A stretch of 60,047 nucleotides of DNA. Source: Armatimonadota bacterium. Its GTDB lineage: Bacteria; Armatimonadota; Fimbriimonadia; Fimbriimonadales; ATM1. Below are positions 1 through 60,047 of the stretch, in pieces. The notes beneath the pieces are model-generated. The model saw nothing but the letters and a program-made list of their open reading frames with translations. It was not told the origin of the DNA and ran no database searches. Position numbers and translations under genes: made by a program. Position 1 is the first letter of the stretch. The number at the start of each line of letters is the position of its first letter. Location of the stretch: assembly GCA_021324165.1 (NCBI GenBank), contig JAJPJR010000049.1, positions 1-60,047 on the forward strand, written 5' to 3'.

Positions 1-252
1 ACAAACGAGAGGGCCGTCATCGCGGGCGACATCGCCATGCTGGCAGGCGAGGTAACGCCGGTCCTCAAAGCCCTTCGCGCCAACGGGCTCGACGTGGTTG
101 CCATCCACCACCACATGACCGGAAGCAAGCCGATGATCATCTTTCTTCACTATTGGGGCAAAGGCGAGGCGGCGACTTTGGCGAGAGGATTTAGAGCCGC
201 TCTCGATGTGCTGGGCAAGAAGGGCTTGGGTGGAATGAAGTCGGGTCAGTGA
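1..252 (+). CDS. DUF1259 (LppY/LpqO family) protein, C-terminal part
   Basis: The reading frame is open from base 1 and ends at TGA 250-252, so only the last 83 residues are inside the window. The fragment carries GEVTPVLKALRANG, a His-rich AIHHHMTGSKP stretch and FLHYWGKG, which match my memory of the C-terminal half of DUF1259 proteins (LppY/LpqO family), usually exported and of unknown function. The three consecutive histidines could bind metal; that is inference. The stop overlaps a GTG that opens the next short frame (GTGA at 249-252), suggesting an original operon. The start and any signal peptide lie outside the window. Confidence 0.72.
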   Translation, partial: TNERAVIAGDIAMLAGEVTPVLKALRANGLDVVAIHHHMTGSKPMIIFLHYWGKGEAATLARGFRAALDVLGKKGLGGMKSGQ

Positions 253-386
253 AAGTGCAAGCGCGGTCGTTCTCTTGCCGGCCTTTTTGTGTTGGGGTGG
301 CGGTGGCATTATCGGTGCTTGCGGCCGGGCAGAAAGTTGCGTTGCCGAAAGTGAATAAGGATGTCGTGATTGACGGAAGGTCGTGA
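249..386 (+). pseudogene. Short exported-protein remnant behind DUF1259
   Basis: A GTG at 249 overlaps the upstream stop and opens a 45-codon frame. It starts with basic residues, then has a hydrophobic stretch (VGVAVALSVLAAG) like a Sec signal peptide, then about 18 residues before TGA 384-386. The length and abrupt stop just after the signal peptide suggest a truncated exported protein. I do not recognise the family. It could instead be a genuine 45-residue peptide, but no repeats or Cys motifs support that. Confidence 0.35.
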
Positions 387-393
387 AACTCAC

Positions 394-543
394 ATGGACG
401 TTTCGGAGTTGACCAAGTCGTACGCGCCGTCGGGGCAGACTCTCTACTTCCTTCGGCTTGGCACGCTTGGCTTCGGCGTTCCTCAGGAATCGCAGGCATC
501 GTCATCATGGCGGGTCTGCACCGTTAGATTCAAACCCAGGTGA
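394..543 (+). pseudogene. Possible chromate-transporter (ChrA) N-terminal remnant
   Basis: This 49-codon frame contains LYFLRLGTLGFGVP, which resembles the first membrane segment of ChrA chromate transporters (typically LFLRLGTLGFGGP). After it the resemblance stops in this frame; a neighbouring frame reads GIAGIVIMAG, which might continue the same helix after a frameshift. The frame ends at TGA 541-543, inside the start of the next gene. I read it as decayed debris of an N-terminal ChrA segment. Only one short motif supports it, so the family call is weak. Confidence 0.33.
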
Positions 544-1526
544 AAGCCATGAATCTCCTCATATCAGCTGCCGTCGCTTCGGTCTTACTTTGCGGCTGCT
601 CCGGTTCTGCGCAGCAACCGTTGAAGAAGGTGGCCGAAGTGCCCCTTCCCGACGCGGTGAACCGATTCGACTATCAGAGCATTGACCAAGGCACTGGAAG
701 GCTCTATCTGTCGCACATGGGATCGGGCAAGTTAATCGTCTTCGACACCAAGACCAACCAGATCATCGCTAACCTGCCAGGCTACAAGACCGTGACAGGC
801 GTTCTCGCTGTGCCCGAGGAGGGCAAGTTCTACGGCTCGGCCGCCGGAACGCATGAGGTAGTCGTCGCAGACCTGAAGACGAACTCGGTGCTCGCGCGCG
901 TTGCGGGAGCAGATTTCCCTGATGGGATCGCTTACGCTCCGAAGGAAAGAAGGATATTCGTTTCCGACGAATCGGGTGGCATCGAACTGGTGATTGACGC
1001 TCGAACGAACAAGGCGCTTGGAAAGATCGAGCTTGGCGGCGAGGCCGGCAACTCCCATTTCGATCCGGTGACCGGTAAGATTTGGGTTGCCATCCAAACG
1101 CGGAACGAGATGGTTAGCATTGATCCTGCGGCGATGAAGATATCGGGAAGGCACCCGTTGCCGGGCAGCGATCATCCCCATGGATGGAGCTCGCTGAACG
1201 GCATCGCTTTCATCTCGTGCGAAGGAAACAACAAGCTTCTTGTGACGGATCTTCGGACGATGAAAGTCTTTCAATCCGTCAATGTGACCGAAGGCCCCGA
1301 CGTACTGGCGGTTGATGAGGGTCTGCGCAGGCTCTACGTGGGCTGCGAGGGTGGGGCGGTGGATGTCTTCCAGATTGAAACGTCGGGAAGGATCAAACCT
1401 CTCGGGAAGTTCTCCGCGCCGGCGGCTCACACGGTCGCAGTAGATCAGAAGACGCATCGGGTCTACATCGCCCTCAAGAATATCGGCGGCAAGCCGGAGC
1501 TTTGGGTTTTGGAGCCGACGAAATGA
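540..1526 (+). CDS. YVTN/YncE-type beta-propeller lipoprotein
   Basis: A GTG start at 540 gives 328 residues. Residues 1-20 form a signal peptide ending LLCGC, close to a lipoprotein box although Cys at the -2 position is unusual, so lipid anchoring is likely rather than certain. The rest is a series of blades with the pattern V-x-x-D-x-x-T-N-x-x-I (for example VFDTKTNQIIANL, VVADLKTNSVLARV, VIDARTNKALGKI, LVTDLRTMKVFQSV), typical of YncE/YVTN seven-bladed propellers. Such proteins sit in the periplasm or outside the cell and often bind partners; no enzymatic residue is apparent. The stop overlaps the next start (ATGA at 1523-1526), so the two genes are translationally coupled. Confidence 0.8.
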   Translation: MKAMNLLISAAVASVLLCGCSGSAQQPLKKVAEVPLPDAVNRFDYQSIDQGTGRLYLSHMGSGKLIVFDTKTNQIIANLPGYKTVTGVLAVPEEGKFYGSAAGTHEVVVADLKTNSVLARVAGADFPDGIAYAPKERRIFVSDESGGIELVIDARTNKALGKIELGGEAGNSHFDPVTGKIWVAIQTRNEMVSIDPAAMKISGRHPLPGSDHPHGWSSLNGIAFISCEGNNKLLVTDLRTMKVFQSVNVTEGPDVLAVDEGLRRLYVGCEGGAVDVFQIETSGRIKPLGKFSAPAAHTVAVDQKTHRVYIALKNIGGKPELWVLEPTK

Positions 1527-2500
1527 AAATCGCGCTCATGTGGCATGGCAATCGCGAGACACGCGACACCGTCAAGTTCGAAGAGCACCGACTTGGCCCC
1601 ACCGCCGAGGCTTTCCGGGCCGAAGGATTCGAAGTCGAGCCGTGCGTCTACAACGACGACTTTGCCGACGAAGCGCGTGAGCAACTCCTGAAAGTAGATG
1701 CGGTGCAAGTCTGGGTCAACCCAATCACAGACGACGGGCGCAATAGAGAAAACCTCGACGTTCTTCTAACTGAAATTGCTGAAGCAGGTGTTTTGGTACG
1801 AACTCATCCCGGCACGATTCAGAAAATGGGAACAAAGGAAGTGCTTTTCGCCACTCGCAAAATGAGTTGGGGTTCGGACGTGCGCCGATACGCGTCCGCG
1901 GAAGAAATGAGAATCGGGCTCCCGCAAGCGCTCAAGATTGGACCTCGAGTGCTCAAACAGTTTCGCGGACACTCGGGCCAGGGGATTTGGAAACTGACTC
2001 CTACCAACGATCCCAGCCGGGTTCTTGCAAAGCATGCCGTTCGAGGCAGCAAGGAAGAAGATTTGTCCATGGAGGAGTGGGCCGCCAGATGCGCCCCGTA
2101 CTTCAAAACGGGGCCAATGTTCGACCAGGAGTTCAACCCTCGAATCGCCGAGGGCACGATTCGGTGCTACTTCGTTCGTGACCGAATCGAGGGGTTTGGT
2201 CACCAAGAGGTGAACGCGCTGGTGCCGGGGTCCGACCCAGGTCCGCGCCTCTACTTCCCACCTGATAGATTGGACTTTCAAGACCTCAAACGGCAAGCGG
2301 AGGAGGAGTGGGTTCCGCAGCTGACGGAAACCGTCGGCGTTACCGAAGATGACTTGCCGATGCTATGGGACATTGACTTGATGTTTGCCGACGGCGGCTA
2401 CATGCTGTGTGAGATTAACGTCAGCTCGGTGTACCCCTATCCCGAAAGCGCCATGCGGCCGCTTGCTCGGGCGTTCAAATCAGCCTTAGCCGCTCGATGA
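1523..2500 (+). CDS. Cj0069-family protein, ATP-grasp-like
   Basis: I place the start at ATG 1523, which overlaps the preceding TGA, rather than at the upstream in-frame codon at 1502; this gives 325 residues. No signal peptide is visible, so the protein is probably cytoplasmic. It contains RTHPGTIQKMGTKEVLF, a Lys-rich middle (LKQFRGHSGQGIWKL), FDQEFNP and the C-terminal DIDLMFADGGYMLCEINVSS. The D..MF..G.....EIN ending resembles the metal- and ATP-binding end of ATP-grasp enzymes. I recall the family as Cj0069/DUF6815, function unknown. A carboxylate-amine or carboxylate-thiol ligase activity would be inference. It is coupled to the propeller lipoprotein gene. Confidence 0.68.
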   Translation: MKIALMWHGNRETRDTVKFEEHRLGPTAEAFRAEGFEVEPCVYNDDFADEAREQLLKVDAVQVWVNPITDDGRNRENLDVLLTEIAEAGVLVRTHPGTIQKMGTKEVLFATRKMSWGSDVRRYASAEEMRIGLPQALKIGPRVLKQFRGHSGQGIWKLTPTNDPSRVLAKHAVRGSKEEDLSMEEWAARCAPYFKTGPMFDQEFNPRIAEGTIRCYFVRDRIEGFGHQEVNALVPGSDPGPRLYFPPDRLDFQDLKRQAEEEWVPQLTETVGVTEDDLPMLWDIDLMFADGGYMLCEINVSSVYPYPESAMRPLARAFKSALAAR

Positions 2501-2667
2501 AGGGCTTCTGCCCATATTTCCGATAGAACAGTTCCGGCGTCGCCCGAACCCACCAAGCACAATACTGCTTTCGTATGGATTGCAATGGCCTCGTGGCCTT
2601 CGAATCCGACGAGAAACAGATCGAGTTTGCGCTCCATTTCTGAGGTCCGGTTGAACCAAAGCGGCGG
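2501..2667. other. Non-coding or remnant stretch left of the tRNA repeat
   Basis: No convincing gene is seen here. A minus-strand frame (2637 down to 2437) starts plausibly (MERKLDLFLVGFEGHEA) but runs into the antisense of the Cj0069-type gene, has no Shine-Dalgarno sequence and matches nothing I know. It may be a remnant. Confidence 0.4.
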
Positions 2668-2709
2668 TGGGTGGTATTGGATTTGAACCAGTGACTTCTA
2701 AAGTGTCAT
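2668..2709 (-). repeat. Partial tRNA-Val copy (3' half), att-like
   Basis: These 42 bases match 2891-2932, the part of the intact tRNA-Val gene running from the anticodon loop to the discriminator base, with only 3 mismatches and in the same orientation. Homology stops inside the anticodon stem-loop. A 3'-half copy of a tRNA gene is the usual footprint of a tyrosine-integrase attachment site. No integrase gene is present between or beside the copies in this window. Confidence 0.75.
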
Positions 2710-2890
2710 ACCACACGGACGCCGTTCACCAACATCTTTCAGGTTCAAATCCGACCCTTCTGACCCCATTCAACCCCGGAGCGCGGCATGGATAGGGCTC
2801 AAAATAGGGCTCAAAACGAGAATCCAACACAAAAAAACACGGAGGAAATCCTGCCCGAAGGCGCGCGGTCTGAGGGGGATTCGGAGATGG
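2710..2890. other. Spacer between the two tRNA-Val copies
   Basis: These 181 bases hold no plausible gene. They contain a tandem near-repeat of the 12-base unit ATAGGGCTCAAA (about 2790-2815) and an A-rich patch (about 2830-2838). The stretch may be scar left after loss of an integrated element. Confidence 0.45.
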
Positions 2891-2962
2891 TGGGCGGTAC
2901 TGGATTTGAACCAGTGACTTCTACAGTGTCATTGTAGCACTCTACCACTGAGTTAACCGCCC
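2891..2962 (-). tRNA. tRNA-Val (anticodon GAC)
   Basis: Read on the minus strand it folds as a 72-base cloverleaf. The acceptor GGGCGGT pairs with ACCGCCC; the D arm is ACTC/GAGT; the anticodon stem CTACA/TGTAG encloses loop ATGACAC with anticodon GAC; the variable loop is AAGTC; the T arm ACTGG/CCAGT has loop TTCAAAT; the discriminator is A. CCA is not encoded. Its 3' end points toward the partial copy at 2668-2709, and its 5' leader is duplicated at 3050-3106. Confidence 0.96.
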
Positions 2963-3013
2963 ACTGGGGGCGAAAGTCTACCTAAACGGGCGGTCACTTA
3001 CCCTTCATTTCAC
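2957..3013 (-). repeat. 57-bp direct repeat, copy 1 (tRNA-Val leader)
   Basis: This copy covers the first six bases of the tRNA gene and about 50 bases upstream of it. It matches 3050-3106 at 45 of the 46 flanking positions (31 bases on one side, 15 on the other). An 11-base core of equal length differs almost completely (GGGCGGTCACT here, ACCCCCTCGGG in the other copy). The flanks probably carry the tRNA promoter. Confidence 0.85.
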
Positions 3014-3049
3014 GGCCTCAAAACCGAGCGGAACAGGATTGTGGGTTGT

Positions 3050-3106
3050 CCGCCCACTGGGGCCGAAAGTCTACCTAAACACCCCCTCGGGTACCCTTCA
3101 TTTCAC
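3050..3106 (-). repeat. 57-bp direct repeat, copy 2
   Basis: This is the second copy of the tRNA-Val leader, 93 bases to the right of copy 1. Homology includes the first six bases of the tRNA (GGGCGG on the minus strand) and then stops, so no second tRNA is present. It ends 6 bases before the rex start codon and therefore forms the rex upstream region. The 11-base core differs from copy 1. Confidence 0.85.
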
Positions 3107-3112
3107 ATCTTT

Positions 3113-3739
3113 ATGCCCGAGCGAAGCAAGATTCCCGACCCGTCGCTCGCTCGGCTTGCAACCGTGTATCGCGCCCTGCTCGATTCGCAGCGAAATGGCC
3201 GAAAAAGCCTGAACAGCCTGGATTTGCAGGAACTCACGGGCATTGCGGCCACCCAGATTCGCAAAGATCTGAGCCACTTGGGCGAAATGGGAAAGCCCGG
3301 CGTGGGATATGACATCGGCGATCTGAAGCGCCGGATCGCGGAGCGGCTGAACCTGAGTCGAAGGCAGAAGTTTGCGATCATCGGCGCGGGCAGGCTGGGA
3401 CAGGCTCTGGCATCGTATCCCGGTTTGGTGGAGTTTAGTTTCAAACTCGCTGCCTTGTTCGATGTGGACAAAAAGAAGATCGGAAAGGTCGTGAACGGCG
3501 TGGCGATTCAACCGGCGGCTGAGATTTCGAAAAACCTTCGCCGCCATCGCGTTCGCATCGCGGTGCTGACGGTGCCCGCATCTGCGGCGCAAGGCGCTGC
3601 CGAAGCCGCCGTCCAGGGCGGAGCTCGATGGATTCTTAATTTCACACCGGCGCACATCGCTGTGCCTGCGGGCTGCGTCGTGCGCAACGTTTCTTTCACG
3701 AACGAGTTCGCGGTTCTCGCGCACTTCGTTGAAAAATGA
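3113..3739 (+). CDS. rex: Redox-sensing transcriptional repressor Rex
   Basis: Rex senses the NADH/NAD+ ratio and represses respiratory and fermentative genes when NADH is low. I use ATG 3113 (208 residues) because the upstream extension to 3041 runs through the 57-bp repeat and is not protein-like. Residues 1-70 are the winged helix, with the family signature LQELTGIAATQIRKDLSHLG. Residues 75-200 are a Rossmann domain with IIGAGRLGQALASY (GxGxxG) and LFDVDKKKIG. No Shine-Dalgarno sequence precedes the ATG. nadB follows directly, 1 base after the stop, tying redox sensing to NAD synthesis. Length is typical for Rex. Confidence 0.95.
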   Translation: MPERSKIPDPSLARLATVYRALLDSQRNGRKSLNSLDLQELTGIAATQIRKDLSHLGEMGKPGVGYDIGDLKRRIAERLNLSRRQKFAIIGAGRLGQALASYPGLVEFSFKLAALFDVDKKKIGKVVNGVAIQPAAEISKNLRRHRVRIAVLTVPASAAQGAAEAAVQGGARWILNFTPAHIAVPAGCVVRNVSFTNEFAVLAHFVEK

Positions 3740-3740
3740 G

Positions 3741-5276
3741 ATGCAAACGGTCGAAACCGATTTTCTGATCATCGGCAGCGGAATTGCGGGTTTGACCATC
3801 GCTTTGCGCGCCGCGAAATATGGACGCGTTCTGGTTGTTACCAAATCGGAAATTGCCGAATCGAACACCCGTTGGGCGCAGGGTGGAATCGCCGCGGCAG
3901 TGGGCGAAGACGATTCGTGGGGATTGCACGAACAGGACACGCTGACCGCAGGCGCGGGTCTTTGCGACAAGAACGCCGTGCGCTTTTTGGTGCAAAACGC
4001 CGTGCCGTGTTTGCAATGGCTGATTGACAACGGCGCTCATTTCGATTTGAGCACGCAAAACGGGTTTCCTCATTTGAGTTTGGGCAGAGAGGGAGGCCAC
4101 AGCCGAAACCGGATCGTTAGAAGGGCCGACCAATCGGGTTGGGAAATTGAACGCGCTTTGATCAACGCATCGCGGCAGCAGCCCAACATCACGATTCGAG
4201 AGTTTACGTTTGTCGAAAGTTTGTTGTTGAAAGGTTCGCGGTGCTGCGGTGCGGTAGCGCGTCCTGAACGCCAAGACGCGGTTTGCATCCAATCCAGAGC
4301 GGCGTTTTTGGCAACGGGAAGCTGCTGTCAAGTTTATCGTTACACCACGAATCCGCCAATTGCAACGGGCGATGGAATTGGGCTTGCGACAGCGGTTGGC
4401 GCAGAGATCAAAAACATGGAGTTCATTCAGTTTCATCCCACAACGCTATATTCGCGAACGCACCGAAGTTTTCTGATTTCAGAGGCGGTTCGGGGCGAAG
4501 GTGCGATTTTGCGCAATGTATTTGGACGTCGCTTTATGTTTGATTATGATCCCCGCGGCGAACTCGCTCCGCGCGATATTGTGGCGCGCGCCATTCATGC
4601 GGAAGCGCAAAAAACCGGCTCGCCATTTGTGCATTTGGATATGACGCACATTCCGCCTGCCGAACTTCAGCGGCGTTTTCCGAACATTCTTGAAACCCTC
4701 AAGGAAGCAGGAATTGACGCAACGCGCGACCCGGTGCCGGTTGTTCCCGCGGCGCATTATCAATGCGGAGGCGTCGTAACCGATTTAAACGGAAAAACGA
4801 ACGTAGACGGACTTTATGCGGCCGGAGAAGTCGCTTGCACAGGAGTGCACGGAGCCAACCGTTTGGCCAGCAACAGCCTTTTGGAAGCGTTGGTTTTTGG
4901 GTTTTCGGCCGCAGAACATGCCGCTGGTGCAGCCGAGCCGCCGAAAGATGGAAAGCCCGCACGAAACAGTCTGGCCGTTGTGCCGCATCAACTTGCGGAA
5001 GGCGTGCTATTTCGCCTCAAACGGCTGATGTGGGAACATGTCGGGATTGTTCGACGCACACACGGTTTGGAATTCGCAAAACACGAACTGGAAGAGATGA
5101 TGCGAGAGATGCCCGTCGGCGAGCCGTTCTTCGTGCGAGGCGCGCAAACCGCAAACATGCTGGTGTGCGCAAACTGGATCATCCAGCAGGCGCTTGCACG
5201 AAAGCAGAATGTGGGGCTTCATTATAACGCGGACTTGGACACGCCTTCGGAAACGCGCGATGCTTCGTCCAGTTGA
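3741..5276 (+). CDS. nadB: L-aspartate oxidase NadB
   Basis: This is an FAD flavoenzyme that oxidises L-aspartate to iminoaspartate, the first step of de novo NAD synthesis. ATG 3741, 1 base after the rex stop, gives 511 residues; a TTG at 3729 is a weaker alternative. The FAD dinucleotide motif GSGIAGL lies at residues 12-18, followed by SNTRWAQGGIAAA, the active-site GREGGHSRNRI, IQFHPTTLY, SEAVRGEGA, AHYQCGGV and GANRLASNSLLEALVFG, all typical of NadB rather than succinate dehydrogenase. The C-terminal helical domain is present. nadA and nadC are not in the window. The 3' end overlaps the convergent gene by 98 bases. Confidence 0.95.
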   Translation: MQTVETDFLIIGSGIAGLTIALRAAKYGRVLVVTKSEIAESNTRWAQGGIAAAVGEDDSWGLHEQDTLTAGAGLCDKNAVRFLVQNAVPCLQWLIDNGAHFDLSTQNGFPHLSLGREGGHSRNRIVRRADQSGWEIERALINASRQQPNITIREFTFVESLLLKGSRCCGAVARPERQDAVCIQSRAAFLATGSCCQVYRYTTNPPIATGDGIGLATAVGAEIKNMEFIQFHPTTLYSRTHRSFLISEAVRGEGAILRNVFGRRFMFDYDPRGELAPRDIVARAIHAEAQKTGSPFVHLDMTHIPPAELQRRFPNILETLKEAGIDATRDPVPVVPAAHYQCGGVVTDLNGKTNVDGLYAAGEVACTGVHGANRLASNSLLEALVFGFSAAEHAAGAAEPPKDGKPARNSLAVVPHQLAEGVLFRLKRLMWEHVGIVRRTHGLEFAKHELEEMMREMPVGEPFFVRGAQTANMLVCANWIIQQALARKQNVGLHYNADLDTPSETRDASSS

Positions 5277-7017
5277 GATGAACCGACCACGGGCCGCCGC
5301 GCGCGGGGCTCACGCGAAGCGCATATCCTCCGGGCCTTTTCAGAAGTTCGCATTTTGCAGTCGGAGTGGACGCGCCAAGCTGAAGATTTTCGCTCGTGAA
5401 AATGCGATGTTCTTGCACAGAAGTCGAACTCGAGGTTCCGCTGATTTGCAGTCCGCCGCCGGCCCGCACGACCGCGATTCGTCCCACCGACTCAGCGCCG
5501 ATTCCTATTGGCGATATCAACGCCTGAAACCAGTCCGGCGGTTTCGTTCCGCTGAGGGGGATGCTGGGGAACAGCCAACTGCGCAAAACATAAAACGGAG
5601 AACTGCCCGACGCGCGATCGCCGACCAATGCCGCATTCATCAGTCCTGCGACAAAACGATCTTCCGCTGATGGCGAGAACGCACAGCCGATTGCACAAAG
5701 CGCGGCGGCATCGCGTTTTTGCTGCATCGAGGTTCCCGGCGGAAGCATGCCTGCCCAATCCGTTCCGTTCAAAACGCTGATGAGCGCGTTTGGATTTTCG
5801 TTGAATGCCATTTGCATGAGCCCCCATGCGGCGGCGGATGCAGCTCCTTCGCCGCCGGATTCAAAAAACAGAGGGGTTTTCGATATGCGCTCAACTTTAG
5901 GAGATGCAAACGCTTCTTTGAAATCGCGCTCGGCTTCGGTGAGAGCGTCGAGCGCTGCGCTGTCGGCGATGCCCGCCGTGAAAGCAAGAGTGGTTTGCGC
6001 GATGGACGGCGCGTCGAGATAACTGATGGTGGAAGGAAGCAGCGGAGACAGATTGGGGCCGCTGACAACCGATGCGCCGGGCCGGAGCTGCCGCGCAAAC
6101 AGCTTGATGGTGATGGACGTGCCAGAAAGTGCGCGCAGCGGCGAGCCTCCTGCATCTGCTGCAACAGTTTCGCCCGAAACAATCGCGATCTGTTTTGCGG
6201 CAGCCGCCGAATAAACCGCTTGTGGCAGAATGGCGCCGGGCTTATCGAAGGTGATTGTTCCCGTGAGTGCATCGCCCTTTGCCGAAACTTTGATCGCCGC
6301 AATGCGCGGAGCCGCCCCCATGTGCAATGGAAGAATCGGACGAACGCGTTCGACCATCTTGCCGAGTTCGGATGCGTTGCGCGTGGCGATTTCGGACGTT
6401 CCGAACGGTGTGCGGATTCGCACTCTTCCCGAAAACATCGGTTTGGCTTCGATCACAAACCCTTTTTCGGTTTTGCGCGCGGTGAGCGATGCTCCGCCCG
6501 GATCGAAACACAAAAGAATTGGCGGACGAGGAGCCGGCCAACTGAGAATGACCCAGTTGACCACCGGAGTGGGCACGCCTTCTCCAACGCTGCCTTCGTT
6601 CCACGTCAAGAACGGCGGTTCCACTCCATCGGCGCGAAGTTCGAAACTGGATGGGCAGTCCAATGAAAAGCCAAGTGAACAGAGTTCATACAACACACGC
6701 GAAGGGATGTTGCGTCCGACATTCAGATTGAAACTTGCCCAATAACTTGAGGCTGCGCCGAAACCACGCACCGACGTTTCGGGCGCGAACGCGATCGAAA
6801 CGGCGTTGGGAGAACGCACGCGAAAAGAGGTGGGCGTCAGGTCAAGGGTTTGCAGGCGGCAGTCGTTTGAGATGCCGAACTGCCCATAGCCGCTAAGAAG
6901 CGCGCCGAGTGCGATGCTGAGGCTAACGCCCTGCAACGTTCCCCAATTGAAAACCGAACTTTTGCGTTGATGGCGAATAGGTGAGAGCGATTTCGCGTCC
7001 TCCAAGACTGTACCCAA
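5179..7017 (-). CDS. Exported protein of unknown function, last gene of envelope operon
   Basis: This is a 612-residue frame from a TTG at 7017; an internal TTG at 6936 is an alternative. It overlaps the end of the upstream barrel gene by 95 bases with the TTG at 7017, or 14 with the one at 6936. A hydrophobic segment (GVSLSIALGALLSGYG) at residues 30-45, preceded by basic residues, acts as signal peptide or anchor. The remainder is rich in Ser, Ala, Pro and Gly and beta-strand-like, with a more helical part at about 340-470 (TEAERDFKEAFASPKVERISK, GLMQMAFNENP). I recognise no family or catalytic motif. Its place at the end of a run of exported-protein genes suggests an envelope role. The last 33 residues are antisense to nadB. 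Confidence 0.65.
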   Translation of the reverse strand: MGTVLEDAKSLSPIRHQRKSSVFNWGTLQGVSLSIALGALLSGYGQFGISNDCRLQTLDLTPTSFRVRSPNAVSIAFAPETSVRGFGAASSYWASFNLNVGRNIPSRVLYELCSLGFSLDCPSSFELRADGVEPPFLTWNEGSVGEGVPTPVVNWVILSWPAPRPPILLCFDPGGASLTARKTEKGFVIEAKPMFSGRVRIRTPFGTSEIATRNASELGKMVERVRPILPLHMGAAPRIAAIKVSAKGDALTGTITFDKPGAILPQAVYSAAAAKQIAIVSGETVAADAGGSPLRALSGTSITIKLFARQLRPGASVVSGPNLSPLLPSTISYLDAPSIAQTTLAFTAGIADSAALDALTEAERDFKEAFASPKVERISKTPLFFESGGEGAASAAAWGLMQMAFNENPNALISVLNGTDWAGMLPPGTSMQQKRDAAALCAIGCAFSPSAEDRFVAGLMNAALVGDRASGSSPFYVLRSWLFPSIPLSGTKPPDWFQALISPIGIGAESVGRIAVVRAGGGLQISGTSSSTSVQEHRIFTSENLQLGASTPTAKCELLKRPGGYALRVSPARGGPWSVHLNWTKHRAFPKACPSPRYNEAPHSAFVQAPAG

Positions 7018-8854
7018 GCCAAAGAAGGTGATCGGTGACCATCTCTTTTAGGTATCTATCCCAACTCAACGCGCTTCCCACACGCCATAACTTGCTGAAC
7101 TGCCAAGAGACGTCCGCAAACAGTTGAAAACTGTCAATATCCAACGCTTTGGATCCCATGATTGTTGCGCTGAGCGGGCCCATATCGAGCGCGACGTCGG
7201 CGGTCAATCGGTGCCTGCCCAACAGTTCCGATGTGAATTCATCCTGCGCGTAGTCGTAGCTTAGGCGGATACTGCCGTTGCGGCCCAGGCTGCTGGCGGC
7301 GGTGATGGTGCTGAGGATTTTGAAACCGCTGCTGCGCGCATCGCCCCACAATCTTGTTACGGTGAGAGAGCCGGTGAGGTTGGCGCCCTGCCACAACGGA
7401 AGCGGCGCGAGCAGCACTCTGTTTCTGATTCCCACGCCCTGCTCTTCGGTCGAAGTGGTGCCATAAAGCGCGTGCGCCGAGGTCGCTGTGAAGCCGACGG
7501 AGTAACTCAGCGGCAGGCTGCCGATGCGTTTGGTGTTGGTGTCGGCAGTGAAATCGAGCCGTTCGTTTTGGGTTGCGATTCCGCGAAGAGAATGGGAACT
7601 CGTTCCGGAAAGCTGGGCGGTGAAACCGTTGAAATCGCGGTTCACGTTCATGTTGCCATAAAGCGATTTGAACCCGGGCATATCGAGCATGGCGCTTGCT
7701 GTGGTCGAGTCATCAATGCGGTGCGTGTGGCGCCAGGTGAGCCCCATGTCGTCTCGACCGATGTTCGCGAGGCCCAAACTGCCGTCGGCTTTGTCACCGA
7801 TCATGTAATGGTTTTCGAAATCCAGATAGATGCCTTGGCTGCTCGAGCCTCCCCGCGAATAATCCTGTCCGCTTCTAAGCCGGAGAACGCTGGTGAAGTT
7901 GGGTGACAGGCTGAGATATTGCGGATAGTTGAGCACCAATCCGCCGTTTTCAAAACTCACCAGCTGATCGCTGAACAGGGTGCCTTCGCCGTTGGGCTTC
8001 AAAGCGTATAACGGAAACTGCAGCACTTTGGTATCGCCCACGAACAGTTTTGCGTTGTGAAACTGAATTTCGCGGTTGGGAAAGGCGATGATGCGGGTTG
8101 CTTGGATGCTGGACCGTGAAAGTCCGACGTCGGCGAAATCGAATTCGGTGGGAGTCATTCCCTGCGCATCGGGTTTCGCCTCTGCGGCAGTGATTTTTAC
8201 ATATTGAATCTTTCCATCTATTTCGGCAATGGCCGACCCTCTGCGTTGATTGAGCGCATATTTCAGCCGCTTGCATTCGATGGTTTTGCCGCCCAAACTC
8301 AACGATGCTTGCGTTGCGACCACCACCATCGTGCTCACATTGATCTGCATGTCGTCGGCGGCGATTTTGAAATCTCGAAACGTAAGTTTTGCGGTCTTGT
8401 CTTTGCCGGTTGCCGATACGATTTTCTGATCGGAGTGATACACCAGATAGTCGGGGCCCGTGATTTCGGCATACTGCCTTGCGCTGTTCAGCATTGAGCG
8501 ATCGCGGACGAACTCCACATCATAGGTGCTGACGGCGTTCACTCCCGATGCGCTCGCCGTTACGGTTACAACTCCCGGCGAATTGGGAGCGACCAGAACC
8601 GCCCGCGCCGTGCCTGCGGTGGTTCGCACATCCGCATCGCGGAACGAACCGGCCGTCGTCGAAAACCGAACGATGGTGCCGTCGCTGACCGTTGATCCCG
8701 AACTGTTGCGAATGACAGCGGTGATGGTTACGGTGCTGCGCCCATCAGCAACTGAAAGCAAAGGATAAGCGGTGAGTTGAATCGAACCGGTTGCAAAAGC
8801 GAAGCCCCAACCGGCCAAACAGATCGCACAAAAAGCGGCGCGGAATGCGGACAC
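6923..8854 (-). CDS. Outer-membrane barrel: Big-1 Ig domain plus LptD/OstA-like region
   Basis: A GTG start at 8854 directly follows the previous stop (643 residues). Signal peptide residues 1-22. Residues 24-115 look like a bacterial Ig-like Big-1 domain (ADGRSTVTITAVIRNSSG, DGTIVRFSTTAGSF, VVTVTASASGV), as in invasin/intimin. Residues 120-260 resemble the OstA/LptA-type beta-jellyroll of LptD (ECKRLKYALNQRRG), followed by FPLYALKPNGEG and about 350 residues of alternating aromatic beta strands ending in TYSPSTQKFGFQLGNV, as expected of a barrel. LptD exports LPS; here an outer-membrane export or assembly role is inferred from fold resemblance only. Canonical LptD lacks a Big-1 domain and is longer. 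Confidence 0.6.
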   Translation of the reverse strand: MSAFRAAFCAICLAGWGFAFATGSIQLTAYPLLSVADGRSTVTITAVIRNSSGSTVSDGTIVRFSTTAGSFRDADVRTTAGTARAVLVAPNSPGVVTVTASASGVNAVSTYDVEFVRDRSMLNSARQYAEITGPDYLVYHSDQKIVSATGKDKTAKLTFRDFKIAADDMQINVSTMVVVATQASLSLGGKTIECKRLKYALNQRRGSAIAEIDGKIQYVKITAAEAKPDAQGMTPTEFDFADVGLSRSSIQATRIIAFPNREIQFHNAKLFVGDTKVLQFPLYALKPNGEGTLFSDQLVSFENGGLVLNYPQYLSLSPNFTSVLRLRSGQDYSRGGSSSQGIYLDFENHYMIGDKADGSLGLANIGRDDMGLTWRHTHRIDDSTTASAMLDMPGFKSLYGNMNVNRDFNGFTAQLSGTSSHSLRGIATQNERLDFTADTNTKRIGSLPLSYSVGFTATSAHALYGTTSTEEQGVGIRNRVLLAPLPLWQGANLTGSLTVTRLWGDARSSGFKILSTITAASSLGRNGSIRLSYDYAQDEFTSELLGRHRLTADVALDMGPLSATIMGSKALDIDSFQLFADVSWQFSKLWRVGSALSWDRYLKEMVTDHLLWLGYSLGGREIALTYSPSTQKFGFQLGNVAGR

Positions 8855-9475
8855 TCAGCCTCCACCCGTTTTCGGCGGATTTGCGAGAATGGCGAGCGCC
8901 TGAGGAATTGCGCCGCCGACGAGCGCTTCAACCATTTTTTTGGCGGCGCTGATTTCATCGGTGCCGGAACCTGATGCGGAAAACGCCACGCTTCCGATGA
9001 GTTTCCCAAGCCTCACATCGTAAAGCTCGACCAGAATCAGCCCTTTTGCGGTGTTTTTTGCATTGTCGAAGTCATACGAATCAATGACCGATGCGATGGC
9101 GAGTTCAGCGCGCATCAGCCTGCCGATTCGAACGGCGCGGAATTCGCCCTCGCTTTTGCCTGTGAAAGGCGGCACAAGCATCTGCGCTTTGATGGAGCCT
9201 TCTGAAAGCGCCCGCGCAACCGAAGGATGTGTTCGCGTAAACGGATTCGACGAGAACCGCTTGTCGGTTTTCAGCGCGTCGGTTTGAAGTTTGGTTGCGT
9301 AATCTTCCAGCGAAAACCCTTCCGGCGAGAACACGCTTTCGTTCAGCCCAACCGGGAATACCGCCAGAGATTTCTGTTTGACCTGCCCGTAATAGTTTGG
9401 GCAGATCATAAAAATTGCAAGAGCAATCCCCAGAAGGAGTTTGCTCTTGCGCGTTTTGTTGTTTTTGTAGTCCAC
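8855..9475 (-). CDS. Exported CsgG/TolB-N-like protein
   Basis: A GTG start at 9475 gives 206 residues. Lys/Arg-rich residues 1-12 precede a hydrophobic segment (LLLGIALAIFMICP), giving a signal peptide or anchor. The mature part starts KSLAVFPVGLNESVF, then GRLMRAELAIASVIDSYDF, ILVELYDVRLGKLIGSVAF and AAKKMVEALVGG. This order of strands and helices is typical of the alpha/beta fold shared by CsgG, LpoB and the TolB N-terminal domain. Such domains sit in the periplasm and help build outer-membrane structures. The next gene starts immediately after its stop (TGAGTG). Confidence 0.55.
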   Translation of the reverse strand: MDYKNNKTRKSKLLLGIALAIFMICPNYYGQVKQKSLAVFPVGLNESVFSPEGFSLEDYATKLQTDALKTDKRFSSNPFTRTHPSVARALSEGSIKAQMLVPPFTGKSEGEFRAVRIGRLMRAELAIASVIDSYDFDNAKNTAKGLILVELYDVRLGKLIGSVAFSASGSGTDEISAAKKMVEALVGGAIPQALAILANPPKTGGG

Positions 9476-9497
9476 GGTCAGCGGACGCTTTGAGCGT

Positions 9498-12248
9498 CTA
9501 CCTCGTTACGATCACCGGCTGAGTTTTTCGCACCCTTTGCCCTTCGGGCGTTTGGGCAACGATTTCGACCACATAGGTTCCCGGCGCAACGGCACGGCCC
9601 TTGGTGTCGCGCAGATTCCACGAGACAACTTGGGTGCCAGCGTTGAGCGCCGCGAGCTGCGAGATCACGCTTACCTCTTTGCCGGCGGTCGAAAGAATTC
9701 TTACTCCCACTTCGGCGCTGGCCGAAAGGTTGTATTGAATGGTGAGGTTGGCTGCCGGGCCTCGGCCGCCGCCCGAGAACTGAACCGCTCCGATGACCGG
9801 CCGTGTGGCTGCGCCGGGTTCGATCGTCAGTTCGAAGTTTCGAGTGCCGGGGCTCGACAGGCCGAACGAATAGGAACTCTTGCCGCGCAGGTCTCGGCTC
9901 ACGCCTGTGTCTTTATCCACAAGTCGAGCGCGCACGCTTCGCGGAAGATCGGAAATCGTCGGCCACGTGAGGGTGAAACTCCCTGCTTCATAGGCGACGA
10001 ATTTCAATTTATAGGTGATGCGCGGCCGCACTTCGCGGATATCCTGCGCCCAGAATTCGGGGTCGCTGTTATCGCGATCCATCGAAAGCCGGAACTTCGT
10101 GTTCGGAGCGTCCGGCGGTTCGGGCAGCGACATTTTGTCGGCCAAGTCGGCATTCGGCGCCACGCCGATATAGTTGCTCACATCGCTCTTTCCGTTGCCG
10201 CGCGCAACGATCTGAATCTTCCAGTTGTTATCGCTGGAAGGATTGCTGCGCGTGCTTCCGGGCAGGCCTGGCGCAAAGATCGGCGGCCAGAACAGATCAA
10301 TGTTGGTCGTCGAGTTCACATAGATCCAGTAACCCACGTGCGGAGGCAGCGGCTGAGTTGTGTCGGATGTAAACGTGTAGTTTCCGATATTCGTGTCGTA
10401 TCTAAACAGCACGCCGCGGACTTTGCCAAGGTTCACCATGTCGCTCCAGGTGAGAATCTTGCCCGGGTTCGCGCTGTCAACTCCCCACATCTGATCCAAT
10501 GTCACTTGGATCGGATACGGATTGCCGATGAGGTTCCATCCGCGGCGGACGGTGAATCGGAAGTTTCCGACCAGCTCATCGCTCGCGTCCGCAGCGCCCG
10601 AAAACGTGGTGTTTGGAAAGTCGGCGTTCGACACGATCCACTGGCCTTTGCCGCGGACCGCGTTGGTTGCCGAATTGTAGGACTGCGTCGTTACGTTCCA
10701 ATCGAAGATTCCCAGAAGGTCAGATCCGACGGTAAGACCGGTGAAGTTCTGAATATTCGGATCGCTGAACACCCACGGGAACGTGACCAGCTGCGGGCCG
10801 GTGACGAAGTTGACCTTCGGTGTCGCAGAGACCTGCACAATTCCTTCGACGGTGTTGCTGCCGCTGAATTGTGTCGAGGTCGAAACTTTGTACTTGAGTG
10901 AACCCGAGATGCTTCCGTCGGCAACCACGCGCCACCGAACGGAGCGGTCTTCCACGGGGTTGATTTGAGGGATGTTTTTGGTTGGCGTTTCGCCCGGCGC
11001 AAACGTCAGGCCCGGAGGAAGCGTGAGGGTGTAGTTCACATCTTTCAGCGGGAGCTGCAACGTTTGGTCGTTCGCATATTGCGGATACATGTTGTCCACC
11101 CAAGCCGAAATGAAGAACGGATTGGGATCGAGATCGTTGTCGCCCGCGCCCGGATTGTAACTGACGAGCCGCGGCGATTCTGCGGTCAAGGTGTAGGCCT
11201 GGCTGTTGAAACCCGGAGTGTTGAACACGTTGTTCGACCAGCCCTGCTCGATGTAATACACAATGCGGCGGGTGGCGTTGGGCGCCAAAAACGTCGGGTT
11301 GAAGAAGATCGCGTACGATGTGGCTCCCATGCCGTTGTCCGGCACGATCGCGGGTTCCCACAACTTTTCGCCGCCGCCGGTACCAGCTCCGCCGTGCACG
11401 TTCGCAGGGTTGCCGATGGTCAATCGGTCAACGTTGGTAGCGTCGGTGTAGATCGCGTTCGGCCCAAGCGGAATGCGCGTCGAAGGATACGGGTCGGCTT
11501 GCCGGAACATGAACTCGACGGATTTTGGAAAAGCGTTCGGGTTGGTAGATCGCAGCGTGTCGCGTTCCAGTTCCACAGCTCTGCCGGTGTTCAGCAAAAC
11601 GTAGTTAGGATCGCCGAAACCTGATGTTCCGTAGAAGTTGTTGATCATCGCGCTCCAGCAGGCGTAGCGCAAGCCGACCTGCTGACTGGCGGCATCAACG
11701 TTCGTCAGGTCCCACTGCCAGCGCGAGATGGCGCCAGCCACGGTAACGGTCAACCGAACTTGAACGTTGTTAATGGTTGCGGTGGCTTCGATGTATCTTC
11801 CCGATGCGCCGGCTCTTGCGCCGTACCCTGCGAACCGAGTGTCAGTCGTTTGGCCGTTGGAATCAATGGTTCGAATCGTGGCGTACGCCCATTCGTGGCC
11901 GCCCCAGGGAGCGCCCATCACCTGAACGCATCCGTCATCGTGCCCTGAATGCAGACTGCCCACCGTTCCTGTTCCATAAAAAAGGAATCCGCTTTGCTGT
12001 TCGGTAACGGCCGGGATAAAGCAGGGCCCCATGGCGCCGCCGAACGTGGCGGTTCCAGACACGCCCACTCCGACGAACATCATCGAGTTCGCGATCGCGA
12101 GCGCGAAGTTATCCGGCGAGACGGGTTGGGTGTTTAACGGATCGAAGCAGATCTCCCACCCTTGCTGCGCATAGGCGCCGCCCGCAAGAGCGGCGACCGC
12201 AACGGCAGCGATCCCGAGTCGTTTAATCCCTGTTGTTTCAGTTCTCAT
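9498..12248 (-). CDS. Large secreted protein with C-terminal FlgD-type Ig module
   Basis: ATG 12248 is preceded by AGGAG at a good distance. Signal peptide residues 1-27 end in AYAQ. Residues 30-370 are a beta-rich domain of no recognised family, with Gly-rich and aromatic patches. From about residue 510 to 916 it shares architecture and many identities with the C-terminal 400 residues of the neighbouring S8 protease: a GWNLIGNPY segment, a VSNYIGVAP segment and a terminal FlgD-like Ig domain (VSWNLRDTKGRAVAPGTYVV) ending in VIVTR. The shared tail probably directs secretion or surface attachment (inference). It lies between the protease and the small CsgG/TolB-like gene. Confidence 0.75.
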   Translation of the reverse strand: MRTETTGIKRLGIAAVAVAALAGGAYAQQGWEICFDPLNTQPVSPDNFALAIANSMMFVGVGVSGTATFGGAMGPCFIPAVTEQQSGFLFYGTGTVGSLHSGHDDGCVQVMGAPWGGHEWAYATIRTIDSNGQTTDTRFAGYGARAGASGRYIEATATINNVQVRLTVTVAGAISRWQWDLTNVDAASQQVGLRYACWSAMINNFYGTSGFGDPNYVLLNTGRAVELERDTLRSTNPNAFPKSVEFMFRQADPYPSTRIPLGPNAIYTDATNVDRLTIGNPANVHGGAGTGGGEKLWEPAIVPDNGMGATSYAIFFNPTFLAPNATRRIVYYIEQGWSNNVFNTPGFNSQAYTLTAESPRLVSYNPGAGDNDLDPNPFFISAWVDNMYPQYANDQTLQLPLKDVNYTLTLPPGLTFAPGETPTKNIPQINPVEDRSVRWRVVADGSISGSLKYKVSTSTQFSGSNTVEGIVQVSATPKVNFVTGPQLVTFPWVFSDPNIQNFTGLTVGSDLLGIFDWNVTTQSYNSATNAVRGKGQWIVSNADFPNTTFSGAADASDELVGNFRFTVRRGWNLIGNPYPIQVTLDQMWGVDSANPGKILTWSDMVNLGKVRGVLFRYDTNIGNYTFTSDTTQPLPPHVGYWIYVNSTTNIDLFWPPIFAPGLPGSTRSNPSSDNNWKIQIVARGNGKSDVSNYIGVAPNADLADKMSLPEPPDAPNTKFRLSMDRDNSDPEFWAQDIREVRPRITYKLKFVAYEAGSFTLTWPTISDLPRSVRARLVDKDTGVSRDLRGKSSYSFGLSSPGTRNFELTIEPGAATRPVIGAVQFSGGGRGPAANLTIQYNLSASAEVGVRILSTAGKEVSVISQLAALNAGTQVVSWNLRDTKGRAVAPGTYVVEIVAQTPEGQRVRKTQPVIVTR

Positions 12249-12263
12249 CTATATCTCTCCTGC

Positions 12264-15200
12264 TTATCTGGTAACCGTGAGCGGCGAGGTTCGGCGGATG
12301 CGTTCGCCGTTGGTCGTTTCGGCTGTGATTTGGACCATATATACTCCAGGAGCAACCGCCCTTCCCTTTGAGTCTCGGGCGTTCCATGAGATGGAGTTCG
12401 GCCCAGCCGATCTGCTTCCCGCAACAAGATCGGCAACCGGTTTGCCTGCCGAAGACAGGATGCGCACCACGACGTTCGCGTCCGCAGTCAAACTGTATTC
12501 GATGGAGTAGTTGGCGATGCCGCGTCCTCCGCCTGCGACCCGAATGGCTCCGATAGCCAGCCGGCCGCCGATCACGGGCGATGCCGTCACGGTGAACACG
12601 CGCGGAGTCATCGCGTCATCCGACGTGAGCGTGTAACTGCCGGTTTGCTGCATGACCATTGATTTCCCGGTCGCCTCGTCCTTCAAAACCATCCGCATCC
12701 GTTTGCTCGGATTGACCAGATAGTTCCAGTTGAGCGTAATTCGCTCGTTCGGTTTGTTCGGACGAACTTTCACGGTGTAAGTTTCTTTAGAATTTGTCAG
12801 CTCCCTCAGGTCCTGGGCCAGTTTGTCGGTGCCGGATTCGAACCAGGCCTGAACGCTGTTCGGCGCCGCCGGAGGCTCGCCAACCTTGTCCAGCTTCGGA
12901 TTGAAGTTTTTGGTTGCCCCAAAGTAGTTCGAAGAGTCAATCGAGCCGTCGGTTTTGGCCGAGAGTTGAACCAGCCAACCGTCTCCCCTCAGCCGCGAAT
13001 TTGTGCTCGTGCCGTTTTCGTTGCCCGGAAGCGGCGGAATCTGCAGCCAGCACTCTTTTTTGGCATATACCCAGTGCGACTGCACCGTCTGCATCTGGCC
13101 GCGCGGAACGCTCTCCCACGTGTAGCCTTTCGAGCCGTCGAGCAGAATCTCGTATCGGAACAGCTGCGGAAGGATCACTCCGTCGTTGACGGCGGTGGAC
13201 ATATCTACCAAGTGGTTGCTTGGCAGTTCGACGATCGAACAGGAGTTCCAATCCACGGGGAAATCGTAAGGATCGCCGAACTGATTCCAGCCGGGCTTCA
13301 GTTTGATCCGGTAATACTTCACCCCGTCTTCGACGCCCCGCTCGAAATCGAACACCGTGTCAGTGTCGGTGATGACCCACCAGCCCACGCCATAAGGCCC
13401 GTTCTCGGGGGTGTCAATCGGGTCGCTGCCGTTTTGGGTCCGCTTGATGATCTCAGCATCCGAAGGCGTGAAGCCTGCCGGATCAGTATTGCCCGCTCCC
13501 GGCGTGTATTCGGCATAACTCCCTGTGGGGTTGCCGAACGTATCGAGTGTGGGAATCCATCGGAACTGCCGGAAACCAGGCGAGAACAGCTGTTCGGGAA
13601 GCCTGCCTGCTGGGAAATCGCTGCCATCCAGAGCGAACGGAATGGAGAACATGCTGGTTCCTGCCAGCACCGTTCGGTGCTGAACCGTGACGACCACCGA
13701 GCCGCTGTAAGGGTTCAGATCGAGCCCAACACCGTTGCAGGTGATTGTCCAGGTTCCGTTGGCGCCGTTTACGGGATCTTTCAGCCGCGCGTTGCCTTCG
13801 ACGTAGCTGATCGAGGGGTTGTCGCCGTCCACGGTGACCGTGTAGTCGGTGTTCGGCACGGTGATGGTTCCCGAACCCCCGGTGAGGGTTACGGTTACCG
13901 AGGAGATTGTGGACATGAAATGCACCCTGAATTTGAAGTGCACGGTTTGGTATTCGAATTTGGTTCCGGCTGTCGGTTCGAGCGAGATCACACCTGGCAG
14001 CGCGAGCGCCATCGCAGCCGCTGCGTCCACCTCTCCCCAGCCCACGTCAACGTTCGGTTTCGGATCGCCGGGTGCCACCACGCCGGTGGTCTTAAGCGCG
14101 TCGAAAACCTGGTTTCGCGGGAAGCCGAACGACAGCATGAGAGCGACTGTGCCGACGACTTCGGGGCATGCATAAGACGTGCCGCCAAGCGCGCCGAAAT
14201 CGCCCACGTGGCCTTTGACATCCAGGCCGGAGTTAGCGCTGAATTCGAGAGTCACAACGTCGTTGGTGCCTGAGTCGCTGGAAGGAGCGGCAAGGTCAAC
14301 TTTTCGCGACCGATCCGCAAGTCCGGCACTCGAATAGGAGGTGTGCACACCTTTCGGAGGGCCGTTGATCGTCGCGGCCACCGAGATCACTTGCGGGAGG
14401 CTTGCTGGATACCCCGCTGGGAAAAACGGCCTGCTGTTGCCGGCAGACGCGCACAAGATCACTCCTTGGTCGGCTTCTGCTTGAAGCAGTTCGTTTTCGA
14501 TCGGGTTGGGGCCGAACAGCGCCCCGTAACTCATGTTTTGAACGGCCACCTTTCGGGTGTTAAGCGGATTGTTGTTGTAGTCAATCACGTGCTGATACGC
14601 ATCGAAAATATGTTCGAAAAGAAGGTTGCCGATGTCGTCGCCGATTTTCACGGGCATCAGCTGTACGCCTTGCCACGTTACGCCGGCGATGCCTTTCCCG
14701 TTGTCGGTTCCTGCCGCGATAACGCCTGACGTCATGAGGCCGTGCGAAAAATCGCCGATGCCGAGGCCGACGGCGTTCACATCGGTCGTGCCCGTTGTGG
14801 AGTTATACGGGTCTACGAGGCGGAGGTTGTTGCTTGCATCCAGGAAGTCGGGGTGATTGAAATCGAACCCGTCATCCAAATCTGCAACAAGAATAGACGG
14901 ATTGCCCAAGGTGTACGACCACGCGCCCGTTGCGTCGGGAATCGTGATCTGATAAAGGTTCCACTGCTCGCTGGGATTCGATCCGAACAACGGATCGTTG
15001 GGGACTTGATGTTTGTCAACGATCTGATTGAGGCAGGCGTATTTCACACTCATGTCGCGGCGCACCGAATCCAGTTTTTGCTGGACGCGCACGCGCTCGT
15101 CGGTGTCGGAGAATTTGTCTGCGCCTGGGATTGTAAGGAGAAAGATGCCAGGCGTTTTGAGCGCGCGCTTGTACGCCATTCCGTATCGGCTTGCAAACTG

Positions 15201-15356
15201 CTGCGCCATGTTTGCGGTCGTGCCTTTGTTTTTGAAGTACACGATCACATCGCCTTTTTTGTGCGGAAAGTCCGAATCCGCGGCGAAGGCTGTGGCGGCG
15301 AAAGCCGCCACAGCCATTCCAACTCCCAAAAGCATCTTGTTCAGTTTAGATGCCAT
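12264..15356 (-). CDS. Secreted subtilisin-type (S8) protease with C-terminal FlgD-type module
   Basis: ATG 15356 follows AGGAGG. Signal peptide residues 1-25 end in AFAA. Residues 30-110 look like an inhibitor-type propeptide. The S8 domain has Asp in VADLDDGFDFNHPDF, His in GDFSHGLMTSGVIAA, the oxyanion Asn in CASAGNSRPF and Ser in GGTSYACPEV, so the triad is complete, though the His motif departs from the usual HGTHVAG. Residues 450-600 are beta-rich. The last 400 residues resemble the downstream 916-residue protein and end with ISWNARDSKGRAVAPGVYMV and TVTR. It is likely secreted and may process partners encoded in the same operon (inference). Confidence 0.9.
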   Translation of the reverse strand: MASKLNKMLLGVGMAVAAFAATAFAADSDFPHKKGDVIVYFKNKGTTANMAQQFASRYGMAYKRALKTPGIFLLTIPGADKFSDTDERVRVQQKLDSVRRDMSVKYACLNQIVDKHQVPNDPLFGSNPSEQWNLYQITIPDATGAWSYTLGNPSILVADLDDGFDFNHPDFLDASNNLRLVDPYNSTTGTTDVNAVGLGIGDFSHGLMTSGVIAAGTDNGKGIAGVTWQGVQLMPVKIGDDIGNLLFEHIFDAYQHVIDYNNNPLNTRKVAVQNMSYGALFGPNPIENELLQAEADQGVILCASAGNSRPFFPAGYPASLPQVISVAATINGPPKGVHTSYSSAGLADRSRKVDLAAPSSDSGTNDVVTLEFSANSGLDVKGHVGDFGALGGTSYACPEVVGTVALMLSFGFPRNQVFDALKTTGVVAPGDPKPNVDVGWGEVDAAAAMALALPGVISLEPTAGTKFEYQTVHFKFRVHFMSTISSVTVTLTGGSGTITVPNTDYTVTVDGDNPSISYVEGNARLKDPVNGANGTWTITCNGVGLDLNPYSGSVVVTVQHRTVLAGTSMFSIPFALDGSDFPAGRLPEQLFSPGFRQFRWIPTLDTFGNPTGSYAEYTPGAGNTDPAGFTPSDAEIIKRTQNGSDPIDTPENGPYGVGWWVITDTDTVFDFERGVEDGVKYYRIKLKPGWNQFGDPYDFPVDWNSCSIVELPSNHLVDMSTAVNDGVILPQLFRYEILLDGSKGYTWESVPRGQMQTVQSHWVYAKKECWLQIPPLPGNENGTSTNSRLRGDGWLVQLSAKTDGSIDSSNYFGATKNFNPKLDKVGEPPAAPNSVQAWFESGTDKLAQDLRELTNSKETYTVKVRPNKPNERITLNWNYLVNPSKRMRMVLKDEATGKSMVMQQTGSYTLTSDDAMTPRVFTVTASPVIGGRLAIGAIRVAGGGRGIANYSIEYSLTADANVVVRILSSAGKPVADLVAGSRSAGPNSISWNARDSKGRAVAPGVYMVQITAETTNGERIRRTSPLTVTR

Positions 15357-15417
15357 CGCTCATCCTCCTTGCCTCTAACTTCTTCTCCGAACTGTTCTCC
15401 CAACGCATGCCGGTCGC

Positions 15418-17154
15418 TTATAGCGGCGGCGGCGGCGGAGGCGGAGTCACACGTTCGAACCAGAACGGTTGACTAAACACGTAGCGATTGCCCGCAACAT
15501 CGCGCACGGGACCGGGCACGTCACCCAGATTCTTTGCGCCGACTCTCCAGTAGAGCCTTTTGACCGTTGGGAACACTCCGGAAATGTCAATTGGATCGGT
15601 GTTGTTCGTGTCTTCCACCACCACAATGTTCTTGATCTTCGTTTTGTGTCGGAATGTGACTTCCGTGGAGATCTGCACCAGATATTCGTTGGCTCCGGCA
15701 ACCGGCTGCCAAGAGAACTGAAGCACGTTGTTCACATCTTTCGACTGATCGGGCGGCGAAACGAGCGCCGGCGGGAACAACGGGGTTGCAGGGCCTTTCG
15801 CAGGCATTCTGGTGGTTGTGTAGTAGCAGTACTGCTGATCGCCGCCGTTCGGGTTATCGAGAGCCGAAATGCGATAGATCAGCGAAAGTTGATACCAAGC
15901 CGTTACGCCTGGAGAGATTCCCGGCGCTGGGTTGTCGAACTGCTGCGCGCCCGGATCGTCAATGCATTCCGAACCGTACAACTGCGAGATGTCGCGCCAG
16001 CTGTCGAGCCGCCCCTGCAGCCTGTGAAACACCGAAGTGAACGAACCAGGAAGGACCGCGATCGGAGTGGGCGTGTAATCTGTCCGCCACACCTGCCATT
16101 CCACGCGGTTTGCATTGCCCAGGTTGAAAATGTTCGGCTTCCACGAACAGCGCACGACCGGCGAAACGCCGTCTTCGGCAACACCCGCTTCGGTGGTGAA
16201 TTCGCCGGGTTCGTTGCCTCCACCGCCGGTGCCGATCAGCGCAGCGGTTGCGCCGACCACCAGCAGAGCGAGCAGAGCGCCTTGGGCGTCCATCCGTTTT
16301 TGCGTGCGGACTTTGGTGCCGCCGCCTTTCGACCATGAGACTTCGGGCAGTTGATCGTAAACCACGCGGGCGCGGTCACCAGGCGCAACGCCTTTGAGAC
16401 CTTCGATCACGTGGCCCATCGAGGAGTCCGAATCAACGTCGGAAACTCGGAGCATCGCGACTTTTTCGCGGCCCCGGGTAACGACCATGGTTTGTCCGAC
16501 CTTCACGCCTTGACGCGCGCCTTTGTTCAGTTTAACGAACCGGCCGTCGCCCGGCGTCGTGAGAACGGTCGCGACATCAACGGTTTGAGTCATCAAGTTG
16601 CGCACGGCAACGGTTGCGGCGTATTCGACGGCTTCGTTGAGGAGCGCGGCGTCGCTGACGTCGCCCGGTCTTTCGGAAGACTGCCCGCCGACCGCGGTTC
16701 CGTAAATCGCAAGATTAGAGACAACGTCAATGCCTCGCACCACAAGAATCACGTCTGCGGATTTTCCGTTTGCGGAGTGATTGATGCGTGCATTTTTGAT
16801 CTCTCCAACCACCACGATCTCGGCATCGAGGTGCTGCCCTAACTTGATGATGTCGAGATTGCGCCTAAGCGGCGGGGTGAATTGAAGATCTTTGTAAGCG
16901 CGGTCTACCGTTTCTCTTCCTAAGATTTCCGCTTTCGCATAGCCGGCGAGATTGGTGGCCACGGCGTCGGCCGCTGCTCCACCAAGGGCGTCGCCACCCA
17001 GACTGCTGTTGTTCACGAAATCAATCACGGCCCATTTCGGAACCGTGGCGGTGATTTGCGAGAACAGCGAAAACGGCATCGAAGCGACGAGCAACGATGC
17101 GATCAGTGTCCTGCTTAGAATTCTGCTAAGCAGAGAGTTCTTAAATCTCGTCAC
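15418..17154 (-). CDS. Exported CsgG/FlgT-like protein, first gene of envelope operon
   Basis: A GTG start at 17154 is fixed by a strong TAAGGAGGT at 17164-17172. Residues 1-35 are a signal peptide. Residues 40-190 have the CsgG/TolB-N-type pattern (WAVIDFVNNSSLGG, AEIVVVGEIKNARI, AVEYAATVAVRNLM). Residues 200-270 (LNKGARQGVKVGQTMVVTRG) resemble the small beta domain that follows such folds in FlgT. A hydrophobic segment (GALLALLVVGATAALIG) is at about 290-306. Residues 310-570 hold Fn3-like strands (LVSPPDQSK, FSWQPVAGANEYLVQIS), and the end is poly-Pro. I infer an outer-membrane-associated assembly role. Confidence 0.6.
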   Translation of the reverse strand: MTRFKNSLLSRILSRTLIASLLVASMPFSLFSQITATVPKWAVIDFVNNSSLGGDALGGAAADAVATNLAGYAKAEILGRETVDRAYKDLQFTPPLRRNLDIIKLGQHLDAEIVVVGEIKNARINHSANGKSADVILVVRGIDVVSNLAIYGTAVGGQSSERPGDVSDAALLNEAVEYAATVAVRNLMTQTVDVATVLTTPGDGRFVKLNKGARQGVKVGQTMVVTRGREKVAMLRVSDVDSDSSMGHVIEGLKGVAPGDRARVVYDQLPEVSWSKGGGTKVRTQKRMDAQGALLALLVVGATAALIGTGGGGNEPGEFTTEAGVAEDGVSPVVRCSWKPNIFNLGNANRVEWQVWRTDYTPTPIAVLPGSFTSVFHRLQGRLDSWRDISQLYGSECIDDPGAQQFDNPAPGISPGVTAWYQLSLIYRISALDNPNGGDQQYCYYTTTRMPAKGPATPLFPPALVSPPDQSKDVNNVLQFSWQPVAGANEYLVQISTEVTFRHKTKIKNIVVVEDTNNTDPIDISGVFPTVKRLYWRVGAKNLGDVPGPVRDVAGNRYVFSQPFWFERVTPPPPPPPL

Positions 17155-17412
17155 GATGATGAGACCTCCTTAGTTGCCATTAGGTGCACTGCCCATTCAA
17201 AAAATCTCCGGTGCCGCAACGAGGCATATTCGATGGACGCGTGGGGCGATGCAGACGATACGGCTTGCTTTCGACCTCCCCGTCAAGCGAGCGAAACCCC
17301 ACTCCGTTGTGCGATCCGTATTTCCTACACTTGCCGATCCGTGCTTTCTTACCGCGAGCATCTGCCCTCCCTGCCCAACGCCTCGTGCGACATCCTTGCC
17401 GAACTTGCGGCG
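17155..17412 (-). other. Long 5' leader of the envelope operon
   Basis: About 250 bases lie between the predicted transcription start (near 17405) and the GTG at 17154. The leader has no open frame of note. It ends with a strong ribosome-binding site and contains a T-rich run on the minus strand near 17200 (GATTTTTTG) that is not preceded by an obvious hairpin. I recognise no riboswitch class. Confidence 0.4.
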
Positions 17413-17441
17413 AGTATAGCACAGGGCTCAGGTGGAAGCAA
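17413..17441 (-). promoter_or_regulatory. Sigma-70-type promoter of the envelope operon
   Basis: Read on the minus strand: -35 TTGCTT (17441-17436), a 17-base spacer, and -10 TATACT (17418-17413). It lies just upstream of the coaE stop codon (17448-17450) in transcription-independent space and points toward the exported-protein operon. Confidence 0.7.
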
Positions 17442-17447
17442 CCCCGC

Positions 17448-18011
17448 CTAATGCAAACCGTTGGCGAGGTCCACTACATCTTTCTTGACAACCTCTTCGG
17501 GCCGATTCGTTCGGATGATCGCCGAAGCAAACGGTTCTTTAGCCTCGGTGGGGAGTTGCGTGGCGAGCAGAGACCGGGCCGGAGCCTCCGCTCCGCACCT
17601 CTCGATGAGCCGGGAAAGCTGGGTCTCATACCCCGCGCTCGCGACCCAAACCCGATCGAAAAACCCCTGCATCGCGGTTTCGATGAGGAGGGGCACCTCG
17701 GCGAACGCCGGGCCGTCTGCCTCGGTCATCTGAAGAATCCGTTCCATCGCCGATTTGTGTACCAAACTGTTCACAAACCTTCTGGCTGAGGCGTGCTGGG
17801 TGATGGCGTTCCGCAGAAAGTCGCGGTTCACCCTGTTTCCATCCAACGCTTCTGGACCGAACCGTTCCGCTAACGCGGCTTGAAACTTCGGCTGGAGGTA
17901 CAGCCCCCGCACAACCTCGTCGGCAGAAACGGTAGAAAAGCCGAGTTCGCGCAGGAATCCGAGGATCGTGGTTTTGCCGTCGCAGATGCCGCCTGTGATG
18001 GCGATTCGCAA
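17448..18011 (-). CDS. coaE: Dephospho-CoA kinase CoaE
   Basis: CoaE phosphorylates dephospho-CoA at the 3' hydroxyl, the last step of CoA synthesis. The longer frame from 18119 would overlap the S1 gene by about 100 bases with low-complexity residues, so I choose TTG 18011, 4 bases after the S1 stop; this gives 187 residues. It opens with LRIAITGGICDGKTT, a P-loop at residues 8-16 in which the usual GGIGSGKS is changed to GGICDGKT. SADEVVRGLY, RFVNSLVHKSAMERI, VPLLIETAM and the terminal AIIRTNRPEEVVKK follow the family order (Asp of the SAD motif, LLxE lid region). It is encoded directly behind the S1 gene. Confidence 0.86.
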   Translation of the reverse strand: MRIAITGGICDGKTTILGFLRELGFSTVSADEVVRGLYLQPKFQAALAERFGPEALDGNRVNRDFLRNAITQHASARRFVNSLVHKSAMERILQMTEADGPAFAEVPLLIETAMQGFFDRVWVASAGYETQLSRLIERCGAEAPARSLLATQLPTEAKEPFASAIIRTNRPEEVVKKDVVDLANGLH

Positions 18012-18015
18012 CGGA

Positions 18016-19479
18016 TCAGCCTTCTTGCGCCGGCTCTGAAGGCTCGTCTGCCGGCTGCGTTTCGTCGTGGGCAGGTGGTTCTTGGTGTTCGGGCTGTTCG
18101 GGCTGATCGGGAGGTGCATCGGGCTGCGTTCCCAACCCTTTCAGGGCTCCGAGCCGTTCGCCGATGGTTGCTCCACGGGCAACGGACTCCTGCTGCGCTC
18201 TTTGCTCCCGCTGGTGGTGGCGGGGCCGTTCGTGCCTCGGCGCTTCTTCGTAAGGCATGAGCGCTCGGATGGAGAGCACCATCCTCCGCTCATCAGGGCG
18301 AAGGTCAATGATCTGAACATTCACGACTTGACCTGGGCTCACGAGTTCGTTCGGGCGTTTGACGCGCTGGTGCGACATTTCGCTTGCGGGGATGAACGCT
18401 TCGGCGCCTTCGGCGAGTTTCACAAACGCTCCGCTTTGCACGACGCGGGAGATCGGGACTTCCATCCTTTGGCCCACGTGATACTGGTCGCGGATTTCGG
18501 CCCACGGATCGGGAAGCACCTGCCTGCGGCCAAGGCTGATTCTTCCGCTGGTTTGATCGAGCCGCAGCACCATGACCCGCACTTCGTCGCCTTCTTTCAA
18601 CGCTTCGCGCGGATGATCTACTCTCGACCATGAGATTTCGCTCACGTGGAGGAGGCCGTCAACTCCGCCGAGATCAACGAATGCGCCATAGTCCACCAGG
18701 CGCCGGACGACTCCTTCCAGAATATCACCCGGCTTGACCTGCTCGAAAATCTGTTTTTTCCGTTCTTCGCGGGTTTCGTGCTCGGCCATGCGATTGGAGA
18801 GCACCACTTTTCGGCGGTTCGGGTCTACGTCAATGATTTTCAGGAGCATGCTTTGGCCGACGTATTTGTCCAGATTCCGGACTTTGCCGTTGCCGACGTG
18901 AGATGCGGGCACGAAGCCTCGGACTCCGAGGTCCACTTCCAGGCCGCCTTTTACGCGGTCGGTAACGATTGCGGCCACCGTGCGGTTGGCCTTGAAATCC
19001 TCGACCAGTTTTTCCCAGGTTGATTCGAAATCGGCCCTTTTTTTGCTGACGATGGGGCTTCCGTCTTTGTCGGGGTGAACCACGATGACTTTGATTTCAT
19101 CGCCGATTTTCACGATGTCGCGGGCGTCTTCAACAACTCCTGTGGCGAGCTCTTCGAGCGGGATGACGCCTTCGGCTTTGGTTCCGAGGTCTACGAACGC
19201 GCGGTCTTTGTCCACCTGAATCACGCGGGCGGTGAGGAGTTGACCTTTGTTGAGGCGGCGGACGGTTTCGCCCGAGGGGGTATCGGCCTGCGAGCTGAAC
19301 GCATCGAGGGCGGCTTCGAAAGCGGCGGCATCATCTGCGGGCTGCTGCTCGGTGTTTTCAGCCACAGTCGCGACCTGTGCGGTCTCAATCGTCGGGGGCG
19401 CTTCTGGAGAATCCTTTTCCGGTTGTTGTGCCGGATGCTCGGATGGCTCTCCGCCGGGCGCCAAGTGCTCGTCGTTCAT
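18016..19479 (-). CDS. rpsA: Ribosomal protein S1-like protein with four S1 domains
   Basis: ATG 19479, with GGGAGA upstream, gives 487 residues; a further in-frame start at 19521 is less likely. Residues 1-85 are an acidic, Pro/Glu-rich extension. Four S1 RNA-binding domains follow at about 90-160 (GQLLTARVIQVDKDRAFVDL), 175-245 (VKGGLEVDLGVRGFVPASHV), 260-335 (GDILEGVVRRLVDYGAFVDL) and 345-420 (VQSGAFVKLAEGAEAFIPAS). The C-terminal 70 residues are low-complexity Gln/Pro/Glu. Four-domain S1 proteins bind mRNA at the ribosome in many non-proteobacteria. The divergent phosphorylase gene begins 97 bases away. Confidence 0.88.
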   Translation of the reverse strand: MNDEHLAPGGEPSEHPAQQPEKDSPEAPPTIETAQVATVAENTEQQPADDAAAFEAALDAFSSQADTPSGETVRRLNKGQLLTARVIQVDKDRAFVDLGTKAEGVIPLEELATGVVEDARDIVKIGDEIKVIVVHPDKDGSPIVSKKRADFESTWEKLVEDFKANRTVAAIVTDRVKGGLEVDLGVRGFVPASHVGNGKVRNLDKYVGQSMLLKIIDVDPNRRKVVLSNRMAEHETREERKKQIFEQVKPGDILEGVVRRLVDYGAFVDLGGVDGLLHVSEISWSRVDHPREALKEGDEVRVMVLRLDQTSGRISLGRRQVLPDPWAEIRDQYHVGQRMEVPISRVVQSGAFVKLAEGAEAFIPASEMSHQRVKRPNELVSPGQVVNVQIIDLRPDERRMVLSIRALMPYEEAPRHERPRHHQREQRAQQESVARGATIGERLGALKGLGTQPDAPPDQPEQPEHQEPPAHDETQPADEPSEPAQEG

Positions 19480-19576
19480 CGGATTGGTTCTCCCGGTGGA
19501 CTCCGCTACGTGCGGGTTCACGATCAGTATTGCATACTTTCGGCTGAGTTTCCGTTCGGCCTTTAGGGATTTGAAG

Positions 19577-20869
19577 ATGACGATAGGTGAGTTTTTGGCG
19601 GCAAAGCGCGATGGGCGCGAACACAGCGCGGCGGATTTGGAATGGTTCGCGGCGGAAATTCGTTCGGATCGCGTTTCGCGGGTTCAGGTTGCGGGATGGC
19701 TGATGGCCGCATATTTGAACGGGCTGACGCATGCGGAAACCGCCGCACTGACGCAGGCGATGGCAGGTTCGGGCGAGCGGCTCGATCTTTCGCGGCTTCG
19801 ACATCCGGTTGTGGACAAGCACAGCACCGGAGGCGTGGGCGATGCGGTTACGCCTATTCTTTTGCCGATCGTCGCAGCATGCGGCGTTACGATGGTCAAA
19901 CTCTCGGGGGGAGGATTGGGGTTTACCGGCGGCACGGTTGACAAACTCGCGGCGATTCCTGGAATGCGAACGGCGCTTTCGATGGATGAGATCATCGCGA
20001 CAGCAAACAGAGTTGGATGCGCGTGGTCGGGCCAGACATCGGATCTTGCGCCTTTAGACAAGGTGTTTTATTCGATTCGAAGTGAAACCGAAACTGTGTC
20101 GAGCGTTCCTCTTATCGCCTCGAGCATTATGTCTAAGAAACTTGCGGCGAATTCGGACGCGATCGTTTTGGATGTGAAAGTTGGATCGGGCGCTCTGATG
20201 AAACGATTAGAAGATGCGCGCGCGCTGGCCGAAACGATGATTGAGATCGGAAACTCTGCAGGCAAAAAGACGATTGCGGTTTTGACGGATATGAATCAGC
20301 CTTTGGCAAGCAGCGTTGGGAACGCAGTTGAGATACGAGCCGCAATTGAAGAACTAAAAAGCGGATGCAAAGGAAGGCTTGGAAGTGCGACAGTCGCAAT
20401 TGCCAAGCAGTGCGCTGCGGCGGCGGGCATTGATCCTTCAACCGTTCAACAGGTTATCAAAGATGGGCGGGCTTTGCAAAAGATGTCGGAATGGATCGCA
20501 GCACAAGGGGGCGATGCCGACGTGGTGAACAACCCGGAGGGCGTTCTGCCGAAGGCCAAAAACACGAAAACGGTTGCTGCGAACCAGAGCGGTTGGATCA
20601 GAGGCATGGACTGCGAAGCGATCGGCCGGGCTTCGCGGCATTTGGGTGCGGGAATCGAGACCGAGGGACAAGCGATTGACTTTGGTGCCGGGATTGAGAT
20701 GCGCTGCGAAATCGGAGACCGCATCGAAGAAGGGCAGACGGTGTTCGTTCTGCACGCATCGGATGAAAGCAGATTTGAAGACGCGGAACGGATGCTGAGC
20801 GCGGCGCTGCAAGTGGGAGAAAAAGCGGTGCCGGCACCGGCGGTTTATGAGGTCATCGGCTCGCGCTGA
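19577..20869 (+). CDS. deoA: Pyrimidine-nucleoside (thymidine) phosphorylase
   Basis: The enzyme cleaves thymidine or uridine with phosphate to the base and (deoxy)ribose 1-phosphate. I take ATG 19577 (430 residues); the upstream extension of the frame is antisense to the S1 gene. The phosphate-binding signature KHSTGGVGD is at residues 77-85. Base-contact residues of the family appear as YSIRSETET (Arg), SSVPLIASSIMSKK (Ser and Lys). The loop usually SGRGLGHTGGT reads SGGGLGFTGGT, losing Arg. The C-terminal alpha/beta domain (GIEMRCEIGDRIEEGQTVF) is complete. Length is typical. It converges on, and overlaps by 17 bases, the next minus-strand gene. Thymidine versus pyrimidine specificity cannot be decided here. 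Confidence 0.92.
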   Translation: MTIGEFLAAKRDGREHSAADLEWFAAEIRSDRVSRVQVAGWLMAAYLNGLTHAETAALTQAMAGSGERLDLSRLRHPVVDKHSTGGVGDAVTPILLPIVAACGVTMVKLSGGGLGFTGGTVDKLAAIPGMRTALSMDEIIATANRVGCAWSGQTSDLAPLDKVFYSIRSETETVSSVPLIASSIMSKKLAANSDAIVLDVKVGSGALMKRLEDARALAETMIEIGNSAGKKTIAVLTDMNQPLASSVGNAVEIRAAIEELKSGCKGRLGSATVAIAKQCAAAAGIDPSTVQQVIKDGRALQKMSEWIAAQGGDADVVNNPEGVLPKAKNTKTVAANQSGWIRGMDCEAIGRASRHLGAGIETEGQAIDFGAGIEMRCEIGDRIEEGQTVFVLHASDESRFEDAERMLSAALQVGEKAVPAPAVYEVIGSR

Positions 20870-22436
20870 GACGATCGAGCGAAAGCCATGTTCGGATCGC
20901 CATGGCAAGCGCCCCGATAAACACACCGAAACCGATTGCGCGCTGAACGGCATCGTTGGGAACCAACAGAATCCATGTACGCACGTCGTGAAGCGTTGTA
21001 TCGAGTGCCGCCCCTTTTTGCTGCGCGGATGGAGAAACAGCTGCGCCGAAAATCTGCATCGTGGGAACCTGGGTGATGAGAACCGCGACTGCGACAATGG
21101 TCAGCACCGCGGCTTCCCAATTTCGAATGCGAAATGCGCGGTAGGCCGCTGAAATCAGATATGCGGACAACAGGCCGAACACCGTGCCTCCCAATGGAAA
21201 TAGAAGATTCATGAACAAGAAATCTTCAAACTTCGCCCAAAACGGGCTGTTGCCTTCGGTTTGTCGAAACGCCCATTCCGCGATGAACATCGCGGCGGCG
21301 GAAACAAGCGTAACAACGCTGTAGATGGATGAGCCGCGTTGTTTGAGTTTTGAGCCGTGAAGGCGAACAACGTTGATAAGCCCAAGCGCAAACCCGAAAG
21401 CGACGATGACAGGAATGATTTCGGAAAGGCTTGAAGAGAGGGCGTCGAAGCCGGTGGAAAGCGCGGGACTGCCGAGGGGAAGGATCGAGCCGTCGGGTTG
21501 GGAGTTTTGTATCGGCGTGAATGTCACACCGTCTTGCGTTTGAACAACGGCGGTTTTCAGCCTGCCGTCGCCGCCGGGCGGCGGTGTGCCGCCGACAACC
21601 AGAAACAGTGTGCGGTTTTGATCAGCTGTCGTCACCAGATCAACGATTTCGGAAAAACCCGGAACGGCAGATGAGACGGCCGAGTGCATCTGCGTGTTTT
21701 GTTCTAACTGGATTTGACCATCGGCGACTTTGCCTGGATAGATCCGGTTGACGCCGTCGGCATCGGCGATCAAGAAAAACAGTTTTCCGGCGGCATCTTG
21801 GGCGGCTGAAAGAATCGAGCGGGGCTGGGGCAGAGCCGCAAACAGCCCGCGATCGTTCCAATGAATGAGATCGGAACTTTCGGCGCTGCGAAGAACTCTT
21901 CGGTTGTGATCCACCTGCGAATACAGCAGCGTGAACTGGGTGCCCGATTGAAAGACGGTGAACCATTGGGGGCCTCCTGAATTCGCATCCGAGGGGGTTT
22001 CGAAAACGGCTTTATCAAAAGGGTGCCAGGTCGTTCCATCGGCGCTTTCTGCAAGACAGATTCGGCGGCGGTCATCTTTGCCGATTCCAAGATACAACAT
22101 TCGATACGTTCCGCCGAGTTGGAACACAACGGGGCGTTTGGCTCCACGGAAATCGTCGCTGCGAAAGATGGAAGCGTTGAAGCAGTTTTTTCGGACCGAT
22201 GGGCGGTCGAGATCGAGCATCACGATTTCGCTGCCCGCATCGTGTTCGATGAGCGGATTGGATGCGGCCCTGACGCCGGTTGTATAGAACAGCCGGTTGC
22301 CTGCCAGCCACGGCGCATACATTCCGTGACGATCAATGCCGCCGCCGATTTCTTGGGGAAGCAGAAATGCGAGGACGTACACAAGTCCGGCGGCGAAAGT
22401 CGCTGCGATGATGAGCGTTCGTTTCCAGCGGCTCAT
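20853..22436 (-). CDS. Membrane protein: N-terminal propeller-like domain plus C-terminal helices
   Basis: There are 527 residues. A first membrane segment lies at 7-27 (TLIIAATFAAGLVYVLAFLL). Residues 35-330 face outward and contain repeated units resembling glycoside-hydrolase-type propeller blades (GTYRMLYLGIGKDD, ICLAESADGTTWHPF, FTLLYSQVDHNRRVLRSAES). From about 345 there are five hydrophobic segments ending near the C terminus. I do not recognise a named family. Its ATG overlaps the stop of the upstream DUF6754 gene (ATGA at 22433-22436), so the two are probably partners in one membrane complex. Confidence 0.72.
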   Translation of the reverse strand: MSRWKRTLIIAATFAAGLVYVLAFLLPQEIGGGIDRHGMYAPWLAGNRLFYTTGVRAASNPLIEHDAGSEIVMLDLDRPSVRKNCFNASIFRSDDFRGAKRPVVFQLGGTYRMLYLGIGKDDRRRICLAESADGTTWHPFDKAVFETPSDANSGGPQWFTVFQSGTQFTLLYSQVDHNRRVLRSAESSDLIHWNDRGLFAALPQPRSILSAAQDAAGKLFFLIADADGVNRIYPGKVADGQIQLEQNTQMHSAVSSAVPGFSEIVDLVTTADQNRTLFLVVGGTPPPGGDGRLKTAVVQTQDGVTFTPIQNSQPDGSILPLGSPALSTGFDALSSSLSEIIPVIVAFGFALGLINVVRLHGSKLKQRGSSIYSVVTLVSAAAMFIAEWAFRQTEGNSPFWAKFEDFLFMNLLFPLGGTVFGLLSAYLISAAYRAFRIRNWEAAVLTIVAVAVLITQVPTMQIFGAAVSPSAQQKGAALDTTLHDVRTWILLVPNDAVQRAIGFGVFIGALAMAIRTWLSLDRLSASR

Positions 22437-23218
22437 TTCAACAAAATGCCCTCGATGGGGTTGATGTTTGGAGGATGTGCGCTAAGCGCGGCAATCGTTG
22501 CGGCGATAGAGCCGATGATGATGATGAGCAGCAGCACGAACTTTCCGAAATCTTGTCCTGAGAGCGACCCGACTTGAACGGGTTCGCGGGTGAGGTAGGC
22601 GCTTGCGGCATACAGTTCTTCGCCGATGAGAACGTAATCGCATGCGCAAAGAAAGAACGGGATTTGGATGACATCGGTGGTTGCGGCGACTTGGATTGCT
22701 CCCACGCGGAAGCCGTTTTCCGATATCAGAAGGGATTCGTAGCCGAAACTGCCGAAATAGAAACCTGCGGCGATTTTTTCTCTTTGCACCACGCCGATGA
22801 TTGCCGATGCGAACGCATCCTCGCGCGTGGAGCCGAAAATAATGTCCCGTTCATCGAACGCTTCTTCGCGCGAAGCGCCGCGGTATGCGTCGCGAACGAT
22901 TTCGGTGATGATGGACGCGGTCGAGGGCTCAAAAAACACGACGATGAGGCGCACCATCATTTTGACCGTCCGGTCTGCAACCCATTTGAGAACCGAGAGT
23001 CCGGCGATGGTGGGCATCTGATCGAGGCCGAGGATTCCGGGCAGGAACAGAATCGGTTTGCCCATTTCGGTTGCGCGTCCGATGGACTCTTCAACGGCGT
23101 CAACTCCTGGGATGCGCCTGATAAAGAACTCTCGGCCTTTTTTGGCGCGGAGGATGCGCGAAAGGATCGTGCCGCAGATAAGCACTGCCAGAATGCGCTG
23201 AGCCCAAGGGGCGTCCAT
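22433..23218 (-). CDS. DUF6754-family membrane protein
   Basis: There are 261 residues. A hydrophobic N-terminal helix at 8-24 is followed by GVDAVEESIGRATEMGKPI, a conserved-looking segment typical of DUF6754 proteins. Next come FLPGILGLDQMPTIAGLSVL, FGSFGYESLLISENG and the stretch CACDYVLIGEELYAASAYLT, with a C-terminal membrane helix (FVLLLIIIIGSIAATIAAL). The soluble part lies between two helices. Function is unknown. It heads a two-gene unit with the propeller-membrane protein (4-base overlap) and diverges from the FmdB-like gene 50 bases away. Confidence 0.7.
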   Translation of the reverse strand: MDAPWAQRILAVLICGTILSRILRAKKGREFFIRRIPGVDAVEESIGRATEMGKPILFLPGILGLDQMPTIAGLSVLKWVADRTVKMMVRLIVVFFEPSTASIITEIVRDAYRGASREEAFDERDIIFGSTREDAFASAIIGVVQREKIAAGFYFGSFGYESLLISENGFRVGAIQVAATTDVIQIPFFLCACDYVLIGEELYAASAYLTREPVQVGSLSGQDFGKFVLLLIIIIGSIAATIAALSAHPPNINPIEGILLK

Positions 23219-23231
23219 ACGAGAGTTTTCG

Positions 23232-23261
23232 TTGCGATGCCGCTCAATCCTTCTGTATTAT
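23232..23261 (+). promoter_or_regulatory. Promoter giving a leaderless fmdB-type mRNA
   Basis: -35 TTGCGA (23232-23237), an 18-base spacer, and -10 TATTAT (23256-23261). The GTG start codon begins at 23269, 7 bases after the -10, where transcription itself should start; no Shine-Dalgarno sequence fits. Confidence 0.6.
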
Positions 23262-23268
23262 TTGGGCC

Positions 23269-23583
23269 GTGCCGGTTTACGAATTCGAATGTGAAGCGTG
23301 CGGCAGAAGGTTCAGCGCCCTGGTCGGGGTTGTGATGGACACCGCCGACACGGGCTGCCCGAACTGCAGATCGGAGAAGGTTCGAAGGCTGATCAGCCGG
23401 ATTTCCAAAGTGCGTTCGGAGGACGCCAGGCTCGACGAACTCGCCGATAAAGTGGAAGGGATGGGCGAACCCGGCAGCTATCGTGAAATGCGGGACGTTG
23501 TGCGCGAAGCCGGCGCGGCGATGGACGAGGATGTTTCGGATGAGATGGAGGAGATGTTCGAATCGGACTTGAGCGAAGATTAG
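23269..23583 (+). CDS. FmdB-family zinc-ribbon protein
   Basis: A GTG start gives 104 residues. The N terminus PVYEFECEACGRRFSAL with CPNCRSEKVRRL forms the CxxC...CxxC zinc ribbon (Cys 8, 11, 26 and 29, approximately) of the FmdB/CxxC_CXXC_SSSS family, thought to be regulatory. The C-terminal half is very acidic (SDEMEEMFESDLSED) and helical, unlike the Ser-rich tail seen in many members. Its promoter predicts a leaderless transcript. Confidence 0.88.
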   Translation: MPVYEFECEACGRRFSALVGVVMDTADTGCPNCRSEKVRRLISRISKVRSEDARLDELADKVEGMGEPGSYREMRDVVREAGAAMDEDVSDEMEEMFESDLSED

Positions 23584-23620
23584 GTATACCAGTCAAAACA
23601 AGTTTATGGGAGGATGGAAC

Positions 23621-25201
23621 GTGAAACGGTTAGCGATGATCTTGATGTGTGCCGCCGCGGCGGGGGCGAAAGCGCAGGTGGACTATCTGCCCGATATTAT
23701 TACGTGGCCCGACAAGCTTTATGACAATTCGATTGACAAGAACACAATTCCTGGGCACACGCTTTTGAGGCTGTCGAACGGAACGCCAAATTTGGGGCCC
23801 GGAAGGCTGGAACTCCGCGGCGGTCAGATCGTGGGTGACAAGCAGGAAGTTTGGCAGCGGATTTATCGCTCAGACGGATCGTATTGGGAGCGTTTGGCTG
23901 GAACGTTTACGTACCATTCGGGGCATCAGCATATTCATTTTGATGATTGGTGTCGATACCGTTTGCGATTGAAGAATGCTGACGGGAGCATCGGCGATGT
24001 GATCGCTCAAGGATCGAAAACCAGTTTTTGCATTTTGGATTTGGTGATTTATGACAGTTCGCTTTTCGGTTTCCACACACCGGGTTATTACTCTTCGTGC
24101 GGGCGGACTGTGCAAGGATTGACTCCGGGCTGGTCGGACATTTATGACAAAAGTCTTACCGATCAGTGGATTGACATTACGGGGATTCCGGACGGCGATT
24201 ATTGGCTGGAATCGGAAGTGGATCCTGACAATCACATTTTGGAGTTGAATGAGAACAACAACATTTCGGATGTTTTGATTCATATTGGGCAGCCGCCGCC
24301 GCCGGTGGAAGACCGCTATGAGCAGAACGATTCGATCGGGCAAGTGGATGCGGCGCCGGAAGGCGGGACGAACAGTCCGAATTTAGGAATTGTGAATGGG
24401 CTGAGGACGATCACCGATCTTTCGATGGAAGATTCCAACGACTATTTTAAGTTTAGGCTCAACAACACGGCCGGGCCGAGCGATTACGTTCGGATTGATT
24501 CGCCGTATACGGGCAGCGATATGGATTTGCAGTTGTTGAACAGCAGCGGACAAGTGATCGGCACGAGCAACGGTTCGACGAATCATGAACAGATTTCGCT
24601 GAACGGGCTCCCTGCGGGTGCATATTACATCCGGGTTTATCCTTATTCGGGTGTGAATCCAGAATACACATTGACGATTGACCCAGCGGCGGATGGCGCT
24701 CCGACGATTGTTCCCACCGGGCCGAACGACAACATCTGGGTGCAGGCTGATTTTGCCACGGTGCCGGTTTCGTGGATCGCTTCCGATCCGGAAAACGATC
24801 CGACAAAAGTGTCGCTGTTTATGGATCGCGACAGAGTTTTGGATAAAGGCACGCTGCCGATTCAGGGCTACCAAGATTTGAACGGTTCGGACGGATATGC
24901 GAACATCAACACTGCCGAGATGCCGCTGGGCAAGTGGTATTTGTACATGAAAGTGAGCGACGGCGGAGCCGAAACGGGCGCATGGGCGGCGGGTTCGTTC
25001 ACCTTATATAAAAAAGGCGACGTGAACTGGGATGGCGTTTACAACCGCGCCGATTATCAGCTGATCGTTTCGAAATTCGGCAAGCCGAACATGCCGATCG
25101 AGTGGAACGTGATGTGCGACGTTGACGACGACGGCGACTTCGACACCGCCGATCTTGCGATTTTGCGCATCTGGCTGTTTCACTTCATCGGCTGGAAGTA
25201 A
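23621..25201 (+). CDS. Secreted lysyl-oxidase-like protein with PPC and dockerin-like domains
   Basis: GTG 23621 is chosen because GGGAGGA ends 6 bases before it (526 residues). Signal peptide 1-18. Residues 20-225 resemble lysyl oxidase: the copper-site run HSGHQHIHFDDWCRYRL, SKTSFCILD (with the Lys that forms the quinone cofactor in animal enzymes), a Tyr in GWSDIYDKS, and DQWIDITGIPDGDYWLESEV followed by NENNNIS. Residues 230-360 are a PPC-type beta domain (DSNDYFKFRLNN, YYIRVYPYSG). The last 65 residues hold two Asp-rich dockerin-like loops (GDVNWDGVYNRADY, CDVDDDGDFDTADL). It is probably an extracellular copper amine oxidase; activity is inferred. Confidence 0.8.
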   Translation: MKRLAMILMCAAAAGAKAQVDYLPDIITWPDKLYDNSIDKNTIPGHTLLRLSNGTPNLGPGRLELRGGQIVGDKQEVWQRIYRSDGSYWERLAGTFTYHSGHQHIHFDDWCRYRLRLKNADGSIGDVIAQGSKTSFCILDLVIYDSSLFGFHTPGYYSSCGRTVQGLTPGWSDIYDKSLTDQWIDITGIPDGDYWLESEVDPDNHILELNENNNISDVLIHIGQPPPPVEDRYEQNDSIGQVDAAPEGGTNSPNLGIVNGLRTITDLSMEDSNDYFKFRLNNTAGPSDYVRIDSPYTGSDMDLQLLNSSGQVIGTSNGSTNHEQISLNGLPAGAYYIRVYPYSGVNPEYTLTIDPAADGAPTIVPTGPNDNIWVQADFATVPVSWIASDPENDPTKVSLFMDRDRVLDKGTLPIQGYQDLNGSDGYANINTAEMPLGKWYLYMKVSDGGAETGAWAAGSFTLYKKGDVNWDGVYNRADYQLIVSKFGKPNMPIEWNVMCDVDDDGDFDTADLAILRIWLFHFIGWK

Positions 25202-25204
25202 CCG

Positions 25205-27802
25205 TTATTTTTGAGAAAGGCGCGCGAGGTACTTGTCGCGCAGGCGCGTGAACTTGCTGGTGCATGGAACCGATCGGCCTTTGATCACAACGGCTTCGAT
25301 GTTCGTGGTGAGTTGGAACGGATCGCCGTCGGTGACGATGAAGTTGGCAAGTTTGCCCCTTTCGATGCTGCCCAGGTCTCTTTCGACGCCCAAGATTTGC
25401 GCCGCATCGAGCGTGAGGGATTTGAGCAGTTGATCGGGCTTCATTCCGTAGGCGCAGCATTCGGCCGCTTTTAGGGGAAGGTTCATCGCTTCGGCGCTGT
25501 CGTCGGACTGGAAGCAGAACTTGATTCCGGCACGGGCAAGAACCGCCGGCTGCGCATACATGCAATCATAAGGATCGGTGTCTGAAACCGGGCTGTTGGC
25601 GCCGGTGGTGCTTTTTCCTGCGACGGTGAGGATGAGCGGAAACTTGGATTCGGCGATCAGTTTGGTTTCTTTCCATGCGTCCTGGGCTCCAGCAAGAATC
25701 GCTTTGAGCCCGAACGTTTTTGCGAGTTTGATGGCGCTGCGGATGCTGGCTGCCGTTCGCACTCGAATGATGACCGATTTTTTGCCCGTGACATAAGGAA
25801 TCATCGCTTCGAGCCGCGTGTCGGTGTGAGTGGTTTTTCCGGCGGCTTTGTCGTCGGCATATTTCTTGGCTTTTTCGAAATATTCGGTCAACGCATCTTG
25901 CATCGCTTCGGCCGCAGGCTCTGCACTTGGGAGCGATGCGCCCGAAGTGAGTTCTTCATCTTCGCTGTCGTCAGCCCCTCCGAATCCGCCGCCCGAACCG
26001 GGATAGTTGACAATGAGCGAACAAGGGCTGAGTTCGGCGAGGAGCTGGTTCGTCCAACCGTCAAGATTGATGAGCGAACCTTGGCCGCAGATGATGCCGC
26101 CCGACGGCCGGACAACTGCGGAAGTGATTCCCATGCACCGAGCGACCGGAATGTGTTCGCTTTCGATGTTGATTGCGGTGAGCGCGACGAGATCGGGTTG
26201 AAAGTCGCCGAGTTCGGACGCATCTTGGGTCTGCGGCACTTGACCCACTTCTGAAAGTCCGAATGAGGCGCCGGCGTCAATGAATCCGGGATAGATCTGC
26301 CTGCCGTCAGCGTTGATTTTGGGAGTGCCCGATGGGATGTTGATGGACGAACCCACGGCTGCGATGCGCCCGTTTTTCACGAACAACGTGCCGTTTTGGA
26401 TTACGGCACCCGATACGGTGTGGATGGTCGCGCCGACGATCGCATAACTTTCGGTTTGTGGAAGTGCGATCGGCTGTTCGCGCTTCGGTTTCGGCAATGT
26501 GTTTTGGGTGTATGCGATCGCGTCAACGTTGAACGCATCGCGGCGCTGGAAGAAAACTTCGCCTTCGATGAGGGTCATTTCGCAGCGGGAGTAAGGGCTC
26601 AGCGGGTGTCCCGACCAGATGGCGATGTCGGCATCTTTGCCCGGTTCCAGGCTTCCGGTTCGGTGATCAATCCCGAGCTGCTTGGCGGGATTGATGGTGA
26701 GCATTTTGAGGGCATCCTCTTCGGTGAGGCCTCCATAGCGCATCACTTTTGCCGCATCCATTGCGTGCGCGACGGTTCCGCCCAGACTGTCGGTGTTGAT
26801 GGACACAAGAACGCCCGCTCGATTGCAGATGTAGGCGTTGTAAGGAATTGCGTCGTACGCTTCGATTTTGTACGACCAGCTGTCGGCGAAAATCGAAACG
26901 GGAACTCCTGCGGCGGCGAGTTCGGGGGCGATTTTGTACGCTTCGAGGGCGTGCTGCATCGCGCCGATTTTGAATCCGTACTCTTTGCTCAGCCGCACGA
27001 GCATGAGGATTTCGTCCGCGCGGTAAGAGTGGCATTGCACCCAGATTTCGCGTTTGAGAACTCCGGCGAGTGCCTCGAGTCGCAGATCGCGGCGTGGCGG
27101 GTCGCCTTTGGCGCCGCTGCGTTTGTAATCGTCCCAAACTTTCATATATTCTTTGGCTTCATCGAAGGCGCGGCGATAAACGGCTTCGACTCCCATGCGC
27201 GTGCGCGGAAACCGGTTTGGGGTCTGCGATCCGGAGCGGGTGACGTTTTCTCCGAGTGCGAATTTGATCATCCTGGGCGCGTCTTGAACGATCATCTCTT
27301 GCACCGGACGCTGGTATTTCCATTTCACAACCACCGATTGCCCGCCGATGGCGTTGGCGCTTCCGTGAAGCACAAGTCCGGCGGTTTGGCCGCTCGCGAG
27401 CGCCTGCCAAACGTTTTTATTGCTGGGGTTCAAAACGTCAATGATGCGGACATCGGCAGTGATGCTGTCGGTGCCTTCGTTGGTTGCATCGGAAGCGCGA
27501 TGCGAGTGGGCGTCAACGATGCCGGGCGTGATGACGCGACCGGTGGCGTCAATTACGGTGAAATCTGGGGGCGCCGAAAGGTTGCGGCCGATCGCCGCGA
27601 TTTTGCCGTTTTTGATCAGGATGTCGCCGTTTTCGATGACGCCTTTAGTTACGGTGAGAATGCGCGCGTTTTTGATGATGCAGCTGCCATGCGTGTTGAT
27701 GGTTGGGCGGCGCTGCGATTCCAGTTCGAAAGGAAGCGATTGCGCGAGCGCGGAGATCGCCGTTGTTGCGATGAGGGCAGCCAAGGGGATGCGAAGTTTC
27801 AT
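25205..27802 (-). CDS. Exported tandem amidohydrolase, second domain degenerate
   Basis: ATG 27802, after GAAGGA, gives 865 residues and lies 13 bases beyond the preceding stop. Signal peptide 1-21 ends in ALAQ. Residues 40-430 are a complete amidohydrolase: GIVDAHSH (metal HxH), CHSYRADE, MQHALEAY and INTDSLGG (metal Asp), closing with ADIAIWSGHPL. Residues 455-865 repeat the fold, starting YAIVGATIHTVSG, but the HxH site is replaced by GFIDAGASFG; a late Asp remains in FQSDDSAEAM. The first half should hydrolyse an amide or cyclic imide; the second is probably structural. It is co-directional with another degenerate amidohydrolase just upstream. Confidence 0.85.
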   Translation of the reverse strand: MKLRIPLAALIATTAISALAQSLPFELESQRRPTINTHGSCIIKNARILTVTKGVIENGDILIKNGKIAAIGRNLSAPPDFTVIDATGRVITPGIVDAHSHRASDATNEGTDSITADVRIIDVLNPSNKNVWQALASGQTAGLVLHGSANAIGGQSVVVKWKYQRPVQEMIVQDAPRMIKFALGENVTRSGSQTPNRFPRTRMGVEAVYRRAFDEAKEYMKVWDDYKRSGAKGDPPRRDLRLEALAGVLKREIWVQCHSYRADEILMLVRLSKEYGFKIGAMQHALEAYKIAPELAAAGVPVSIFADSWSYKIEAYDAIPYNAYICNRAGVLVSINTDSLGGTVAHAMDAAKVMRYGGLTEEDALKMLTINPAKQLGIDHRTGSLEPGKDADIAIWSGHPLSPYSRCEMTLIEGEVFFQRRDAFNVDAIAYTQNTLPKPKREQPIALPQTESYAIVGATIHTVSGAVIQNGTLFVKNGRIAAVGSSINIPSGTPKINADGRQIYPGFIDAGASFGLSEVGQVPQTQDASELGDFQPDLVALTAINIESEHIPVARCMGITSAVVRPSGGIICGQGSLINLDGWTNQLLAELSPCSLIVNYPGSGGGFGGADDSEDEELTSGASLPSAEPAAEAMQDALTEYFEKAKKYADDKAAGKTTHTDTRLEAMIPYVTGKKSVIIRVRTAASIRSAIKLAKTFGLKAILAGAQDAWKETKLIAESKFPLILTVAGKSTTGANSPVSDTDPYDCMYAQPAVLARAGIKFCFQSDDSAEAMNLPLKAAECCAYGMKPDQLLKSLTLDAAQILGVERDLGSIERGKLANFIVTDGDPFQLTTNIEAVVIKGRSVPCTSKFTRLRDKYLARLSQK

Positions 27803-27815
27803 CGTTAGTTTTCCT

Positions 27816-29072
27816 TCACTTTTTGATTTCATATTTAACACCGTTGACGATGGCGTATTTGACTTCGCCCGAATCGGCGAAATCGCCGGACATGAGAATC
27901 AGATTTGCGATCTTGCCTTTTTCAACAGTTCCCAAACGGTCTTGCACGCCGAAGATGCGGGCCGCATCCATTGTTAACGCTTTGAGCGCCGCGTTGCGGT
28001 CGAAGCCGAGTTTGATCAACCTCCTGACGTTGGTTAGGAAACCGCTCGCATCTCCATCGGAGCACAGTGCGAACTGGACTCCGGCTTTGGATAACTCCAC
28101 TGCGTTCAGAGCGCGCTCATGCCACCGGTCCCACCGCTCGTTGAGAACTTCTTGCGGCGTGGCATCGGAAGTTTCGCCCTCGGGCGGCGACTTGCTGGGT
28201 TCAGGGCCGATTGCAACCGAAACAAGAAGTTTCGCTCCGCTCGATTTGATGTGATCAATCTGTCGGAATCCATCGCGCGCTCCGGCCAAAATCGGCTGCA
28301 GTTTGAATTCGTCGCAGATGTTCAGCGCGCGCCAGATTTCACGTTCCGAATCGGCCTGAAAAACCGCCGGAGTTTTCCCCTCGACCAGCGGCTTCAACGC
28401 TTCCATCCAGTCTGATTTTTCGGGCTTTGCGAGTTGGGAGTATCGCTGCGCGTCCAGAAGGCATTGGCGGATGAACGCGATGAACCCGAGAAGACTTCCG
28501 GGATATCCCTCGCCGCCGGCAGTCGAGAACGCAATCAGTTGGCCGAAGGCGGGCAGTTCGAGAGTCTTGGCGTCGGCGGAAAGATCGAGCAGGGCTCCCT
28601 GCCCGCGGAACGTGCCGCTGGATGGAGCGAGATACACGCTGGTGAAACCTGCCGCAAGCCAATCGTTCACGTTGTTTGAAAAGTCGAGACAGTCGCTCGC
28701 TTTGAGCTCGGGGCGCAAACCTTTTTTGTTGTCGGGGTCCATGTTCGGCGGCGCCTGGGTTCGGATGTCTCGGCGCAGAAGGGTGGGCCATTCGGGCAGC
28801 TTGAGGCCGCGGGTGCAATAGGCGTCGAAGAACCCGGGATACACGGTCATGCCTTTTGCGTCAAGAACTTCCGCATCGGCAGGCGCCGTGATCGAATCAG
28901 CGATCTGTTGGATTTTGCCGTCGCTGATCAGGATCGAGCCGGAGCTGATCAGTTGTCCGTTCCCCACTTCGATCCGCGCGTTCGTAATGAGCAGCGGCTT
29001 GACAGTTTGCGCATGAAGGGTCGCGAGGCCGAATGCGAGGGAAATCAGCCAGAGTTTGGATGGGATCCGCAT
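27816..29072 (-). CDS. Exported amidohydrolase-like protein lacking the HxH metal site
   Basis: ATG 29072 gives 418 residues with a signal peptide (LWLISLAFGLATLHAQ). The amidohydrolase fold is recognisable from ITNARIEVGNGQLISSGSILI, DAKGMTVYPGFFDAY, ILAGARDGFRQIDHI, FALCSDGDASGFLTNV, NAALKALTMDAARIFG and GKIANLILMSGDF. Where active enzymes have DxHxH this protein has FDAYCTRG, so it cannot bind metal in the usual way. It is most like the degenerate second domain of the downstream gene, 13 bases away. I suggest a non-catalytic partner or binding protein. Confidence 0.82.
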   Translation of the reverse strand: MRIPSKLWLISLAFGLATLHAQTVKPLLITNARIEVGNGQLISSGSILISDGKIQQIADSITAPADAEVLDAKGMTVYPGFFDAYCTRGLKLPEWPTLLRRDIRTQAPPNMDPDNKKGLRPELKASDCLDFSNNVNDWLAAGFTSVYLAPSSGTFRGQGALLDLSADAKTLELPAFGQLIAFSTAGGEGYPGSLLGFIAFIRQCLLDAQRYSQLAKPEKSDWMEALKPLVEGKTPAVFQADSEREIWRALNICDEFKLQPILAGARDGFRQIDHIKSSGAKLLVSVAIGPEPSKSPPEGETSDATPQEVLNERWDRWHERALNAVELSKAGVQFALCSDGDASGFLTNVRRLIKLGFDRNAALKALTMDAARIFGVQDRLGTVEKGKIANLILMSGDFADSGEVKYAIVNGVKYEIKK

Positions 29073-29116
29073 GTCGCGCCAAAACTACCTCAGGCAGAAT
29101 GTGGAACGTAAGAGGT

Positions 29117-29314
29117 ATGAGAAAGTTGATGGTTTGGACGCTGGCCGCGGTCGTAGTTGCGGGGTGCGGGGGAACTGAGGCGAATATGCCGGACAAAAGC
29201 GCGGACGCGGGGATCGCCAAACGCCAGATTGACAAAGCGCGGGACGTCGCGGCGAAAGAAAACGCATATAACCGCGAAGGTGAATCAGCAGCCGAAGGCG
29301 GCGGGCAGAACTGA
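29117..29314 (+). CDS. Small lipoprotein
   Basis: ATG 29117 follows AAGAGG. The frame has 65 residues: basic start MRKLM, a hydrophobic core and lipobox VAGC at residues 14-17. The mature part is charged and Gly-rich (KRQIDKARDVAAKENAYN) with no recognised domain. It diverges from the amidohydrolase-like gene 44 bases away. Confidence 0.68.
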   Translation: MRKLMVWTLAAVVVAGCGGTEANMPDKSADAGIAKRQIDKARDVAAKENAYNREGESAAEGGGQN

Positions 29315-29347
29315 TTTTTGCTGAGAATCCGCTCGAGGGTTGAGGTG

Positions 29348-29421
29348 TGGCTGGCGGACTTGGATTCGAACCAAGATTCTCAGTGCCAAAGACTGATGTC
29401 CTGCCATTGGACGATCCGCCA
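29348..29421 (-). tRNA. tRNA-Gln (anticodon TTG)
   Basis: On the minus strand the acceptor TGGCGGA pairs with TCCGCCA, the D arm is GTCC/GGAC, and the anticodon stem TCAGT/ACTGA encloses CTTTGGC (anticodon TTG). The T arm CTTGG/CCAAG has loop TTCGAAT and the discriminator is G. CCA is encoded at 29350-29348. Confidence 0.96.
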
Positions 29422-29429
29422 ACGCGGAA

Positions 29430-29457
29430 ATTATACCGGCGGGGTTTTCTGCTCCAA
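29430..29457 (-). promoter_or_regulatory. Promoter of tRNA-Gln
   Basis: On the minus strand: -35 TTGGAG (29457-29452), a 16-base spacer, and -10 TATAAT (29435-29430). The -10 ends 8 bases before the tRNA 5' end. Confidence 0.72.
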
Positions 29458-29529
29458 ATCGGCCATCGAGCATCCAAGAATTAACGGTAGGGCATCTCTT
29501 GGCTGTGTGATGTCCGAAGGAGTTAGGAA

Positions 29530-29934
29530 ATGCTCAACAGCAACTTTACTGTTTCTGCGTTCGGGTGCGCGAGCGCTCCCCAAGGATCAAATGCCCGAGG
29601 CGCGATGAAGGCGCTGGCCGACGCGCTGAACAAAAACGACCTCGAGGCCGCCAAAACTGCGTTCGCAAGGATCGAGAAGGCGGCTGCCCGGTGGTCGAAT
29701 CGAATGCCGACGACGGCAGCAAACCCATCGGCGGTCGGGGCGCTGAAAGACGCGATGGCCAACCTGAAATCCGCGCTGGGTGATGGCAACCTGGATGCCG
29801 CAAAGGCGGCGTTCGCTGAGGTGATGGCCGACCGCGCAGCGCTTCACAAAAACTCTGCGATGCCCAAGCCGAATCCGGCGGAGGCCGAAACCTTGGCCGA
29901 TCCTGCATCGGCGGGGTTGAGCATCGCTGCTTAG
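29530..29934 (+). CDS. Small helical-repeat protein of unknown function
   Basis: ATG 29530 follows AAGGAG. There are 134 residues with no signal peptide. Two related helical segments are visible: LADALNKNDLEAAKTAFARI (about 29-48) and LKSALGDGNLDAAKAAFAEV (about 78-97), each with an N-D/G-N-L-[DE]-A-A-K core like a short TPR-type helix-turn-helix. I do not recognise the family. The gene stands alone between tRNA-Gln and a good terminator, with a strong ribosome-binding site, so it may be highly expressed. Confidence 0.72.
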   Translation: MLNSNFTVSAFGCASAPQGSNARGAMKALADALNKNDLEAAKTAFARIEKAAARWSNRMPTTAANPSAVGALKDAMANLKSALGDGNLDAAKAAFAEVMADRAALHKNSAMPKPNPAEAETLADPASAGLSIAA

Positions 29935-29950
29935 AGAGCGTGCAAGAGAT

Positions 29951-29988
29951 ATAGAGCCGAGAGTTGTTCTCGGCTCTATGTTGTTTTA
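29951..29988 (+). terminator. Rho-independent terminator
   Basis: An 11-bp perfect stem, ATAGAGCCGAG with CTCGGCTCTAT and a 7-base loop (29951-29979), is followed by GTTGTTTTA. It lies 16 bases after the helical-repeat gene and runs up to the stop of the convergent htpX. Confidence 0.85.
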
Positions 29989-30813
29989 GGAGGGGTTGAA
30001 CGCTCGGAGACGCCGGATTCTTTCGTTCATAGGCGGGTGCGTACTGAACAGGCTCGCGATGGATTCGCCCTTGAGCGGATTGGCGATGTACATGTGGGCC
30101 ATGGTTGGCTGCGCGGTTGCGCTTGGAATGCGTTCGGTCTGATTGGATAACGATTCGAGGGCATCGGCAAGCGGCGAGCCATCGTTCATGAGTTGCGCTG
30201 CGGACGCATCGGCGGCGTATTCGCGCGATCGGCTCACGGCAAGTTGAATCAGCATTGCGGCGATGGGGCCGAGAATCCACAACAGAAGCACTGCCCATCC
30301 GTTGTCGCGCCGGGAACCGCCGCCAAAAAACAGTCCGAAGTAGCTGAGATAGGTGATGGCTGAGCCGACCGCCGCGGCGATGGTCATGGTCAGCGTGTCT
30401 CGGTTTTTCACGTGCGAAAGTTCGTGCGCGAGCACGCCGATAACCTCGCGCGGAGGCATGGAATCAATGAGGCCTTGATTGATGCAGACGGCGGCTTTGC
30501 CGGGGCCTCGGCCGCACGCGAACGCGTTGGGCTGCGGATCGGGCGAGAGGTAAAGCGGCACGACGGGAATGCCCGCGCGCTGGCACAACTTTTCATTTGC
30601 TTCGAACAGCCAGGGCGCAAAACTTCTTGGCATCGGCTCGGCGCGGGCCATGCTTAGGGCCATCGTTTGGCCGGCGAAATACATTCCGACGTTGGCGGCT
30701 ATCCCCAGCGCCAAAGCGATGAGCATGCCCGATTGGCCGCCGACCAGATAGCCGGCCCCGATAAACAGTCCGGTAAGGACGACGAGCAGAATGGACGTTT
30801 TGAAAAAGTTCAC
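29986..30813 (-). CDS. htpX: M48 zinc metalloprotease HtpX
   Basis: HtpX is an inner-membrane zinc protease that degrades damaged membrane proteins. I take GTG 30813 (275 residues), preceded by GGAGA; the longer frame is antisense-like sequence inside folD. Two membrane segments (ILLVVLTGLFIGAGYLVGG, LIALALGIAANVGMYFAG) are followed by PNAFACGRGPGKAAVCI and the zinc site HELSHVKNRD (HExxH). Two more hydrophobic segments, SREYAADASAAQL (third zinc ligand Glu) and the terminal FSTHPPMNERIRRLR follow. It is the last gene of the efp-acc-nusB-folD run, 23 bases after folD. Confidence 0.94.
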   Translation of the reverse strand: MNFFKTSILLVVLTGLFIGAGYLVGGQSGMLIALALGIAANVGMYFAGQTMALSMARAEPMPRSFAPWLFEANEKLCQRAGIPVVPLYLSPDPQPNAFACGRGPGKAAVCINQGLIDSMPPREVIGVLAHELSHVKNRDTLTMTIAAAVGSAITYLSYFGLFFGGGSRRDNGWAVLLLWILGPIAAMLIQLAVSRSREYAADASAAQLMNDGSPLADALESLSNQTERIPSATAQPTMAHMYIANPLKGESIASLFSTHPPMNERIRRLRAFNPS

Positions 30814-30836
30814 TTTTGGGTGTCTCCGAAAGGATT

Positions 30837-32108
30837 TTAACGCGCCCTGACTCGGGAAAGTTTCGAGGCGGCTTCGGCGGCCAAGACGACGTTCGAGAGA
30901 AGCATGGCGACGGTCATGGGGCCGACTCCGCCTGGGACGGGAGTGATGGCCGAGGCGATTTTGGAGGCGGATTCGAATTCGACATCGCCGACATCGGTCG
31001 TTCGACCTTCGAGTTTGTTGTATCCGGCATCGAGCACAACGGCTCCGGGTTTGATCCAATCACCTTTGATCATCTCGGGCTTGCCGACGGCGGCGACCAG
31101 GATGTCGGCCGTGCGGCAGAGTTCGGGCAGGTTTTGGGTTTTGCTGTGCGCGATGGTGACGGTGGCATCGCGTTCGAGCAGCATGAGTGCGCACGGCTTT
31201 CCTAAGATGACGCTTCGGCCGACGACTACCGCGTTTTTTCCTCGGCATTCGATGTTGTATTCATCCAAGATGCGCATCATTCCGAGGGGAGTGGCGCAGC
31301 GAAAACCTTCGAGCCCTGCGGTGAGCCTTCCAAGAGATTGCGGCGTGATTCCATCAACATCTTTGTTTGCGCCCAGCGTTTCAAGCGCTTCGGATTCGTT
31401 CAGATGTTTTGGCAGCGGGTGTTGGATGAGCACTCCATGAACTTCGTCGTTTGCATTGAGTTCGCGGATTTTTTCGAGGAGTTGGGACTGCGTGGTTGAA
31501 TCATCAACGGCGAAAAGTTCTCCGCCGATTCCGATCTGTCCGCCCCATTTGCGCTTCATTTTCACGTAGGCGACAGAGGCGGGATCGTTGGCCGCCATGA
31601 GCACATCGAGCCGAGGATTGATGCCAAGCTCGGCGACTCTCTGTTTGAGTTGTTCGCGGATTTTGGCGCTCAAAGATTTGCCGTCGAGGATGACGGCTTT
31701 GCTTTGAGTTTTTGAGCGGAGCGCGGCTCCCAGAATGCCGTTGATGAACGCACCGCTTTGTTCGGTGCTGAACTTTTTGCCGAGTTCCACGGCTTCATCT
31801 ATGGCGACGGCGGGCGGGATTCCGGTGGAATGATTGATTTCGAACATCGCAACGCGAAGAATGGCGAGATCAACGGCTGCGATTCTGTCGAGCGCATATC
31901 CGTGCGAGATCGCCGCGATTTCATCATCTATGATTGAACGGTTGTTGATGACGCCTTGGCAAAGGTGTTTGGCGTAATCTTCGGCGTTTGCGGAATCGGG
32001 TTCGCGCGCCGATTCGAACGCCTGTTCGAACGAGCAGTTGGACACATCCATCTGATACAGCGTTCTGAGCGCCCATTCCCGCGACTTTCTTCGTGATTTT
32101 TGGTTCAT
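30837..32108 (-). CDS. nusB-folD: NusB-FolD fusion protein
   Basis: One uninterrupted 423-residue frame joins two normally separate proteins. Residues 1-135 are NusB, the antitermination and rRNA-transcription factor (REWALRTLYQMD, AVDLAILRVAMFEI, VAIDEAVELGKKF). Residues 140-423 are FolD, methylene-THF dehydrogenase/cyclohydrolase: PASVAYVKMKRK (catalytic Tyr and Lys), GVLIQHPLPKHL (Gln), NKDVDGITP (Asp), VVVGRSVILGKPCALMLLER (NADP site) and TAVVLDAGYN-like ending GAVVLDAGYNKL. All catalytic residues are present. The linker is about 6 residues (RSKTQS). Its ATG overlaps the accC stop (32105-32108). nusB and folD are frequent neighbours elsewhere; fusion is unusual as far as I know. Confidence 0.93.
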   Translation of the reverse strand: MNQKSRRKSREWALRTLYQMDVSNCSFEQAFESAREPDSANAEDYAKHLCQGVINNRSIIDDEIAAISHGYALDRIAAVDLAILRVAMFEINHSTGIPPAVAIDEAVELGKKFSTEQSGAFINGILGAALRSKTQSKAVILDGKSLSAKIREQLKQRVAELGINPRLDVLMAANDPASVAYVKMKRKWGGQIGIGGELFAVDDSTTQSQLLEKIRELNANDEVHGVLIQHPLPKHLNESEALETLGANKDVDGITPQSLGRLTAGLEGFRCATPLGMMRILDEYNIECRGKNAVVVGRSVILGKPCALMLLERDATVTIAHSKTQNLPELCRTADILVAAVGKPEMIKGDWIKPGAVVLDAGYNKLEGRTTDVGDVEFESASKIASAITPVPGGVGPMTVAMLLSNVVLAAEAASKLSRVRAR

Positions 32109-33466
32109 GCGACTGGGCTCGGTTCGGAAACGTATCGCGCGACGAACTGTGTATCCACATCGCCGGAAACGAATTCGGGCGTAGCGACGAGGGTTCGAAG
32201 AAACGGGATGTTGGTGTGAATGCCTTGGACATCGAACTGTTCAAGAGCGCGGGCGAGCGACCGGACACATGATTGCCGATCGGAATCGGATACGATCAGT
32301 TTTGCGATCATCGGATCGTAGAACGGGGAGACTGCGAACCCTTTGTACACGTGGGTTTCGAGGCGGATGTGCGGGCCGGAGGGGGGCGCCCAGTGGGTGA
32401 TTTTTCCGCACGAGGGCGCGAACTCTTTGGCGGGGTTTTGCGCGGTGATGCGCGCTTCGATGGAATGGCCTTGAATAGCGATATCGTGCTGTTCGAACGG
32501 AAGCTCTTCGCCCGAAGCGATGCGCAGCATCTGCTCGACGATATCAACTCCGGTTACCTGTTCGGTGATCGGGTGTTCCACTTGCAGGCGCGTGTTCATT
32601 TCGATGAAGTAGAAGTTGTTGCTTGAATCCAGAAGGAATTCGACGGTGCCTGCATTAACGTAGCCGACCGATTTGGCGAGCCTAACGGCGCTTTCGCCCA
32701 TTTTGCGGCGCAGTTCGTCGTCAATAACGGCGCATGGCGCTTCTTCGATCATTTTTTGGTGGCGCAGGTTTTGCACTGAGCATTCGCGCTCGCCCAGATG
32801 AATGCAGTTTCCGAACGCATCGGCCAAAACTTGGATTTCCACATGCCTTGGAGATTCGATCAGTTTTTCGATATACAGATCGCCGCTGCCGAAACTCGCA
32901 AGCGCTTCTTGCGAGGCGATTTTGAATGCTTCGTCCATCTCTTCTTCGCGCGCGACTTTTCGAATGCCGCGCCCTCCGCCGCCTGCTGCGGCTTTGACGA
33001 GCACAGGAAAGCCGATTTCGCGGGCGATTTCGAGTGCATCTTCCAGGTGATGCACGCATCCTTCCGATCCTGGCACGACGGGGCAGTGCGCTCGGATCGC
33101 GGCGGCTTTTGCCGCGGCTTTATCACCCATGCGCGAAATCGCTTCAACGGGAGGCCCGATGAATTTTAGGCCGACCGCGTGACAAGCATCGGCGAACTGA
33201 CTTTGTTCAGAAAAGTATCCATAGCCGGGATGAATGGCGTCGCATTGCGTTGTGAGCGCGGCCATCAGCACGTTGGGCATATTTAAATATGTATCGGAAT
33301 TGGGGCCTGGGCCGATGCAAACTGAGCGGTCTGCCATACGCACGTGAAGACTTTCGGAATCGGCAAGACCGTAAACGGCCACAGTTTCGACTCCCAAGTT
33401 TTGGCAGGCGCGGATGATTCGGCAGGCGATTTCGCCGCGGTTGGCAATGAGAACTCGTTTCAGCAT
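32105..33466 (-). CDS. accC: Acetyl-CoA carboxylase biotin carboxylase subunit AccC
   Basis: This ATP-grasp subunit carboxylates the biotin of BCCP in the first step of fatty-acid synthesis. There are 453 residues, a normal length. It begins LKRVLIANRGEIACRIIRAC. HPGYGYFSEQSQFADAC, VLVKAAAGGGGRGIRKV (Gly-rich ATP loop), HVEIQVLADAFGNCIHLGER, FIEMNTRLQVEHPITEQVTG (catalytic Glu, Asn, Arg) and GHSIEARITAQNP are all present. ATG directly follows the stop of the prepilin-like gene, and its stop overlaps nusB-folD, so expression is coupled. Confidence 0.97.
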   Translation of the reverse strand: MLKRVLIANRGEIACRIIRACQNLGVETVAVYGLADSESLHVRMADRSVCIGPGPNSDTYLNMPNVLMAALTTQCDAIHPGYGYFSEQSQFADACHAVGLKFIGPPVEAISRMGDKAAAKAAAIRAHCPVVPGSEGCVHHLEDALEIAREIGFPVLVKAAAGGGGRGIRKVAREEEMDEAFKIASQEALASFGSGDLYIEKLIESPRHVEIQVLADAFGNCIHLGERECSVQNLRHQKMIEEAPCAVIDDELRRKMGESAVRLAKSVGYVNAGTVEFLLDSSNNFYFIEMNTRLQVEHPITEQVTGVDIVEQMLRIASGEELPFEQHDIAIQGHSIEARITAQNPAKEFAPSCGKITHWAPPSGPHIRLETHVYKGFAVSPFYDPMIAKLIVSDSDRQSCVRSLARALEQFDVQGIHTNIPFLRTLVATPEFVSGDVDTQFVARYVSEPSPVA

Positions 33467-33826
33467 TCAGTATTTCTCGTGGCCGGGATGAATGCAACTC
33501 ACGGTTTGCGTATCCACATCGAGCACGTAGTTTTCCCCGCCCACGGGACATTTCAAAAGTTTCGGCGGCACATTGAGCTGAGAAAGCGAAGTAACTTTTT
33601 CTTCGTCGGCGTGCTGCATCATCAGGAATTCGCGAAGTTGGCCAAGATTGGTTCGACATTCATCATCGCGGGCTTTGAGCACCGCGCGGCCGAGGGTGGA
33701 CTTGCCAAGTTTATCGGCACGGTCGGATGTGCCGCTTCCGCCATAAAGATAGGCAGCGGCGATGGCGATGATCGCAATGACCACAAGCATTCCGATGAGC
33801 GTGAAGTATCCTCGCTGTCTTTTCAT
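33467..33826 (-). CDS. Type IV prepilin-like protein without Glu5
   Basis: There are 119 residues. The N terminus MKRQRGYFTLIGMLVVIAI has a short basic leader, then a hydrophobic helix as in class III/type IVa prepilins (consensus G/FTLIE). Cleavage after Gly6 would leave Tyr first, and the position expected to be Glu5 is Gly. The mature part is soluble, with three Cys (residues near 57, 92 and 110: DDECRTNL, LLKCPVGG, SCIHPG) and the CPVGG motif seen in small pseudopilin-like proteins. ATG overlaps the BCCP-like stop (33823-33826). Its place inside an acetyl-CoA carboxylase operon is odd. Confidence 0.72.
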   Translation of the reverse strand: MKRQRGYFTLIGMLVVIAIIAIAAAYLYGGSGTSDRADKLGKSTLGRAVLKARDDECRTNLGQLREFLMMQHADEEKVTSLSQLNVPPKLLKCPVGGENYVLDVDTQTVSCIHPGHEKY

Positions 33827-34203
33827 TTTGCGCGCACCTTCGCAATGGGCTGTGCATACTCTACCGGATCGCCGTCGTTTAAGAAAAACTGTTCGAGCAC
33901 TCCATCGGCGTCGGCGAGGACTGGATTGGAAAGTCCGAGCGATTCGATTTCGGCGATGACGGCGCCTCTTTTCAGCGGCTGTCCCAAGTTCTGCTGGGCC
34001 GGGTGAAAATAGCCGACCATCGGGCTTTTGACGATTCTTTCGACGGGTTCGGAAACCAGCGCGGCATCGCGTGTTTCGATTGGACCCGGCGTTGAAGGAA
34101 GGGCGATCTTGATCTCTTTTGCGGCAGTTTTGTAGCGCGCGAACGACAGCCGATTGCGCTTTGCGGCTTCGATGAGCTGTTCGATATCGCTCGCAGGTTT
34201 CAT
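33823..34203 (-). CDS. accB: BCCP-like protein (AccB position) lacking the biotinyl lysine
   Basis: There are 126 residues. The layout matches AccB: an N-terminal helix (IEQLIEAAKRNRLSFARYK), a short linker, then the biotinyl/lipoyl hammerhead starting RIVKSPMVGYFH and closing NDGDPVEYAQPIAKV. At the tip, where AccB has EAMKM, this protein has ESLGL, so the Lys that carries biotin is Gly. The domain is otherwise intact and the gene lies upstream of accC as accB does. It cannot be biotinylated at the usual site. It may be a regulatory or structural stand-in, similar in concept to plant BADC proteins; a true BCCP would have to be encoded elsewhere. Confidence 0.83.
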   Translation of the reverse strand: MKPASDIEQLIEAAKRNRLSFARYKTAAKEIKIALPSTPGPIETRDAALVSEPVERIVKSPMVGYFHPAQQNLGQPLKRGAVIAEIESLGLSNPVLADADGVLEQFFLNDGDPVEYAQPIAKVRAK

Positions 34204-35303
34204 ATTTTCAGTCTAAACACGCAGAACTCTACGAGTTTGAGGAGTTGTGAAAGCACGAACATCATGATGCAAAACAGAAAGATCTCTTCGAGAATGCCGT
34301 TGCCGGGGCCAATAGCGACGTCGTGAGCCAAATCGCCGCCAGCCGAAAACGTGAACTTGTTCATCGAAGTGTCGAACTTTTGGATGAGCCTTCCCGATGA
34401 TTCGAGCAGCTGCGCATGCAGCCCGACGTAAAACAGGCCGACCGCAACGAACACGACCGGAACCATGAGTTTGTATTTGTGTTTTTGGTGTTCGTTATAG
34501 ATGATGCATTGCCGGCACCGTTCGGCTTTGTGGCTGGGCGGTAGTTTCATGTTATAGGGGATGAACTTCGCGGCCGCGACGGCGTCTTTGGGAATGATTT
34601 TTCCTTCCATGGCGCCGCGGATGACTTCTTCTTCGCACATGCAGCCCACGCGTTCACGCCAGCAGGTTCTTCGCGAATGGTAGATGGGGCATTGTTCGCG
34701 GACGAACTTTCTGCAAAACGGCAGCTGCCAGCATTTGCCCATGAACACATTGCGATAATCTGACTCTTCTTTGACACCTTTGCCGTATTTGACAAGATCG
34801 CCTTTTGAGCCATAGATGACGCGGAACTTGACACGCGCATACGCATCAATCACTTGCAAAATGATCGCATAGGCTCCAAGATACATGCCAGCCAGCGAAA
34901 GCGAAGCGATCGCTTTGTTTGCGACGGCAAGGTTTTCGCTGGAGCCGGCTTGACCTGTGAGCGCTTCCATCCACCATGTTGCGGTGAACAGCGCCACCGC
35001 AAGCACAAAAAGGGTGAGCGGCAATGCGATGTCGCTCCAAAATCGCGCAGTCATTCCGAGCGCGAACACCAACACACCTGCAATCAGCATTTTTTGCAGG
35101 ACTTCGATGTAGTTGTTTGCCGTTGAGAGTTCTTTTTCAAGATATCCGCCGGAACTGAACTTGAAGGCGTAAAAGATCAAGCCCGCGATTCCGATAACGG
35201 TGATGCCGCCTCCCACCCAAAGCGCCTTTTCGCCGAGCCATTCCAAAACGGTTGCGGCCCAGTCTCCTGTGCGCACGCTGCTTGTCGTATCTCTTTGCGA
35301 CAT
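34200..35303 (-). CDS. Membrane protein with cytoplasmic Cys-cluster domain
   Basis: There are 367 residues. Three or four hydrophobic segments lie in the first 160 residues (ALWVGGGITVIGIAGLIFYA, MLIAGVLVFALGMTA, LPLTLFVLAVALFTATWW, SLAGMYLGAYAIILQVI). A soluble loop of about 120 residues then contains nine Cys: KCWQLPFCRKFVREQCPIY, RTCWRERVGCMCEEE and ERCRQC. Two more helices end the chain. The spacing suggests metal or Fe-S binding; no known motif fits exactly. I recognise no family. It sits between efp and the BCCP-like gene, with a 4-base overlap to the latter. Confidence 0.75.
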   Translation of the reverse strand: MSQRDTTSSVRTGDWAATVLEWLGEKALWVGGGITVIGIAGLIFYAFKFSSGGYLEKELSTANNYIEVLQKMLIAGVLVFALGMTARFWSDIALPLTLFVLAVALFTATWWMEALTGQAGSSENLAVANKAIASLSLAGMYLGAYAIILQVIDAYARVKFRVIYGSKGDLVKYGKGVKEESDYRNVFMGKCWQLPFCRKFVREQCPIYHSRRTCWRERVGCMCEEEVIRGAMEGKIIPKDAVAAAKFIPYNMKLPPSHKAERCRQCIIYNEHQKHKYKLMVPVVFVAVGLFYVGLHAQLLESSGRLIQKFDTSMNKFTFSAGGDLAHDVAIGPGNGILEEIFLFCIMMFVLSQLLKLVEFCVFRLKI

Positions 35304-35306
35304 TGG

Positions 35307-35876
35307 TTATCCTCCGGTTTGCGTCCGTTCTAAGTATTCGTCGGTTCGGGTGTCCACTTTAATGACGTCGCCCACGTTGATATGGAACGGCACGGTTATG
35401 GTCGCTCCGCTTTCAAGTTTGGCGGGTTTGCCGCCGGTTACGGTATCGCCTTTGAAGCCGGGATCAGTTTCCACAACTTTCTGCTCCACAAAATTGGGAA
35501 GCTCGAGGCCGAAAACTTGGCCGTCAACCACCACCGCCTGGACATCCATTCCTTCGATTAAGTACGCGGCGCGGTCTCCAAACATTCCCACAGGAAAGTG
35601 ATGCTGCTCGAAGTCGTCCATATCCATGCACACCACTTCATCGCCCGAGCGGTAAAGGAACTGCATCTTTTTTCGTTCGACGTAGGCCGACTCGATTTTC
35701 TCTCCGGCACGGAAGGTTTTTTCCAGGTTTTGACCCGTTTTTAGTTTTCGCAGTTTTGTTCTGACGAACGCCCCGCCTTTTCCGGGTTTGACGTGTTGAA
35801 ACTCGACGATGGAGTAAACCTCTCCATCCAGATAGATGCACATTCCCGTGCGAAAATCGCTGGTATCCGATGCCAT
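35307..35876 (-). CDS. efp: Translation elongation factor P
   Basis: EF-P relieves ribosome stalling at poly-Pro. There are 189 residues, a normal length, with KOW/OB/OB layout. The tip loop reads HVKPGKGGAFVRTKLRKL, with Lys at the position modified by beta-lysylation in some bacteria. IESAYVERKKMQFLYRSGD and VIKVDTRTDEYLERT are family segments. The Cys-rich membrane protein starts 3 bases after its stop. A -10 element close to its ATG suggests its own, nearly leaderless, transcript. Confidence 0.97.
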   Translation of the reverse strand: MASDTSDFRTGMCIYLDGEVYSIVEFQHVKPGKGGAFVRTKLRKLKTGQNLEKTFRAGEKIESAYVERKKMQFLYRSGDEVVCMDMDDFEQHHFPVGMFGDRAAYLIEGMDVQAVVVDGQVFGLELPNFVEQKVVETDPGFKGDTVTGGKPAKLESGATITVPFHINVGDVIKVDTRTDEYLERTQTGG

Positions 35877-35887
35877 GTTTGGGTTTG

Positions 35888-35893
35888 AGTATA
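35888..35893 (-). promoter_or_regulatory. -10 element upstream of efp
   Basis: TATACT on the minus strand ends 11 bases before the efp ATG; no convincing -35 is seen and no Shine-Dalgarno sequence precedes the ATG. Transcription starting 7 bases downstream would leave a leader of only a few bases. Confidence 0.42.
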
Positions 35894-35904
35894 CCGACGA
35901 AGAT

Positions 35905-37281
35905 TCACCTGCCGACCAACTCCACCATGATGAGGGTGAAGTTCCACAGCGCGTGAAGGATCAACGACGCGGCGAGTGAGCCGGTCTGCCAAAACACCAG
36001 GGCGCACATGAACCCCACACCAGCCAACGGCAGCCACGCAGCGGCTCCTTGGGGATGAAGCGAAGCAAACGCCAAAGAAGACAGGAAAAAGGCAACCGCG
36101 GGCTGGCGCGTTCGCGCAAGAATCCCCTGAAACAGACAGCCCCGAAAAAACAGTTCTTCCAAAAACGGTGCTATCAAAACCGCAGATACGAGCACGGCTG
36201 GGATACGCGACGGATCGGTGAGTTCTTGCGTGATCGGATGGTCTCGTGACGGCAGGTTTTTTGGAAAGTTTTGAGAAATGAGTACCAGTGCAAAAACCAC
36301 CGGAATGGTCGCAAAGTAAGCATAAACGGCCGATCCTACATTGATCCAAAAGTTGTTCCAACGATAGCCGATTGCTCGCAACGACAAGCGCGAGCCGAAG
36401 ATCGGAACGTGAATGATCGCAATCAGAATGGGCAGCATGAACAGCGCGACCGCCGTTTCCAGCCATGTGTCCGAAACGAACGGCTGGATGATGGGAACGA
36501 CCAGCGAACCGCTGCCGAAAACGAGCAGATATAACACCATCCGCAGCGCAAGCGTGTCGGCTTCGATTTTTGACGCACCGCCCTGCGGCGGACTTTTTGG
36601 AATCCAAAATCCGTTTGCTCGAATGATGAGATAAGCGATGATGAACACGACGCCTATAAGGAGTGCGACGGCGAACGCAACCCCCATGAAGGTGAGTTTC
36701 ATCAGGTTGGTTCCCGCGGATTTGGCGGTCTGTTCGTGCACGAGAGAGTACGGCCAATCATCGCCAGTGATTTCGGAGATGGTCTGCTGGAGGGTTTTGA
36801 TCTGATTGGGAGGAGGCCGCGGCGAGCCGTACAGTTTTTGCAACGCCTCGTTCAGTTTTGTGCGTTGTTGTGCGGCTGTGGCTTGAAGTGACGGGTCGGT
36901 GATATCGTCGGTTGCTGCATTGAGTCTCAGGTCGTCAATTTTCGCCTCGGGATTCAGGCGCTTGCGCAACACGATCAGCATGCGGTTGCGCGAGCCTTGC
37001 GCGCCGGTGGTGGTGAGTTTGACCGCCGAGATTTTTTCAATCGCTTCGGAGATGATCTTCTGTTTTTGAATCGCGTTGAATGCGAGGTCATATTTTTGGC
37101 CGTATTCGCTCGCCACTGCTCGGAGGGCAGCCCTGTCGGGCGTGAGTCCCGGCGGGTGAGAGATCTCATAGTTTTGGCCGAACGCTGCGAACGCGATGAG
37201 CGCGGCGAGAATGAGCCACGCTGCCGGGAAGGCCGGCTCGCGTTTGGGCCGTTGATAAGGAAGTTCCCATGAAGGAATCAT
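35905..37281 (-). CDS. CPBP-family intramembrane glutamic protease
   Basis: There are 458 residues. An N-terminal membrane helix (AAWLILAALIAFAAFG) is followed by a helical soluble part (about 45-190), then about seven hydrophobic segments. The CPBP/ABI motifs are APFLEELFFRG (EExxxR), SSLAFASLH (FxxxH) and LILHALWN, so the catalytic Glu and His are retained. These proteases process prenylated or other membrane proteins. The long soluble N-terminal domain is unusual for bare CPBP enzymes. Its ATG overlaps the stop of the DUF6785 gene (37278-37281). Confidence 0.88.
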   Translation of the reverse strand: MIPSWELPYQRPKREPAFPAAWLILAALIAFAAFGQNYEISHPPGLTPDRAALRAVASEYGQKYDLAFNAIQKQKIISEAIEKISAVKLTTTGAQGSRNRMLIVLRKRLNPEAKIDDLRLNAATDDITDPSLQATAAQQRTKLNEALQKLYGSPRPPPNQIKTLQQTISEITGDDWPYSLVHEQTAKSAGTNLMKLTFMGVAFAVALLIGVVFIIAYLIIRANGFWIPKSPPQGGASKIEADTLALRMVLYLLVFGSGSLVVPIIQPFVSDTWLETAVALFMLPILIAIIHVPIFGSRLSLRAIGYRWNNFWINVGSAVYAYFATIPVVFALVLISQNFPKNLPSRDHPITQELTDPSRIPAVLVSAVLIAPFLEELFFRGCLFQGILARTRQPAVAFFLSSLAFASLHPQGAAAWLPLAGVGFMCALVFWQTGSLAASLILHALWNFTLIMVELVGR

Positions 37282-39215
37282 TGCTGCGAAAACCCTCGAT
37301 CATTGAAGCCGATCGTGTACGTGCTTTGATGCGTGATCATGGCGATAGATGCCCAGATGAGTTCGGCAGAATACTCGGCAATCATAATTCCAAATGCAAC
37401 GTTGCGAAGCTGAGTGTATCCGCGCAAGCCGTAGTATCTCTGCACGATGGATTTCACGATGAGCGCCACAACAAGCCCGAACCAGTAGTAATCAACTCCG
37501 AAATTCATGCTCAATGCATAGCCGACCGGGTGGAGCGGAAACGCGATGAACCGGAAGCGGATCGCATCGAGCAGCGCCACAACCGCAAAGCCCACAAACA
37601 CCATGCTCATTCCGATCACGTTCGGCCCGGTTTGGTTTTCTTTCACATAGCGGACGATGTAGGACGGATCGCCCCAATCTTGCTCGGCGTGCCGAGCATA
37701 GCCCGATTGAACGAAGAACATGCTTCCGAAAAACAGGCCGACGAACAGCGCAACACACAGCCATCCAAACAGCGGCCCTTGACGCACGCCTGCCAAATCC
37801 GCGGTTTTCATCGCTTCGAGCTGCACCGGCATCGGGTGCGACCGCGAAAGACGGTTGATTCCCAAAAATGCGGTCGCCAGCATGGTGGAGTTTTTGTCCG
37901 AAAGGTTCCTGGTGCCGTAAAAATTCATCAGCAGTTGATTTGGGCCCATGAACGCAAATTCGTGTGTGGGAGGGCCCAATTGCGCTCGCATGCGCGCAAT
38001 CACAAAACTGAACAGGACGAATGTCAAGAGATAAGGCAGCATTAAGAACGGCGATAGGCCTCCGGTTGTCATGAACGCCAGGATGCCAGCCAAACACGCG
38101 CAAAACAGAATGAAGGCCCACCGATGCGGAATGCCGCCATCTTCGCTGTGCGCACCCGATTTTATGTCGCGCCACACTTCTTTCAGATAAGAGCGTGAGA
38201 TCCAGACGGCGGTGGCAAAGAGGCCGAGAATCGCTCCCCACGTCTGCTCCGTAAAATAGGGGGGTTCGGGCGCGAGTCTGCTGCCGGTGAAAGATCCGCC
38301 TTCGATGCCGTGCGCGGCGATGAACAACACGATCAGTTTTCTCAAAAGGAAGAAGAACACCACCGAAAACAGAAGGTCGCTTGGCATGAAAAGCGCAAGC
38401 GCCGCCAAGAACGGATATAAAGAAAGAGGAAACAATCCCAACGAGGCGTAGGGCTGCTCTTTGAACAGATCGGTGAGGTTGATCCACTCTTTCACGGGCA
38501 CGCTTGGAACGGCGGGATTCAGATAGTTCCATCCGTTGAGCATGTCAATCGCGAACATGATGCCAAACGCAATCCAGAAGACGCGGTTTTTCCACATCGG
38601 CCCTCTTCCATCGCGCTCGATCATGGCTACGGGGAGCTGAATGACAGGAAAACTTAATCGTTCTCTTCGCATCCAAGCATCGCGCATCAGACTGTTCACA
38701 CACAGCAGAGCGATCGTGATGAGCCCATACAAGATCGTCCAAAGAAAGATTTTTGGGAGCCACAGGTCGAGTTTTGTTAGAAAATACCAAGGCCCGTTGC
38801 CGCCTGCGATGTAATCACGAATCTCATCGGGGTTCGAAAAGTACAGACCGTTGGGCAGATTGGGCAGAACAACATCGCGGTACATCGGATCTCGGTCCAT
38901 GTAGCCTGCAAAAACGTGGACATACTGCATGTTCAGGTACATCCACTCTCCGCTGATGGCCGAAGCGACGGAAACGATGCCGAAAATCACCGCCATATCG
39001 GCCGTGGTGAACGCAAGTTTTGGCGCGAACCTGTGCAAAAGCGCGTTAATCAGAACGAGCACGATGAGCGCTGCCATCGTGCTGAAAATGAGTGAATAAA
39101 GCGTTCCGGTGTGCTGCCAGGCGTTCCAATAAGTGACCGGCACACAAAACACCAGCCCCCACCCAACAGCCTTAGCCCGAATTCCATTTCGCACGATGAT
39201 TCGAATCCGACGCAC
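37278..39215 (-). CDS. DUF6785/DUF6784 polytopic membrane protein
   Basis: There are 645 residues with about 14 hydrophobic segments. The first (VGWGLVFCVPVTYWNAW) and the segment FTTADMAVIFGIVSVASAIS match the N-terminal DUF6785 region. The C-terminal FPLHPVGYALSMNFGVDYYW, followed by KSIVQRYYGLRGYTQLRNVAFG, is typical of DUF6784. The layout recalls oligopeptide-transporter-type proteins, but a transported substrate is unknown. It is the first gene of the coupled series ending in htpX and diverges from the MmgE/PrpD gene 53 bases away. Confidence 0.82.
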   Translation of the reverse strand: MRRIRIIVRNGIRAKAVGWGLVFCVPVTYWNAWQHTGTLYSLIFSTMAALIVLVLINALLHRFAPKLAFTTADMAVIFGIVSVASAISGEWMYLNMQYVHVFAGYMDRDPMYRDVVLPNLPNGLYFSNPDEIRDYIAGGNGPWYFLTKLDLWLPKIFLWTILYGLITIALLCVNSLMRDAWMRRERLSFPVIQLPVAMIERDGRGPMWKNRVFWIAFGIMFAIDMLNGWNYLNPAVPSVPVKEWINLTDLFKEQPYASLGLFPLSLYPFLAALALFMPSDLLFSVVFFFLLRKLIVLFIAAHGIEGGSFTGSRLAPEPPYFTEQTWGAILGLFATAVWISRSYLKEVWRDIKSGAHSEDGGIPHRWAFILFCACLAGILAFMTTGGLSPFLMLPYLLTFVLFSFVIARMRAQLGPPTHEFAFMGPNQLLMNFYGTRNLSDKNSTMLATAFLGINRLSRSHPMPVQLEAMKTADLAGVRQGPLFGWLCVALFVGLFFGSMFFVQSGYARHAEQDWGDPSYIVRYVKENQTGPNVIGMSMVFVGFAVVALLDAIRFRFIAFPLHPVGYALSMNFGVDYYWFGLVVALIVKSIVQRYYGLRGYTQLRNVAFGIMIAEYSAELIWASIAMITHQSTYTIGFNDRGFSQQ

Positions 39216-39268
39216 AACCTTACCTTCTTGTGATCCGAAGGGTAATCTTGCGCGCCTAAGGCCAACCT

Positions 39269-40645
39269 ATGAATCTTGCAGAACGGCTCGCACGCTACTG
39301 TGCGGGCATTAAGTACGACACTCTTCCCGAAAGTTCGCGCAAAGAAGCGAAACGGCGTGTGATGGATTCGCTTGGATGCGGACTCGGCGCCTATTTGGCA
39401 GAACCGCCAAAAATCGCGCGCGAGATCGCCCGAAGCGCCAGCAGCGATTATGGGGCGACCGTTTTGGGCACCGCCCACCAGAGCACGCCCGAACTTGCCG
39501 CTTTCGCAAACGGCGTGATGTTTCGGTATTTGGACTATAACGACACCTATTTGAGCAAAGAGCCCGCGCACCCCAGCGATAACATCGCCGCGGTTCTTGC
39601 CGTTGCCGAAGCGTTCGGCGCCGACGGACAAGACCTGATCGCGGCCATCGTTTTGAGTTATGAAATTCAGTGCCGATTGTGCGATGCGTATTCCATAAGA
39701 AAAAACGGATGGGATCATGTAACCTATGGAAGTTTCAGCACCGCGGCGGGCTGCGGTCTGCTTTTGGGATTCAGCGAACAGCAGTTTGTAAACGCGTTCG
39801 GCTTGGCAGCGGCTCCCAACAACGCGATGCGCATCACGCGGGCCGGAGAGCTGAGCATGTGGAAAGGTTGCGCGTTTGCCAACGCAAGCCGCAACGGTGT
39901 TTTCGCTTCGCTGCTCGCTCATTTGGGAATGAGCGGACCCGCGCCGATTTTCGAAGGCGAAATGGCGTTTTTTGATCAGATCTGCAAAGGAGAATCGTTC
40001 GATCTGCCCAAACTCGGCGGCGAATCAGGCGAGCCGTTTATGATTGACCGAACTTATATCAAGAAATATCCGGCGGAGTATCACAGCCAGTCTGCCATTG
40101 ATGCCGCGCTCGAAATTGTAAACGAATATGGAAGACCGCTCGATCCGCTGCAGATTCGATCGGTTGAAATCGAAACGTTTACGGTGAGTTGGGAGATCAT
40201 TGCGAAAGATCCAGAAAAAAACCGTCCCAGCAGCCGAGAGACTGCCGATCACAGCATTCAATACATCACCTGCGCCGCTCTGATTGATGGCGAGATTACG
40301 CAGAAAAGTTTCGACGAGAAACGGTTTACCGACGAGACGCTGCTGAACGTGGTGGCAAAAACGAACGTGACGGCACACGCGCCTTATGACGACCTGTACC
40401 CCGCAAAAGGGATTCCCAACCGCGTAACGGTCGTTTTGGAAGACGGCAGCGTGCTGACAAAAGAAGCCGTCGCCCCGAAAGGCCACGCGCTGAATCCGAT
40501 GTCGGATGATGAAGTTGTGGCGAAGTTTCTCAGCCAAGCATCGCCGCTGTTGCGTCCTTCGCAAATCGAAGCGGGACTCGAAGCGGTTTGGGAACTGGAA
40601 GACCAACAGGATTTGAGTTCGATGATGGCGAACTTCGTTGTGTGA
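39269..40645 (+). CDS. MmgE/PrpD-family protein
   Basis: There are 458 residues with no signal peptide. Typical features are an N-terminal helical domain (DSLGCGLGAYLAEPP), ANGVMFRYLDYNDTYLSKEPAHPSDN (the conserved active-site His/Asp region), YEIQCRLCDAY, GFSEQQFVNAFGLAAAPNNAMR, KYPAEYHSQSAIDAALEI and a C-terminal alpha/beta domain. The family includes 2-methylcitrate dehydratase and cis-aconitate decarboxylase; no methylcitrate genes are nearby, so the substrate is undecided. The stop overlaps the GTG of the methyltransferase gene (GTGA 40642-40645). Confidence 0.92.
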   Translation: MNLAERLARYCAGIKYDTLPESSRKEAKRRVMDSLGCGLGAYLAEPPKIAREIARSASSDYGATVLGTAHQSTPELAAFANGVMFRYLDYNDTYLSKEPAHPSDNIAAVLAVAEAFGADGQDLIAAIVLSYEIQCRLCDAYSIRKNGWDHVTYGSFSTAAGCGLLLGFSEQQFVNAFGLAAAPNNAMRITRAGELSMWKGCAFANASRNGVFASLLAHLGMSGPAPIFEGEMAFFDQICKGESFDLPKLGGESGEPFMIDRTYIKKYPAEYHSQSAIDAALEIVNEYGRPLDPLQIRSVEIETFTVSWEIIAKDPEKNRPSSRETADHSIQYITCAALIDGEITQKSFDEKRFTDETLLNVVAKTNVTAHAPYDDLYPAKGIPNRVTVVLEDGSVLTKEAVAPKGHALNPMSDDEVVAKFLSQASPLLRPSQIEAGLEAVWELEDQQDLSSMMANFVV

Positions 40646-41379
40646 AAGTTCTGGATGCGATTGCGCGGCTTGGCACCCGAGGCTTGGGCAAGAAGTGGCT
40701 GAGGTTTGTTTGCAGGCAGCGGCCCGAGGCGGTTGTCCGCGCTCTGAGCATCCAAGTTCCGCTGCTGAAGAGTTGTGTTCTTCCCACCGGCCGTGACCTC
40801 GGATTTGAAGATTGCGGTTTTCTGTTCTTTTTACATTCAGCGAATCGCGGCGTTTTGCGGATGGATTTCGATGAGGCAGGGTATCTGTTCAAAATCGCGA
40901 GGTCGCTTGCGGCGCCGAATATTTTTGAAATCGGGCGGCTGCAAGGCGGCACCGTGCTGCTGCTTGCCATCGCTGCGGATGAAAACGCGCGCATCACGTC
41001 GGTAGATATTGAACCGTGGGATGACGAAGAACTGATGCGGGCGCTTGCAGATCTCGGCGCTCACGAACGCGTAACACTTTTGACATGCGATGCGAATTCG
41101 CTCGATCCGCTGCCTGAAACTTATGATCTGATCTTGATTGACGGCGACCACCGATACGAAGGTGTGAAAAAAGATTTCGAGCGGTGGAAAACCGCCTTGA
41201 AGCCTGGAGGACATCTGCTGTTTCACGACGCCGCCAACGCGCGGAGATTCGCCACCGGCAACCCCGACGTGATGCGGCTTGTTGCGGAGGTGTCGCTGAC
41301 CCATGCCGACCAGTTGAGGCGCCAGCCTGACGTCGGCTCGATTGTGCACTTTGTCCGCACCCAGGCGCCCTGGGAGTAG
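40642..41379 (+). CDS. Class I SAM-dependent methyltransferase
   Basis: GTG 40642, overlapping the upstream stop, gives 245 residues. The N-terminal 80 residues are helical. The Rossmann part has NIFEIGRLQGGTVLLLA (motif I, with Ile-Gly-Arg in place of the usual Gly-rich turn), ITSVDIEP (acidic residue for SAM ribose), LTCDANSL and YDLILIDGDHRYEGVKKDF, then LKPGGHLLFHDA. This is the pattern of the Methyltransf_24/CmcI-type group. The substrate is unknown. It is coupled to the MmgE/PrpD gene. Confidence 0.82.
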   Translation: MKVLDAIARLGTRGLGKKWLRFVCRQRPEAVVRALSIQVPLLKSCVLPTGRDLGFEDCGFLFFLHSANRGVLRMDFDEAGYLFKIARSLAAPNIFEIGRLQGGTVLLLAIAADENARITSVDIEPWDDEELMRALADLGAHERVTLLTCDANSLDPLPETYDLILIDGDHRYEGVKKDFERWKTALKPGGHLLFHDAANARRFATGNPDVMRLVAEVSLTHADQLRRQPDVGSIVHFVRTQAPWE

Positions 41380-41424
41380 GGTGAACAGAGCGCGAGGAAA
41401 GCCGATAATTTGGGCTGAGCGCCT

Positions 41425-42180
41425 ATGCTTGCGATCTCCGTAGACAACTTGACCGTGGAATACCGGCGCGCCTTTTCAAAGCCGCTTGCGGCGGTTTCGG
41501 GGCTCAGTTTTTCGGTTGAGGCCGGCGAGATTGTGGGGTTTTTGGGGGTGAACGGGGCGGGCAAAACCTCGACGATCAAGGCCGTGATGGGATTCACTCC
41601 ACCCGCTGAAGGGCGGGTTTCGGTGTTTGGATTTGAAGCGGGCAGCATTCAGGCCAAGCGCAAAGTGGGCTTTCTGCCCGAAACCGCGATGTATTCACCA
41701 TATCTGACCCCGTTGGAAACGATGAATTTGTACGCCGATCTTCACGGAATCTCCGGCCCAGAAAAGAAGGTTAGGATTATTGAACTCTTGGAACGGGTTG
41801 GCATTTGCGAAAAAAGAAACGCGCTGAACAAACAGCTTTCAAAAGGGATGCTGCAAAGACTTGGCATTGCGCAGGCGTTGTTGGGATCGCCCGAACTGTT
41901 GGTGCTGGATGAGGTGTCTTCTGGCTTAGACCCGATCGGCCGCCGCGATTTGCGAAAAGTTTTGAATGAGGAACGTGAGCGCGGCACCACGGTGTTCTTT
42001 TCTTCTCACAATTTGGGAGAAGTTGAGCTGTTGTGCGACCGGATTTTGATCATTCATAAAGGAAAACTGGTCGTTGAAAACAAAATCGAAGAGATTCGCG
42101 ATAGCGTGGATTCGCTTGAGGAGTATTTTGTGAGCGTTGTGGAGGGGCATTTCGAACCGACGTTGGAGCGTGCGGCATGA
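41425..42180 (+). CDS. ABC transporter ATP-binding protein
   Basis: There are 251 residues. Walker A is GVNGAGKTS (residues 43-51), the Q-loop VGFLPE, the signature LSKGMLQRL, Walker B LLVLDEVSSGLDP and the H-loop SSHNLGE. The signature starts LSKG rather than LSGG, as in several ABC-2 exporters. The short 3' tail (about 215-251) belongs to the same class. The permease gene follows with a 4-base overlap. No Shine-Dalgarno sequence precedes the ATG; GATAAT lies 14 bases upstream, so the leader is short. Confidence 0.95.
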   Translation: MLAISVDNLTVEYRRAFSKPLAAVSGLSFSVEAGEIVGFLGVNGAGKTSTIKAVMGFTPPAEGRVSVFGFEAGSIQAKRKVGFLPETAMYSPYLTPLETMNLYADLHGISGPEKKVRIIELLERVGICEKRNALNKQLSKGMLQRLGIAQALLGSPELLVLDEVSSGLDPIGRRDLRKVLNEERERGTTVFFSSHNLGEVELLCDRILIIHKGKLVVENKIEEIRDSVDSLEEYFVSVVEGHFEPTLERAA

Positions 42181-42953
42181 CACAAACCGTTCGCATCTGT
42201 TCTGCCTTCACTCGAACAAGTTTTTTGGAGATGATTCGCCGGAAGGATTTCTATGCGATAGGAATCTTGATGCTGGTGATGGTAGCCGGCGCCGGCACGT
42301 TTGGGTTTTTTGGAGTTCGCGGATTGAGCGTGTTTGTACGCGACGTGGCGTTCACCGCCATCGGCCTGTTTTCGACGATTTTCGCCGTGATGGCGAGTGC
42401 GCGCCAGATTACTGAAGAGATTTCGCGCAAAACGCTGTATCCGCTGCTCGCCCGGCCGATCACCCGCTGGCAGCTGATTTTTGGCAAATGGGCGGCCGCG
42501 TGGGTGATATCGTCGGCGGCGTTTCTTGCGTTTTCTGTCATCGGAATCGCTCTGCTTACGGTGTTTTCCGTGCCGGTAACGGCGATCTTCTTGCAATATC
42601 TGATTCTCAAAATCATCGGCTTGGCATGGCTTTGCGGATTGACGATTGCGCTTTCGCTTTATGCCACTCCTGCGGCGGCTATTACGCTTTCGCTCATCAT
42701 CTGTTTCGGTTCGTCAGCATGCGGTCGGATTGTGCTCTTAGCGAATGCGGATCATCCGATGTCAACGTTCGGGCTTAACGTTGCGTATTCACTGCTTCCC
42801 CATTACGACTATTTTGATTTGGGCGCAAAGGCCACCTATGCCTGGCCGATGATTCCTTGGTGGGTCATCGGCGCGCTGCTGGCTTATTCTGCGTTGCACG
42901 GAGCGGCGATGCTGCTGCTGGGTTATGTCCGGTTTCGCAGCCAGCCGATTTAG
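42177..42953 (+). CDS. ABC-2-type transporter permease
   Basis: There are 258 residues with six hydrophobic segments. The N-terminal cytoplasmic stretch ends in TSFLEMIRRKDFYAI, then GILMLVMVAGAGTFGFFG. The loop ARQITEEISRKTLYPLLARPITRWQLIFGKW is the usual ABC-2 coupling element. It pairs with the ATPase encoded upstream (overlap 42177-42180) and is followed after 3 bases by the TPR-like gene. The substrate is unknown. Confidence 0.9.
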   Translation: MTQTVRICSAFTRTSFLEMIRRKDFYAIGILMLVMVAGAGTFGFFGVRGLSVFVRDVAFTAIGLFSTIFAVMASARQITEEISRKTLYPLLARPITRWQLIFGKWAAAWVISSAAFLAFSVIGIALLTVFSVPVTAIFLQYLILKIIGLAWLCGLTIALSLYATPAAAITLSLIICFGSSACGRIVLLANADHPMSTFGLNVAYSLLPHYDYFDLGAKATYAWPMIPWWVIGALLAYSALHGAAMLLLGYVRFRSQPI

Positions 42954-42956
42954 AAA

Positions 42957-43814
42957 ATGAAAACCGTCTGTTTTGCTTTGGGGCTGGCGCTTGGTTCGGG
43001 CTGGATTGCTCACTTGACGCTTCCTGTGCAAAACCGCCAGCCCGATGCGGCGGAACTCGGAGAGCAGATGGAACAGAGCGCCACCGCTTCGATCGTCGGC
43101 GGATTTCGCTCCACAGTGTCGGGATATTTGTGGATGAAAGCGGATGAATATCTGCACGGCGGCGCAGCGATGCGCAGATTGACCGAAGGCGAAATGCGGC
43201 GCAACGACGCGCGGCTCGCTTCAACCCAAAGCCCGGACGGATCCGACCCGGTGCAGCATCACAACGAAACATCGGAAATCCCGCACCCGAACAATGACAA
43301 GCGGTTGGGTTGGGGCGAAATCGAACGCAGCGTTAAGCCTTGGGTGGATCCGAAGAACCATCGTCATGTGAACCTTCGGGAAACCATTCCGCTGTACCAG
43401 TTCATGACTTGGATTGACCCCACCTTCGTTTCCGCGTATGTGGTGGGCGCGCACGTTATTTACAGTTCCGACAAATCCAAGATTGGTGAAGTGATCGCAT
43501 GGCTGCACAAAGGCGTGCAGGCATCACCGAAGTCTGTTGCGCTTCAAACCGAACTTGGCAGATATCTGGCCGAAGCGCAAGGATTTGACGAAGCGCAGAA
43601 CTGTTTGCGTTCGGCCATCTCTATTGGAGAATCAGCGCAGGATTTGACCGCAGCTGAAGACGATGCGCTTCAAGACGCCTATCGCTGGATGATTCTGATT
43701 CAACGCAAGCTGAACAACAAAATAAGTGAGCGCGAATACGCATTGCGCGCTTTGAAGCGGTTCCCTAACGACCCGATCGCCCTGCATACCATCAATCCCA
43801 GCTACGGCCGGTAG
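42957..43814 (+). CDS. Membrane-anchored TPR-like protein linked to the ABC transporter
   Basis: There are 285 residues. Residues 3-20 form a signal anchor (VCFALGLALGSGWIAHL). The central part is polar, with a His-rich patch (PVQHHNETSEIPHPNN). Residues 140-285 hold helical repeats (IDPTFVSAYVVGAHVIY, VIAWLHKGVQASPKSVALQ, TELGRYLAEAQGFDEAQNCL) typical of TPR units. It starts 3 bases after the permease stop, so it is probably a periplasmic partner of that exporter. Confidence 0.76.
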   Translation: MKTVCFALGLALGSGWIAHLTLPVQNRQPDAAELGEQMEQSATASIVGGFRSTVSGYLWMKADEYLHGGAAMRRLTEGEMRRNDARLASTQSPDGSDPVQHHNETSEIPHPNNDKRLGWGEIERSVKPWVDPKNHRHVNLRETIPLYQFMTWIDPTFVSAYVVGAHVIYSSDKSKIGEVIAWLHKGVQASPKSVALQTELGRYLAEAQGFDEAQNCLRSAISIGESAQDLTAAEDDALQDAYRWMILIQRKLNNKISEREYALRALKRFPNDPIALHTINPSYGR

Positions 43815-43815
43815 T

Positions 43816-43837
43816 CATATCCAGATTTCTGGATATG
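43816..43837. promoter_or_regulatory. Perfect palindromic operator for the ArsR-type repressor
   Basis: CATATCCAGA-TT-TCTGGATATG is a perfect 10-2-10 inverted repeat. It lies just before a -10-like TATCCT (43841-43846) and overlaps the upstream candidate ATG at 43835. Position and symmetry fit the binding site of the repressor encoded directly downstream. Confidence 0.75.
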
Positions 43838-43852
43838 AGGTATCCTGCTTGT

Positions 43853-44236
43853 GTGCCTTCGCTGCATCTGTTCTGCCGCATGATGGCCGATGACATTCGG
43901 CTGCGCGTGCTGCGCATGCTCACCGAGTCGGATGCGTGCGTGTGCGAGCTGTCCGACGCGCTCGATCTGCCTCAATCCACGCTGTCCAATCACCTGGCGA
44001 AACTCCGCGCGGCAGGCATGGTTCGCATCCGCCGCGACGGCGCGTGGGTTTATTACGGCATAGCGCCCAAATGGTCAAAAACCGTTTCTGAAGCATTTCA
44101 TCTTTTTGGAAAGGACGACCAACTCCGCCAGCAGGTGAAGCAAGACAAGGCGCGGTTTCGCAAACGGCTCGCCATGAGAATCGGAGGCAAATGCTATCAC
44201 AGTTACGGTCAGCTGAATGCAAGGAGTCTGAAATGA
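43853..44236 (+). CDS. ArsR/SmtB-family metal-sensing repressor
   Basis: The first two frame starts are ATG 43835 and GTG 43853. I prefer GTG because the ATG lies inside the operator and a -10-like TATCCT sits 6 bases before the GTG. This gives 127 residues. The winged-helix core (RLRVLRMLTESDACVCELSD, LPQSTLSNHLAKLRAAGMV, GAWVYYG) carries the alpha-3 CxC motif (ACVCEL) found in metal- and arsenite-sensing members. It should release the operator on binding soft metal ions. The genes downstream are copper genes, so Cu(I) is the likely signal (inference). Stop and next ATG overlap. Confidence 0.88.
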   Translation: MPSLHLFCRMMADDIRLRVLRMLTESDACVCELSDALDLPQSTLSNHLAKLRAAGMVRIRRDGAWVYYGIAPKWSKTVSEAFHLFGKDDQLRQQVKQDKARFRKRLAMRIGGKCYHSYGQLNARSLK

Positions 44237-44442
44237 ACACCAATTTGAATTTGAAATCGAACGATATTCGCTGCGCCGGGTGCAAGGCGAGCATCGAACG
44301 GGTTGTGAGTGCCATCGGCGGCGTTGAGAACGTGAATGTGGACGTGGATACGCAATCCATTCACGTTTCGCTTCGCGATTCCGAGGCGGAACCCGCGGTG
44401 CGAGCGGCGATTAAAGAGGCGGGATTCGCACTTGAAAACTGA
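44233..44442 (+). CDS. CopZ-like heavy-metal-binding (HMA) chaperone
   Basis: ATG 44233 overlaps the repressor stop. There are 69 residues forming one ferredoxin-like HMA domain. The metal site reads IRCAGCKASIERVV (CxxC at residues 14-17) with the preceding Met of the usual GMxCxxC missing. Its end EAGFALEN is typical. It probably carries Cu(I) to the ATPase encoded 6 bases downstream. Confidence 0.88.
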   Translation: MNTNLNLKSNDIRCAGCKASIERVVSAIGGVENVNVDVDTQSIHVSLRDSEAEPAVRAAIKEAGFALEN

Positions 44443-44448
44443 TCTGAC

Positions 44449-46719
44449 ATGAACGATCTTGTTTTGGCTGCGCTTTTTGCAGCGAGTGCGGCGTTCGTTT
44501 TGTGGTGGTTTTTGTGGCCGATGCGGAGGACCCGCGCCGCAAAACCCGCTCCCGCAAGTTCAACCACCCTCCGTCACGAACTTCACATCGGCGGAATGCA
44601 TTGCGCGTCGTGTGTGGGGCGCGTTGAATCGTGCTTGATGAATGTGGAAGGAGTCGTATCGTCTTCGGTGAGCCTGCCCAGCGAAAGCGCCACGGTGATG
44701 GCCGATGAAGGCGTGCAGACCACCCACCTGATCGAGGCCGTTGAAAAGGCCGGCTACCACGCTGAACTGCGCAATGGCGATCACCACCATCACGAGCATC
44801 ACCATAGTCAGGAGGCGAAGACAGCTCGATTCAACTTCATCGTAGCCGCGGTTTTGTCTTCGCCCATTTTGCTGACTTCCATGCACATTCCCGGCATCCC
44901 GGAACTCCCCGCATTGATTCAGTTTTTGCTGGCGACGCCGGTTGTGGTGTTGTGCGGAAGACAGTTTTTCATTCGCGCCGCAAAATCAATCGCCGCGCGG
45001 AATGCCGATATGGATGTGTTGATCGCAATCGGAGTCGGCGCAGCCTATCTGTTTAGCATCGCGGCGTTGTTTTCTCATGCACATCTGCACGTCTATTTCG
45101 AAGCGGCCACTGCGATTGTTACGTTGGTTCTTTTGGGAAGGTTTTTGGAAGCGGTTTCCATGCGAAAAACCGGCGAAGCGATCCGTTCTCTTTTCGAACT
45201 TCAGCCCACAACTGCACTGCTCTGGAATGAGGGAGAGACCAAACTGGTACCGCTTGCCTCGATCAAAAAAGGCGACATTTTGGCAGCCCGGCCCGGCGAT
45301 CGGATTTCGGTTGACGGCCAAGTGATCGAGGGCGAATCGCAGCTGGATGAAAGCATGCTGTCTGGCGAAAGCATGCCTGTGGAAAAGGCTGCCGGAGACC
45401 GGGTGTTTGCAGGCACGATGAACGGAAGCGGCTGGATCAAGTTTGTGGCAACCGAAGTCGGCGAACACACAGCGCTTGCGCAGATCATCCGGGCCGTTTC
45501 GAATGCGCAAAACTCGAAAGCCGCCATTCAATCGTTGGCCGACAAAATCACGTCGGTGTTCATTCCAGCGGCGCTGCTGGTTGCGCTGGGCACGTTTTTT
45601 GGCTGGCTGATGTTTTCGGGCGCGTTCGATACGGCGGTCATCAATTCGGTTGCGGTGCTGATCATCGCTTGTCCGTGCGCGATGGGGTTGGCAACTCCGG
45701 TGGCGATTGTTGTGGGTGTGGGCCGTGCGGCCCAAATGGGGGTCTTGCCGCAAAACGCCCACGCTCTTGAAACCCTTGCGCGAACAAACATGATCGTCTT
45801 TGACAAGACAGGAACCATCACACGCGGGAAACCGACGCTCACGGATGTCGCAAGTTCGCAGATTTCCGAAAACGATGCGCTTGCCGTTGCCGCTGCCCTC
45901 GAATCGCGGAGTGAACACCCCATCGCCAAAGCGATTATCGAAGCCGCGCGTCAGCGCAACATTCAGCCGCAGCCGATCGAGAGTTTCCAGGCTCAGGCAG
46001 GCAGCGGCGTGATCGGCGTTTTGCACGGAAAATCCGTGGGCCTTGGCAGTCAAAAGTTTGCGGAATCCATCGGGGTGAGCCTCGACGGAATTCAAGAGCC
46101 CGCAAACAAGAGCGCAAAGCTGGGCAACACCGTGGTCATTCTGTGGCAGGACAACGTTGCGCTCGCGGCGTTTGGCATATCGGACATTCCAAAGAGCGAG
46201 GCTCGACACGCTGTAGAAACGTTGAAACACCTCGGCCTGCGAACCGTGCTGATGACGGGCGATTCCCACGTGAGCGCGGAAACGATCGCCGCGCAAGTTG
46301 GCATCCAATCCGTGCTTGCGGAACTTCGCCCCGAAGATAAAAGCGAAGAGATCGCAAAACTGCAGCGGCAAGGAGAACGGGTTGCGATGGTAGGCGACGG
46401 AATCAACGACTCTCCGGCGTTGGCCCAAGCCGATGTGGGAATTGCGATGGGTTCGGGCTCCGACATCGCGCTTGAAACTTCCGATATCACGATCGTGCGA
46501 TCCAATTTAGACGCGATTCCCGAAGCCGTCCGCCTGAGCCGAGCCGTGCTCAAAGTCATTAAACAAAACCTGTTTTTTGCGTTCTTTTATAACTCATTGG
46601 CGATACCGTTGGCCGCACTTGGGTTTCTCAATCCGATGATCGGAGCCGCCGCTATGGCGCTGTCGGATATCTGCGTCGTGGGCAACGCACTAAGGCTGAG
46701 AGCGTTTCGTCCGCGGTAA
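44449..46719 (+). CDS. copA: Copper-translocating P1B-type ATPase with N-terminal membrane segment
   Basis: There are 756 residues. Unlike most CopA proteins it begins with a membrane helix (VLAALFAASAAFVLWWFLW) before a single HMA domain (IGGMHCASCVGRVESC, residues 44-59) and a His-rich tract (DHHHHEHHHSQ). The P-type core is complete: the ion site CPCAMGLATP, the phosphorylation site DKTGTITRGKP, the SEHP nucleotide site and GDGINDSPALAQADVG. The TM7 YN pair is kept (FFYNSLAIP). The TM8 motif usually MxxSS reads MALSD. It exports Cu(I) from the cytoplasm. Confidence 0.93.
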   Translation: MNDLVLAALFAASAAFVLWWFLWPMRRTRAAKPAPASSTTLRHELHIGGMHCASCVGRVESCLMNVEGVVSSSVSLPSESATVMADEGVQTTHLIEAVEKAGYHAELRNGDHHHHEHHHSQEAKTARFNFIVAAVLSSPILLTSMHIPGIPELPALIQFLLATPVVVLCGRQFFIRAAKSIAARNADMDVLIAIGVGAAYLFSIAALFSHAHLHVYFEAATAIVTLVLLGRFLEAVSMRKTGEAIRSLFELQPTTALLWNEGETKLVPLASIKKGDILAARPGDRISVDGQVIEGESQLDESMLSGESMPVEKAAGDRVFAGTMNGSGWIKFVATEVGEHTALAQIIRAVSNAQNSKAAIQSLADKITSVFIPAALLVALGTFFGWLMFSGAFDTAVINSVAVLIIACPCAMGLATPVAIVVGVGRAAQMGVLPQNAHALETLARTNMIVFDKTGTITRGKPTLTDVASSQISENDALAVAAALESRSEHPIAKAIIEAARQRNIQPQPIESFQAQAGSGVIGVLHGKSVGLGSQKFAESIGVSLDGIQEPANKSAKLGNTVVILWQDNVALAAFGISDIPKSEARHAVETLKHLGLRTVLMTGDSHVSAETIAAQVGIQSVLAELRPEDKSEEIAKLQRQGERVAMVGDGINDSPALAQADVGIAMGSGSDIALETSDITIVRSNLDAIPEAVRLSRAVLKVIKQNLFFAFFYNSLAIPLAALGFLNPMIGAAAMALSDICVVGNALRLRAFRPR

Positions 46720-46737
46720 CATTGCCGCAAATGTTAC
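46716..46737. promoter_or_regulatory. Inverted repeat at the copA/barrel junction
   Basis: GTAACATT-GCCGCA-AATGTTAC is an 8-6-8 perfect inverted repeat. It contains the copA stop codon and the likely ATG (46731) of the next gene. It could be an mRNA hairpin limiting translation of that gene, or a protein-binding site. Confidence 0.5.
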
Positions 46738-47603
46738 GGTTTGGCGCAAGCGGCATCGCACTTCTGATCGGTGCAGCGGCGACAGCGCAGGCGCCGACGG
46801 TCACGTTTGGGCTCGACCTGAATCCGCGAGTAGGTTTGGACAGTTCGGGAAACCAGATTTTTCGATGGAACGACGATGTCGGCAACTTTTCCAGGGTTCG
46901 GTTTTCCGCTAATTTTGAAAACGAATTGCACGTAAGGGTGTTTCAAAAACTGGAACGCATCCACAACGACCCCGATACATCAACGCTGGATGAGGCGTAC
47001 GTGGAACGGCCGGGCGATTGGAGAATCGGCAAACAGGTGCTCCCTTTTGGTTCGGGCCGCATTTTCAAAGATTCGGCGCTTGCCGCCAAACTCGACCTCG
47101 ATCTGATCGTGGCCGATCTGCCGATCAGCCTTGCCTATGCGAATTCCGAAGACAGACAAAAAGGGTTTACGGCGAGGTTTGGCGATAACGTTGGTGTTTC
47201 CATCGCCGTTGGCGACCGATTTGGAATCAACGCCGCGTCTTTTACGCAGATTCGGCCCCCAGACGAAACGGATCGAAGGCGAAGAGGGTACGGCTTGATG
47301 TATGGCGCCGACGTGACAAAAAAAACCGAAGGGTGGACGCTCGCCGCCGAATGGATCCGCCTGCGAAACGGAGAGACGACGTTCGATGAAGATGAAGATG
47401 TGGTAGACGGGCTGCTTTCGTACCAGTTTCCTTATGGGCCTTTGGTTCAGGCCGAGGCCACTGCGCTTGTTTCCAGCAACAGATTCAACTATGCGATTGC
47501 GGCGGAAGTCCCAATCGCCTCAAACGCGTTCCTCGCGCCGAGCGTAAGGTACTTCGACAAACGGGGATGGACGGCTTCGGTCGTGTTGAGAGTTCGACTA
47601 TGA
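46731..47603 (+). CDS. Outer-membrane beta-barrel (porin-like) protein
   Basis: I take ATG 46731 (290 residues) over a TTG at 46722. Signal peptide 1-20 ends in ATAQA. The mature chain is a run of amphipathic strands with alternating aromatics, for example VRFSANFENELHVRVFQKL, WRIGKQVLPFGSG, YGLMYGADVTKK and WTLAAEWIRLR, and it ends in SVVLRVRL with a hydrophobic final strand. This is as expected for a barrel of about 14-16 strands. Position behind copA suggests a role in copper efflux or envelope adaptation, which is inference. The stop overlaps the next ATG. Confidence 0.75.
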   Translation: MLRFGASGIALLIGAAATAQAPTVTFGLDLNPRVGLDSSGNQIFRWNDDVGNFSRVRFSANFENELHVRVFQKLERIHNDPDTSTLDEAYVERPGDWRIGKQVLPFGSGRIFKDSALAAKLDLDLIVADLPISLAYANSEDRQKGFTARFGDNVGVSIAVGDRFGINAASFTQIRPPDETDRRRRGYGLMYGADVTKKTEGWTLAAEWIRLRNGETTFDEDEDVVDGLLSYQFPYGPLVQAEATALVSSNRFNYAIAAEVPIASNAFLAPSVRYFDKRGWTASVVLRVRL

Positions 47604-48208
47604 GAATCGCATCGGCGGCAATTGCGGGAGTTATTGGGGCGGCGATCGGCTGGACATTCGGGCCGATTGCGGCGGCCGCGCTCGGAGGTCTGGCAGCGGT
47701 TGCCGCGCTGTTCGTGAACTTTGCGGCGGTGGATGCAAAAAAGCGGCTGGATGAACTGAGCATTGACAACGTGAGCCTGGCAGCCCGGCCGCGGCTGGTA
47801 TCCGTTTTCAAACTCCACCGCGAGATTTGCGAACTGCTGACAACGCATGCGCAAAACCCCGTTGTGGCGGCGCTTTCTGCCGATCTGAAAACCGAAATTG
47901 ATACCACGCTCAGGCGCGCAGTTGATCTTTCAGAAGCCCGCTGCAAAATCGCCAAACTTACCGAAGCCGATTCGGCGCTCGAAGCGAAATATCAAGAAGC
48001 GACAACAAAAATGGACGGTGCGCTCGCTGACGCCGAAAGCGCGCTTTCTCAATTGCGGTCAAAGATTCTGATGACCGTCGCTGAATCGGTTTCCGAAATT
48101 GAACAGTCCAAAGAACCGCTGTCGGAGTTCAGCGACCGTCTGCAGCGCATCGGCAAAACCATGGAAGATTCCGTGCAGGAACTCAACATCGGCGGTGGCA
48201 TTCGGTGA
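47600..48208 (+). CDS. Membrane-anchored coiled-coil protein
   Basis: ATG 47600 overlaps the barrel stop. There are 202 residues. Two hydrophobic stretches at 3-20 and 24-41 (AAIAGVIGAAIGWTFGP, ALGGLAAVAALFVNF) form a hairpin anchor. The remaining 160 residues are highly charged heptad-like helices (LTEADSALEAKYQEATTK, VAESVSEIEQSKEPLSEFSD). No known family is recognised. It is coupled to the J-like gene by a 4-base overlap. Confidence 0.72.
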   Translation: MRIASAAIAGVIGAAIGWTFGPIAAAALGGLAAVAALFVNFAAVDAKKRLDELSIDNVSLAARPRLVSVFKLHREICELLTTHAQNPVVAALSADLKTEIDTTLRRAVDLSEARCKIAKLTEADSALEAKYQEATTKMDGALADAESALSQLRSKILMTVAESVSEIEQSKEPLSEFSDRLQRIGKTMEDSVQELNIGGGIR

Positions 48209-48615
48209 GCCTTGGCAAGCGCGCCTACGACCTGCTGAGGGCGTATGTCGGCCAGCAGCTCGAGCGCATCGAATCGGTGTTCGAGCGCGACGCCCGCTCC
48301 GAACTCGACGACTATTTGAATCCGGAAACGAGGCCGGTGCAGGAAGTCCCGAAGCCCGCGCCTGCGCCCGAACAGAACATGACCGCGGCGACCGCAGCGC
48401 GCATCCTCAATCTTGGCGCGAACGCAACGCTCGAAGATCTTCACCGAGAATACAAACGGCTGAGCGAACGATCACTGCCCGCAAACTTTCCCGAAGGATC
48501 GGAAGAGCGCAAAAAAGCCGCGATCGTTCACCTGCGCGTGCAGGAAGCGTATGAGATTCTGCTGCCCGTGATGGATTCCCGGCTCAGACGGTTTCAAAAT
48601 CTCGACTTGGACTAA
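48205..48615 (+). CDS. Small J-domain-like protein without HPD motif
   Basis: GTG 48205 overlaps the preceding stop. There are 136 residues. The N-terminal 45 residues are helical, followed by a Pro-rich linker (VPKPAPAPEQN). Residues 60-125 follow the J-domain helix pattern (AARILNLGANATLEDLHREYKRL, VHLRVQEAYEIL), but the HPD loop between helices 2 and 3 is absent (SLPANFPEGSEE instead). It could not stimulate Hsp70 in the usual way. Its 3' end overlaps the convergent oxidoreductase gene by 32 bases. Confidence 0.62.
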   Translation: MSLGKRAYDLLRAYVGQQLERIESVFERDARSELDDYLNPETRPVQEVPKPAPAPEQNMTAATAARILNLGANATLEDLHREYKRLSERSLPANFPEGSEERKKAAIVHLRVQEAYEILLPVMDSRLRRFQNLDLD

Positions 48616-49585
48616 CGGCCGCGCCGGTCTTGACCGACGCATAAATCGCGTCCATCAACTGGCTTTGCAACACACCGTGCCGCGGCACGGCAAGCGGCTG
48701 TTCTCTGCCCAAAATCGCATTGACAAAGTTCTTGTCGGGATTCGAAGACTCGCCAAGATCGGGAACGATCCAGTCGTTTTCGCCGCGGCGCTTATAACGA
48801 ATGTACGTGCCGCTCCACCCGTCAATCTCAACCAGCCCGTCGCTGAAAATGTAGTTCATGCCTGTGGCATCGTGCGCGCAGTCTCCGCTGATCGTGATGC
48901 TCGCCAGAACGTCGTTTTCGAATTTGATGAGCGCGCAGCCGTTAATATCAACCGGCGTTTCGCGATGGTCGGCCATGGCGAACACCGTTTGCACAGGACA
49001 GTCCACACTCCAAACCAGACTGTTGAACATGTGCGCGCCGCTGTCATACATCTGTCCTCCGCCGGAAAGCGACGGGTCTTGACGCCACGAACCGGTCGTC
49101 ATCCGTTTCCAATCTTGCGATATCCAGCCCGTAACCATTTGCAATTCGCCCAATTCGTTGGCTGCGATGATCCGCTTCAGATGTCCAAATGCGGCGGTGC
49201 ACGGAGTGTTATAGCCGATGACGAACACTCTGTCTTTGGCGGCCTCCGCCAGCTGCCGCGCTTGTTTTGAATCGGTAACCATCGGTTTTTCCATCAGCAC
49301 ATGGCAGCCGAACTCGAGCGCCTGCATTCCATGTTCAAAGTGCAGCGTGTGAGGCGTGCAGATCACAACCGCATCGGGCTGCGTTACGCGGTACATCTGT
49401 TCCCTGTCCAAAAACATCGCGGGCGGGTTTGGCGCGCTGGAATACCAGTTGTGTGAAAACTTTTCCAACTGGTCTTGCGAGGCGTCTTGCAGCGCAACCA
49501 CCTGCGCTTCCGGCAGTTCGGCCAGCCTGCGCGCATGAACTCCTGCGAATCCTCCGCAGCCGATGATGGCGATTCTAATAGACAA
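48584..49585 (-). CDS. Gfo/Idh/MocA-family oxidoreductase
   Basis: A TTG start at 49585 is supported by GGAGG 6 bases upstream. There are 333 residues. The NAD(P)-binding part begins RIAIIGCGGFAGVHARRLAE, with VVICTPHTLHFEHGMQAL and the EKPMVTDSKQARQL segment (catalytic Lys of EKP). The C-terminal alpha/beta domain contains SGGGQMYDSGAHMFNSLVWS with Asp and His at catalytic positions. It probably acts on a sugar or inositol derivative. It starts 1 base after the MFS transporter stop, so the two act together. Confidence 0.93.
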   Translation of the reverse strand: MSIRIAIIGCGGFAGVHARRLAELPEAQVVALQDASQDQLEKFSHNWYSSAPNPPAMFLDREQMYRVTQPDAVVICTPHTLHFEHGMQALEFGCHVLMEKPMVTDSKQARQLAEAAKDRVFVIGYNTPCTAAFGHLKRIIAANELGELQMVTGWISQDWKRMTTGSWRQDPSLSGGGQMYDSGAHMFNSLVWSVDCPVQTVFAMADHRETPVDINGCALIKFENDVLASITISGDCAHDATGMNYIFSDGLVEIDGWSGTYIRYKRRGENDWIVPDLGESSNPDKNFVNAILGREQPLAVPRHGVLQSQLMDAIYASVKTGAAVSPSRDFETV

Positions 49586-49586
49586 T

Positions 49587-50921
49587 TTAGTCCTCCAAAG
49601 GCCGATCCTTGGTTTCGATCACCCAAGGCATGGCCAGCAGCGCGACGATCGGAATGAACCCAACAAAAAACAGCAGCGACAAACCCAAATGCACGCTGTC
49701 TTTTCCCTTAGAGGCGATGAAGCCGACCAGGAACGGTCCCGACGCCGCAATAAACCGTCCGAAATTGTAGCAAAAACCCGCGCCCGTGCTGCGAAGCCTT
49801 GTGGGAAACAGTTCGGGCAGATAGTAAGTAAAACTGCCGAACACTCCAAAAACGGTGAGGCCCACAACAAAGTACAACCGCAGCCGCACTTCAGGATCAA
49901 GGTTCAGCCCGAACGTGCTCATAATCGCCGCGGCGCTCAAAACGTAATAGCAAAAATACATCGCTTTTCGGCCCAGGATTTTCGCCAACGGAACCGTGAG
50001 AAGCGTTCCGATCAGTCCGCCAAGATTAAAACTGTTCGCAGCCAAAGCGATCCACTGCTGCTTCAAACGTTCCGCCTCGTTGGGCAGCAGATCGAGCATC
50101 GCGCTGCGCTCTTTTGCGAGCCCTGCGACGATCACGCTGATGAACCCGTTGCAAGACCACCACATGATTAAAGCCGTAACCGCCATTGCCAATCCGCCGA
50201 ATGTTGCGCGTCGAAGTTTTGGCGAAAACAGTTCGCGCAATCGGGGAGCAGCGATCTCCTTGACCGATTTCCATCTTTCAGGCTCCTTCACAAACAGCCG
50301 CACCAAAAACGCAACAGCCGCCGGCGCCAAACCGAACAGAAACACGATGCGCCAGGATGTTGTGGGGCTCGAAACAAACTGCACTCCCGTGATCTGATGC
50401 GTGACGAACGTTGCCAAAAACAGTCCGAGCGGCGCCGAGGTGTAAAGCAGCGCTCCCGCTTCCACCCGTCTTTTTTCGGGAACAACTTCGGCAACCATGG
50501 ATGCGCCCGCAGCCCATTCGCCTCCGATTCCTAAACTCGCAATCAGCCGGAAGAAAGCGAACACCCAGATATTCGGCGCGATTGCGCACAGCGCCGTCCC
50601 CAGCGAATACAGCAGCATGGTAACAAGCAAAGTTTTCGTTCGTCCGATGCGATCCGACACCCAGCCGAACAAGATTCCGCCGACCGCCCAGCCGATAAGC
50701 AGCATCGCGGTGAGAAGCCCTGTCCAAAACGATGTGGCACGCGCCGCCTCCGGAGATTTCAGCGCCAAACCCAAAAGCGTGGGAACGCAGTTGGGAGCCA
50801 CAAAGTTGAACAGCAGCCCATCGAACACATCGAAACCCCAGCCTAACCACGCGGCGAACAAAACTGTCCATTCATATCCGCCCATGTCGAGCAGCCGCCA
50901 TCTTTTTGGTGTCGCAATCAT
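49587..50921 (-). CDS. MFS transporter
   Basis: I use ATG 50921 (444 residues); the frame extends to 50960 but the extra residues are not protein-like. It has twelve membrane segments. The first MFS signature is GWVSDRIGRTKTLLV, after helix 2. Other landmarks are WGFDVFDGLLFNFVAPNCVP, GIGGEWAAGASMVAEVVP and LPELFPTRLRSTGAGFCYNFGR, the last typical of sugar- and acid-transporting MFS members (NanT- and aromatic-acid-type). The following oxidoreductase gene suggests uptake of a sugar acid or related compound. Confidence 0.92.
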   Translation of the reverse strand: MIATPKRWRLLDMGGYEWTVLFAAWLGWGFDVFDGLLFNFVAPNCVPTLLGLALKSPEAARATSFWTGLLTAMLLIGWAVGGILFGWVSDRIGRTKTLLVTMLLYSLGTALCAIAPNIWVFAFFRLIASLGIGGEWAAGASMVAEVVPEKRRVEAGALLYTSAPLGLFLATFVTHQITGVQFVSSPTTSWRIVFLFGLAPAAVAFLVRLFVKEPERWKSVKEIAAPRLRELFSPKLRRATFGGLAMAVTALIMWWSCNGFISVIVAGLAKERSAMLDLLPNEAERLKQQWIALAANSFNLGGLIGTLLTVPLAKILGRKAMYFCYYVLSAAAIMSTFGLNLDPEVRLRLYFVVGLTVFGVFGSFTYYLPELFPTRLRSTGAGFCYNFGRFIAASGPFLVGFIASKGKDSVHLGLSLLFFVGFIPIVALLAMPWVIETKDRPLED

Positions 50922-51016
50922 CTCGAATTCAGGACGAAACATTCGCCATTGACGGCGCACGCACCTTTTGGACAGGTTTTTGGGGCGCTGCCGACCGGTG
51001 CTGGTAACATCCTGCT

Positions 51017-53569
51017 ATGGCGAAAAAACTTGTGCTGATTGACGGCTACAGCCTGATTTTTCGTGCGTTTTATGGCACAAAGTTTTTGAGCACCAGCGAC
51101 GGCCGCCCCACCAACGCGCTTTTCGGCTTTGTCAGCATGCTGTTTCAACTCATCGAGCGTGACAAGCCCGAATGCATTGTGGTTGCGCTCGATCCTCCTG
51201 GAAAAACGTTCCGCGCCGAGGAGTTTGAAGATTATAAAGCGCATCGAACCGAAGCGCCCCATGAACTGATTCAGCAGTTTCCGATGTCGCGCGAACTGAT
51301 TGACGCCCTCGGAATTCCGGTAATCGAAATTGAACGATATGAAGCCGACGACGTGATCGGCACGCTGAGCCTGGATGCAGAAAAGCACGGTTACGAAACG
51401 ATCATCGTCACCGGAGATTTGGATTCGTTGCAGCTGGTGGACGATCATGTGAAAGTGATGACCACTCGGCAGGGTGTGAGCGACGTGGTGATTTATGACA
51501 CGGCAGCCGTGCACGAACGATACGGTTTCGGCCCCGAATTTGTGCCCGATTACAAAGCGCTCGTCGGCGATACCAGCGACAACATTCCCGGAGTTCCCGG
51601 CATCGGCGCAAAAACCGCGGCAAAACTCATCAATCAGTTTGGGCATGTTGAGAACATGATTCAAAACATTGACCAGATGGATCCAAAAATCCGCGCGAAG
51701 TTCGAGCCGTTCACCGAACAGATACCGGCCTCAAAACGCCTCGCGACCATCGTCCGCGATCTGCCCGTTTCGTTCGAATACAAGCCGTTCAAAATGAGTC
51801 CCCAACAGCTCGAGGCCGCAAAAGCGCTGTTCCAAAGTCTTGAATTTCGCAGCCATTTGAAAAAACTTCCGGAGGTGATGAAGCCGTACCTGCCTGCGCA
51901 ACAGATGTCGCTGATGGAATCTGCTCCCGTGGTTACTCGCGCCGAGATCAGTATGCAGCAGTTCTCAACGTTGGCTGAATTAGAAAAGTGGGCGCAAAAC
52001 TCTACGATTGGGATGTTTTATGCAACGGATTCGGCATTTGCCGCAAACGGAAAAACCGCAGCGTGCATTCCCGTCGAGGTTGCCGATGCGTTCTTTCGAA
52101 AATCTCCGCAGCAATGCGCCTTCCACGATGTAAAGGCCGTTCACCGCAGGCTCCACGCCTTTCAGCCGTGCGCATTCGACACGATGCTCGCATCGTATGT
52201 GCTCCAGTCCGGCCGTTCGAGTTATCTGCTCGAAGACGTAGCCCAAGGCTTTCTGGATGAACCGGCGCCCGCGACCGATCCCGAACGCGCGATGGCGGTC
52301 GCAAAACTGGTTGAACCTCTCACCGAACAACTTAAAAAAGAAGATCAATGGCGGGTGTTTGCCGACATCGAGCTTCCACTCGCGCCGATTTTGGCGCAGA
52401 TGGAGATTTTCGGAGTGCTTCTCGACACCGGCATGCTTGCCGACTACAGCAAGCACCTTGCACAAACCATTCAAACAACTCAAAACGAGATTTATGAGCT
52501 GGCCGGTCAAGAATTCAACATCGGTTCGCCCCAGCAGCTGGGAGTGATTCTGTTTGAAAAGCTCGGACTGGCTTCAAGCAAAAAAACAAAGACCGGATAC
52601 TCGACGGGAGCCGAAGTGCTGCTGCAGCTTGCGGCCGAAAACCGCATCGTTTCGCTCGTTCTCACCTGGCGCGAACTTACTAAACTCAAGAGCACTTACG
52701 TTGACGCGCTTCCAAAAATGATCGCCGAAGACGGCCGCATCCACACCACGTTCAATCAAACCGTCGCCGCCACAGGGCGGCTCAGCAGCAACGATCCCAA
52801 CTTGCAGAACATTCCGGTGCGAACCGAGATGGGAAAAGAGATTCGCCGCGCCTTCATAGCGCCGCACGGGTTCTCGCTCGCATCCTTTGATTATTCCCAA
52901 ATCGAACTCCGCGTGCTGGCGCATCTTTGCGGCGATGAACAACTCGTGAGCGCCTTCAACAATCGTCAGGACGTGCATGCGGCGACCGCGGCGCTGATGT
53001 GGAACGAGCCGTTCGACAAGGTGAGTTCCGCCCACCGCCGCTACGCGAAAATGCTGAACTTCGCGGTGCTTTATGGCGTAACCGATTACGGGCTTGCGAA
53101 TCAACTCGGAGGCAATTTCACCGTGGCGCAGGCCAAAGAGTTAATCACGCAGTATTACGAGCGGTTTCCAAAAATCAAAGCGTTCATCGAAGGCATCGTG
53201 CGCGAGGCCAAAGAAAAAGGCTTCACCCGGACGCTATACGGCCGGCGAAGATACTTTGCCGACATTCATGCGGGCAATCGCGTGGCTCGGCAATATGCCG
53301 AAAGGCAGGCGATGAACGCGCCGATGCAAGGCAGCGCCGCCGACATGATCAAACTCGCCATGATTCATCTGAATCCGGTTTTGCAAGGCAAGGCGACGCG
53401 GATGATCTTGCAAGTTCACGACGAACTGCTGTTTGAACTTGCCGATACGGAAACCAGCCTCGTTCCGAGCATCCGAACGTGCATGGAAAACGCTTTGCCT
53501 CTTAACGTTCCCGTTGAAGTTGACGTGAGCAAAGGCGCAAACTGGCTGGAGATGGACGAAATCTCCTGA
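51017..53569 (+). CDS. polA: DNA polymerase I with degenerate 3'-5' exonuclease domain
   Basis: There are 850 residues. Residues 1-290 are the 5' nuclease (LVLIDGYSLIFRAFYG, YEADDVIGTLSLDAE, TGDLDSLQLVDD, VGDTSDNIPGVPGIG). Residues 310-470 occupy the 3'-5' exonuclease place, but the DxE motif is missing (GMFYATDSAF), so proofreading is probably absent. Residues 480-850 are the polymerase: motif A SFDYSQIELRVLAHL, motif B RRYAKMLNFAVLYG, motif C QVHDELLFEL. The ATG has no Shine-Dalgarno sequence; TAACAT at 51005-51010 may be a -10 leaving almost no leader. tRNA-Leu follows. Confidence 0.96.
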   Translation: MAKKLVLIDGYSLIFRAFYGTKFLSTSDGRPTNALFGFVSMLFQLIERDKPECIVVALDPPGKTFRAEEFEDYKAHRTEAPHELIQQFPMSRELIDALGIPVIEIERYEADDVIGTLSLDAEKHGYETIIVTGDLDSLQLVDDHVKVMTTRQGVSDVVIYDTAAVHERYGFGPEFVPDYKALVGDTSDNIPGVPGIGAKTAAKLINQFGHVENMIQNIDQMDPKIRAKFEPFTEQIPASKRLATIVRDLPVSFEYKPFKMSPQQLEAAKALFQSLEFRSHLKKLPEVMKPYLPAQQMSLMESAPVVTRAEISMQQFSTLAELEKWAQNSTIGMFYATDSAFAANGKTAACIPVEVADAFFRKSPQQCAFHDVKAVHRRLHAFQPCAFDTMLASYVLQSGRSSYLLEDVAQGFLDEPAPATDPERAMAVAKLVEPLTEQLKKEDQWRVFADIELPLAPILAQMEIFGVLLDTGMLADYSKHLAQTIQTTQNEIYELAGQEFNIGSPQQLGVILFEKLGLASSKKTKTGYSTGAEVLLQLAAENRIVSLVLTWRELTKLKSTYVDALPKMIAEDGRIHTTFNQTVAATGRLSSNDPNLQNIPVRTEMGKEIRRAFIAPHGFSLASFDYSQIELRVLAHLCGDEQLVSAFNNRQDVHAATAALMWNEPFDKVSSAHRRYAKMLNFAVLYGVTDYGLANQLGGNFTVAQAKELITQYYERFPKIKAFIEGIVREAKEKGFTRTLYGRRRYFADIHAGNRVARQYAERQAMNAPMQGSAADMIKLAMIHLNPVLQGKATRMILQVHDELLFELADTETSLVPSIRTCMENALPLNVPVEVDVSKGANWLEMDEIS

Positions 53570-53572
53570 CGG

Positions 53573-53578
53573 TATAAT
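53573..53578 (+). promoter_or_regulatory. -10 element of the tRNA-Leu promoter
   Basis: TATAAT sits just after the polA stop and 18 bases before the tRNA 5' end. No strong -35 is seen; it would fall within the end of polA. Confidence 0.6.
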
Positions 53579-53596
53579 CCGCGCTCCCCACACTTC

Positions 53597-53682
53597 GCCG
53601 GAGTGGCGGAATGGCAGACGCGGCGGTCTCAAAAACCGTTGAGGGCGACCTCGTGCGGGTTCGACTCCCGCCTCCGGCACCA
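53597..53682 (+). tRNA. tRNA-Leu (anticodon CAA)
   Basis: The acceptor GCCGGAG pairs with CTCCGGC. The anticodon stem GCGGT/ACCGT (one G-T pair) encloses CTCAAAA, anticodon CAA. A long variable arm (TGAGGGCGACCTCGT) is typical of tRNA-Leu. The T arm GCGGG/CCCGC has loop TTCGACT. The discriminator is A and CCA is encoded. Confidence 0.96.
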
Positions 53683-53686
53683 CCCG

Positions 53687-54604
53687 CTATTTTCCAACGG
53701 TGTAAAGCGAAAGGTAGTTGTCCTGACCAACTGCCGCCAAAACACCTCCGCTTGCGCTCCATGCAAGGGGCGAAACCACGTAGTTCATCTTGTCGAATGT
53801 CGCAACCGGCTTGAGCGTTTTCATATCCCACACTTTAATCGTGCCATCCGATGACGACGTGGCGAAAAGTTGTCCGCTCGGATCAATCGCCACATTGAGC
53901 ACCCAATCTTTGTGCGCATTTAGATACGTTTTTCTGGCTCCGGTAGAGATATCCCAAATGCCCACTTTTCCATCGCGCCCGGCGGTGATCGCGCGCAAGC
54001 CGAACGTTGCGATATCGTTCACACCCACGCCGCCGTGACCGCCGAACCGCTTGAGTTCGGCTCCTGTGTTTGCGCTGTAGGTTACAAGCCCGCCTCCAAG
54101 CGTGGCAGCCACGATCTTCGATCCCGAAGAATCATATCGCGCGCCATACACATTGATTCCTTTGCCAAGAATCGTGAGCAGCGGCTTGAAGTTTCCCGGC
54201 GCCCAAACTTTGATCACATCGTCCACTCCTGTTGTAATGATGCGGTTTCCTGCACGGTTGAATGCGATCCATTGAACCGCGCGGATGTGCCCCGACCACG
54301 CTTTCGACGCGCCGCTTTTGATGTCCCAAAGTCTCAGTTCGCCGTTTTCGGCTCCGCTCACCAAACGGTTTCCCGGACCCCATGCGATTGCCCGTGCAGG
54401 AAACTTATGGCCCTTCAGCACCTTCACGCCTTGCTTGGTTTTCGCATCGAAGATTTTTACCGTGTTGTCGGCCATTCCGCAGGCGAACTGCGTGCCCGAG
54501 GGCGAAAACGCGATGCTCGTTACTTCCTGGCCCGTCAGGTGGGCATAAAGCGAGATTCTGATCGGCGGTGCGAGCGCCGCCGCAAGAATAAGTGAAGTAA
54601 GCAT
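53687..54604 (-). CDS. Exported WD40-repeat protein
   Basis: ATG 54604 follows GGAGG. There are 305 residues with a short signal peptide (LTSLILAAALA). About seven WD40 blades are visible, each ending in a WD-like pair: VKIFDAKTK, LRLWDIKSG, IKVWAPGNF, VGIWDISTG, IKVWDMKTL. Blade starts such as VTSIAFSPSGTQFACGM and VLNVAIDPSGQLFATSSSDG follow the family. It probably forms a periplasmic seven-bladed propeller used for binding; no catalytic function is indicated. It converges on tRNA-Leu. Confidence 0.9.
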   Translation of the reverse strand: MLTSLILAAALAPPIRISLYAHLTGQEVTSIAFSPSGTQFACGMADNTVKIFDAKTKQGVKVLKGHKFPARAIAWGPGNRLVSGAENGELRLWDIKSGASKAWSGHIRAVQWIAFNRAGNRIITTGVDDVIKVWAPGNFKPLLTILGKGINVYGARYDSSGSKIVAATLGGGLVTYSANTGAELKRFGGHGGVGVNDIATFGLRAITAGRDGKVGIWDISTGARKTYLNAHKDWVLNVAIDPSGQLFATSSSDGTIKVWDMKTLKPVATFDKMNYVVSPLAWSASGGVLAAVGQDNYLSLYTVGK

Positions 54605-54718
54605 GATGATCCTCCGTGATCCTGTGCCTTCTGACCAGTTTGACGGGGTTTACGGCCCATCGTGTCGCAAAGTTCAGGATCTACTTTAATGTTCGGAAAA
54701 CGGCAGGTTTTCAACCCC

Positions 54719-55135
54719 TTATTTATACAGGCTCTCCGGATCCCACTTTGGATCGCATGCCATTCGGCAGGCCGCCAGCTGGCCCACGTGGTATGCGTCG
54801 TGCGCCATCACATAATCAAACGCCAGCGCGATAAACGCATCGTCGTTCGAATTCTGCACCGCTTCGCGTGCCTGGCCGCGAACCGACCACAACTCCTTCA
54901 GCGCTGACTCCCAATCGCTGCTCAAAAGCCGATAACTTCCCCAACGATAGTTGCGGCGGTCATTCGCCAAGTAACCCGAATACGCATCGCATAGATGCTC
55001 GACCGCCTCAATCGGCGCGAGGCTGATCGTGGGAAATCTTCGGCCGACGGCATCTTCGGGAAATCCGTCGAGCACCGCTTCGAGCTGCTTGCGCATCGTG
55101 TCGAACTGTCCAAGAATCAGGTCTTTTGCGTTCAT
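54719..55135 (-). CDS. DinB-family putative metal-dependent protein
   Basis: There are 138 residues forming a four-helix bundle. The three His ligands of DinB/YfiT-type proteins are visible in IEAVEHLCDAY and MAHDAYHVGQ. These are often thiol-dependent transferases or hydrolases (bacillithiol/mycothiol), but the thiol cannot be told from sequence. Its ATG overlaps the stop of the fucosidase gene (55132-55135). Confidence 0.88.
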   Translation of the reverse strand: MNAKDLILGQFDTMRKQLEAVLDGFPEDAVGRRFPTISLAPIEAVEHLCDAYSGYLANDRRNYRWGSYRLLSSDWESALKELWSVRGQAREAVQNSNDDAFIALAFDYVMAHDAYHVGQLAACRMACDPKWDPESLYK

Positions 55136-56397
55136 GATTGTGAGTTGTAGATTTTGATCGGAAGCAGCTGCGGAGGAGCGAGCGCGTCATCTATCACGAG
55201 CCTGATGTTGCGTGCCTTTGTCAACGGAACTCGCAGAATCCGTCTGAACCCGATCGTCGTTCCCGAGGCAATCGTCTGCCATCCGCCGTTGAATTCCGCT
55301 TCGATGTGAAACCGTTTCACGCGCTGGCCGAGTTCCACTTTTTCTGCGAGCCAGATGCGGTCGAACGCAACGATGTTCCTGCCGAGTTTCGGCGCCAGAT
55401 CGGTTTTAAAAGTTCTATTCAGCCTTTGTTTCAGGGCCGTCAGCGCCGCGATATCGTTTTCGTGGATGCGCCCGTCGCGGTTGGGGGGAACGTTCAAAAT
55501 CAGGTTCGCGTTTTGACCGACCGATCGGTACCAGATCTCTTCCAACTGTTCGGCGGTTTTCACCTGCGCATCCTGCGAAGCGTGATAGAACCATCCGGGC
55601 CGGATTGAAACGTCGCATTCTGCGGGCACCCAGTCGGTCCCGCCCATTTTGCCCTCGGTCAGCTCACGATACAGCGAAGTACCAGGAACGTATCGCGAAC
55701 GGTCAATGGTGCACCAGTTGGTTTCTTCTGCAATGCCGTCTTCATTTCCGATCCATCGAACGTCAGGTCCGGCATCGCTGAAGATCACCGCGTTCGGCTG
55801 ATATTTCCGTACGGTTTGAATGAAAAGGTTCCAGTCGTAAACCTGTTTCTTGCCGTTGGGACCTTCGCCGTTGGCCCCGTCGAACCAGACTTCAAAAATC
55901 GGCCCGTACTGCGTGAGCACTTCGGTGAGCATGTTTGCAAAAACCTGATTGTATTCCGGAGTGCCATAAGCCGGATGATTGCGATCCCACGGAGATAAAT
56001 ACACTCCCATTTTGAGTCCGTACTGTTTGCACGCGTTTGATAGTTCTTTCAACACGTCGCCTTTGCCGTTTTTCCAATGCGATTGCGCGATTGTGTGCGT
56101 GCTGTATCTGCTTGGCCACAAACAGAAGCCGTCGTGGTGTTTGGCAGTAATGACCACGCCTTTCATTCCTGCCTCTTTGAACGCCGCCGCCCATTGGCGG
56201 CAATCGAGTGCGGCCGGACTGAAAACGTCCGCGTCTTCTTTGCCTTCGCCCCACTCTTTGTCAGTAAACGTGTTTGGGCCGAAATGAACGAACGCGTAAT
56301 ACTCCATGCGATGCCAAGCCAACTGGCGCTCCGAGGGCACCGCGCCAAACGGCTCGAGGGTTTGCGCCGCGATGCAATGCATCAGCGCAAGCACCAT
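55132..56397 (-). CDS. GH29 alpha-L-fucosidase
   Basis: There are 421 residues with a short probable signal peptide (LALMHCIAAQ). The TIM barrel carries EYYAFVHFGPNTFTDKEWG, VVITAKHHDGFCLW (conserved HHDGF), GLKMGVYLSPWDRNHP and FEVWFDGANGEG, whose Asp is the expected nucleophile. The C-terminal beta domain (FHIEAEFNGGWQTIA, VPLTKARNIRLVIDD) is present. It removes terminal fucose from glycans, probably in the periplasm. The DinB-family gene is coupled to it by a 4-base overlap, an unexplained partnership. Confidence 0.92.
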   Translation of the reverse strand: MVLALMHCIAAQTLEPFGAVPSERQLAWHRMEYYAFVHFGPNTFTDKEWGEGKEDADVFSPAALDCRQWAAAFKEAGMKGVVITAKHHDGFCLWPSRYSTHTIAQSHWKNGKGDVLKELSNACKQYGLKMGVYLSPWDRNHPAYGTPEYNQVFANMLTEVLTQYGPIFEVWFDGANGEGPNGKKQVYDWNLFIQTVRKYQPNAVIFSDAGPDVRWIGNEDGIAEETNWCTIDRSRYVPGTSLYRELTEGKMGGTDWVPAECDVSIRPGWFYHASQDAQVKTAEQLEEIWYRSVGQNANLILNVPPNRDGRIHENDIAALTALKQRLNRTFKTDLAPKLGRNIVAFDRIWLAEKVELGQRVKRFHIEAEFNGGWQTIASGTTIGFRRILRVPLTKARNIRLVIDDALAPPQLLPIKIYNSQS

Positions 56398-56400
56398 GCG

Positions 56401-57036
56401 TTATCCTTTGGGTTGCGCTGTGACGCGCAGGTAAGGCTTCAACTCCTTCCAGCCCGAAGGAAACATCACGGCAGCTTCCTGGTTATTCACCGAAGGCAGA
56501 ATGATCACATCCTCTCCCTGCTTCCAATTGACGGGAGTGGCGACCTTGTGCTTGTCGGTCATTTGAAGCGAATCAACCACGCGCAGAATCTCATCGAAGT
56601 TGCGGCCCGTGGGCGCGGGATAGGTAAGCGTCAAGCGCAGTTTTTTGTTCGGGTCAATGACAAAAACGGTGCGCACCGTGAACACGTTGTCTTCGTTCGG
56701 ATGGATCATGTTGTAAAGGTTGGCTACTTTGCGGTCATGATCGGCAATCAGCGGAAAGTTCAGTTTCGCTCCTTGCGTCTCTTCGATATCGTTCAGCCAG
56801 CCTTTGTGGCTTTCGTTCGAATCCACGCTCAATCCAAGAACTTTCACGTTGCGCTTTTGAAACTCGGGCATCAGTTTAGCAACGGCGCCAAGTTCGGTGG
56901 TGCAGACGGGGGTGAAATCTTTCGGATGCGAAAACAGAATCACCCAGGAATCTCCCGCGTATTCGTACAGGTTGATCGGCCCTTCGGTCGAATCTTGAGT
57001 GAAATTCGGAACGGTGTCTCCTAATTGCAACGGCAT
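56401..57036 (-). CDS. 1-Cys peroxiredoxin (Prx6 type)
   Basis: ATG 57036 follows AAGGAGA (211 residues); a frame start at 57069 is less likely. The thioredoxin-fold contains HPKDFTPVCTTELG with the single peroxidatic Cys, VKVLGLSVDSNESHKGWL and FPLIADHDRKVANLYNM. The long C-terminal region with TPVNWKQGEDVIILPSV is diagnostic of Prx6-type 1-Cys enzymes, which reduce peroxides. It starts a short run with the GH29 and DinB genes (3 bases to GH29), though co-regulation is not shown. Confidence 0.94.
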   Translation of the reverse strand: MPLQLGDTVPNFTQDSTEGPINLYEYAGDSWVILFSHPKDFTPVCTTELGAVAKLMPEFQKRNVKVLGLSVDSNESHKGWLNDIEETQGAKLNFPLIADHDRKVANLYNMIHPNEDNVFTVRTVFVIDPNKKLRLTLTYPAPTGRNFDEILRVVDSLQMTDKHKVATPVNWKQGEDVIILPSVNNQEAAVMFPSGWKELKPYLRVTAQPKG

Positions 57037-57127
57037 GCTCACTCTCCTTTTTGGGGATTGTATACCCAAAAAGACAGGGACAGGGCCAAAACTGCCCTGC
57101 CCCGAGAATGCTTTCGCGCAAGCCCGA

Positions 57128-57592
57128 TTACTTTTTCTTCTTCGGCTTGCCGTTGGTCATTTTCATAGCTTTATCCACGGTTTTGACCAGTTTCCAATCG
57201 CCGTCAATCTTCTTCCAGCTGTCCGTGCCTACCTCGTGCACCGCCGTCCACGATCCGTCACTGCGGGTCACTTTCAAATGAAAATCAAAAGCGACATTCG
57301 TGGTGTCGCCTTCGGATTTCACCGAGCTGATCTTGACGGAGGGCGCGGCTTTGGCGGCGCCGTTGAAAATCTCATCAATCATTTTGATGAAGTCATCGCG
57401 GCTGGTCTCGGCGCCCTTCGAATCCACGCTGACGAAACTGGAATCAAGATAACTCTCGAACTTGGCGGTATCACGCGCTTTGAGGGCCTGATCTAATGCG
57501 GCGTAGCGGGCGGTCCACTCCTTGGGAACCGAACCGGCAAAGGCAAACGCGGCCGACAGGGCCGCACATAGTACGAACAACAGACGATGCAT
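57128..57592 (-). CDS. Exported NTF2-like (DUF4440/SnoaL-type) protein
   Basis: ATG 57592 follows AAGGAGGAG. There are 154 residues. Signal peptide 1-19 ends in AFAG. The mature part has the cone-shaped NTF2-like pattern: a helical start (WTARYAALDQALKARDTAKF), YLDSSFVSVDSKGAETSRDD, then strands AFDFHLKVTRSDG, TDSWKKIDGDWKLVK. The C terminus is Lys-rich (GKPKKKK). The function may be binding of a small ligand; no catalytic residues are clear. Confidence 0.8.
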   Translation of the reverse strand: MHRLLFVLCAALSAAFAFAGSVPKEWTARYAALDQALKARDTAKFESYLDSSFVSVDSKGAETSRDDFIKMIDEIFNGAAKAAPSVKISSVKSEGDTTNVAFDFHLKVTRSDGSWTAVHEVGTDSWKKIDGDWKLVKTVDKAMKMTNGKPKKKK

Positions 57593-57670
57593 GGGTAACT
57601 CCTCCTTGTGGGCTTATCACTTTGCGATAACAGTTCGCGTGCGCCGGGAGTTCCCGTAACGGTGAATCTG

Positions 57671-58045
57671 TTAGTAAGGCGCCCGATTGCCGAACGTATC
57701 CACGTTGAAAGTCGAGCCGCCGGACTCGTTGTTCACATAGGAATCGAAATCGTCGGACGCTTCGGCAGGTTCAGCCCGCTTGGCCGAGGCCGGGTCTTCG
57801 ATCCACACCATGAACTCGCCATGCAAAGGGGCAAGAATCACATACGCCCACTGAGCGCGCCGGGAGACAGCCGCCTGCTGAGCAGCCTTGGGAGACCGCG
57901 CGCAGCCTGCGTCAATGGAAACTTCAACCCCGGCATCATCGCTGGCAGACCCAGAGATCGTAACCGTCTGCATCAGGTCGGGCTCGTCGGGCAGGTGCCA
58001 CGTCTGCACTTGGATAAGGGTGATAGCTGCAAGGGGTGCGATCAT
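57671..58045 (-). CDS. Small exported protein of unknown function
   Basis: ATG 58045 follows GGAGTTAGAG at a good distance. There are 124 residues. The N terminus is weakly hydrophobic (MIAPLAAITLIQV). A middle beta-like part (LMQTVTISGSASDDAGVEVSIDAG) and WAYVILAPLHGEFMVWIED are followed by an acidic C terminus. I recognise no family. It diverges from the barrel gene. Confidence 0.6.
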   Translation of the reverse strand: MIAPLAAITLIQVQTWHLPDEPDLMQTVTISGSASDDAGVEVSIDAGCARSPKAAQQAAVSRRAQWAYVILAPLHGEFMVWIEDPASAKRAEPAEASDDFDSYVNNESGGSTFNVDTFGNRAPY

Positions 58046-58145
58046 CTCTAACTCCTGAACCCATTCTACACGTTTTGGGTCAAAAAACCAACATAGTTCC
58101 TCTGTTCGGGACGTTCGGCCCTCCCGGCGCGTTCGACCGAAGTGC

Positions 58146-58151
58146 TATAAC
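58146..58151 (+). promoter_or_regulatory. Possible -10 element upstream of the small barrel gene
   Basis: TATAAC lies 70 bases before the gene, but no -35 is convincing. The ECF-type motif just downstream is the better promoter candidate. Confidence 0.25.
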
Positions 58152-58155
58152 AGAT

Positions 58156-58183
58156 GAACTTTCGGGTGCCGAGGCAGCATAAC
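58156..58183 (+). promoter_or_regulatory. ECF-type promoter motif of the small barrel gene
   Basis: GAACTT (58156-58161), then 16 bases, then CATAAC (58178-58183). The same GAACTT, with 16-base spacing to an AT-rich hexamer, precedes the sigma-factor gene at 58770. GAACTT resembles the -35 of RpoE-type sigma factors. Confidence 0.55.
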
Positions 58184-58215
58184 ACGCCGCCCAAGGCCCG
58201 TCTAAGGAATGGAGA

Positions 58216-58734
58216 ATGGAAGGCATGAGAAAGCAATGGATTGCGTGGATCGTCGCTGCGTCGAGTTTAGCGGCCGTTTCGGCCCAGGCTCAAACCAAGC
58301 CGCTGGGGGCTTTGATTCGAGCCGGAATCTTTTCACCCACCGATAACGACGCAGGCAACTTGGGCCAGGCGTGGTTTACCGGTGGAGTCGAACTTGGGCT
58401 TGGCCGGTTCCCCCTGTTCAAAGGCGGGGGCCAGTTCCCCGGCAAATGGAGCCTGTCCGGCGACGCCTACAGCAAAGCGGGCGCTTCGGCGGTTCCGATC
58501 ACCCTCAACTACATTCAATACACCAGCAGCCATTTCTTTTGGAATGTGGGTTTGGGAGGGGCTTTGGCGCATAGGCCGAACTTCGAGGATTCGTTCGAGC
58601 TTGCCTATCAGGTGGGGGTCGGATACGATTTAGGGGGCGGCACCCCGGTCACGTTCCAGATCCGGTTTTTCAGCGTGAATAACGTGGGGAGCTTCCTGGA
58701 CGGGTTCGCGTTCACGGTCGGGCTGCGGCTTTAG
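58216..58734 (+). CDS. Small outer-membrane beta-barrel-like protein
   Basis: ATG 58216 (172 residues) or ATG 58225 (169) may be the start; GGAG at 58210 suits the second better. Signal peptide ends in SAQAQ. The mature part is Gly-rich with alternating strands: GALIRAGIFSPTDND, WFTGGVELGLGRFPLF, FFWNVGLGGALAHRP, YQVGVGYDLGGG, TFQIRFFSV and a final FAFTVGLRL ending in an aromatic/hydrophobic strand. This fits an 8-stranded barrel similar to OmpA/OmpW-type proteins. Its promoter motif suggests control by the adjacent ECF sigma factor. Confidence 0.72.
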   Translation: MEGMRKQWIAWIVAASSLAAVSAQAQTKPLGALIRAGIFSPTDNDAGNLGQAWFTGGVELGLGRFPLFKGGGQFPGKWSLSGDAYSKAGASAVPITLNYIQYTSSHFFWNVGLGGALAHRPNFEDSFELAYQVGVGYDLGGGTPVTFQIRFFSVNNVGSFLDGFAFTVGLRL

Positions 58735-58769
58735 GCGGTTTCCGGCAACAATATCGGCAGCCATTTGGT

Positions 58770-58797
58770 GAACTTGGGCCGATTGCGGGCGTATTTA
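58770..58797 (+). promoter_or_regulatory. ECF-type promoter motif of the sigma-factor operon
   Basis: GAACTT (58770-58775), then 16 bases, then TATTTA (58792-58797). It lies 43 bases before the preferred start codon of the sigma-factor gene and inside the longer possible frame, so it supports the shorter protein and autoregulation. Confidence 0.55.
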
Positions 58798-58839
58798 CAG
58801 GCCTGGAGCACCGATGTGGCAAGCGTAGGAGCAGTTCGT

Positions 58840-59436
58840 TTGTCGCACCAAACCGAAGAATCTGTGCTGGACGGAACGATCCTCAGCCGATGCAAAAGGC
58901 GCGATTCGGAAGCATTCGGCTATCTGATTGACCAGTACCAGGCGCGCGTCTTCGGGTACGTGCGGCGGATGGTACCGACCATCGAAGATGCGGAAGACAT
59001 TTCGCAGGAGGTGTTCATTCGCGCGTTTCAAAGCATCGAGAGGTTTGACGGCCGGGCATCCATCAGCACCTGGCTGTTCAAAATAGCCAACAACCTTTGC
59101 ATTGACAGAAAACGCCGCGCGAATCGAAGGCCGGAAGAAACTCCGCTGGCAGGAGAAGACCGAGACCGTGCACACGGGATACCTGATTCGCGCTGGGATC
59201 CGGAAAGCCACGTCGTTGCATCCGAAATGGGAGATGTGTTAGAAAACGTACTGCGTTCGATGTCGGAAAAACTTCGCTCGGTGCTGCTTTTGCACGATCA
59301 TGAAGGGCTGAGTTATGAACAGATCGCCGAAATCTCGAACGTGCCGGTGGGGACGGTAAAGTCGAGGCTGTTTTTGGCAAGAGAAGCGCTCCAACAGGCG
59401 CTGAAACAGTATGGGAACGTGGGAGATTTGAAGTGA
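58840..59436 (+). CDS. ECF-type RNA polymerase sigma factor
   Basis: I choose TTG 58840 because AGGAG ends 8 bases before it (198 residues); the frame opens at 58765. Region 2 has FGYLIDQYQARVFGYVRRMV, DAEDISQEVFIRAFQSIERF and STWLFKIANNLCIDRKRR. Region 4 has LRSVLLLHDHEGLSYEQIAE and VPVGTVKSRLFLAREAL (helix-turn-helix for the -35). It is a typical group 4 sigma factor close to the RpoE/SigW type. The next gene, a membrane anti-sigma-like protein, overlaps its stop (GTGA). Confidence 0.95.
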   Translation: MSHQTEESVLDGTILSRCKRRDSEAFGYLIDQYQARVFGYVRRMVPTIEDAEDISQEVFIRAFQSIERFDGRASISTWLFKIANNLCIDRKRRANRRPEETPLAGEDRDRAHGIPDSRWDPESHVVASEMGDVLENVLRSMSEKLRSVLLLHDHEGLSYEQIAEISNVPVGTVKSRLFLAREALQQALKQYGNVGDLK

Positions 59437-59867
59437 GCCGCGAAGAGTTGAGATCGAAACTGGAATCCGGATTGGCGCTGACCGCAATCGAGCAGGCGCT
59501 GCTCGAAGCGTATTTGGAAGAAGACGCGCAGTCCGATCACGTTCAACAAGTGAAGGGGATGGTTCCGTGTGAACCCAGCCTGGCTTGGCGCGCACACCTG
59601 AATGCCAAACTTGAACAGATGAGACCGGCTCCAAAACGGTGGTTTTCTCACTTGGGTGTGAAACTCGCAGCCGGAGGTTTGGCCACGGCCGCCGCAGGGA
59701 TCGCACTGTTTTTGACGTTTGCAAACGGCCCGCAGCCCGAACCGAATTCGATTTCGCAAGATTTGGTCCGATGGCATCAAGAGGCGGTCGCGGCAGGCGG
59801 AGATCAAAATGCCAAGCCGACCGACAGCGACAAAGTTCTGTTTGGCGAATCCGTTAGTTCGTTATGA
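59433..59867 (+). CDS. Probable anti-sigma factor (single membrane span)
   Basis: GTG 59433 overlaps the sigma stop. There are 144 residues. The N-terminal 65 are charged and helical (REELRSKLESGLALTAIEQALL). A single membrane span (LAAGGLATAAAGIALFLTF) at about 78-96 is followed by a short periplasmic tail. Size, topology and position match anti-sigma factors of ECF operons; no zinc motif (HxxxCxxC) is seen. The stop overlaps the next ATG. Confidence 0.72.
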   Translation: MSREELRSKLESGLALTAIEQALLEAYLEEDAQSDHVQQVKGMVPCEPSLAWRAHLNAKLEQMRPAPKRWFSHLGVKLAAGGLATAAAGIALFLTFANGPQPEPNSISQDLVRWHQEAVAAGGDQNAKPTDSDKVLFGESVSSL

Positions 59868-60047
59868 GATTCTTGTGCGGTGCGGCCGCAATCTGCATTG
59901 CGTTTTCGGCGGCGGCGCAGCAGCGCCCGATCCGCGATGCCGCACGCGCGATTTTGAAGCGCGCCGTGGAAGCGCAATCAAAAATCCGAATGCGCGGCGT
60001 GCGTTCGGTTGAACAGTTGGAAGGCCCATTGCAAGGCAGATACGTTG
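59864..60047 (+). CDS. Exported RseB/LolA-like protein, N-terminal part
   Basis: ATG 59864 overlaps the anti-sigma stop; the frame continues past the window edge (61 residues visible). A signal peptide (FLCGAAAICIAFSAAA) is followed by ARAILKRAVEAQSKIRMRGV, which resembles the first helix and strand of RseB/LolA-fold proteins. In sigma-E systems RseB binds the anti-sigma factor in the periplasm, and this position fits that role. The call rests on the first 60 residues. Confidence 0.55.
   Translation, partial: MRFLCGAAAICIAFSAAAQQRPIRDAARAILKRAVEAQSKIRMRGVRSVEQLEGPLQGRYV

Follow-up and report, generated by a model that had tools for sequence, protein, structure and literature searches.

A putative non-catalytic AccB paralog without the biotinyl lysine, encoded beside accC in Fimbriimonadales and other Armatimonadota

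We identified a gene for an AccB paralog of 126 amino acids (pBCCP; 33,823–34,203, minus strand) that has Gly in the position of the biotinyl lysine. It lies in the window, by which we mean the whole 60,047-nucleotide stretch of DNA analyzed. The gene is under purifying selection, is linked in an operon to accC and coexists with a real AccB in the same genome. We consider it probable that pBCCP is a dedicated non-catalytic AccB paralog, which joins the AccC-AccB subcomplex and sets the assembly or activity of acetyl-CoA carboxylase (ACC) in a manner similar to that of the plant BADC proteins.

The pBCCP open reading frame begins with ATG and overlaps each of its neighbors by 4 bp. The motifs RIVKSPMVGYF, IESLGLSNP and NDGDPVEYAQP can be read in the translation. 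The E-[AS]-M-K biotinyl lysine is absent, as codon 90 (33,934–33,936, minus strand) is GGA and encodes Gly, giving E-S-L-G-L versus E-A-M-K-M. Assignment to the AccB family was based on Pfam, NCBIfam, a family profile and structure prediction with AlphaFold2. The Pfam Biotin_lipoyl family matches at 29.4 bits (cut-off 22.1). AccB (TIGR00531) is the top NCBIfam match, at 40 bits versus an equivalog cut-off of 115.2, which is a weak test of AccB membership because the canonical AccB of this genome also scores only 97. A profile of the pBCCP family aligned over the whole length of Escherichia coli BCCP (4HR7), starting at the N-terminal helix and reaching the final residue (E 6.3e-22), and its consensus over the biotinyl lysine of 4HR7 is a residue other than Lys (Gly).

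AlphaFold2, using an alignment of 45 sequences, gave a model of pBCCP with a mean pLDDT of 90, in which the linker is less certain. When this model was searched with Foldseek, E. coli BCCP 1BDO was the best match (E 1.9e-6) and 4HR7 was also among the best structural matches. The protein consists of an N-terminal helix (residues 3–16), a hairpin (strands 21–25 and 30–34), a linker (approximately 37–53) and a biotinyl-domain fold (54–125). Retention of the N-terminal helix and hairpin module is indicated by the alignment to 4HR7 and by the AlphaFold2 prediction, and the beta-sandwich fold of the biotinyl domain is present according to the model and the Foldseek matches. Thus, pBCCP resembles AccB (TIGR00531; 4HR7/1BDO) in its whole-length profile match, its fold and its operon slot, and differs from it in score and in the absence of both the biotinyl lysine and the thumb. 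Judged by its sequence, pBCCP is plainly an AccB by descent, but with the lysine and the thumb absent it would not be an AccB in function.

The genome from which the window derives (2.33 Mb, 97% complete) encodes a canonical AccB on a different contig (C70, locus L129), with an N-terminal module, a thumb and the motif EAMKV. An earlier note on this DNA, made from the sequence alone, had anticipated that the true BCCP is supplied from another locus of the same genome, and this is the case; the C70 gene rules out the alternative that there is no second BCCP. Genes for the carboxyltransferase, accA and accD, are on contig C21. Only two biotin carboxylases were identified in the genome. One is the AccC of the operon (453 amino acids; 32,105–33,466, minus strand), which scores above the TIGR00514 equivalog cut-off. 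The second is on contig C33 (L040:5095–6977) and is followed directly by an AccB-like carrier protein with EAMKM. These two proteins are likely part of an acyl-CoA carboxylase, and a 576 amino acid frame on contig C12 may be the carboxyltransferase that works with this biotin carboxylase. Two proteins match the biotin/lipoate ligase family (BPL/LplA), a family that covers both BirA and lipoate ligases.

The paralog encoded in the accB slot is a near-constant feature of the order. Of 113 genomes, 105 had a match to the pBCCP query, and the slot paralog was recovered from 106 when a profile was used. Most of the genomes in which it was not found are incomplete assemblies; the others are two 1.5-Mb genomes from one genus and a 94% complete genome encoding a canonical AccB. 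The two reduced 1.5-Mb genomes (G067 and G068) also have no clear thumb-type AccB, and an AccC-like protein remains in them. The residue at the lysine position is Gly in 105 of the 106 orthologs and Thr in the other, within the motif L-G-[IL]-x-N-[DE]. The mean pairwise identity among these orthologs is only 33%, and thus we conclude that the nearly invariant Gly reflects constraint. Almost no displaced lysine was found in columns -4 to +5 of the 106 orthologs (there is one Lys, at +2). The thumb segment is 8–11 residues long in all 106, versus 16 in 39 of 39 canonical AccB proteins. Both the replacement of the target lysine in an otherwise AccB-like domain (ESLGL for EAMKM) and the conservation of Gly in relatives, as proposed or looked for in the earlier note, are borne out by these counts; the order-wide loss of the thumb goes beyond it, as does the wide variability of the target residue across the phylum (see below).

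Pairwise dN/dS values for the slot paralog have a median of 0.15 and a maximum of 0.31 (83 pairs), so the gene is not decaying, and columns of the helix and hairpin vary less than those of the linker. It is very improbable that pBCCP is a relic, i.e., an accB that was no longer needed once a second accB existed and is now drifting away. The genome does encode a second, intact AccB, and many different residues occupy the target position outside the order. However, the slot gene is kept in 106 of 113 genomes with dN/dS of about 0.15, a value that rules out decay within the order, and the Gly motif is conserved despite the low mean identity. Even less credible, with no observation in its favor, is the reading that a normal accB was altered by a sequencing error or by a recent mutation, to which lysine-bearing relatives would have pointed according to the earlier note. 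It is ruled out by the Gly in 105 of 106 orthologs and by the missing thumb.

Searches recovered a canonical AccB-type protein from a locus other than the slot in most genomes of the order. The canonical AccB query matched in 109 of 113 genomes, which is an upper bound because in a few genomes the sole match is the slot paralog or the match is weak. There was no match to this query in four genomes; in three of these, the family profile recovered the slot paralog and nothing else. Genomes G042, G051 and G066 (89–96% complete) encode a Gly-bearing slot paralog, and a canonical AccB was not detected in them; EAMK proteins of the acyl-CoA-carboxylase type were read in G042 and G066. A gap in the assembly or a replacement of AccB may lie behind this.

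All genes of the operon are on the minus strand. The first encodes an efp-like protein (elongation factor P by sequence, from which alone the name derives; 35,307–35,876), followed by a gene for a Cys-rich protein of 367 amino acids (34,200–35,303), pBCCP, a pseudopilin-like gene, accC and a nusB-folD fusion. The Cys-rich protein has apparent hydrophobic segments, and no confident Pfam or NCBIfam family was found for it. Its gene is conserved upstream of the slot paralog, near efp, in much of the phylum, the exception being family f2. The pseudopilin-like protein (119 amino acids; 33,467–33,826) has an N-terminal methylation-like segment and a C-terminal CPVGG...CIHPGHE, and its gene is kept between the slot paralog and accC both within the order and in the wider phylum. 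The nusB-folD fusion is a single reading frame of 423 amino acids (30,837–32,108); NusB and FolD are separate open reading frames in several relatives (e.g., L124–L127).

The pilin-like gene and accC are found beside the slot paralog at 86 of 103 loci from the order. At the other 17, accC is not nearby; most of these are from family f3, in which the 367 amino acid gene still adjoins pBCCP. Linkage of pBCCP to accC is therefore not universal, because the slot gene of family f3 no longer adjoins accC. In family f2, the slot paralog keeps accC and loses the 367 amino acid neighbor. At 20 loci from the phylum outside the order, efp occurs at 19, accC at 18, the pilin-like gene at 17 and the 367 amino acid gene at 15. 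Given these counts, the ancestral order was, most simply, efp (at its head), the 367 amino acid gene, the slot BCCP, the pilin-like gene, accC, nusB and folD.

The same neighborhoods bear on the possibility that pBCCP has left ACC and serves as a scaffold for the pilin-like and 367 amino acid proteins (e.g., in membrane attachment), with the biotinyl fold used as a binding domain. We consider this unlikely. It would account for the pilin-like gene between pBCCP and accC at most loci, and for family f3, where pBCCP has kept the 367 amino acid gene and not accC. However, the reverse is the case in family f2, the AccB-type N-terminal module is retained, and the one reduced genus without the slot gene is also without a clear thumb-type AccB.

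We searched 291 genomes of the phylum and sampled 62 slot proteins across families, along with the second BCCP from many of the same genomes. The target residue of the slot proteins is Lys in 27, Arg in 13, Gly in 11, His in three, and Thr, Asp, Asn and Ser in two each. The lysine is kept in 39 of 39 canonical AccB proteins of the phylum and in four of four AccB proteins from other phyla. A search beyond the phylum with the single pBCCP protein recovered four ordinary, Lys-bearing AccB proteins encoded beside accC, from other phyla. A tree of slot paralogs and AccB built without the target column separates the canonical AccB proteins (SH-aLRT 89) from the slot paralogs (83), each forming a single group. 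Going by this tree, the accB-slot paralog is a lineage separate from canonical AccB across the phylum. Except for one long-branched sequence from family f4, the sampled members of the order cluster together with support (95), and every member of this cluster carries Gly. Within the slot group, the tree requires no fewer than 14 switches between Lys and other residues, a number that is indicative, because many inner branches are weak and the direction of change was not inferred.

The Lys-bearing slot proteins (27 of 62; their loci are among L193–L264) may still be biotinylated, giving two biotin carriers per genome, and thus the function of the slot protein may differ between lineages. For the phylum as a whole, we give even weight for and against the proposal that a second, non-catalytic BCCP in the core fatty-acid operon is a standing ACC subunit, the biotin role of which ceased to be required early on and then disappeared repeatedly, as a parallel to plant BADC.

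How pBCCP might act is suggested by studies of other systems. In Chloroflexus, an eight-stranded barrel built from N-terminal hairpins of BCCP links dimers of biotin carboxylase (BC) and increases their activity, an effect for which the core is not required (PMC11077971). Plant BADC proteins, which have no biotinylation motif, bind both BC and BCCP and act as a glue between them (PMC11926652). Given these precedents, the missing lysine and the retained assembly module, we propose that pBCCP is a non-catalytic subunit or regulator of AccC-AccB. Located in the accB position beside accC, with the biotin-carrying AccB encoded elsewhere, pBCCP cannot carry biotin and has also lost the thumb. Its helix, beta-hairpin and biotinyl fold would allow it to join the AccC-AccB subcomplex, either by co-assembly of hairpins or by taking the place of BCCP on AccC. 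In this way, pBCCP would set how acetyl-CoA carboxylase assembles and how active it is, as BADC does in plant plastids. A hairpin contact of the Chloroflexus type may not apply, because E. coli BCCP-BC contacts reportedly involve the side of the core opposite the thumb (PMC11926652). The suggestion of the earlier note that pBCCP may occupy or tune the AccC complex is consistent with where the gene lies in the operon, with its retained N-terminal module and the purifying selection acting on it, and with the pattern across the phylum.

We infer that pBCCP physically binds AccC or AccB. As to the direction of its effect, also inferred, we lean toward promotion of assembly rather than dilution or inhibition of activity. 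The opposite direction would make pBCCP a competitive brake, taking BCCP places on AccC or on AccA/AccD without bringing biotin, so that more pBCCP means lower ACC flux. This is a less probable explanation. In its favor, an AccB fold and N-terminal module are kept without the lysine, co-transcription with accC would couple the brake to the enzyme, and the first in vivo studies of plant BADC were interpreted in terms of an inhibitor (PMC11926652). However, order-wide fixation and co-expression with accC are explained no less well by a structural subunit, and reconstitution of plant BADC favored glue over inhibitor (PMC11926652). Sequence cannot separate glue from brake.

The non-catalytic subunit that we favor has several partial parallels. 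Like pBCCP, plant BADC is a BCCP relative without the biotinylation motif that keeps the BCCP fold and coexists with BC and a true BCCP (PMC11926652), the latter encoded separately in the same genome in both cases. Unlike BADC, pBCCP is bacterial, is encoded in the accC operon, has a Gly fixed within the order and has a shortened thumb. The slot paralogs group beside the phylum's own AccB (SH-aLRT 83, in a tree that holds no plant sequences), which favors an origin independent of BADC. In the features examined pBCCP resembles BADC, but we do not classify it as a BADC. The fused BC-BCCP (BC1) of Chloroflexus aurantiacus uses the N-terminal beta-hairpin of BCCP as a BC assembly module (PMC11077971), as proposed for pBCCP, but in BC1 a biotinylated BCCP forms one polypeptide with BC, whereas pBCCP is a free subunit without the lysine. 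Among known bacterial ACC regulators, GlnB/PII, which reportedly binds BCCP (PMC5080355), and YqhY of Bacillus subtilis (PMC5437119) are small non-catalytic proteins reported to be tied to control of ACC or lipid synthesis; they are unrelated to pBCCP, and neither is a paralog of BCCP.

In a 2025 paper, BADC was called unique to plants (PMC11926652), and we found no report of a biotin-less bacterial BCCP counterpart in the open-licence literature searched. In these genomes, an accB gene that adjoins accC cannot be assumed to encode a biotin carrier. A bacterial counterpart of BADC that is fixed in an order, with many apparently independent losses of the lysine, would provide natural replicates for the question of whether such proteins glue or inhibit.
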